Virus record (IMG/VR): IMGVR_UViG_3300050011_000275
Span: 1 to 28,468 of that record
Length of the DNA stretch: 28,468 bases
Origin: a virus
Reading direction: 5' to 3' (one strand)
Positions 1 to 28,468 of this stretch are shown here, piece by piece. A model generated the notes under the pieces. That model had not been told where the DNA came from, made no database searches, and saw only the letters and a list, made by a program, of their open reading frames with translations. Both the position numbers and the translations under genes were made by a program. How positions within the stretch are numbered: position 1 is the stretch's first letter; every line of letters begins with the position of its first letter.

Positions 1-539
1 CGGCGCCTGGTGCGTCGGCCAGCGTGGGATCGGCAACGGCGGCCGGCGCATCGACCGCGGCGGCAGCCGGGGCCAGCGCTGGCACGGCATCGGTCGCAGG
101 CATCGGCGCGGCGGTTTTTGCCGGCGTCGGCGCGGGCGCCGGCACCGGCTCGGCGACGGGCATCGGCGCGGCGCTGGCAGCGGGCCAGGGCGCCGCGGAG
201 GGATCCGGCACGGGCGCTGGCATCGGCGCCGCGACCGCGGCCGCCACGGGCCTCGCAGCCGGCTCCGCGTCGGCCTCTGGGATCGGCGCCGCGACCTTCG
301 CCGCGATCGGCACCGCCGGCGGCGTCGCCGTCGCCGGGGCGATCGGCTCGTGGATCACGGATGGCGCCGGGACCGGATCAGCAGCCGGGCACGCGACGGT
401 AACAGGCGTCGCTGGCTTCCCGGTCGCGCCACGCCGCGTGCGGGTCGGCGCCCCGGTCGTGGCGCTGCGCATCGCGGGCCGGCCCGGCACGGTTGCCGTT
501 CCCGCCGGGCCCGAACAGGTGAAGATAACGGAGGTCTGA
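1..539 (+). CDS. Ala/Gly-rich repeat protein, C-terminal part (5' end outside window)
   Basis: The frame is open from the left edge to a TGA at 537-539, so the start probably lies outside the window; the GTG at 24 is only the first in-frame candidate. The visible part is almost entirely Ala, Gly, Ser and Thr, with a recurring GIGAA unit spaced about 20 to 30 residues apart (near residues 27, 46, 68 and 87 counted from the GTG). It ends in a less biased tail of about 45 residues closing with PEQVKITEV. Such low-complexity repeats occur in phage virion decoration or fibre-like proteins. The position, directly before the head-tail connector and after where capsid genes should lie, fits a structural role. 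I do not recognise a family. The composition makes antisense and shifted frames look open, but the ordered GIGAA repeat and the 7-base gap to the next gene support this frame. Confidence 0.55.
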   Translation, partial: APGASASVGSATAAGASTAAAAGASAGTASVAGIGAAVFAGVGAGAGTGSATGIGAALAAGQGAAEGSGTGAGIGAATAAATGLAAGSASASGIGAATFAAIGTAGGVAVAGAIGSWITDGAGTGSAAGHATVTGVAGFPVAPRRVRVGAPVVALRIAGRPGTVAVPAGPEQVKITEV

Positions 540-546
540 CCCGGAC

Positions 547-1467
547 ATGGCGACGCGCGTCGAGAGCCAGCCGCCGGGCGATACCGGGCTGTTCAGCTTC
601 GACTGGACCGACGCGCTCGCCGCCGTCGCCGGCGACTCGCTGTCCGGCACGCCAACGGTCACGGCCGCGCCGGCCGGCCTGACCATCACCGCGGTCCAGC
701 AGGTCGGCGCGCTCACCAATTTCCTGGCCTCGGCCTCGACCGCCGCGGCTTACACCGTCACGACCCGGGGCGGCCTAACCCCGTCGGGCCGCTCGCTGTC
801 GCAGAGTTTCGCCCTTCTCGTCGGACTGCCGCCCGCGGTTGAGCCGGTCACCCTGGCCGAGGCCCGCGCCCAGCTCCGCCTCGACGCGACCGGCACGCCG
901 GCGACGCACCCCGACGACGACCTCCTGCTGTCGCTGATCACCGCGGCGCGGCAGCACGCCGAGAACGAAACCGGGCGCACCCTGATCACCACGGCGGTGG
1001 TCGAGGAATGGGACACCTGGTGGAAACGCTACGCGCGCCATCGCCGCTACGACCAGGCGCTGGCCCGGCACCCGCTGCACGCCTCCTCGATCCAGCCGCT
1101 TGTCCTGGGCCGCTCGCCGGTGCAGTCGGTGACATCGGTGCAGTATATCGGCGCCGACGGCGTGCTCGCCGTGCTCGATCCCTCGACATACGTTGCCGAC
1201 CTGATCGGCGATGTGCGCGGCGGGATGTCGCGCCTCGCGCCGGCGGTCGGGTCGTTCTGGCCGCCGCTGGCGTTGCAGATCGCCGCGGTGACGATCAGCT
1301 ACGTTGCCGGGCCGCCGGCCGCGATCCCGGAACTGCTGCGCCGCGCCGTGTTGCAGCTCGTCGCGCATTGGTATGAGTTCCGCGGCCCGGTCGCGACCGG
1401 CTCGGTCGGTGCGGTTCCCGGCACGGTTGATGCGATGCTGGCCAACTTTTGCGTGCCGAACGTGTGA
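547..1467 (+). CDS. Head-tail connector protein: N-terminal fibre-tail-adaptor-like domain fused to gp6-like connector
   Basis: The protein has 306 residues and starts at ATG 547, seven bases after the upstream stop. Residues about 1-100 (FSFDWTDALA, then GDSLSGTPTV and alternating Thr/Ala strands) resemble the small beta-rich phage fibre-tail adaptor proteins that are usually a separate gene next to the connector. From about residue 98, PVTLAEARAQLRLD followed by DDDLLLSLITAARQHAENETGR is the helical signature of the gp6/phiE125 gp8-like head-tail connector family. These assemble as a ring under the portal and join head to tail. The C-terminal ELLRRAVLQLVAHWYEFR helix is also typical. The stop TGA overlaps the ATG of the methyltransferase, so the two are translationally coupled. 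The connector call is firm; the identity of the N-terminal domain is inferred from composition and context. Confidence 0.8.
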   Translation: MATRVESQPPGDTGLFSFDWTDALAAVAGDSLSGTPTVTAAPAGLTITAVQQVGALTNFLASASTAAAYTVTTRGGLTPSGRSLSQSFALLVGLPPAVEPVTLAEARAQLRLDATGTPATHPDDDLLLSLITAARQHAENETGRTLITTAVVEEWDTWWKRYARHRRYDQALARHPLHASSIQPLVLGRSPVQSVTSVQYIGADGVLAVLDPSTYVADLIGDVRGGMSRLAPAVGSFWPPLALQIAAVTISYVAGPPAAIPELLRRAVLQLVAHWYEFRGPVATGSVGAVPGTVDAMLANFCVPNV

Positions 1468-2066
1468 TGCCGCGGCTGACCCAGTTCCCGCCGCAAGCCG
1501 AGATGACCGTCGGCAACGTGCCGCGATCGATGCAGCACGCCGAGTTCCTCGCGGTGCTGGCCAACCGGCTCGACTGGCGCGCCGGCGTCGAGCTCGGCGT
1601 GGCGCGCGGCGGCACCATCGCCAGGCTGCTCGAGCTGTGCCCGGCGTTGCGCATGGTCGGCGTCGATCTGTGGGAGCCGCAGCCCGGCCACACCGGGCCG
1701 GAGGACTGGGCCGACTGGGACCACGACGGCGGCTATGTCGCGGCCCGCGCCGCGATCGGGCGCTGCGGCGGCCGCGGCTCGCTGTTGCGGATGCGCACCA
1801 CCGAGGCGGCGTGCTGCCTGCCCGACGGCGTGCTGGATTTCGTGTTCATCGATGCCGACCACTCGACCGAGGGCTGCGCCGCTGACATCCGCGCGTGGCT
1901 GCCGAAGCTGAAGCCGTCGGGCTGGATCAGCGGCCACGACATAAACTGGCCGACGGTGCGCGTCGCGGTCGATGACCTGGTGCCGGGCTACATGGTCGGC
2001 CCGGACAGCGTGTGGTTCCGGCCCGTGCACCCGCGTCCCAACTGGTGGACGGAGCGCTTCGCATGA
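1467..2066 (+). CDS. Class I SAM-dependent methyltransferase
   Basis: About 199 residues from ATG 1467, which overlaps the upstream stop (TGATG). A TTG at 1449 would add six residues but lies inside the previous gene. VELGVARGGT at residues about 41-50 is the glycine-rich SAM-binding loop (motif I). RMVGVDLW ends the second strand with an acidic residue. DFVFIDADHSTEG followed by DIRAWLPKLKPSGWISGHD matches the small O-methyltransferase-like group often annotated Methyltransf_24. The substrate cannot be told from the sequence. DNA methyltransferase motifs such as DPPY or PCQ are absent, so a small molecule, sugar or virion component is more likely than DNA. It sits between head-tail connector genes, an unusual place for an enzyme, and is co-transcribed with them. 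A short piece of a related gene recurs at 2491-2525. Confidence 0.7.
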   Translation: MPRLTQFPPQAEMTVGNVPRSMQHAEFLAVLANRLDWRAGVELGVARGGTIARLLELCPALRMVGVDLWEPQPGHTGPEDWADWDHDGGYVAARAAIGRCGGRGSLLRMRTTEAACCLPDGVLDFVFIDADHSTEGCAADIRAWLPKLKPSGWISGHDINWPTVRVAVDDLVPGYMVGPDSVWFRPVHPRPNWWTERFA

Positions 2067-2128
2067 ACGCCGGCGATCTGGATCAGCGGATCCGCATCGA
2101 GGCGGCCGACACCGCGCAAGAGGCGTGA
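2063..2128 (+). pseudogene. Truncated duplicate of the head-closure gene start (22 codons)
   Basis: An ATG overlapping the methyltransferase stop opens a frame that begins MNAGDLDQRIRIEA and then stops at TGA 2126-2128. The first 13 codons match the beginning of the full head-closure gene at 2549 almost base for base (about 40 bases; here ATG, there GTG). The remaining residues differ. This is the original junction between the methyltransferase and the head-closure gene, left broken when the following gene was inserted. The short peptide could still be translated but should not be functional. Confidence 0.75.
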
Positions 2129-2130
2129 GC

Positions 2131-2469
2131 ATGGCCCTTAAAATTCCAGATGCGCCGCCGATCGACCGTAGCCGGGCTGGCGTGCTGGCGGTCAGCGCGT
2201 CCTTCATCGGGGAGCTGCTGCGGCTACCGGCGGGCATGGAGATTGTCGATGCGCGGCTGTCGTCGGATCGGAGTTACGTGGAGCTGCTGATCGAGGGCGC
2301 GCCGATGCCGTCGAATGCCGAGGGCTCGGAACCACGCGCCGTGAAGATCATCTGCCACACCGCGTATGACGAGGCGACGCAGATGGTAACCGTTTTTGCC
2401 AATTTCGCGCACGCGCCTGGTGACGGTTGGATCATGCGGCCGCCATACAAGAGGGAGGCGTTTCTGTGA
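2131..2469 (+). CDS. Unknown small protein, inserted gene (moron-like)
   Basis: 112 residues from ATG 2131, two bases after the stop of the truncated head-closure fragment. I do not recognise the family. The sequence mixes acidic and hydrophobic stretches without signal peptide or membrane segment: MALKIPDAPPIDRSR, a middle region SSDRSYVELLIEGAPMPSNAE, and a C-terminal FANFAHAPGDGWIMRPPYK. That looks like a small alpha/beta soluble protein. It has intact coding structure and no stops. It is bracketed by broken copies of both neighbouring genes (left 2063-2128, right 2491-2525), which marks it as an acquisition in the late operon. Role unknown; position alone does not make it a virion protein. 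Confidence 0.6.
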   Translation: MALKIPDAPPIDRSRAGVLAVSASFIGELLRLPAGMEIVDARLSSDRSYVELLIEGAPMPSNAEGSEPRAVKIICHTAYDEATQMVTVFANFAHAPGDGWIMRPPYKREAFL

Positions 2470-2490
2470 CGCAACAGCTCATTCGCCGGA

Positions 2491-2525
2491 GCGCGCGGCG
2501 CCATCGCCAGGCTGCTCGAGATGTG
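2491..2525 (+). pseudogene. Internal fragment of a methyltransferase gene duplicate
   Basis: These bases match 1602-1636 of the upstream methyltransferase, in frame, with one codon missing and a few changes: ARGGTIARLLE there, ARGAIARLLE here. It encodes only part of the SAM-binding loop and following helix. Together with the head-closure fragment at 2063 it shows that a copy of the methyltransferase to head-closure junction was duplicated and mostly deleted around the inserted gene at 2131-2469. Confidence 0.65.
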
Positions 2526-2548
2526 GCCGCCGGTCCGTCCGACCGGCC

Positions 2549-2914
2549 GTGAACGCCGGCGATCTGGATCAGCGGATCCGCATCGAGGCCAAGGTGCAGG
2601 CCCGCGACACGCTGGGCGGCGAGACCACGGCCTGGTCGCTGCTCGCCGCGGTGTGGGCCAAGGTCATGCCGGTGCCGGGCGGCCGCTTCAGTTGGGAAAA
2701 GGTCGAGGGCGGCGAGTTGCGCGCCTCGGAGAACTACCGGTTCACGATCCGTCGCCGCCCCGACGTGGTGCCGACCATGCGGGTGGTGTGGCCGCTGGAC
2801 GCGCAGGACAACGCGACGTCGGCGAGCCTGCAATTCAACATCCGCTTCCGCGGCGAGCCCAGCACGCGGGATCTCTACCAGGTCATCGACGCCGAAGCCG
2901 GAGTGGCGATGTGA
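2549..2914 (+). CDS. Phage head closure / head-tail adaptor protein
   Basis: 121 residues from GTG 2549. The start is fixed by homology with the duplicated 5' fragment at 2063, which begins with ATG at the same codon. VNAGDLDQRIRIEAK, then DTLGGETTAWSLLAAVWAKV, then a W-rich beta segment and FRGEPSTRDLYQV are the pattern of the short beta-barrel head-tail joining family (phage head closure; SPP1 gp16-like). These seal the portal channel and present the docking surface for the tail. Its length is close to the family norm of about 105-120 residues. The stop overlaps the GTG of the next gene by four bases (GTGA), typical of a tightly coupled late operon. Confidence 0.85.
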   Translation: MNAGDLDQRIRIEAKVQARDTLGGETTAWSLLAAVWAKVMPVPGGRFSWEKVEGGELRASENYRFTIRRRPDVVPTMRVVWPLDAQDNATSASLQFNIRFRGEPSTRDLYQVIDAEAGVAM

Positions 2915-3336
2915 GTCGCGTTCAGCTAGACCCGAAATTCAACCGGATCATGCGGCGGCTGCCCGATGACATCGTGCAGCCGGTGAAGGACGCGATCGCG
3001 GCGCGCGGTCAGGCGGTGTTCGACGCGGCGCGGGTGCGTATCCCGGTGCGCACCGGCGAGCTGCGCGATAGCCTCGGCATCAAGTCAGCGAACGGCGGCA
3101 TGGCCTCGCTGGTCGGCTTCGGATCGAAGGAGTGGCCGGCCCTGTGGCGCAAGGCCGGATGGCGCGCCAAGTTCATCGAGTTCGGCACCAAGGGCAGCGC
3201 GGCGCATCACATCCCGCCGCACCCAGCGCAGCCGTTCCTGCGGCCGGCGTTCTACAACGACACGATGAAGGCGAGCCTTCAGGCTTTCCGGGACGTCGTG
3301 TTCAACACGGTCAAGGGCGCGTCGGAGTCGTCGTGA
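2911..3336 (+). CDS. HK97 gp10-like head-tail/tail component
   Basis: 141 residues from GTG 2911, overlapping the previous stop. The core reads ARVRIPVRTGELRDSLGIK near residues 45-63, then the signature FIEFGTKGSAAHHIPPHPAQPFLRPAF near residues 88-114, then a terminal helix. This is the classic HK97 gp10 pattern (PVRTG-L near the start, EFGT and a Pro/His-rich PHPAQPFLRPA), a conserved minor structural protein at the head-tail interface or tail terminator region. Its position between head closure and the DUF3168-type protein matches HK97-like siphophages. Confidence 0.88.
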   Translation: MSRVQLDPKFNRIMRRLPDDIVQPVKDAIAARGQAVFDAARVRIPVRTGELRDSLGIKSANGGMASLVGFGSKEWPALWRKAGWRAKFIEFGTKGSAAHHIPPHPAQPFLRPAFYNDTMKASLQAFRDVVFNTVKGASESS

Positions 3337-3722
3337 CCGACGGCCCGACCGCGCTCCAGGCCGCGATCTACGCGGCGCTGATCGCGGCGCCGCCGATCGG
3401 CGCCAACGTCTACGACGTGGTGCCCCCAAACGCGGTCTTTCCGCACATCGAGATGGCCGGCGGCACATTGCTCAGCGCCAACGCCATCGTGCTCAGCGCC
3501 GATACGCACACCGTCGAGATCCACGTCTGGTCGCGCTATTCGGGCTTTGCCGAGGCGCGCACGCTGATGCAAGCCGTGCGCGACCGGCTTGATCTGGCCG
3601 GTCTCGCGCTGACCGGCGCCGCGCTGACTTTCATCAAATTCGCCGGGTCCGACCTGGTCATGGACGCCGACGGGCTGACCGTGCACGGCATCGTGAGGTT
3701 CAAGGCGATGGTGACGACGTGA
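3333..3722 (+). CDS. Tail completion / terminator protein (DUF3168-like)
   Basis: 129 residues from GTG 3333, overlapping the upstream stop. The N-terminal helix ALQAAIYAALIAAPPIGANVYDVVPPNAVFPHIEM, then the middle THTVEIHVWSRYSGFAEARTLMQAVRDRL and a terminal beta strand with HGIVRFKAMVT, match the DUF3168 tail completion family. That family caps the tail tube where it joins the head. Size is typical. It is coupled by a GTGA overlap to the next gene. Confidence 0.85.
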   Translation: MTDGPTALQAAIYAALIAAPPIGANVYDVVPPNAVFPHIEMAGGTLLSANAIVLSADTHTVEIHVWSRYSGFAEARTLMQAVRDRLDLAGLALTGAALTFIKFAGSDLVMDADGLTVHGIVRFKAMVTT

Positions 3723-4246
3723 GCCACGATTTCGCCGACCGCGCCACGCCGCTGTTCCATGCGATCCGCCGCGCCCAGGCCGTTGCCGCCGGCGACGAGC
3801 CGGCGCCGGCGTGGGATGACGCGCCGGAATGGCGCAGGCAGGGCGCGGTCAACGGCGTGCTGGCCATCCTCGCCGCTCCGGATGAGAAGGGCGCCAACGT
3901 CGCCGACGCGACCTGCCGCGCCGCTATCCTGGCGCTCGCTCCGCCGGACGACGAGTTGCTCGCCGCGCGCCTCGCCGGCGGCGTTCCGGGCGGCCGGACC
4001 ATCGCCGAGCACCTGGTCGACGCATACGGGATCGAGCCGGTGTTGGAACCGGACGGCGCGCTGGCGCTGCACTTCGTCGCGCTCGGGGTTGTCGTCGAGA
4101 CGCAGGAAACGATGCAGGCCCAGGCTGAGCTTTTCACCGACGCCGCGTTGCGCGCCGCGAATATCGAAGGGGTGCGGCGCTGGCAGGAGACGCTGACCGG
4201 CGAGCTTGCCCGCGTCATCGCGGCGCTGTCCGCAGGAGTAAAGTGA
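3719..4246 (+). CDS. Unknown phage protein, late operon
   Basis: 175 residues from GTG 3719, which overlaps the stop of the DUF3168-like gene, so it is an intact coupled member of the operon. The protein is Ala-rich and mostly helical. Its N-terminal half contains LFHAIRRAQAV and WDDAPEWRRQGAVNGVLAIL; the second half has LAARLAGGVPGGRTIAEHLVDAYGIEP and a final helical segment. There are no membrane segments or catalytic motifs I can name. Position between the tail terminator and tail tube regions suggests an accessory virion or assembly function, which is inference only. Confidence 0.6.
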   Translation: MSHDFADRATPLFHAIRRAQAVAAGDEPAPAWDDAPEWRRQGAVNGVLAILAAPDEKGANVADATCRAAILALAPPDDELLAARLAGGVPGGRTIAEHLVDAYGIEPVLEPDGALALHFVALGVVVETQETMQAQAELFTDAALRAANIEGVRRWQETLTGELARVIAALSAGVK

Positions 4247-4247
4247 G

Positions 4248-5093
4248 ATGTGGCTGCGCTTCCTGAAGCAGTGCGAGTGGATCGAGCCGGACCGGCGCGC
4301 ATTCTATTTCATCGCGGGCGCGGAGCGCGACGTGCCGGCGCTGTGGGCGCAGAAGTTCCTGGCCGAACAGGGCGCCGTCGAGATCCCGCCGCCGGATCAG
4401 CCCGCGCCGGTTGACCCGGCGGTGCTGGCCAGCCTCGGGGATGCGCCGCTGACCGTGGTGTGCGTGCACAAGACCGGCGGGATTTACGATGGCCACGACT
4501 ATGTCGGGCGGCTGGCCCGCGGCGTGGCGCGCAACCTGACCACGCCATACCGCTTCGTCTGCCTGTCCGATGATCCCGCCGCGATCGACGGCGTCGAGAA
4601 GATCCCGCTGCAAAACGGCTGGCGCGGGTATTGGTCGAAGGTGGAGATCTACCGCCCCGGCCTGTTCAGCGGCCCGGTGCTCTACCTCGATCTCGACACG
4701 GTGATCTGCGGCGATCTCGGCGACATCGCGGCTTGTCCCGACCCGGTGATCGCGACGTGGGACCTGCAACGCGGCTGGATCAACTCGAGCCTGCTGCGCT
4801 GGTCGGTCGATCTGTCTTGCGTCTACCAGGTCATGCTGGCCGATCCCGCGGCGGTGATGAAGAAGTACGACAACGGCACGCTGTATGGCGATCAGGGCCT
4901 GTTGCAGGACACGCTGACCGCGAACCGCATCGCCTGGCGCTGGGCGCAGGAGGCCTGCCGCGAGCAGATCCTGTGGATCGCGCCGCCGCTGCGGGGCACG
5001 CCGCCGCCGGCGAACACGCGCGTCGCGCTGTTCTACGGCGCGCCGAAGCTGCACGAGATCAGTTCGCCATGGCTGGCGGCGAACTGGCGATAG
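4248..5093 (+). CDS. Glycosyltransferase-like protein with short phage N-terminal domain
   Basis: 281 residues from ATG 4248; a Shine-Dalgarno-like AGGAG lies just upstream. Residues about 1-46 resemble small stand-alone phage proteins: a strand, a gap, then WAQKFLAEQGAVEI. From about residue 66 a Rossmann-like fold begins (LTVVCVHKTGGIYDGHDYVGRLARGV). VLYLDLDTVICGDL at 144-157 carries the DXD element (D148, D150) that binds metal and nucleotide sugar in retaining GT-A enzymes such as family 8. YGDQGLLQDTL near 225 is the usual downstream acidic site. The acceptor is unknown: host surface polysaccharide, virion protein or DNA base are possibilities. It lies between structural genes, next to the tail tube genes, rather than in an accessory block. 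Confidence 0.65.
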   Translation: MWLRFLKQCEWIEPDRRAFYFIAGAERDVPALWAQKFLAEQGAVEIPPPDQPAPVDPAVLASLGDAPLTVVCVHKTGGIYDGHDYVGRLARGVARNLTTPYRFVCLSDDPAAIDGVEKIPLQNGWRGYWSKVEIYRPGLFSGPVLYLDLDTVICGDLGDIAACPDPVIATWDLQRGWINSSLLRWSVDLSCVYQVMLADPAAVMKKYDNGTLYGDQGLLQDTLTANRIAWRWAQEACREQILWIAPPLRGTPPPANTRVALFYGAPKLHEISSPWLAANWR

Positions 5094-5123
5094 CCGCCCT
5101 GCGCAACCCGACGGAGGAAAGCG

Positions 5124-5546
5124 ATGACTACGACCACCGCCTATGACGGCAGAAACTTCCTGATCAAGATCAGCCCGGACGGCGGCTCGACCTATTCCGC
5201 CGTCGGTGGTTGCCAATCCACCGACGTGACGGTGAACAACAAGCCCGTCGACATCACCAACGTGCTGTCGCTCGGACAGGCGGAGTGGCTCGCCGACGGC
5301 GGCGAGCAATCGGTCAGTGTGGCATTCAGCGGCGTGGTGGCCAACGACGCGCAGCTCAAGGTCATGCAGACCCAGGCATTCGCGCGCACCTCGGTGCTGT
5401 ACAAGATGCTGTTCGGCACCGCTGGCGTCATCGCCGGCAGCTTCGTCATGACCAACTTCAAGATCAGCGGCAAATACAACGACGCGCAGGGCTTTTCCGG
5501 TCAGCTCGACAGCAACGGCCCGCTGACGCTGACCCACGACACCTGA
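5124..5546 (+). CDS. Major tail tube protein, copy 1
   Basis: 140 residues from ATG 5124 with a good GGAGG site upstream. MTTTTAYDGRNFLIKIS, then GGCQSTDVTVNNKPVDITN, then GKYNDAQGFSGQLDSNGPLTLT, is the TP901-1/HK97-type tail tube family. It forms stacked hexameric rings around the tape measure. A second gene (5677-6096) is about 85 percent identical in protein. The two share a 97-base stretch with no difference at all (5221-5317 against 5774-5870), which points to recent duplication or gene conversion. Changes cluster in the N-terminal strand and in residues about 92-103. A GC-rich repeat separates the copies. Confidence 0.88.
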   Translation: MTTTTAYDGRNFLIKISPDGGSTYSAVGGCQSTDVTVNNKPVDITNVLSLGQAEWLADGGEQSVSVAFSGVVANDAQLKVMQTQAFARTSVLYKMLFGTAGVIAGSFVMTNFKISGKYNDAQGFSGQLDSNGPLTLTHDT

Positions 5547-5548
5547 TC

Positions 5549-5655
5549 CCCCTTCGCCCCATCCCCCTACGCCCCATCCCCCTTCGCCCAAGACGGGCTT
5601 CGGGCGACTAGCGGAGGGGCTTCGGGCGACTAGCGGCGGGGCTTCGGCCGACGGA
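5549..5655. repeat. GC-rich intergenic repeat, copy 1
   Basis: C-rich runs (CCCCTTCGCCCCATCC repeated with variation) are followed by hairpin-forming GCCCAAGACGGGCTTCGGGC and two further GGGGCTTCGG(G/C)CGAC units. TCGCCC at 5584-5589 pairs with GGGCGA at 5602-5607. The same unit recurs at about 6099-6152 and 7577-7650. It looks like a dispersed bacterial intergenic element brought into the phage and could act as an mRNA-stabilising or attenuating hairpin between tail genes. No coding signal on either strand. Confidence 0.7.
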
Positions 5656-5676
5656 CCTCCAGCGGAGAACAGCGAC

Positions 5677-6096
5677 ATGACCACCACCACAGCCTATGAT
5701 GGCAGGACCTTCCTGCTCAAGATGAGCGCCGACGGCGGCTCGACTTACACCGTAGTGGGCGGCTGCCAGTCCTCCGACGTGACGGTGAACAACAAGCCCG
5801 TCGACATCACCAACGTGCTGTCGCTCGGACAGGCGGAGTGGCTCGCCGACGGCGGCGAGCAATCGGTCAGCGTCGCGTTCAGCGGCGTGGTGGCGACCGA
5901 CGCGCAGCTCAAGCTGTTGCAGACCCAGGCTTTCGCGCGGACATCCGTGCAATACCGGCTGGCGTTCGGCGCCACCGGCATCATCGCCGCCAACTTCGTC
6001 ATGACCAACTTCAAGCTCAGCGGGAAATACAATGACGCGCAGGGCTTTTCGGGCCAGCTCGACAGTAACGGCCCGCTGACCCTGACCGCGGACTGA
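5677..6096 (+). CDS. Major tail tube protein, copy 2
   Basis: 139 residues from ATG 5677, preceded by GGAGAA. It is a close paralogue of the gene at 5124: the same MTTTTAYDGR start, the same GGCQSSDVTVNNKPVDITN core and the same GFSGQLDSNGPLTLT end. About 20 substitutions separate the two. Differences in the loop at residues 92-103 (QYRLAFGATGIIAANF here, LYKMLFGTAGVIAGSF in copy 1) are the main candidates for functional divergence, for example a different outward face. Whether both are built into one tail, or one replaces the other, cannot be told from sequence. Confidence 0.88.
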   Translation: MTTTTAYDGRTFLLKMSADGGSTYTVVGGCQSSDVTVNNKPVDITNVLSLGQAEWLADGGEQSVSVAFSGVVATDAQLKLLQTQAFARTSVQYRLAFGATGIIAANFVMTNFKLSGKYNDAQGFSGQLDSNGPLTLTAD

Positions 6097-6098
6097 GT

Positions 6099-6152
6099 CC
6101 CCCTGCGCCCCAAGCGGGGCTTCGGGCGACAGGCGGCTTCGGGGGGGGGGCA
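6099..6152. repeat. GC-rich intergenic repeat, copy 2 (short)
   Basis: A shorter form of the repeat at 5549: CCCCCTGCGCCCCAAGCGGGGCTT, then CGGGCGACAGGCGG and a run of ten G. GCCCC and GGGGC form a short stem. It lies between tail tube copy 2 and the tail-assembly chaperone gene. The homopolymeric G run is a likely mutation hotspot. Confidence 0.6.
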
Positions 6153-6194
6153 GGCGCTGGCGTCCCGGCACTCATCTGAAACAAAGGAAGCAAA

Positions 6195-6551
6195 GTGGCG
6201 AGCCAGACACGCAAGGAAATCGACGCCGTGCTCGACGGCCGGACCTACACGGTGCGGCCCACGCTGGAACGCGTCGCCGAGATCGAGGACCGGTTCGGCT
6301 CGGTGCTGTCGGTGCTGCGCAAGATGCAGGCCAACGACATCGGCGTCGGCGTGCTGTGCGGGATTTTCGGTATCATGCTGCGCGGCGCAAAGGACAGCGC
6401 CGGTGTCGCGGCGCCCCCGTACTTCGAGGTGGTGAAGGCCGCGTTCGACGCCGGCGCGTATGCGACGTGCTCCGGCCCGGTGAGCGCTTACCTGGCCGCG
6501 GCGATCGCGGCCGACGATCCGGCGACCGCGGGCGCAACCGCGGGAAACTGA
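6195..6551 (+). CDS. Tail assembly chaperone, short form (GTA gp11-like)
   Basis: 118 residues from GTG 6195, with AAAGGAAG about five bases upstream. EIDAVLDGRTYTVRPTLERVAEIEDRFGSVLSVLRKM matches the small chaperones found next to the tape measure in alphaproteobacterial phages and gene transfer agents. The middle contains GVGVLCGIFGIMLRGAK and the end is an Ala-rich linker ATAGATAGN before TGA 6549-6551. By analogy with lambda gpG it should coat the tape measure and recruit tail tube subunits. The last sense codons form a slippery heptamer, so ribosomes can shift into the next frame and make an extended product. Confidence 0.8.
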   Translation: MASQTRKEIDAVLDGRTYTVRPTLERVAEIEDRFGSVLSVLRKMQANDIGVGVLCGIFGIMLRGAKDSAGVAAPPYFEVVKAAFDAGAYATCSGPVSAYLAAAIAADDPATAGATAGN

Positions 6552-6583
6552 CCGGCGACCCGCCGCCGCTGCCCTATCGCCGG
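6542..6583 (+). promoter_or_regulatory. Programmed -1 ribosomal frameshift signal (slippery site plus hairpin)
   Basis: G GGA AAC at 6542-6548 is a canonical X XXY YYZ heptamer in exactly the right phase of the chaperone frame. It is immediately followed by the in-frame TGA at 6549-6551. A perfect 7-bp inverted repeat follows (CCGGCGA 6552-6558, TCGCCGG 6577-6583), able to form a stimulatory hairpin. Slippage by -1 reads GGG AAA CTG ACC and enters the open frame that ends at 6793. This is the arrangement known for lambda gpG/gpGT and many other tail-assembly genes. Confidence 0.8.
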
Positions 6584-6793
6584 CTGATGCAGCAGGCGCT
6601 GGGCTGGCTGCGCTGGTCGCCTGATCAGTTCTGGGGATCGACATTGGCCGAGCTCACCGCCGCCGTGGCGGGCTACCTGGAGACCCGCGGCGTCGATCCG
6701 CAGGCCGGCGAGAAAGAGCGCGCGATGCAGGGCGACCTGCTCGCCATGCTGGAGGCGGAGATGGAGAAGGAGGGTGCGGCGGCGATCCGTTAG
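6548..6793 (+). CDS. Tail assembly chaperone, frameshift extension (GTA-type TAC)
   Basis: The -1 frame entered at the slippery site encodes about 81 residues: LTGDPPPLPYRRLMQQ, then ALGWLRWSPDQFWGSTLAELTAAVAGY, then a charged helix to AAAIR and TAG 6791-6793. The GWLRWSPDQFW element is characteristic of the second, short tail chaperone of alphaproteobacterial phages and gene transfer agents. There is no convincing ribosome site or start codon at its beginning; the first ATG (6586) would remove the conserved N-terminus. Production as a fusion with the upstream protein is therefore most likely. The stop codon lies inside the 8-bp target duplication of cassette A, so insertion of that cassette left this gene intact. 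Confidence 0.75.
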   Translation: MTGDPPPLPYRRLMQQALGWLRWSPDQFWGSTLAELTAAVAGYLETRGVDPQAGEKERAMQGDLLAMLEAEMEKEGAAAIR

Positions 6794-6797
6794 GGAG

Positions 6798-7566
6798 GGG
6801 AATTACATACTTGACTACCTCAGGCCCCAGGTCGGTTGATCTATGAGAACCGAGCACATCGGCAGCGCCACGCTCTACCTCGCCGATTGCCGCGAAATCC
6901 TGCCGACGCTATCGGGCGTGGACGCGGTGGTGACTGATCCGCCTTATGGCATCAACCATTCCTCTGCACATGGCGCGTCCTGGCAGAACACCAGGATTGC
7001 TGGCGACAACGACACCACGTTGCGGGACGCAGTGCTGCAGGGCTTTGAGAATGTCGCTTCATTCGGGACATGGAAAACGCCCCCGATTGCGGACGCGGCC
7101 GGATGCTTGGTGTTCGATAAGGGGCCTGCGTTCGGCATGGGCGATCTGTCGTTCCCGTGGAAGCCATCCTTCGAACTGATCTATATCCGAGGCCACGCAT
7201 GGGCCGGGAAGCGCGACGAGGGTGTGTTGCGCGGCCACGTGCAGGTTTCGTGGAAAACGCAGTTTAAGGGGCTGGGTGACCGCGAAGCGCGCAGCCATCC
7301 GCATCAAAAACCGTTCTCGCTGTGCGAGGCGCTGCTGCTGAAGCTGCCGCCGGATTTCACGATCCTTGACCCCTTCATGGGCAGCGGCACGACTGGCGTT
7401 GCGTGCGCTCGGCTGCGGCGGCGGTTCATCGGTATCGAATGCCACGAGCCTTACTTCGACATTGCCTGCCGCCGCATTGAGCAAGCCCAGCGGCAGGGGA
7501 CCTGTTCCGCGATCAGATGGCCGATGCGGCCCAATGAGCCGCCCGGTAGTCAAGTATGTAATTCCC
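6798..7566 (+). mobile_element. Cassette A: IS1595-like non-autonomous mobile cassette carrying a DNA methyltransferase
   Basis: 769 bp bounded by perfect 22-bp terminal inverted repeats (6798-6819 and 7545-7566; outer end GGGAATTACATACTTGAC). It is flanked by an exact 8-bp direct repeat TTAGGGAG (6790-6797 and 7567-7574). Eight-base duplications are the norm for IS1595-family transposition. There is no transposase inside; the single passenger is a DNA methyltransferase co-oriented with the late operon. The repeat pair differs at one position from that of cassette C and at two from that of D, yet left and right ends of A agree completely. It entered just behind the tail chaperone gene, with its stop codon inside the duplicated target. 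Confidence 0.85.
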
Positions 7567-7691
7567 TTAGGGAGCGCGGTCCCCCTTCGCCCCATCCCCC
7601 CTACGCCCAAGACGGGCTTCGGGCGACCAGTGTTGGGGCTTCTGGCGACAAGCGGCGATCCGTTAGTCGCCGGGGATGCCGGTCGGCGTGA
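6843..7691 (+). CDS. DNA adenine-type methyltransferase (beta-class), frameshifted at its 3' end
   Basis: Starts at ATG 6843, 23 bases inside the left repeat of cassette A. DPPYG at residues 32-36 is the catalytic motif IV. HPHQKP at 152-157 and LDPFMGSGTTG at 175-185 (SAM-binding motif I) follow in that order, which defines the beta-class N6-adenine/N4-cytosine enzymes. The spacer between the motifs, about 140 residues, would recognise the target. The annotated frame runs through the right repeat to TGA 7689-7691 and ends in meaningless sequence. If one G were restored in the GGGG run at 7496-7499, the frame would instead end GDLFRDQMADAAQ at TGA 7535-7537, seven bases before the repeat and typical of this family. 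Catalytic motifs are upstream of the shift, so activity may survive. Likely role: modifying phage DNA against restriction. Confidence 0.8.
   Translation: MRTEHIGSATLYLADCREILPTLSGVDAVVTDPPYGINHSSAHGASWQNTRIAGDNDTTLRDAVLQGFENVASFGTWKTPPIADAAGCLVFDKGPAFGMGDLSFPWKPSFELIYIRGHAWAGKRDEGVLRGHVQVSWKTQFKGLGDREARSHPHQKPFSLCEALLLKLPPDFTILDPFMGSGTTGVACARLRRRFIGIECHEPYFDIACRRIEQAQRQGTCSAIRWPMRPNEPPGSQVCNSLRERGPPSPHPPYAQDGLRATSVGASGDKRRSVSRRGCRSA
7575..7666. repeat. GC-rich intergenic repeat, copy 3, flanked by 15-bp direct repeat
   Basis: CCCCCTTCGCCCCATCC, then CGCCCAAGACGGGCTTCGGG and GGGGCTTCTGGCGAC repeat the element at 5549. GCGGCGATCCGTTAG at 7652-7666 is an exact copy of 6779-6793, the last codons of the tail chaperone extension. 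Before cassette A inserted, the GC-rich element was therefore flanked by a 15-bp direct repeat. That suggests duplication or insertion at the same junction used by the lipoprotein gene that follows on the other strand. Confidence 0.65.
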
Positions 7692-8223
7692 CGCCGGTCT
7701 GGTTGTAGGCACCCATGCAGACCCGATATTCTGACGAGCCCTCGGACGGCCCGTCGAGAAACCCGTAGGGGCCATGCGAAAAGGCCATTGACACGAAATA
7801 GGCCTGTCGCCGGCACAGATGGTCCGCCTGGGCATCGTCCGCGGCAAAGGACGACGGTTTGTCGGCCAGGGCTTGCCAGAACCCGCACTCCTTGATCCCG
7901 TTGAACGCGGAGATCAGCGCGGCATCGCGCGACATCTTCGCCGCCCCGGCTGTTGCGTTCGGCCCCGGAACCGAATGATCGAACGCGACGATCTTCGCGA
8001 CCAGGCCGTCGGCGTCGTGATACGGCGAATGGTTTTCCGCGGCGGCCAGCGCCTTCGCGCGTGCGGCCGTGATGAGGCGCCCGCGGGCATCGTCGGCGAC
8101 AGGCGGACATTTTTCGGCGGCGGTGCTCTCGGTCGCGTCGCGCCGGGTCTGGCGCCAGTCGTACGGCGGCTGCTGGGCGCATGCGGCAAGCGCGAGCGTC
8201 GCAAGCAATACGAGTCGGAGCAT
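7663..8223 (-). CDS. Predicted lipoprotein, unknown function (moron on opposite strand)
   Basis: 186 residues, start ATG at 8223 reading leftward, with AGAGG upstream. MLRLVLLATLALAAC is a complete lipoprotein signal peptide with lipobox LAAC (Cys at 15); an exported, membrane-anchored product is expected. The mature part is rich in Asp, Ala and charged residues and contains Cys in ECGFWQALADKPSS, DHLCRRQAYFVSMAFSHG and YRVCMGAYNQTG, which could form disulphides in the periplasm. No family recognised. It is the only gene on this strand within the late operon, between tail chaperone and tape measure. That is the signature of an independently expressed lysogenic-conversion gene, for instance one blocking superinfection, though that role is inference. 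Its stop lies in the 15-bp repeat shared with the chaperone end. Confidence 0.7.
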   Translation of the reverse strand: MLRLVLLATLALAACAQQPPYDWRQTRRDATESTAAEKCPPVADDARGRLITAARAKALAAAENHSPYHDADGLVAKIVAFDHSVPGPNATAGAAKMSRDAALISAFNGIKECGFWQALADKPSSFAADDAQADHLCRRQAYFVSMAFSHGPYGFLDGPSEGSSEYRVCMGAYNQTGVTPTGIPGD

Positions 8224-8320
8224 TTCAGCCTCTGTTTCCGCGGATGTAACGGGGAAATGGTGCTTTCCGCGCCGGCGATCAAGCCCGGCCGCTGACCCCG
8301 CAACCCAGGTCCCATCAGAC

Positions 8321-11300
8321 ATGTCCGACTCGGTCGACGCCGGAAGAATGCTGATCCGCATCGAGGCCACGGCCGAGCTGCTGCGCACGCAGCTCTCCGC
8401 GGCTGAGAAGCAGGTCGCGGACTCCGCGTCGCGTATCGCCGGCAGCATGGCCGGCGCGAACGCGTCGTTCGGCAAGATGAGCGTGGCGGCCGACGCGGCC
8501 GGCGCGGTGCTGGCAAAGCTGGCCGCGCAGAGCGGTCCGATCGGGTCGGAGCTTGCCAAGCTGGCCACGGGCAGCCTTGGCGTTGCCGCGGGCATGGCCG
8601 CGATCGCCGCGGCCGGGGCTGCCGCGGCGGCCGGGATCGCCTTGGCCGGCGACGCGCAGAACCAGATCATGGCGCGGCTGCAAGGCCTCACCGGCTCGGT
8701 GCAGGGCGCGCAGGTCGCTTACGCCGCGCTGTTCGACATATCGCAGCAGACCGGCGTTTCGGTCGCCGAAAGCGCCGCGGCGTTCCAGAAATTCACCGTC
8801 GCGACGCAGGGCCTCGGCGCCACGCAGACCGACGTGCTCAAGATGGTCGCGGCGGTGCAGCAGGCCGGCATCGTCGCTGGCGCATCGCAGGAACAGATTA
8901 CCGCGGCGTCGGACGCCCTGGCGCTCGGCCTGGAGCGCGGCAAGATCCAGGCGCGCGAGCTGACCACGCTGCTGAACGACGCGCCGCAATTCGTGGTGCA
9001 GATCGCCGCGGCGCTGGGCAAGACCGTGCCGCAGCTCGAGGCGATGTCGAAGGCCGGGCAGCTCACCTCCGACATTCTAGAAAAAGGCATCCTCGGCGCC
9101 GGGACGAAGGTGAAGGAGCAGTTCGACGCGATGCCGCAAAGCATCGCGCAGGCCGGCGGCGCGTTCCGCTCGGCGCTCGAGGACTTTGCCGCCGCGCTCG
9201 ACAAGGCGGTGTACATCAGCGGCATCCTCAACGCCGTGATAAACAGCGCGGGCGGCGCCTTGAAAGAGGCGACGAGGATCATCGCGCCGGATCCGATGCA
9301 AGTGGCCGATGCGAACGTTGCCGCGGCCGCCGCCGCGCAGGACGCGGCCGCCCAGCACCTCGGCCAGGTCCAACAGACCGCCGCCGGACCGCTCAGCTTC
9401 ATGGCCGGCCCGTCACTCGCCGCGGCGAAGGCGCAACTCGACGCGGCAAACAAGCAGTTCGCCGACGCCGAGACCGCGAAGCTCGCGCTGCAAAAGGCCT
9501 ACGACGATACGGCGGCGAAACAGGCGGCCGACGCGGCGGGGAAGGCGCTGGCGAAGCAGGGCAGCGACGCCGACACCAGCTTCGCCAAACTCAATGATGA
9601 ACTCGACAAGAAACAGAAGCTGCTGGCGGACCACGAGAAGAACCTCGATGTGATCCGCAAGGCCGCCGCCCTCGGCTCGCTCAGCGCGGCCGGCGCCGCG
9701 ACGGCCACCACGGAGGAAGACCAGCGTTACGCCGACGCGCTCGACAAGCTCAAGCCGAAGGTCGACGCCTTGGCAAAAGCCGAGGACGCGTATGCCGCGC
9801 AGCTCGCCGGCGTCGAAGCGTCGACTTCGCTCGAAGCCGAGACGGCGCAGCGGCTTTACGAGGTTTACGGCAAGGGCAAAGACGCGACCGACGCGCTCAA
9901 TTTGTCGCTTGCGCAGGAAGCTGCCGAGCGCCAGGCCGGGATCCCCGCGATCGGCAGCTACACCGACGCGCAACAGGCAGCGAAGACCGCGATCGACGCC
10001 AGCGTCGCGTCGCTGCAAGACTACAAAAACAAGCTGCGCGATGCCGAGCAGGCCAACACCGAGGTGGCCGACGCCGCGAAGAAGGTGTTGCAGGAAACCG
10101 AGAGCTTCGCGAAATCGACATCTAATTCGATCTCCACGGCGATCGTCGACGGGCTGACCGACCCGAACGGCGCCAACACGATCCGCACGCACTTCATCGA
10201 TCTGTTCAAGAAAATCGCGGCATCGGCGCTGGAGAACGCGATCATCCTGCCGATGGTCCAGCAGGTGATCGGCCTCGGCGGAGCGAACACCGGCGTCGGC
10301 GCGTCGCAGGCGATCGCGGCGGCGGAATACCAGGCGGGCCCCGGCGGCATGGCCGCGGGCACGTACGTCGCGGGCGCGGCTGGTGGCGGCGCCGGCGCCG
10401 GCGGCACGTCGTCGGTCGGCTCGCTGATCCAGCTTCTCAGCCTCGGCAACTCCGCGAGCGGATTACTCGGCGGTCCGTCGCTGCTTTCCTCGCTCGGGAG
10501 CGGCCTCGGTATAACCGGCCCGGGCGGCCTTTCCTCGACGGTGCTTTTAAGCAACGTCGGCAGCGTTGACGCCGGCCTCGGCGCGGCCGAGGGCGCGGTG
10601 ACGACCGGCGGCGACTTAACCCTCGGCGGCGCGGTGAGCGCGCTTGGCCCCGCCGCCTTCGGCATCGGCGCCGGCATGTTGATCAACACCGCGATCGGCG
10701 GCCACCAGGTCGGCGGCGATATCGGCGCGGTCGGCGGCGCAGCGGCGGGCGCGGCGATCGGCTCGGTCGTGCCGGTGATTGGCACCGCGATCGGCGCGAT
10801 CGTCGGCGCCATCATCGGCGCGGTCAGCGGCGGCCTGTTCGGGCCGGGCAAGCCGAATATCGCCTACGGGATCAACACCGGCGTCGCGGACAACCAGATC
10901 GCGATATCTGCCGCGAGGGGCAACGACCCGAACCTGGCGGCGATCCTGCAGGCCACCGAGTCGGAGATCGCCTCGGTCAACGCGCTGGTCTCGCAATACA
11001 GCCTGACCGTGACCGGGTCGAATGTGGTCGGCGCGGGCAACAAGGCCGGCACGTCGCAAACGCCGAATTTCGCGCTGTCGAACTACCAGTTCACCAGCGC
11101 CGACAAGAACGTCAACACGGCGCTCGGCACCGTCCAGGCCAACGCCATCGCCGGCGGTTACTCGATCGACGCGACGGCTATGCAGAACGTGCTGCAATAC
11201 GTCACGCAGACGTATGAGACGTTGAACAAACTGCCGACCGCGCCGACCGACCAATTCCAGCAGGCGATCGACGCGCTCAACACCAGCTATCACGCGGCGA

Positions 11301-13723
11301 TCGACACGGCCGAGCAATACGGCCTCGCGACCAAGGCGCTCAGCGCCGCGCAGGCGGCCAACATCGCGTTGCAGAAGACCCAGCGCACCGAGGCGCAGGC
11401 CCTGGCCGGTGGCACGGCGACGGCGGGGCTGCAAACCTCGCTCGGCCAGACCAGCGCGGCGGCGCTGACCACGTTCGACGCGCAGGTCGCGCCGGCGATA
11501 TTCCAGCTCACCCAGCAGCTCGAGTCGGTTGGGTTCACCTCCAAGCAGGTCGCGGTCTACGTCACCGACCTGAACGAGGCCTTCGCCAACACGCGGGCGG
11601 CGATGGTGGCCGATGCGGCGGCACAGCTCGCCGCGGCGATGACGGCGGCCCAGACCGCGTCGGAAAGCGCGCGGGGGCAGGCTTGGCAGGCGCAGATGGA
11701 CGCGGCGAAAGCCGAGGAATACGGCGCCGCGCAGCTCACCGCGCTGACCAAGCAGCTTGTGGCGCTCGGCGCGACCTCCGGCCAGGTCAACGCCGCCGTG
11801 GCGACGCTGAAGGCCGGGCTCGACGCGCAGACCATCGCCCTGGTCAACCAGCGCAACACCGCGATCGAGGCGTTCAACTCGTCGGTGCAGTTGCGCGACA
11901 TGACCGCGCAAAACACGCTCGACCCGAACAGCGTGACGCAGGAACAGATCGATCTCGCCGCGCAGGCCCAGGCCGCGAGCACCGAGCTGGCCAACGCCTC
12001 CGCGCAGCTTCTCGCGATGGGCGCCGACGCGGCCGAAACCGCCGCGGCGATGTCGCAGTTGCAGAAGACCCAGAGCGACGAGCGCCTGGCGCTGATCGCC
12101 AAGGACAATGCCGCGCTGAACCAGACCGGCATGTCGATCCGGGATTTCGTCACCAACCTGCAGGCGACCAAAACAGGCGGCGCGTCGCCGACCGATCAGC
12201 TCCTGGCCGCGCAGAAGGCGTTCGGCGCCCAGCTCGCGCTGGCCAAGGCGGGCAACACCACCGCGTTGGGCAGCATCACCGGCTCGGCCAGCACGCTGCT
12301 CGGCGCCGGCTCGGCGATGTATGGCAGCGGCGCGCAATACCAGGCCATGGTGCAAATGGTCGAGTCCCAGCTCGGCCACCTGCCCGCGACGGCCAGCTAC
12401 GACAGCGAGGTGCTGTCGGCGCTGAAATCGATCGGCGGCGCGATCGACGTCAAGGCGCAGGTCGCCGCGCTCGAGGCGATCAACACCACGCTGGCCGCGA
12501 TGGGTGCGGCCGCGCAGGGCACGCTCACGCGCGCCGGCACGGTGATCCTGACCATCGAGGGGCAGCTCGGCGCCACCCTGACCCCGACCGAGATCGCCGG
12601 GCTGCTGAGCGGTAACATCTCGACGACGCAAACCATCGAGCAGGAGCTCGCGGCTGTCGGCAAGACCATCACGCCGGCGGAGGAGGCGACGCTCGCCGCG
12701 GCTTTTGCGACGGTCCAGACGATCAACCAGAAGGTCGGCGCCGATCCCGGCATGACGTCGGCGCAACTGGCGACGATCGCCGGCGCTTTCGCGACCATCC
12801 AGACGATCAGCCAAAAGGTCGTTTCCGGTGTCGGAATGACGACGCAGGACCAGGCCACGCTCGCGCAGGCCTATTCGACTATCCAGACGATCAGCCAGGG
12901 TCTCGCGCCCGGCGTCGGCATGTCGCCGGCGGACATGGCGACGCTCGCCGCCGACTATTCGACCATCCAGACCATCGCGCAGCACATGGTCACCGGGCTC
13001 GGCGGGATCACGCCGGCGGAAAAGGCAACGCTCGCCGCGGCCTTCGCGAGCGCGCAGTCGATCAGCCAGCGGGTCACGCCCGGCAGCGGCATGACGCCGG
13101 ACCAGATCGCCACGTTGCTGCAGGAGAACCTGACCACGCAGCAGATCGCGCAGTTCGTGGCCAACCCGACCGGCGCGCCGCTGGTGCAGCCCGGCAACGT
13201 CGACGTGACGGTGAAGCAGGCGGTCGAGACCACTGAAACAGTGCAGATCAGCCGCAGCGTGGACGACAAGATCAACACGCAGCTCATCCTGGCGAACCAG
13301 ACGCTGATCTCCGCGGTCGGATTTCTCTACGGGATCAACTGGAACACCACCGTTCTCGCCGGAGACAAGGGTTTTATGTATTCGGTCCCGACGCCGTCGG
13401 CGCTGGGCAACGTGTTCTCCGGCGGCCGCGTGGTGGGGTTCGCCGGCGGCGGCATCCCCGACATCGCCAACCATCCGACCTATGCCCCGCTGGCGCTGTT
13501 CGGCGAGGCCGGCCCCGAGGCGATCATGCCGCTGATGCGCGGCCCGGGCGGCGCGCTCGGCGTGCGGGCGAGCGGTGGCGGCAACGCGGATCTGGCCGGC
13601 GCGATGCAGACCATGATCCGGCTGAACGCCGCGGGGATCTCGGCGCTGCGTGCGGAGATGCAGGGCCTGCGGTCCGACGTGCAATCGCTCACCACCGCGG
13701 TGCGGCGCGCGATCGCGGCGTAA
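8321..13723 (+). CDS. Tail tape measure protein
   Basis: 1800 residues from ATG 8321; a frame open from 8069 has no better start and would overlap the lipoprotein gene. The N-terminal helix leads to a hydrophobic Ala/Gly segment (residues about 70-110), then a typical tape-measure N-terminal domain with SVAESAAAFQKFTVATQGLG and LELGRGK-type region ending TLLNDAPQFVVQIAAALGK. Long Ala/Gln-rich coiled coil follows. A glycine-zipper stretch at about 800-843 could insert in the host membrane during DNA entry. Seven repeats of about 28 residues lie at about 1420-1615, and near the C-terminus comes GRVVGFAGGGIPD with LFGEAGPEAIMPL, the classic end motif. At the usual 0.15 nm per residue it would set a tail of roughly 270 nm. 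Its stop overlaps the next ATG (TAATG). Confidence 0.92.
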   Translation: MSDSVDAGRMLIRIEATAELLRTQLSAAEKQVADSASRIAGSMAGANASFGKMSVAADAAGAVLAKLAAQSGPIGSELAKLATGSLGVAAGMAAIAAAGAAAAAGIALAGDAQNQIMARLQGLTGSVQGAQVAYAALFDISQQTGVSVAESAAAFQKFTVATQGLGATQTDVLKMVAAVQQAGIVAGASQEQITAASDALALGLERGKIQARELTTLLNDAPQFVVQIAAALGKTVPQLEAMSKAGQLTSDILEKGILGAGTKVKEQFDAMPQSIAQAGGAFRSALEDFAAALDKAVYISGILNAVINSAGGALKEATRIIAPDPMQVADANVAAAAAAQDAAAQHLGQVQQTAAGPLSFMAGPSLAAAKAQLDAANKQFADAETAKLALQKAYDDTAAKQAADAAGKALAKQGSDADTSFAKLNDELDKKQKLLADHEKNLDVIRKAAALGSLSAAGAATATTEEDQRYADALDKLKPKVDALAKAEDAYAAQLAGVEASTSLEAETAQRLYEVYGKGKDATDALNLSLAQEAAERQAGIPAIGSYTDAQQAAKTAIDASVASLQDYKNKLRDAEQANTEVADAAKKVLQETESFAKSTSNSISTAIVDGLTDPNGANTIRTHFIDLFKKIAASALENAIILPMVQQVIGLGGANTGVGASQAIAAAEYQAGPGGMAAGTYVAGAAGGGAGAGGTSSVGSLIQLLSLGNSASGLLGGPSLLSSLGSGLGITGPGGLSSTVLLSNVGSVDAGLGAAEGAVTTGGDLTLGGAVSALGPAAFGIGAGMLINTAIGGHQVGGDIGAVGGAAAGAAIGSVVPVIGTAIGAIVGAIIGAVSGGLFGPGKPNIAYGINTGVADNQIAISAARGNDPNLAAILQATESEIASVNALVSQYSLTVTGSNVVGAGNKAGTSQTPNFALSNYQFTSADKNVNTALGTVQANAIAGGYSIDATAMQNVLQYVTQTYETLNKLPTAPTDQFQQAIDALNTSYHAAIDTAEQYGLATKALSAAQAANIALQKTQRTEAQALAGGTATAGLQTSLGQTSAAALTTFDAQVAPAIFQLTQQLESVGFTSKQVAVYVTDLNEAFANTRAAMVADAAAQLAAAMTAAQTASESARGQAWQAQMDAAKAEEYGAAQLTALTKQLVALGATSGQVNAAVATLKAGLDAQTIALVNQRNTAIEAFNSSVQLRDMTAQNTLDPNSVTQEQIDLAAQAQAASTELANASAQLLAMGADAAETAAAMSQLQKTQSDERLALIAKDNAALNQTGMSIRDFVTNLQATKTGGASPTDQLLAAQKAFGAQLALAKAGNTTALGSITGSASTLLGAGSAMYGSGAQYQAMVQMVESQLGHLPATASYDSEVLSALKSIGGAIDVKAQVAALEAINTTLAAMGAAAQGTLTRAGTVILTIEGQLGATLTPTEIAGLLSGNISTTQTIEQELAAVGKTITPAEEATLAAAFATVQTINQKVGADPGMTSAQLATIAGAFATIQTISQKVVSGVGMTTQDQATLAQAYSTIQTISQGLAPGVGMSPADMATLAADYSTIQTIAQHMVTGLGGITPAEKATLAAAFASAQSISQRVTPGSGMTPDQIATLLQENLTTQQIAQFVANPTGAPLVQPGNVDVTVKQAVETTETVQISRSVDDKINTQLILANQTLISAVGFLYGINWNTTVLAGDKGFMYSVPTPSALGNVFSGGRVVGFAGGGIPDIANHPTYAPLALFGEAGPEAIMPLMRGPGGALGVRASGGGNADLAGAMQTMIRLNAAGISALRAEMQGLRSDVQSLTTAVRRAIAA
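12578..13174 (+). repeat. Seven 28-codon tandem repeats inside the tape measure gene
   Basis: Repeat units start at 12578, 12668, 12752, 12836, 12920, 13007 and 13091. Spacing is 84 bases (28 codons) in four of six intervals, with one of 87 and one of 90. The consensus is about MTPAQ.ATLAAAFATIQ followed by TISQKV..G.G. The middle units are the most alike; the outer two have diverged. Twenty-eight residues equal four heptads, so unit gain or loss would change helix length without breaking coiled-coil phase. Confidence 0.8.
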
Positions 13724-15384
13724 TGGCCGACCTGGTCTATCTGCTCGAGGTTAACGCCTACGACCCTGCGCTGCCCGGCGTGCGCACGCTAAGTTACGCT
13801 TCGGGCCTCGGCTTCGTCACGCAGCCGTCCGAGACCCCGGCGAACACCTGGTACGAGCCACGCATCGTGCAGCCGGCCAACTTCACCCGCACCGCCTTCG
13901 CCGACGCCCGCGTGATGGGCGGTTCGACCACGGGCTACGGCGAGATAACGCTGAACAACGCCGACCAGGGCCTCTCGGCGCTGCTCGACTACGGCATGGA
14001 TGGGCGCCTGGTCGTGATCCGCGTCGGCACGCAGGGCGCGGCCTATCCGTCGGGCTACACCACGTTCCTGACCGGCACGATCGAGCAGCCGGAAATGGGG
14101 GTGAGCAAGGTCACGCTGCGGCTGCGCGACCTGCTGCAAAACCTGACCCTGCCGCTGCAACAGAACTACTACGGCGGGACCAACGTGCTGCCGAACGGCG
14201 CCGACGGCACGCCGAACGATATCCAGGGCCAGCCCAAGCCGCTGGCCTGGGGCCGCTGCTTTTACCTCGTGCCGGTCTGCGTCAACACCGCCGACCTGAT
14301 CTACCAGGTGCATGACGGCTCGGTGCAGTCGATCGATGCGGTCTACGACAGCGGTGTCGCGCTCGCCGCCGGCACCGACCGCGCCACGCTCGCCGCGATG
14401 GAGGCGAACGAGCCGGCACCGGGATATTTCGACACCTGCCTGGCGCTCGGCCTGTTCCGGCTTGGCGCGACCCCCGGCGGCGCGGTCACCGCGGACGTGC
14501 ACGGCGGCAACGCCGGCGGCTATGTCAACACCGTCGCCGATATCGTCGTTCGCATCCTGAAAGAGCGCGCCGGCGTGTCGAGCGGGGCGATCGGGAGCAC
14601 GAGCGTCGCTGCCCTCGATGCTGCGTTTCCCGCTGAGGTGGGCTTCGCGATCAACCAGGCCGGCGGCTCGCCGGTGCAGGGCTTCGGCTTGGGGTTCAAC
14701 CAGTTCCGGCGCTCCGGCGGCCTCCGCGAGCGCTTCCTCGGCGCCGCGGCCGGCGCGCCGAGCGGCACCGGGGCCACGCTGCAACAAGCGATCGATGCGG
14801 TGCTGCTCAGCGCCGGGGCGTGGCTGGCGCCGAACCGGCTCGGCCGCTGGCAGATCGCGCAGCTCGTCGCGCCGTCGGGGACGCCGGCGGCGAGCTTCAC
14901 CGATAACGACATCATCTCGATCGAGCGCACCGTGACGTCCGATCCGACCGCCGGCGCGCCGGTCTGGGCGGTCGCGCTGCGCTATCTCCACTACACCGGG
15001 TTCGCCGACTGGACCACGCTCGCCGGCAGCGTGTCGCCGGCCGTGGTGGAGCAGTTCTCGCGGGAATGGCGCGGCGTCGTCGCCTTCGATTCAACCGTGC
15101 TGACCACGCACCTGCTCGCGCCGATCCTGTATCGCGACACGCTGCTGACCAACGCGACCGACGCGGCGAACGAGGCCGCGCGACTGCTCGCGCTGCACAA
15201 GGTCCGGCGGGATTTTGTGCATGCCGTGCTGCGCCTCGACGCGACCAAGGCCACGCTCGATCTCGGCTCGCAGATCCTGGTCACCACACCGCGGCTCGGC
15301 TACGGCGCCGGGCGCCAGATGACTGTCGTCGGGATCACCAGCGACGGGCGCAAAGACGAACTGACGCTCGACCTTTGGGGATGA
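13723..15384 (+). CDS. Tail hub / baseplate-like protein
   Basis: 553 residues from ATG 13723 overlapping the tape measure stop. The N-terminus VYLLEVNAYDPALPGVRTLSYASG, then GYGEITLNNADQGLSALLDYGMDGR and VVIRVGTQ, then FLTGTIEQPEMGVSKVTLRLRD resembles hub proteins that build the first beta-barrel ring at the tail tip. The central part includes PLAWGRCFYLVPVCVN and Cys-containing strands. The C-terminal quarter (LALHKVRRDFVHAVLRLDA, then LGSQILVTTPRLGY and MTVVGITSDGRKDELTLDLWG) is again typical of gp27-like hub barrels. Position directly after the tape measure supports this. Exact family not recognised. Confidence 0.7.
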   Translation: MADLVYLLEVNAYDPALPGVRTLSYASGLGFVTQPSETPANTWYEPRIVQPANFTRTAFADARVMGGSTTGYGEITLNNADQGLSALLDYGMDGRLVVIRVGTQGAAYPSGYTTFLTGTIEQPEMGVSKVTLRLRDLLQNLTLPLQQNYYGGTNVLPNGADGTPNDIQGQPKPLAWGRCFYLVPVCVNTADLIYQVHDGSVQSIDAVYDSGVALAAGTDRATLAAMEANEPAPGYFDTCLALGLFRLGATPGGAVTADVHGGNAGGYVNTVADIVVRILKERAGVSSGAIGSTSVAALDAAFPAEVGFAINQAGGSPVQGFGLGFNQFRRSGGLRERFLGAAAGAPSGTGATLQQAIDAVLLSAGAWLAPNRLGRWQIAQLVAPSGTPAASFTDNDIISIERTVTSDPTAGAPVWAVALRYLHYTGFADWTTLAGSVSPAVVEQFSREWRGVVAFDSTVLTTHLLAPILYRDTLLTNATDAANEAARLLALHKVRRDFVHAVLRLDATKATLDLGSQILVTTPRLGYGAGRQMTVVGITSDGRKDELTLDLWG

Positions 15385-15385
15385 G

Positions 15386-16246
15386 ATGACGAAGTCGATC
15401 CAGTTCAGCTACAACAACTGGAGCGACGCGGCGACGTTGTCCGGCGGCTCGTGGCTCGCCGCGCTGCCGCTGGTCAACCTGCAAAACCGGCTGCAATCGC
15501 TGGTCGCGCGTTCGACCGATGCGACCGCGCCGGCGACGCAGTTCGCGATCGATCTGGGCAACACCAGCACGATCGTCTCGATCATCGGCCTGGTCAGGCA
15601 CAATTTCTCCACCGCCGCGACCTATCGCATCACCGGCGGCACGACGCCCGGCGGCTCCGACATCTTCGACACCGGCACGCTGGCGGTGTGGCCGCCGATC
15701 TATCTCCCAGGGGATTTGGAATGGGAGATGAACAACTGGTGGACCGGCATCGTCGATCCAGCCGTTGCCGCGCTCTACCCGGTCAATCTGTGGGTGTTCA
15801 CCGGCGGCATGACGCTGGCCCGGTACTGGACCGTTATCATCGTCGATACGACCAACACCGCGGGCTACGTGCAGATCGGGCGGCTCTGGATGGGGCAATC
15901 ATGGCAGCCCCAGCGGAGCTTCGCCTGGAACGCCACGCTGGGCTGGGAGGCGCGCTCGATCGAGGAACAGTCGCTCGGCGGCGTGCTGTATTTCGACCAA
16001 CGGCCGAGCGCGCGGATCTTCGACCTGCAGATGAACGCAATGACCAATGTCGACGGCTTCGGCAACGCGCTCGACATGCAGCGGATCGTGCGCAACGACG
16101 GCGAGATCGTGGTGATCCCCGACAGCGACGACATTCAGCGCGGGTTCAAACGCAACATCCTCGGCCGGCTGCGCAAGATGGACCCGATCAAGCAGGTCAG
16201 CCTCGGCCTGCACACCACGGGTTATGAAGTGGAGGAACTGCTGTGA
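15386..16246 (+). CDS. Distal tail protein, beta-sandwich type
   Basis: 286 residues from ATG 15386, one base after the upstream stop. MTKSIQFSYNNWSDAATLSGGSWLAALPLVNLQN followed by FAIDLGNTSTIVSIIGLVRHNFS and ARYWTVIIVDTTNTAGYVQIGRLWMG looks like a discoidin-like jelly roll seen in phage tail-tip proteins. It is rich in Trp and aromatic residues, compatible with carbohydrate binding at the host surface. The last third (IVRNDGEIVVIPDSDD, RKMDPIKQVSLGLHTTGYEVEELL) probably packs on the hub. The stop overlaps the next GTG. Confidence 0.6.
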   Translation: MTKSIQFSYNNWSDAATLSGGSWLAALPLVNLQNRLQSLVARSTDATAPATQFAIDLGNTSTIVSIIGLVRHNFSTAATYRITGGTTPGGSDIFDTGTLAVWPPIYLPGDLEWEMNNWWTGIVDPAVAALYPVNLWVFTGGMTLARYWTVIIVDTTNTAGYVQIGRLWMGQSWQPQRSFAWNATLGWEARSIEEQSLGGVLYFDQRPSARIFDLQMNAMTNVDGFGNALDMQRIVRNDGEIVVIPDSDDIQRGFKRNILGRLRKMDPIKQVSLGLHTTGYEVEELL

Positions 16247-16812
16247 GTGCTGCCGCACTGGCCCGGCTCGCCGCCCGCGTCGCCAGCGATTACGCCAACG
16301 GCGGCCACCGCACCTATTTCAGTCCCGACCTTAACGACGTCGCTGGCGTGGTCGGCGATGCCGTCGCGGCCGACACCTCGGCGCTGGCCGCTGCACTGGC
16401 CGCGGGGCAGTCGCTCGCCGCGGCGCTCGCGATCGTCGGCGCCGCGCAGGGCGTCGGCGCCGCCGGCGACGAGGTGCCGCTGGTCGTCGAACTCGGCTCC
16501 GCCACGTTCGTGCCGTGGGGGCGGCTGCTCGGCATACCCGTTAATACCCAGAACGGCGCGTGGCAGATGCTGCCGCAGGATTTCGGCACGCTGTTGCTGA
16601 CCTCCTCGGGGACCAACACCTGGACGCTGCCGGCCTCGACCGACCTGCCGAACTGGTGGCAGGTGCGCTACAAGAACCGATCTGGCAACAACCTGACGCT
16701 GGCGCGCACCGGGACCGATACGATCAACGGCGCCGGGTCGAACGTGACCATCGCGACCGGCGCGCAGGGCACGCTGATCCGCGCCGCGACCGGCGCCTTC
16801 GAGACGTTCTGA
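16243..16812 (+). CDS. Tail fibre-like protein 1
   Basis: 189 residues from GTG 16243 (GTGA overlap with upstream stop). The N-terminal half is Ala-rich and helical (VGDAVAADTSALAAALAAGQSLAAALAIVG), likely a trimeric coiled-coil attachment segment. The C-terminal half LPQDFGTLLLTSSGTNTWTL, then KNRSGNNLTLARTGTDTING and TLIRAATGAFETF is a beta-rich tip module. The same module forms the C-terminus of the next gene, so the two proteins are fibre paralogues sharing a receptor-facing or trimerising end. Confidence 0.6.
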   Translation: MSAAALARLAARVASDYANGGHRTYFSPDLNDVAGVVGDAVAADTSALAAALAAGQSLAAALAIVGAAQGVGAAGDEVPLVVELGSATFVPWGRLLGIPVNTQNGAWQMLPQDFGTLLLTSSGTNTWTLPASTDLPNWWQVRYKNRSGNNLTLARTGTDTINGAGSNVTIATGAQGTLIRAATGAFETF

Positions 16813-16815
16813 GCC

Positions 16816-17364
16816 GTGGCGACGGTCACCGCGCCGCTCGGCCGCGTGGTTCTGTTCACCGCGCCGCGGCCACCCGGTGCCACCGACGACTGGCCCACGA
16901 TCGGCGCCCGCGCCGGCTATCCGTGGCAGGACAGCTCCGAGCCGGCGTTCTGGTTCTGCATCTCCGCGGCATCCGGCGCGGCGGTGTGGCAGAAGCTGCC
17001 GCAAATCGGCACGCAAGGCGACCAGGTCGCTCGCGTCGCCGAACTGGGCAGCGCCGCGTTCGTCAGCGTCGATGACATCCGCGGCATCGCCACGGCGACG
17101 CACAACGCGGCGTATCAGATCCTGCCGCAAGATTTCGGCGGCCTGCTGCTGTGCACGTCAGGCACACAGACCTGGACAATGGCGGCCGAGGCCGACCTGC
17201 CGCGACGCTGGTGGTGCCGGATCAAGAACCGGTCGGGCAACGGCCTCACGCTGAACTTCACCGGCTCCGACACGATCAACGCCGGCGCGGCCAGCCTGAC
17301 CATCGCCACGGCTGCCACGGCGCTGATCGTGCGCGCCGGAACCGGCACCTTCGAGAGCTACTGA
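16816..17364 (+). CDS. Tail fibre-like protein 2
   Basis: 182 residues from GTG 16816, three bases after the upstream stop. The N-terminal half (GRVVLFTAPRPPGATDDWPTIG, FWFCISAASGAAVWQKLP) differs from fibre-like protein 1. From LPQDFGGLLLCTSGTQTW to GTGTFESY it follows the same pattern, with roughly half the residues identical (NRSGN.LTL, TGSDTIN, SLTIATAA). A modular duplication of the tip with different stems is the simplest reading. Probable role in host attachment, inferred from position and repeat structure. Confidence 0.6.
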   Translation: MATVTAPLGRVVLFTAPRPPGATDDWPTIGARAGYPWQDSSEPAFWFCISAASGAAVWQKLPQIGTQGDQVARVAELGSAAFVSVDDIRGIATATHNAAYQILPQDFGGLLLCTSGTQTWTMAAEADLPRRWWCRIKNRSGNGLTLNFTGSDTINAGAASLTIATAATALIVRAGTGTFESY

Positions 17365-17377
17365 GCAGGAAACGAAA

Positions 17378-18637
17378 ATGGCCCTCGCGCGCCCGTCGCT
17401 GCATTTCGATTTTGCCAACGCCATGGGGTATCTCGACCCGCGCATCGCGCTGACCCGCGCGTCGACGGCCACGACGTTCAACAACCTGGGGCTGCTGGCC
17501 ACGGTGCCGGCGAACGCGCCGCGGTTCACCTACGATCCGAGCAGCGGCATCCCGGGCGGCCTGGCGATCGAGGACACGGCGACCAACCTGTTGCTGTACA
17601 GCGAGCAGTTCGACAACGCGGCCTGGACCAAGACCAGCGCCTCGATTTCGGCCAACAGCACGGTCGCGCCCGACGGCAACACCACCGCCGACACCGTCAC
17701 GGTCAGCGGCGCCAACGGTGCGGTGACGCAAGCCGTGACGATCACCGCTGGCGAGCACCTGGACCTCAGCGTGTTCGCCCAGGCGCTGGCCACGCCGTTC
17801 CTGTGGCTGCGGATCACCGACGGGACCAACCCGGTCACGGCATGGTTCAACCTCGCCACCGGCGCCGTCGGAACCACCACTGCCGGAGGCTCGACCTGCG
17901 CCTTCGCCGCCGCGGTGATCCAGGCGCTGCCTGGCGGCTGGTATCGCTGCGCGCTCGGCGTCACCACGGCGACCAACACCAGCTACACCGCCTCGATCTC
18001 GGCGGCCGCGGCCGACAATACCGCGCCGGCCAACACGAACAGCCTGGTCGCGTGGGGTGCGCAGGCCACGCAGACCACGGCCAGCGCTGACAACGACCCG
18101 ATGAGCTACATCGCCACCACCAGTGCCCCGGTGACGCGCAACGCCGACATCGTCACGATCGGCACGCTCGACCCGGCTTGGTACAACGCGGCGGCCGGAA
18201 CCGTCGTCGCCGAGGTGCGCAACTTCCTGGCCTTCCCGCAGATCGGCGTGGGCTTCCTGTTCAGCCTTGGCGACACGGGCACCGACCAGATCGGGGTGAC
18301 GCTGGCCGGCGACCCGAGCGCTGTCGTGGCGAACGTCAACATGCAGGCCTTCAGCTCGACCGTCCAGCAGGCGTCGCTCGTGGACGCGGTGACGTTGACC
18401 CCCAGCTCCGGGGTGCGCGTCGCGGTGGCGTGGCAGGCCAATGACTTCGCCATGTCCGTGCAGGGCCGCGCCTGCGTGACCGATAGTTCGGGGACGTTGC
18501 CGGCGGCGCCGTCGCGCCTGGTGCTGGGCGGCCGCGCTGATCAGAACCCCGGCGTGTGCCTGTGCAAATCGCTCGGGCGCTTCAGCTATTGGCCGCTGCG
18601 GCTCAGCAATGCCCAGCTTCAGATGCTGTCGAGCTGA
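17378..18637 (+). CDS. Phage fibre/spike protein with jelly-roll carbohydrate-binding-like domains
   Basis: 419 residues from ATG 17378, with a GCAGGAAAC site upstream. The start LHFDFANAMGYLDPRIALTRASTATTFN, then GLAIEDTATNLLLYSEQFDNAAWTKT, is a common head-spike or fibre pattern in phages and prophages. It is followed by a CBM-like jelly roll (HLDLSVFAQALATPFLWLRITDG to ALPGGWYRCAL) and a LamG-like C-terminal domain (LGRFSYWPLRLSNAQLQMLSS). Together these suggest a receptor-binding protein that contacts host polysaccharide. It closes the tail gene block, before two hairpins. Confidence 0.7.
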   Translation: MALARPSLHFDFANAMGYLDPRIALTRASTATTFNNLGLLATVPANAPRFTYDPSSGIPGGLAIEDTATNLLLYSEQFDNAAWTKTSASISANSTVAPDGNTTADTVTVSGANGAVTQAVTITAGEHLDLSVFAQALATPFLWLRITDGTNPVTAWFNLATGAVGTTTAGGSTCAFAAAVIQALPGGWYRCALGVTTATNTSYTASISAAAADNTAPANTNSLVAWGAQATQTTASADNDPMSYIATTSAPVTRNADIVTIGTLDPAWYNAAAGTVVAEVRNFLAFPQIGVGFLFSLGDTGTDQIGVTLAGDPSAVVANVNMQAFSSTVQQASLVDAVTLTPSSGVRVAVAWQANDFAMSVQGRACVTDSSGTLPAAPSRLVLGGRADQNPGVCLCKSLGRFSYWPLRLSNAQLQMLSS

Positions 18638-18662
18638 GCCGGATCGCGGCCGAAGGTTCGGA

Positions 18663-18720
18663 CATTCCGAGTGCAGCGCGATCGCTGCACTCCGAATGGA
18701 AACACGGGGCCGGAGGCCCC
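18663..18720. terminator. Two consecutive hairpins after the fibre gene
   Basis: GAGTGCAGCG 18669-18678 pairs perfectly with CGCTGCACTC 18683-18692 around a CGAT loop. After one mismatch the stem continues for five more pairs (18663-18667 with 18694-18698). A second hairpin, GGGGCC 18706-18711 with GGCCCC 18715-18720, follows. No U-tract is present, so it may pause, protect or partially terminate transcription between tail and lysis genes, rather than act as a classic intrinsic terminator. Confidence 0.5.
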
Positions 18721-18781
18721 GGATAGTTGGCCCGTGGCGGCGCAGCCCGGCGCCCTGAAGTGGAAACGCGGGGGCATTGCG

Positions 18782-19576
18782 GTGGGCGTGGCCGACGACA
18801 TTTCGACCATCTTGAAGTGGCTCGCCGATCTGATCCGGTCGTCGCCGGCATGGTTCGGCCGGATGTTCGGCCAGATCCTCATGGCGATCGTCGTCGTGGT
18901 GGTGATCTATGGCGGATTGGTGCTGCTGCGCGGCGGCTCGCTGATCGACGCATATGGCGCGCTGTTCCCCGAAACCGCGGCCGAGAAACAGGCGGCTGCG
19001 CTTGTCGCCCACCAGGCGGCGATGCAGGCCGAGGTAATCCGGCTCGCCGCGTCGGACAAGCAGATCCAGCAGATCCTGAACAACGTCCTGGTCGACGCCC
19101 CGGGGGCGGCGCGCGTGCGGCTCGGCGTGATCCATGATGGCTCGATCGGGATGAACGGCGAGCCGTTTCTCAAGTGGGACGTAACCCACGCCGCGGCGGC
19201 GCCGGGCATGTCCGGCGGTCCGTTCGTCGAGGATGCCAAACTCGATCAATGGGCCGAATACCTGCCGAACTTCATCAAAGGCGCGTGCCTGCGCGCGGAT
19301 CTGCATTCGCTGCGCAACCCGATCGAGCGCCAGGACTGGATGGCGCTCGGGATCGAATTCGCGCTGGCCTGTCCGGTGACCGAGGCGAACGGAATTCTGC
19401 TTGGCGCGGTGTTCGCGTCCTGGCAGCGCGAGTCGGACGCGCCGCGCAACGATCCGACCTACACCAATGTCAGCCACGCCATCGCCAGCCATACCGCGGC
19501 GCTCGCGGCCACGCTGGCGCTCCAGCCCCAGGAAGCGCGCCCACCCGCGGCGCAAACAACACCGAGGAAACAATGA
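18782..19576 (+). CDS. Membrane-anchored GAF-like protein, unknown function
   Basis: About 264 residues if GTG 18782 is used; GTG 18788 is equally possible. The longer open frame back to 18671 would run through the hairpins and lacks a ribosome site. VADDISTILKWLADLIRSS leads into one membrane span (MAIVVVVVIYGGLVLL, residues about 37-55). A helical linker (ETAAEKQAAALVAHQAAMQAEVIRLAA) follows, then a globular alpha/beta domain containing RVRLGVIHDGSIGMNGEPF and LACPVTEANGILLGAVFASW, which looks like a GAF-type fold. It is coupled (ATGA) to the next membrane protein and lies in the expected lysis region. I cannot assign a lysis role by motif. Confidence 0.6.
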   Translation: MGVADDISTILKWLADLIRSSPAWFGRMFGQILMAIVVVVVIYGGLVLLRGGSLIDAYGALFPETAAEKQAAALVAHQAAMQAEVIRLAASDKQIQQILNNVLVDAPGAARVRLGVIHDGSIGMNGEPFLKWDVTHAAAAPGMSGGPFVEDAKLDQWAEYLPNFIKGACLRADLHSLRNPIERQDWMALGIEFALACPVTEANGILLGAVFASWQRESDAPRNDPTYTNVSHAIASHTAALAATLALQPQEARPPAAQTTPRKQ

Positions 19577-20184
19577 AAATACGAGCGTCATCAAATATCG
19601 AATTTACTGTCGTCGCAGTCCTGTTCGCGGGCCTGCTGTGGAACTGCGGCGCGCTCGGCGAGACCGTCGCGCCGGCGCCGACGACGGTCGATCTCACGAC
19701 GATCTGGTCGTACGCCCTGCAGGCCCTCGGCGCGATCATCGGCGCCGCCGTCCTGTTCGCGCTGAAGCGGCTCATCTCCTGGATGGGCGGCCAGGAAACC
19801 GCGGCTGACCAGGCGGCATTTGACCTCGCCGGCGAGAAGGTGATGGCGTTCGCCGTGTCGAAGGGCACCGCCAAGATCAAGCAACTCGGCTGGGACCATC
19901 CCGACGTGAAATCGAGCGTCATCGCCGAGGGTGCGCAGCAGTTCATCGACAAGTTCCCCGATGCGATGAAGGCGGTCGGCATCGACCCGGCCGACCCCGC
20001 CGCTGCCGGGCGCCTCGCTGATGGCGTGCTCGAGCGCAAGTTCCCCGCCGCGATGGCCGCGGCCGCCGCGTCGCCGGCAACGCCGCCGGCGCCGGCGCCG
20101 ATCGTTCCCGCTGTCCCGACCGTCGTCACCCCGGCCGGCCTGACGCCGCAGCGCCCGGCGTCGGGGCCGTTGCCAGGAGTGTAG
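19573..20184 (+). CDS. Holin-like membrane protein (LLH-type, tentative)
   Basis: 203 residues from ATG 19573, overlapping the upstream stop. A hydrophobic N-terminal segment (FTVVAVLFAGLLWNC, about residues 10-25) and a second (WSYALQALGAIIGAAVLFALKRLI, about 45-68) precede a helical domain with FDLAGEKVMAFAVSKGTAKIKQLGWDH and EGAQQFIDKFPDAMKAVG. The protein ends in an Ala/Pro-rich tail. One or two spans followed by an amphipathic helical domain fit LLH-type phage holins, which permeabilise the inner membrane at lysis. The assignment is by topology and context. Confidence 0.5.
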   Translation: MKIRASSNIEFTVVAVLFAGLLWNCGALGETVAPAPTTVDLTTIWSYALQALGAIIGAAVLFALKRLISWMGGQETAADQAAFDLAGEKVMAFAVSKGTAKIKQLGWDHPDVKSSVIAEGAQQFIDKFPDAMKAVGIDPADPAAAGRLADGVLERKFPAAMAAAAASPATPPAPAPIVPAVPTVVTPAGLTPQRPASGPLPGV

Positions 20185-20187
20185 CCA

Positions 20188-20382
20188 ATGGGCACGATCC
20201 TCGTTGTCGTCGTGCTGATCCTGCTCTTCGGCGGCGGCGGCGGTTACTACTGCCGTCGCGGAAGCGATGGATGGGGCGGCGGCTATGGCGGCGGGTTCGG
20301 CGGCATCGTTGGCCTGGTGCTGCTGGTCTTCATCGTGCTGTGGCTGTTCGAAAGCGCCGGCCATCCGCTGATCCGTTACTGA
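20188..20382 (+). CDS. Small Gly-rich two-span membrane protein (DUF3309-like)
   Basis: 64 residues from ATG 20188, three bases after the previous stop. MGTILVVVVLILLF and GGIVGLVLLVFIVLWLF are two clear membrane spans joined by a Gly/Tyr-rich loop (GGGGGYYCRRGSDGWGGGYGGGFGG). The pattern recalls the small DUF3309-type proteins common in alphaproteobacteria. In this lysis-like block it could serve as a second holin or antiholin, but no motif proves it. Confidence 0.6.
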   Translation: MGTILVVVVLILLFGGGGGYYCRRGSDGWGGGYGGGFGGIVGLVLLVFIVLWLFESAGHPLIRY

Positions 20383-20410
20383 TTCCTGTCTCTAACAAAG
20401 GAGCGCCATC

Positions 20411-20908
20411 GTGAACGAAGTGTTGATCGGGCCATGGACCCTTTCCCTCGGTCTTTTCGTGATCCTCTGTTGCTGCATCTACGGCCGTTACTGGAAGATG
20501 CGCGGCCTTGGGCTTGGAGGCGTCGCCGTCGCGACTGTCAGACTGCCCGTGGCCGTCCTGCTCGGGCTGCTCGTGCTCGCCGGCTGCGTCAGCAAGCCCG
20601 GCGTGAACAGCACCGGCACGCCGACTACGGCCGCCGAACAGGTCGCCGGCGACGCGGAGGTTTCCTACGCCCTCGCCGACGCTGCGTGGCTGGCCTACGT
20701 CAAATCCCCGGCGGTGAAGATCGCGGTGGTGCAGTCCGTGGAACCGAAGCGGAAGGCGGCGCGCGTCGCCCTCGATGCTTTCGCTGCGGCATCGGTCCAG
20801 GGCAATGCAGCGGCGGCGCTGTCGGCTTTCAACTCGGCGCTAAGCGTCTGGTCGCAGACGATGGTGCAAAGCGGCGTCGCCAACGTGCCGCCGGCGCCCG
20901 CGCCGTAA
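20411..20908 (+). CDS. Predicted membrane/lipoprotein with internal lipobox
   Basis: 165 residues from GTG 20411, chosen because AAAGGAGCG lies eight bases upstream. The first span (WTLSLGLFVILCCCIYG) is followed by a second hydrophobic stretch ending in a lipobox (LPVAVLLGLLVLAGC, Cys near 59). If translation began at ATG 20498 this would be a plain lipoprotein signal. The rest is Ala-rich and helical (DAEVSYALADAAWLAYVK, ALDAFAAASVQGNAAAALSAFNSAL). Two alternative starts giving a membrane form and a lipoprotein form would resemble nested lysis proteins such as spanins. That is speculation; the family is unknown. Confidence 0.55.
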   Translation: MNEVLIGPWTLSLGLFVILCCCIYGRYWKMRGLGLGGVAVATVRLPVAVLLGLLVLAGCVSKPGVNSTGTPTTAAEQVAGDAEVSYALADAAWLAYVKSPAVKIAVVQSVEPKRKAARVALDAFAAASVQGNAAAALSAFNSALSVWSQTMVQSGVANVPPAPAP

Positions 20909-20938
20909 TCGTCCCCGAACCGCAACCGGAGAATGTAA

Positions 20939-21268
20939 ATGCCGATCCTCGCGATCATCCAGGCGGCCATCGCGTTGGCGCCGTCGCTCGTGTCCGCTTA
21001 CCAGGTCATCAGCGGCGCCCTGCAGCCCGCTGGCGCGGCGCCCGTGCCCGCGCCGGAAATCGTCACCGCCGCCGTAGCCGAGATCGAGGCTGCCGCGTCG
21101 ATCGAGCCGGCGCTGGTCGGCCTGGCGCCGATGGTGACCAAGGCCGTATCCGGTGTCGCCTTCACCGACACCGATCTGGCGACCCTGCGCGAGATCAACG
21201 ACGCGATCGACGCGGCGGTGGAGAAAGCAGCCGCCAACGTGGTGCAGCAGGGCACTACGGCAATCTGA
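20939..21268 (+). CDS. Small Ala-rich phage protein, unknown
   Basis: 109 residues from ATG 20939, preceded by CCGGAGAA. The N-terminus MPILAIIQAAIALAPSLVSAYQVISGALQP is hydrophobic and could be a membrane or signal segment. A short Pro/Ala linker and a helical domain with ATLREINDAIDAAVEKAAANVVQQG follow. It is the last gene of the late operon; the terminator begins 28 bases after its stop. Similar short helical proteins occur at the ends of alphaproteobacterial phage lysis blocks, function unknown. Confidence 0.55.
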   Translation: MPILAIIQAAIALAPSLVSAYQVISGALQPAGAAPVPAPEIVTAAVAEIEAAASIEPALVGLAPMVTKAVSGVAFTDTDLATLREINDAIDAAVEKAAANVVQQGTTAI

Positions 21269-21295
21269 CAGCGCCGGCAGACCGAGCGCGAGTGG

Positions 21296-21327
21296 AAGGC
21301 CCCGGGGAGCGATCCCCGGGGCCTTTT
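21296..21327 (+). terminator. Rho-independent terminator of the late operon
   Basis: A perfect 11-bp GC-rich stem (GGCCCCGGGGA 21298-21308, TCCCCGGGGCC 21313-21323) with a GCGA loop is followed by TTTT, then GCGTTT. Two A residues before the stem extend the pairing. It ends the + strand late genes. From here to 21481 (about 150 bases) I see no gene and no strong promoter. Confidence 0.88.
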
Positions 21328-21481
21328 GCGTTTCTGGCGCCGTGTGGCTGATCTGTGCCTGCAAGTGTTCCGTCTGCGGCCATTTCGTGCCGCTGTTTCC
21401 CATTTTGTGCCAAGATATGGCCGGCCATCGGCGCGTTGACCCGGGCGGAAAAGCCCGGTAGACCGCGGGTCTCGTCGAGAT

Positions 21482-21522
21482 CGGGGCGTGGCGCAGCCTG
21501 GTAGCGCGCCTGTTTTGGGTGC
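21482..21522 (+). other. 5' half of a tRNA-Pro(UGG)-like gene; probable attachment-site remnant
   Basis: CGGGGCGTGGCGCAGCCTGG and the following TAGCGCGCCTG reproduce the acceptor 5' strand, D arm and first anticodon-stem strand of bacterial tRNA-Pro. The loop TTTGGGT carries anticodon TGG. Complementarity stops right after the loop: GCTGG follows where ACAGG would close the CCTGT stem. No T arm or acceptor 3' strand is found downstream. The anticodon loop is a known crossover site for tyrosine integrases, and the integrase operon points toward this spot. The region 21523-21603 shows nothing else. Confidence 0.6.
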
Positions 21523-21603
21523 TGGATCAACGCCCTATGCAAGGCATTGGAATAATTTCGGAATAAAGCGAGCGGAAACGGTGTGTGGCCGTACGTGCGT
21601 CTT

Positions 21604-21753
21604 TCAGAAGGGAACGTCGGCGTCCAGGTCGCCTGGAACCGACGGCCTGGCGGCTAGCTGCGCATCCCGTGCGGCGCGACGGGCGTTGCAGACCGCGACC
21701 ATGTCGACGCCTGCATCGATTGCCGCGCGGATGATCGCGGCGTGGTGCCCCAA
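21604..21753 (-). pseudogene. 3' remnant of a - strand gene cut by the IS1595-like element
   Basis: Reading leftward from the edge of the IS end, 49 residues run to TGA at 21604-21606: an amphipathic helix AAIIRAAIDAGVDMVAVCNARRAARDAQLAARP and an acidic end GDLDADVPF. No start codon or ribosome site is present before the IS boundary, so this is the tail of a gene whose front was displaced. It could be the missing end of the small gene at 24052-24390, now separated by about 2.3 kb of mobile DNA, or of a gene that was partly deleted. The DVPF end recalls acidic tails of SSB-like proteins, but that alone is not evidence of function. Confidence 0.5.
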
Positions 21754-21767
21754 TTGTATACTTGACA
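21748..21767 (+). repeat. Left terminal repeat of the IS1595-like element
   Basis: AATTGTATACTTGAC (21752-21766) matches the inner part of the cassette repeats (AATTATATACTTGAC) at 14 of 15 positions. The outer bases are CCC where the cassettes have GGG, so the precise tip is uncertain. No matching right end exists, because the transposase gene is cut off before it. Confidence 0.6.
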
Positions 21768-21790
21768 AACGATCCGTTTTGGCGTAGAAA
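21762..21790 (+). promoter_or_regulatory. Predicted sigma70-type promoter of the transposase gene
   Basis: TTGACA (21762-21767) and TAGAAA (21785-21790) are separated by exactly 17 bases and sit 30 bases before the transposase ATG. The -35 box is formed by the inner end of the terminal repeat. The first bases are therefore shared between transposase binding and transcription. Confidence 0.55.
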
Positions 21791-21819
21791 GTAGTCCTAC
21801 CGCAAGTCAGGACCGTGTC

Positions 21820-22608
21820 ATGCCCGTTAACCTCACCGATCCGATCTTCCACAGTGAAGACGCCGCCCGCGAGCACTTCGAGACGATCCGCTGGCCGTTC
21901 GGCCCAGTCTGTCCGCATTGCGGCACGATCGACCAAGCCACCCGACTCGAAGGCAAAGCACACCGTCCGGGTGTCTGGACCTGCCGCGCCTGCGACCAGC
22001 AGTTCACCGTGATGGTCGGCAGCGTCATGGAGTCCAGCCATCTGCCACTGACGAAGTGGGCGCTGGCGTTTTTCCTGATGGCGGGCAGCAAGAAAGGCGT
22101 CTCTGCGCACCAACTGCATCGGTCGTTGAAGATCACCTACAAAACGGCGTGGTTTTTAGCGCACCGCGTCCGCGAGGCGATGACCGACCCCAAGCCGGCC
22201 CCGCTCGGCGGCGAGGGCAAGGTAATCGAGGCCGACGAAGCGTACCACGGCAAGCGCGAGACGCCCGCCCAGCGCAGCCGCAACGCCCGCACGACATTCA
22301 CGAAGGGCGGTAAGTCCGGCGGCGCGCAGAAGCGTCCGATCGTCGCCTTGGTTGAGCGCGGCGGCGAGGTTCGCGCCTTCCACATGCCGACCGTCAACGC
22401 CAACAACATCCGCGAGAAGCTGGTCACGCACGCCAGTCGCAAGAGCCGCCTGCATACCGACGAAAGCAACCTCTACACCACGATGGGCGAGGAATTCGCC
22501 AAGCACGAGACGGTCAACCATGGCAAAAAGGAATATGCCCGTGGCGACGTGACAACTAATTCCGTTGAAGGCTTCTTCGGCATCGTTCTTTGGGAATTAT
22601 ATACTTGA
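21820..22608 (+). CDS. IS1595-family transposase, C-terminally truncated
   Basis: 262 codons from ATG 21820. The N-terminal zinc ribbon VCPHCGTIDQ with WTCRACDQQFTVMVGSVMESS (Cys pairs about 18 residues apart), then LPLTKWALAFFLMAGSKKGVSAHQLHR, define the IS1595 (ISXO2-like) group. The DDE-type core shows IEADEAYHGK, LHTDESNLYTTMG and NSVEGFFGI, so the three catalytic positions are still present. The frame should continue with about 60-70 residues (usually FKRGM and an H/Y-rich helix). Instead it runs after about residue 256 into the left repeat of cassette D and stops at TGA 22606-22608 with WELYT. The protein is probably inactive, or at best a DNA-binding fragment that could interfere with an intact transposase. 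Confidence 0.8.
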   Translation: MPVNLTDPIFHSEDAAREHFETIRWPFGPVCPHCGTIDQATRLEGKAHRPGVWTCRACDQQFTVMVGSVMESSHLPLTKWALAFFLMAGSKKGVSAHQLHRSLKITYKTAWFLAHRVREAMTDPKPAPLGGEGKVIEADEAYHGKRETPAQRSRNARTTFTKGGKSGGAQKRPIVALVERGGEVRAFHMPTVNANNIREKLVTHASRKSRLHTDESNLYTTMGEEFAKHETVNHGKKEYARGDVTTNSVEGFFGIVLWELYT

Positions 22609-22641
22609 ATAGGGAATTATATACTTGACTACCACGGCGCA

Positions 22642-22857
22642 TCAGGCCCCGTCTTTCGGCCAGCCCATGACCTTGTGCTTGAGAAAATCCCCGATCCGCG
22701 CAGCGACGGCGCAGTGCTCCTTATTCACACCATAAGTGGTACAGTGCTCGCCATGTGGCGCCGGCTCGTTGCCGACTTTGCGCGCAATTATGACGACCTG
22801 ATCGTAACCGTAATCTTTTGCGATGCGCTCGGCGGCACTGATCGGGATGCGCTTCAC
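22642..22857 (-). CDS. Small conserved phage protein (cassette C, second gene)
   Basis: 71 residues, start at 22857 overlapping the stop of the preceding cassette gene (ATGA). MKRIPISAAERIAKDYGYDQVVIIARKVG, then HGEHCTTYGVNKEHCAVAARIGDFLKHKVMGW resembles a small hypothetical protein I associate with proteobacterial phages. Cys/His positions (GEHC, KEHC) could bind a metal. It has no membrane segment. Function unknown; its presence on a mobile cassette argues that it is useful to a phage independently of its neighbours. Confidence 0.7.
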   Translation of the reverse strand: MKRIPISAAERIAKDYGYDQVVIIARKVGNEPAPHGEHCTTYGVNKEHCAVAARIGDFLKHKVMGWPKDGA

Positions 22858-23051
22858 TTCGTTTCTCCTGCCGCCGAGCGCCGTTCAATAAGCGCCTTGA
22901 TCTCCGGAGCTTCGTCCGCGGTCATCATGAAATCGCGATCTGGATAGCCGGGAACGCGAACAATGACAGTCACCTTCACGCCCGGTTTGAAGTAGCTGCT
23001 GATGGCATCCATGTGATCGGCAACAAGTTCCTGCACATCGCGCAGTGTCAT
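22854..23051 (-). CDS. Small acidic protein, unknown (cassette C, first gene)
   Basis: 65 residues from ATG at 23051, with GGAGGTG nine bases upstream, right at the edge of the terminal repeat. MTLRDVQELVADHMDAISSYFKPGVKVTVIVRVPGYPDRDFMMTADEAPEIKAL suggests an alpha-beta-beta-alpha mini-fold. No family recognised. Overlaps the start of the next gene by four bases, so the pair form a two-gene operon moved as a unit. Confidence 0.65.
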   Translation of the reverse strand: MTLRDVQELVADHMDAISSYFKPGVKVTVIVRVPGYPDRDFMMTADEAPEIKALIERRSAAGETK

Positions 23052-23099
23052 CGGTCATCACCTCCGGTAGTCAAGTATATAATTCCCCTTGAATACCTG

Positions 23100-24026
23100 T
23101 CACGGCGCCCGGTCGCCTTCCCAGCCGATCGGCATCCGAAAGCCGCTTGCGTTGCGGTGCCCACCACCGCCGTAGCCCTTGGCGATCGCGCTCACGTCCA
23201 GCCCGTCATCGGTTGACCGTAGGCTGAATACGCGGCCCTCGGGTGTGTCCCAGTAGCAGACGGCGAACCGTTCGCCCTTCGCCATCAGGCCCCCGGCATC
23301 GCTGGTCATTGTGTAGGGAATGTTCGCGCAGGGGACCGCATAGCCACCGATGATCATGGTGCGCTGCGTCACCTTCACCAGTTCGGCCACATCCTTGTGG
23401 TGCTTCCGTTCGATCGCTCCACCCATGTCGGCCGCCTGCTGAACGCCCATGTGGTCATGCAGCAGCGCATTGAGGAAATCCCAATTACGGAACTCATATT
23501 CGTAGCTGAATACCAGCGCGTTTACCTCGCGGGAGAGTGGCAGCTTGAACCGCCACAGGTCCCTGTCGCCCACATAATCGACGAGGTTCGGGCGTGCCTG
23601 CCCAGGAAAGAAGAAGTCCCACGCGAGTTGCGCGCCGCTTCGGTCCATATCGAACACCGAACGCACCGGCCACTCGACGGCCTGTTCCCATTTCGCGCGC
23701 CAGAGGCTGGGGTCGTATGCGCCCTCCTGAATGTGCCCCTCTGGCACTGGCAAACCAGACAGGTCATCCGCTGCGGTTTTGTGATGATCAAGGATCAGGA
23801 TCGTGTTCGCCTGCCGCGTGTCGCCAGATTGCAGCATGGACTCCAGCACTGGCCGCTTGTAGCTGAAATCGACGAAGATCACGTCGCGGCCAGCCGTGTC
23901 TGGCGGCGCGCTCTGATACACGCCAGGGAAAAAATCGACCTCGCCGTCGAGAGCCTTGTGCACGACCCATGCGGCTGTGAAGCCATCGGCGCAGTTGCCG
24001 TGGTAGATGCAAAGAGTTTTGCTCAT
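23100..24026 (-). CDS. DHH/DHHA1-family phosphoesterase (cassette D)
   Basis: 308 residues, start ATG at 24026 with AAGGGAG upstream. HGNCADG at 9-15 supplies the first metal-binding His/Asp, FVDFSY at 51-56 the next Asp, and DHH at 80-82 the family motif. VDYVGDRDLW continues the core, and near the C-terminus GGGGHRNASGF (about 286-296) is the DHHA1 substrate-binding loop. These Mn-dependent enzymes cleave phosphodiester bonds in nanoRNA, pAp, or cyclic and linear dinucleotides (NrnA, GdpP and RecJ relatives). With no PAS or membrane domain it resembles stand-alone forms. Candidate roles are recycling of short oligonucleotides or removal of nucleotide second messengers used in host defence; the latter is hypothesis. 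All main catalytic residues appear intact. Confidence 0.8.
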   Translation of the reverse strand: MSKTLCIYHGNCADGFTAAWVVHKALDGEVDFFPGVYQSAPPDTAGRDVIFVDFSYKRPVLESMLQSGDTRQANTILILDHHKTAADDLSGLPVPEGHIQEGAYDPSLWRAKWEQAVEWPVRSVFDMDRSGAQLAWDFFFPGQARPNLVDYVGDRDLWRFKLPLSREVNALVFSYEYEFRNWDFLNALLHDHMGVQQAADMGGAIERKHHKDVAELVKVTQRTMIIGGYAVPCANIPYTMTSDAGGLMAKGERFAVCYWDTPEGRVFSLRSTDDGLDVSAIAKGYGGGGHRNASGFRMPIGWEGDRAP

Positions 24027-24051
24027 CGGTCGCTCCCTTCAGGTGAGGTAT

Positions 24052-24390
24052 TCAAGTATATAATTCCCTGTTCTTTCCCTTGCTTGCCGGCGCCGCGGCC
24101 ACGCGCTCGGCGGCCGCGCCGGCCGGCAGCGGCATGGCTTTCGTTGTTTCGACCGGCACTTCCTGGAACCGGCCGCGCACGGCGCGAATCACGGAAAGCT
24201 TCGTGCCGGGGTCGAAGATGGCGACCTGGCACAGCGGCGGGAGCACTGACGCGACATGCGCCGCAAGCCGCTCCGCCGCCTCGGTCGAAAGGCGTCGGGG
24301 CGATCGGACAATGAGCAGGTCGCCGCGCTTGAGCCGCAGCCTGCTGATCTCGATCTTTTTGGGAAATTCAACACCGCCGTTTTTGCTCAT
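24052..24390 (-). CDS. Unknown protein downstream of integrase, 3' end replaced by cassette D repeat
   Basis: 112 codons from ATG at 24390, which overlaps the integrase stop (ATGA). MSKNGGVEFPKKIEISRLRLKRGDLLIVRSPRRLSTEAAERLAAHV, then QVAIFDPGTKLSVIRAVRGRFQEVPVETTKAM is a small alpha/beta protein, with GDLLIV and a helix that recur in phage proteins of unknown function. The last residues RELYT and the stop codon come from the terminal repeat of cassette D, so the native C-terminus has been lost or replaced. The Ala-rich end before it may already be a disordered tail, so the core could remain functional. Confidence 0.6.
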   Translation of the reverse strand: MSKNGGVEFPKKIEISRLRLKRGDLLIVRSPRRLSTEAAERLAAHVASVLPPLCQVAIFDPGTKLSVIRAVRGRFQEVPVETTKAMPLPAGAAAERVAAAPASKGKNRELYT

Positions 24391-25592
24391 GCTCTGTTCC
24401 TTTCCTTCGCCGCCGGCGACGCGGGCGCTGCGATCAGCCGCTCGGCCGCCGCGCCGATCACGGCTTCCTTCCGGCCGGTGACCAGGTGCGCATACCGTGC
24501 CGTGCTGGCGATGTCCTTGTGGCCCAGGCCCTCCTGCACCACCTTCAGGTCGCCGCTCTCGGCCAGCCACCAACTCGCGACGGTGTGCCGCAGATCGTGG
24601 AACCGAAGTCGTCCCGCAGGCAGCGCATCGAGGCCGGCGCCGCGCACCGCGGTGGCGAAGGCGCGCTTGATCGAGCGCACCGGCTGGCCGGCGAACCGCC
24701 TGTTGAGGCAGTGCGGACACGCGCACGGCACCGCCGGATTGCCGAACCGGAACACCGGGCCGCGCCGCTTCGCGGGGTCCGGCTCGATCGAGGCCAGCAG
24801 CTCCAGCGCCGGCGGCGGCAGCGTGACGGCGAGCCGGCGATCGCCTTTCTGCCGCAGCACGGCCCTGGCCAGATCGAGGCTGATCTGCTCCCACAGCAGC
24901 CCGAGCACGTTGCCCCGCCGCATCCCGGTCATCAGGTCCAGCATCAGGATGGGGCGCAGATGGCCACAGGCGGCTGCCAGCAGGGCGCGGGCCTCGTCGT
25001 GCGACAGGAACGTCTCCCGGCCGTCCGGCTCGGCCAGGGCGTGCCTGGCGCGCTGCCATGGCCCGACTTCCATCCCCCACAGATCCCGCGCCCGCCGGCA
25101 CACGCAGTGCAGCGTGGTGACGTAGCGGTTGACCGTCGCCGGCGACAGTTCCGCGGGCCGACCGCGCGTCGGCTTGCGGGTGCGCATGCGCTGCACCGCG
25201 TCGTTGACCAACTGGTCGTCGAGCTGCGAGAGTAGCACCGAGCCGCCGATCGCGGCGCGCAGCACGGCCATGTCGTAGAGCTGCCCGCGCCGGCCGTACG
25301 CGGTCTTGCAAGCGACCTCGGCATAGTAGCGCTCGAACGCGTCGTAGAGCGTGAGCTGCCGCCGCGGCGCCTCGCCGAGCTTGACCTGGCGCCAGACCTC
25401 GGACCAGCGCTGGTGCGCCAGCTCGGCCGCGGCTAGCCGGTCCTCGGTCCCACTACTCTCTCGAACGCGGTGACGTTCGATCCGGAAGCCGATCTGCCAG
25501 TGGGGCGAGCCGCGCCGACGCGTGAGATATTCTTCGCCGGGAACCTGCCGGCCTTTGCTCTGGCGTGCGGGGGTTGGTTGTCCTGTTGGCAT
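24387..25592 (-). CDS. int: Tyrosine recombinase, phage integrase
   Basis: 401 residues from ATG at 25592; eight more residues are open upstream but lack support. The N-terminal segment GEEYLTRRRGSPHWQIGFRI is the arm-binding-like beta domain. TLYDAFERYYAE onward is the core-binding helical domain (about 80-190). The catalytic set is complete: Arg in TGMRRGN (225), HDLRH (His 332, Arg 335), LGHKD (His 358) and the nucleophile Tyr in TARYAHL (367). It cuts and rejoins DNA at phage and host attachment sites. An extra CACPHC element (about 290-295) lies between the beta-hairpin region and the HxxR box, unusual for this family. The 5' end overlaps the HTH gene by 160 bases, in another frame. The nearby tRNA-Pro half is the likely attachment site. 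Confidence 0.9.
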   Translation of the reverse strand: MPTGQPTPARQSKGRQVPGEEYLTRRRGSPHWQIGFRIERHRVRESSGTEDRLAAAELAHQRWSEVWRQVKLGEAPRRQLTLYDAFERYYAEVACKTAYGRRGQLYDMAVLRAAIGGSVLLSQLDDQLVNDAVQRMRTRKPTRGRPAELSPATVNRYVTTLHCVCRRARDLWGMEVGPWQRARHALAEPDGRETFLSHDEARALLAAACGHLRPILMLDLMTGMRRGNVLGLLWEQISLDLARAVLRQKGDRRLAVTLPPPALELLASIEPDPAKRRGPVFRFGNPAVPCACPHCLNRRFAGQPVRSIKRAFATAVRGAGLDALPAGRLRFHDLRHTVASWWLAESGDLKVVQEGLGHKDIASTARYAHLVTGRKEAVIGAAAERLIAAPASPAAKERNRA

Positions 25593-25756
25593 TGAACGAC
25601 GCTCCGCTCCAGCCATTCACGCAGCAACGCCCGGGTGTAGCGCCGGCTGTTCCCCGCCAGGATGAAGGGCACGTTCATCCGACGGAAGGTCTTCGCGCTC
25701 ACCTTGAGCATCCGCGCTGCCTCGGCGGCGGTCAACAGGGCGAGATCGTCAGTCAC
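25433..25756 (-). CDS. Excisionase-like HTH protein
   Basis: 107 residues from GTG at 25756, overlapping the upstream stop. LLTAAEAARMLKVSAKTFRRMNVPFILAGNSRRYTRALLREWLERS is a winged-helix HTH of the excisionase/MerR-like type (HTH_17), occupying residues about 5-52. The remainder is basic and probably disordered, and its reading frame overlaps the first 160 bases of the integrase gene. A protein of this type just upstream of int usually bends attachment-site DNA and sets the direction of recombination. The long overlap suggests that only the first 60-70 residues are conserved. Confidence 0.7.
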   Translation of the reverse strand: MTDDLALLTAAEAARMLKVSAKTFRRMNVPFILAGNSRRYTRALLREWLERSVVQCQQDNQPPHARAKAGRFPAKNISRVGAARPTGRSASGSNVTAFERVVGPRTG

Positions 25757-26160
25757 GGCGCAATCACGCTTAAGGCCACGGCGATCGGCCTGACCCAGAT
25801 CGGCAGCGCCGACAGGCGAAACCCCTGGCCCGACCATGCCATCAGCAGCGTCCGCGCCATCGTCTCGCCGATCGCTTGCGCGGCGTCGGGCGGCACGGCG
25901 TTGCCGATCCGCTCGCGCCACGCGCCGTCGCTCAGACCGTCGAGCTCGAGCTGCTCCTCGGGCTCGACCAGCGACTGCAGTGCCGCCAGCTCCAGCGTGG
26001 TGAACGGCCGGTGCCAGGTGTTGTCGTCGCTGATGATGCGCGCGACGAGGCGATCGGTCTTCGCCGGCGGCCGCGGGTCGGATACCGAGAATGGGCCGCA
26101 ATGGCACTGCCGGGCAACGATCTCGGGTGCGGCGTCGGCGATCTCGCGCTTAACAACCAT
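25753..26160 (-). CDS. Orphan C-terminal part of a C5-cytosine DNA methyltransferase
   Basis: 135 residues from ATG at 26160. WHRPFTTLELAALQSLVEP is motif IX and AWRERIGNAVPPDAAQAIGETMARTLL is motif X of C5-cytosine methyltransferases. The preceding ~60 residues include CHCGPFSVSDPRPPAK and ARIISDDNTW, like the end of a target-recognition domain. Motif I (FAGxGG) and the catalytic PCQ motif are absent in this frame and in the upstream gene, so it cannot methylate DNA alone. It is an intact, translationally coupled ORF (overlaps at both ends), so it is either a decayed remnant or a repurposed domain, for example a DNA-binding or partner-activating piece. Confidence 0.7.
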   Translation of the reverse strand: MVVKREIADAAPEIVARQCHCGPFSVSDPRPPAKTDRLVARIISDDNTWHRPFTTLELAALQSLVEPEEQLELDGLSDGAWRERIGNAVPPDAAQAIGETMARTLLMAWSGQGFRLSALPIWVRPIAVALSVIAP

Positions 26161-27004
26161 AATCCCGCTCCACGACGCGCTGTCGCTGCCGCAGCGCCTG
26201 CGCCAGCCATGCCGCGACGTTCGGCGCCAGGCTCGCCGGCGCCGGCTCCATGGGCCAGCGAAGCGTCGGGCCGGTGCCGTGGCACGCCGCGCACATCGGG
26301 CGCCCGAACTCAACGAAACCGAAGCCCCAGTGCGAGCACAGGCCGTAGCAGTTCACGAGGCCGTCGTGGGCGCCGCAAATGCAGCATCCCTCGTCGATGC
26401 GATCGAAAACGACGGGGTAGCGCGCCATTTCGTGGATCGCGCGATCCTGCGCCCAACGGCTAGCTTGCTGCCGGCCGGATGGAACACGGACCTCGCTGAT
26501 CAGAGGCTCAGCGATGTTGAGCAGCCGGCACGCTTCGTCGGCCGGCAGTCTCTCCGCCGGCATGTTCGGCCCCCATCCTTCGGCCTGGTCGTAAACTACG
26601 GGGCGCCGCGTGCCGTCGGCGAGGATACAGATCTCGGCAACGCCGTCCCATTCAGTTTTCGCCACCTGCCAGACGGCGTCCCTGACCTCGCAGCCGCGAT
26701 CGCTGGTCGGATGATGCCAGCGGACTTCGCCGATCCGGCTCTCGATGAACCGCAGCGTCACGGTGCCGCGTGTGCAGCGACGACAGCGGCCGCGCTCGAT
26801 GCCGTCCCAATCGCGATAGATGCCGGTGCCCGAGCAATGATGGCACTTTACCAAGGCCTGCACCGACCGCACCTCTTCGGCGAACGCGCAGGCAACGAAA
26901 GTCTTGTAGGCGTAGATTGCCTTTTTGCCGAAACCAAAGGCGCGCGCGTGGACATTGAGCCGCGACAGCGCGTCGATAAGGCCGCCTGGAGCGGTGTCGA
27001 TCAT
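26150..27004 (-). CDS. Cys-rich, zinc-binding-like phage protein
   Basis: 284 residues from ATG at 27004; this start overlaps the stop of the upstream small gene, while the frame open to 27127 has no good start. KCHHCSGTG at 53-61 and RCRRCTRGT at 73-81 form a CX2C-X16-CX2C zinc ribbon of DnaJ-like CXXCXGXG type. Toward the C-terminus GCCICGAHDG, CYGLCSHWG and CAACHGTG form a second Cys/His cluster. The middle region (VWQVAKTEWDGVAEICILADGTRR) looks like an alpha/beta insertion. Such proteins are found in phage early operons, probably contacting nucleic acid or a protein partner. No precise family recognised. The end overlaps the Dcm-like gene by 11 bases. Confidence 0.65.
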   Translation of the reverse strand: MIDTAPGGLIDALSRLNVHARAFGFGKKAIYAYKTFVACAFAEEVRSVQALVKCHHCSGTGIYRDWDGIERGRCRRCTRGTVTLRFIESRIGEVRWHHPTSDRGCEVRDAVWQVAKTEWDGVAEICILADGTRRPVVYDQAEGWGPNMPAERLPADEACRLLNIAEPLISEVRVPSGRQQASRWAQDRAIHEMARYPVVFDRIDEGCCICGAHDGLVNCYGLCSHWGFGFVEFGRPMCAACHGTGPTLRWPMEPAPASLAPNVAAWLAQALRQRQRVVERDYGC

Positions 27005-27183
27005 CGGCGGACAACCTGCATGCTGCGAAGGCCGTCGAAATCCACGTAGAATTCGACGACGATGTATGCGTCGCGAGATCGTCGCTCCTGCTCGTGACGC
27101 TGTTCCGGTGTCATTGCGCGCCAGCATTCCCGTGCTTTGGCGAGAAGATCGACGATCGCATCCTCGATTTCGTCGTCGGTCAT
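27001..27183 (-). CDS. Small acidic protein, unknown
   Basis: 60 residues from ATG at 27183, overlapping both neighbours by four bases (ATGA at each junction), which supports translation. MTDDEIEDAIVDLLAKARECWRAMTPEQRHEQERRSRDAYIVVEFYVDFDGLRSMQVVRR has a helical acidic start and a beta-rich end. Nothing else can be inferred except membership of the early operon. Confidence 0.6.
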   Translation of the reverse strand: MTDDEIEDAIVDLLAKARECWRAMTPEQRHEQERRSRDAYIVVEFYVDFDGLRSMQVVRR

Positions 27184-27368
27184 CGGCGCTGCGCCTGAGC
27201 GTCCGGGTTGTGCGCCCTCGCGAGCTGGATGAAGTAGTCGGAGAGCGCGACGTAGACGGCGGCCATCGAGCGGTGCGGTATGATGTTGCCGTCGTCGATC
27301 TGGAGCAGGAACACGTCGCCGTCCGGCTCGATCCTGATCACGATGCGCTTGGTTTTCCGCTTTGGCAT
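27180..27368 (-). CDS. Small protein, unknown
   Basis: 62 residues from ATG at 27368, which shares its base with the stop of the upstream Gp37/Gp68-like gene. A basic start (MPKRKTKRIVIRIEPDGDVF) leads to beta strands and an acidic helix (MAAVYVALSDYFIQLARAHN). Size, basic N-terminus and coupling fit a small DNA- or RNA-associated early phage protein, without a recognised family. Confidence 0.6.
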   Translation of the reverse strand: MPKRKTKRIVIRIEPDGDVFLLQIDDGNIIPHRSMAAVYVALSDYFIQLARAHNPDAQAQRR

Positions 27369-28396
27369 CAGCGCGGAAACTCCTGATGCGTGCGGCCGTC
27401 GAGCAGGTATCCGGCGGCTTTCTTGCCGACGCGAAATGAAAAGCCGTTCGCCGGCGGCCCGGTCTCCAGCACTTTCAGTGACCGGTCGAAGGCTTCGTCT
27501 TCGGGCAGATATTCCCCCCACTGCTTGAAGAAAAACGGCACGCCGGCGGCCTGGCATTGATCGCGCAGTGCGCGCGCCCAGTCCGGGTGCATCGGCCGCG
27601 CGTTCGGCCCGCTCTCGCCGCCGGCGATCACCCAATCGAGCGCCGGAGCGTCAGGCATGGGATTGCCGTCATCATCTTCGCACTCTGGCGTGCCGATCAG
27701 CGGAAAAACTTCGCGGTGCCCGTCGATGTCGATGCGGTCGAGGTCGATCGGTCCAAGTAACGGCTCGGCGCTGATGTAGTGCACCGCTGCGCGCGTGGCC
27801 AGCAACTGGGGGATGCGCTCGTCGGCGCGCGGCTGGTCCTCGACGCTGGCACCCGCCCAGACGTTCGGCAGCGGCCACGACTTTAGATGCGCGATGTCGC
27901 CTTGCAACATAATCCCGTTGCCCGTGTCCGACCGTGGATGTTTCGCAAGCTGCTGGATTGTCAGGTCGAGGGCGGCGAGTCCGACGGGATGAGCCCGCGC
28001 CATCGAAAGATATTGCCGCATCCGCGCCGGCCGTTTGGTCAGGACCTGGAACGTGTGCTGCGGGCACAGCGCCATGACGGCGAACACGCGGTCGATCGCT
28101 TCGTCGGGCAGCGCCTCGTGAAACAGGTCGGACATCGAATTCACGAAGATCCGGCGCGGCTTTTTCCAGCGCAGCGGCAGGTCTAGCATGTGCTCGATCA
28201 ACTCGACGCGCCCGGTGAATTTGCTGCCGGAGCGCTCGGGATCGATGAAGCCGTGATAGGGCTGGCCGGGCTTCGTGAACCGGGCGCCGTCCCTCTCGGC
28301 GTAGCAGAACCGGCAGCCCTCCGACACGCGCGAGCACCCGCGTGTCGGGTTCCAGGTCGCGTCGGTCCATTCGATGCCGGTGTTGTCAGCCATCAT
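27368..28396 (-). CDS. Phage Gp37/Gp68 family protein (DUF5131), radical-SAM-like
   Basis: 342 residues from ATG at 28396 (a second ATG follows at 28393). IEWTDATWNPTRGCSRVSEGCRFCYAER contains the CX6CX2C cluster (Cys 21, 28, 31), the family signature, suggestive of an iron-sulphur cluster and radical-SAM-like fold. IFVNSMSDLFHEALPD, HTFQVLTKRPARM, NVWAGASVEDQ, YISAEPLLGPI, DWVIAGGESGPNARPMHPDWARALRDQC and PFFFKQWGE follow in family order, so the protein is complete. These are common in mycobacteriophages and proteobacterial phages; their reaction is not firmly known to me. It is the first - strand gene in the window; its promoter would lie to the right. Confidence 0.85.
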   Translation of the reverse strand: MMADNTGIEWTDATWNPTRGCSRVSEGCRFCYAERDGARFTKPGQPYHGFIDPERSGSKFTGRVELIEHMLDLPLRWKKPRRIFVNSMSDLFHEALPDEAIDRVFAVMALCPQHTFQVLTKRPARMRQYLSMARAHPVGLAALDLTIQQLAKHPRSDTGNGIMLQGDIAHLKSWPLPNVWAGASVEDQPRADERIPQLLATRAAVHYISAEPLLGPIDLDRIDIDGHREVFPLIGTPECEDDDGNPMPDAPALDWVIAGGESGPNARPMHPDWARALRDQCQAAGVPFFFKQWGEYLPEDEAFDRSLKVLETGPPANGFSFRVGKKAAGYLLDGRTHQEFPR

Positions 28397-28468
28397 CCCG
28401 TCCCGGCATGAGCCGCCGCGGAGGCGTTTGCTCCTGGCGCTCGTGGCGGGGGGTGAATTAACCGCGCC

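Follow-up and report, generated by a model that had tools for sequence, protein, structure and literature searches.

How can a DNA methyltransferase gene come to lie in the late operon of a phage, directly behind the gene for the tail assembly chaperone, without breaking the operon? This question is raised by the viral record IMGVR_UViG_3300050011_000275, of which a stretch of 28,468 nucleotides, here called the window, was analyzed. The methyltransferase gene is located in a 769-bp element, cassette A (window 6798-7566), which lies between two copies of an 8-bp target duplication TTAGGGAG matching at 8/8 positions and ends in perfect 22-bp terminal inverted repeats (TIRs; 22/22) with the sequence GGGAATTACATACTTGACTACC (Table 1). 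An initial annotation, made from the letters alone, had reported these repeats, and its coordinates proved exact. With at most three mismatches allowed, the TIR pattern occurs six times in the window and in none of 100 shuffles; besides the two copies of cassette A, the TIR is present four more times, thereby forming the cassettes B and C.

The zero frame of the chaperone gene ends with TGA (6549-6551), which is directly preceded by G GGA AAC, a canonical -1 slippery heptamer; no unusual stem was detected downstream of this site (z 0.2). As had been claimed, the duplicated target contains the TAG (6791-6793) of the frameshift-extended chaperone. Of the further claim that the insertion occurred exactly at this stop codon without damage, the latter part held, as the left copy of TTAGGGAG keeps the stop; the position had to be refined, since the TAG lies inside the left copy and the insertion point is therefore 4 nt downstream of it. 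Thus, the stop is present with or without cassette A. These reading frames support the view that transposition into the stop region would have left the frameshift-extended chaperone intact.

Table 1. Positions of the chaperone gene, the cassettes and the truncated insertion sequence in the window
Feature	Position	Strand	Basis or remark
Tail assembly chaperone, zero frame (GTA-gp10 / Phage_TAC_11)	6195-6551	+	Pfam Phage_TAC_11/GTA-gp10 4.7e-9
Slippery heptamer GGGAAAC, phase right for -1 frameshifting	6542-6548	+	sequence
-1 frame extension of chaperone, ends at TAG	6548-6793	+	reading frames
Left target duplication TTAGGGAG	6790-6797	+	contains chaperone stop
Left TIR, cassette A	6798-6819	+	inward TTG at 6811-6813
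N6/N4 DNA methyltransferase, cargo of cassette A	6843-7536	+	PF01555 1.1e-19; PHROG 67 5.5e-42
Right TIR, cassette A	7545-7566	-	22/22 vs left TIR
Right target duplication TTAGGGAG	7567-7574	+	sequence comparison
Truncated IS1595-family insertion sequence	21749-22608	+	PF12762 3.5e-21; NF033547 2.1e-42
Cassette C	22592-24068	-	target duplication CGTTCTTT/TGTTCTTT (7/8); B interrupts left TIR
Cassette B, two small genes	22612-23087	-	target duplication CTTGAATA; nested in left TIR of C
DHH phosphoesterase, cargo of cassette C	23103-24026	-	PHROG 4771, 1.4e-101

The TIR was searched for in IMG/VR viral contigs, bacterial genome contigs and 50,697 isolate phage records, and elements were called by pairing TIRs with an 8-bp duplication matching at 7/8 or more positions. 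Among the matches listed, IMG/VR and bacterial contigs yielded 87 complete elements of 253-4062 bp with TIR and 8-bp duplication, and at this selection threshold of at least 7/8 all but two had an 8/8 duplication. Without pre-selecting on the duplication, it matched at 8/8 in 65 of 82 facing TIR pairs. A variant TIR set provided 18 further elements. The proposal of the initial annotation that the cassette had transposed into the stop region with target duplication is thereby strengthened, as the perfect 8-bp duplications and the TIR recur in dozens of unrelated phage contigs.

Pattern matches in viral contigs comprised 26 stretches, at least 119 in a further search and 60 for the TIR variant. 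Few contigs of bacterial genomes had matches (29 stretches), and one Latescibacteria genome accounted for 24 of these; patterns and collections differ in kind, so the viral and bacterial counts are not convertible to a rate. No complete TIR match was present in the 50,697 isolate phage records, and the family therefore appears to be typical of uncultivated environmental phages, among which it is common. The Latescibacteria genome (L032-L060, OY282377) contains more than 20 copies of an IS1595-type element of approximately 1250 bp, whose TIR, with a GACAACC end, is nearly identical; in many copies the transposase is frame-broken. Matches to a 19-mer in L009, L012, L016, L021, L023, L026, L030 and L031 were rejected as chance matches to an unrelated conserved TGGAACTTCAGCATAATTATATACTTGACTACC having no TIR structure; they need to be removed when TIRs are counted.

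Outside this one IS-rich Latescibacteria genome, 59 of the elements among the matches listed are non-redundant. According to tblastn, about 24 of them contain an IS1595-type transposase, two (L136 and L070) keep transposase remnants, and the other 33 lack a transposase, A, B and C being among these. Over the aligned part, the family transposases share 56-100% identity with the L107 protein; they were recognized with Pfam and NCBIfam as IS1595-type DDE transposases with a zinc ribbon. The IS1595 family makes 8-bp target duplications, the length also found here. In L071, L123, L142, L147 and others, long ORFs were discarded because they represent frames antisense to the transposase. Transposase and methyltransferase occur together in L124, L117 and L040, which thus have the structure of passenger-carrying insertion sequences (tIS). 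Cassette A does not have this structure: tblastn detected no transposase in its interior, and its IS ends surround a passenger gene only, as in mobile insertion cassettes.

The occurrence of the same TIR on elements with and without an IS1595-type transposase argues for cassette A being a mobile insertion cassette of this family, that is, a non-autonomous transposon moved in trans with duplication of an 8-bp A+T-rich target; we assign this reading a probability of about 0.86. The IS1595-type DDE transposase of another element would act on the 22-bp TIRs around a single cargo gene, the A+T-rich target would be duplicated, and the cassette would land 4 nt behind the chaperone stop, so that the tail operon would keep its products and the cargo would be transcribed from the late operon. 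Movement in trans is suggested by the insertion of cassette B into cassette C, which indicates that transposase-less elements moved. The nesting of B in the left TIR of C shows in which order two transpositions took place in one phage.

The phage itself carries a truncated IS1595-type transposase (21820-22608), which breaks off right behind the catalytic E region, at the start of cassette C. The insertion sequence has a TIR-like left end (16/22). Truncation and an identity of only about 36% to the family transposases count against the mobile insertion cassette. The same applies to the empty site. A junction of chaperone and tape measure genes free of the cassette would read a single TTAGGGAG and then CGCGGTCC; no such site was found for cassette A, as the phage is without a close relative in the collections. 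Searches of viral contigs and isolate phages with the 553-aa protein, the tape measure protein and the chaperone gave distant hits or none. When the joined flanks of all elements were compared with all loci, no convincing empty site was obtained, only duplicate contigs.

An alternative origin of cassette A would be a decayed autonomous insertion sequence that lost its transposase, kept its passenger and is now immobile. Members carrying transposase plus methyltransferase, the short remnants in L136 and L070, and the truncated transposase of the window are in line with such decay. We nevertheless regard it as quite unlikely, because 33 non-redundant elements, A, B and C among them, have kept near-perfect TIRs and duplications without a trace of transposase, and because B was inserted into C. 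Hardly credible is the idea that the repeats are not transposon ends at all and instead flank accessory genes as sites of recombination or as regulatory repeats. It could draw on the start-associated sequences of cluster K mycobacteriophages, which are short conserved repeats at gene starts (PMC3203893), and on the inward start codon in the TIR. It is already contradicted by the inverted pairs with 8-bp duplications differing between elements, and the nested insertion as well as the IS1595 transposases inside many TIR pairs also speak against it.

The mycobacteriophage mobile elements (MPME; named in PMC3203893) are, like the cassettes, mobile elements of very small size that reside in phage genomes. 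IS1595 insertion sequences with passengers, such as tISCpe8 and MTnSag1/tISSag10, are known (PMC5704250, PMC3129680). The family described here has in common with them an IS1595-type DDE transposase with a zinc ribbon (PF12760, PF12762, NF033547), TIRs and, in some members, passengers; it differs in having a TIR conserved across phages and found mostly in viral contigs, in that more than half of the non-redundant elements lack a transposase, and in a cargo enriched in DNA-modification genes instead of drug resistance genes. Mobile insertion cassettes are known as well, for example MIC231 of IS231 in the Bacillus cereus group (PMC3129680). Like MIC231, which is thought to be activated in trans by its cognate IS, the phage cassettes carry cargo between IS ends without a transposase, whereas IS1595-type ends, location in phage genomes, diverse and mostly single-gene cargo, and placement at gene ends set them apart.

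According to PMC9600943, which refers to Leclercq and Cordaux 2011, the general view is that transposable elements are scarce in phages, and one survey reported transposases to be very rare in virulent phages (PMC8136500). The literature searched, which did not include ISfinder, described neither this TIR family in phages nor its DNA-modification cargo or its placement at gene ends; as far as this literature goes, the family in environmental phages is apparently undescribed. Its presence in dozens of uncultivated phage contigs, with many of the cassettes lacking a transposase, would give phages a concrete means of exchanging individual genes, in particular DNA-modification genes.

The cargo of cassette A is recognizable as a DNA methyltransferase by its N6_N4_Mtase domain. 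The assembled frame stays open past the end of the element, through the right TIR, to position 7691. This is due to a one-base frame change at about 7497 in the C-terminal tail; the neighboring frame closes at 7536 and resembles the normal C-terminus of methyltransferase relatives. The catalytic domain lies upstream of the change, which affects only the protein tail and may reflect a genuine mutation or a mistake in the assembly. A frame broken near its end counts against the mobile insertion cassette. Most relatives of the methyltransferase are normal phage genes that have no TIRs (82% identity in L178), which points to cargo drawn from the phage gene pool. In L179 (79% identity), a perfect TIR directly precedes the methyltransferase gene; a right TIR end was not found there. 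No methyltransferase without terminal repeats was seen at the chaperone site, the relatives being located elsewhere in other phages. The methyltransferase probably shields the phage DNA from host restriction.

Across the family, DNA-modification domains were detected in 11 of 62 non-transposase cargo frames and in 0 of 100 flanking frames (Fisher p=1.4e-5), comprising N6/N4 methyltransferases, C5 methyltransferases, Mom and an Eco57I-type enzyme. A cassette in L069 (9791-10945) carries a QueD-like (PTPS) gene and an uncharacterized 215-aa gene, which are possibly part of a deazaguanine DNA-modification pathway. On an Acidiphilium contig, a HindIII-type restriction-modification pair lies directly beside a TIR of the family (L033, 359-2377), and a NotI-like gene is found near an element in Novosphingobium (L039).

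The target duplications have a G+C content of 20%, compared to 58% in the flanks, and their positions 2 and 7 are A or T in 97%. In 16 of 48 elements, the duplication overlaps the stop of an open frame of at least 120 codons, whereas control positions with the same sequence preference and stop-triplet content gave an expectation of 3.8; this test used open frames in place of called genes. A second, small independent set showed the same direction without significance (3/13 vs 1.6 expected). Where transposase-less elements could be scored, the cargo was co-directed with the gene ending at the duplication in 9 of 10 (one-sided p 0.011). Insertions at gene ends supported by homology are located behind genes for the portal protein (L120), the small terminase (L017) and the endolysin (L167). 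In L120, the duplicated CAATAAAT is positioned on the stop/start junction between the portal gene and the next gene, leaving both the portal stop and the following ATG intact; the portal relatives L193 and L195 have no TIR at this site. Counting disruption of long open frames was uninformative in G+C-rich DNA, where 84.5% of control positions lie inside one.

The surviving members of the family would be insertions at gene ends, and a mechanistic link to stop codons is not required for this. It is probable that the transposase targets any A+T-rich 8-mer and that in packed genomes only insertions between genes survive. The strong A/T preference at positions 2 and 7 fits such selection, as do essential neighbors such as portal and small terminase genes, and the matched controls, which exclude sequence preference alone as the cause, are not decisive against it. 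Selection against gene disruption is the simplest and preferred cause of the stop enrichment, direct targeting of stops being a less probable one; such selection bears on placement alone and does not conflict with the mobile insertion cassette. Insertions of this kind would let a phage genome gain a gene while a packed operon stays intact.

The methyltransferase gene begins with ATG at 6843, 23 nt past the inner end of the left TIR, and is co-oriented with the late genes on the + strand, both as initially annotated. The third element of that description, expression by read-through from the late operon, is plausible: no sigma-70-type promoter match was found in 6500-7720, and this, the distance of 45 nt between element end and methyltransferase start, and the co-orientation are consistent with it. 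Translation could start from the gene's own ATG; alternatively, ribosomes terminating at the chaperone stop could re-initiate. The TIR consensus keeps an inward ATG or TTG at nt 14-16 in 95 of 118 copies, and five clean cargo frames start exactly there, all with ATG (Fisher p 0.007). In cassette A, a GGGAGGGG stretch is followed by a TTG-started 11-codon leader, the TGA of which overlaps the methyltransferase ATG. Such leader/ATGA overlaps were detected in A, B, C, L008, L069 and L098, in numbers comparable to a control reading frame and not clearly above it, so that coupling of cargo translation to the upstream gene via the TIR start codon is a possible mechanism, put forward as a hypothesis. 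Rather doubtful is the more far-reaching idea of a cassette system specialized for phages, in which the TIR start codon and insertion behind stops would couple a captured gene, often an anti-restriction gene, translationally into an operon, with spread by a transposase acting in trans.

Further repeats were observed around the chaperone gene. The 13-mer GGCGATCCGTTAG at its end (6781-6793) recurs downstream of cassette A (7654-7666), where it lies at the end of a minus-strand lipoprotein-like gene with its stop at about 7664; the repeated 13-mer may be left over from an earlier rearrangement. Three late genes are each followed by a G+C-rich non-coding repeat (CCCTTCGCCC...GGGCTTCGGGCGAC; 5547-5660, 6098-6140 and 7580-7657), and the major tail protein gene is present in two tandem copies (5124-5546 and 5677-6096) which are 86% identical over the first 300 nt.
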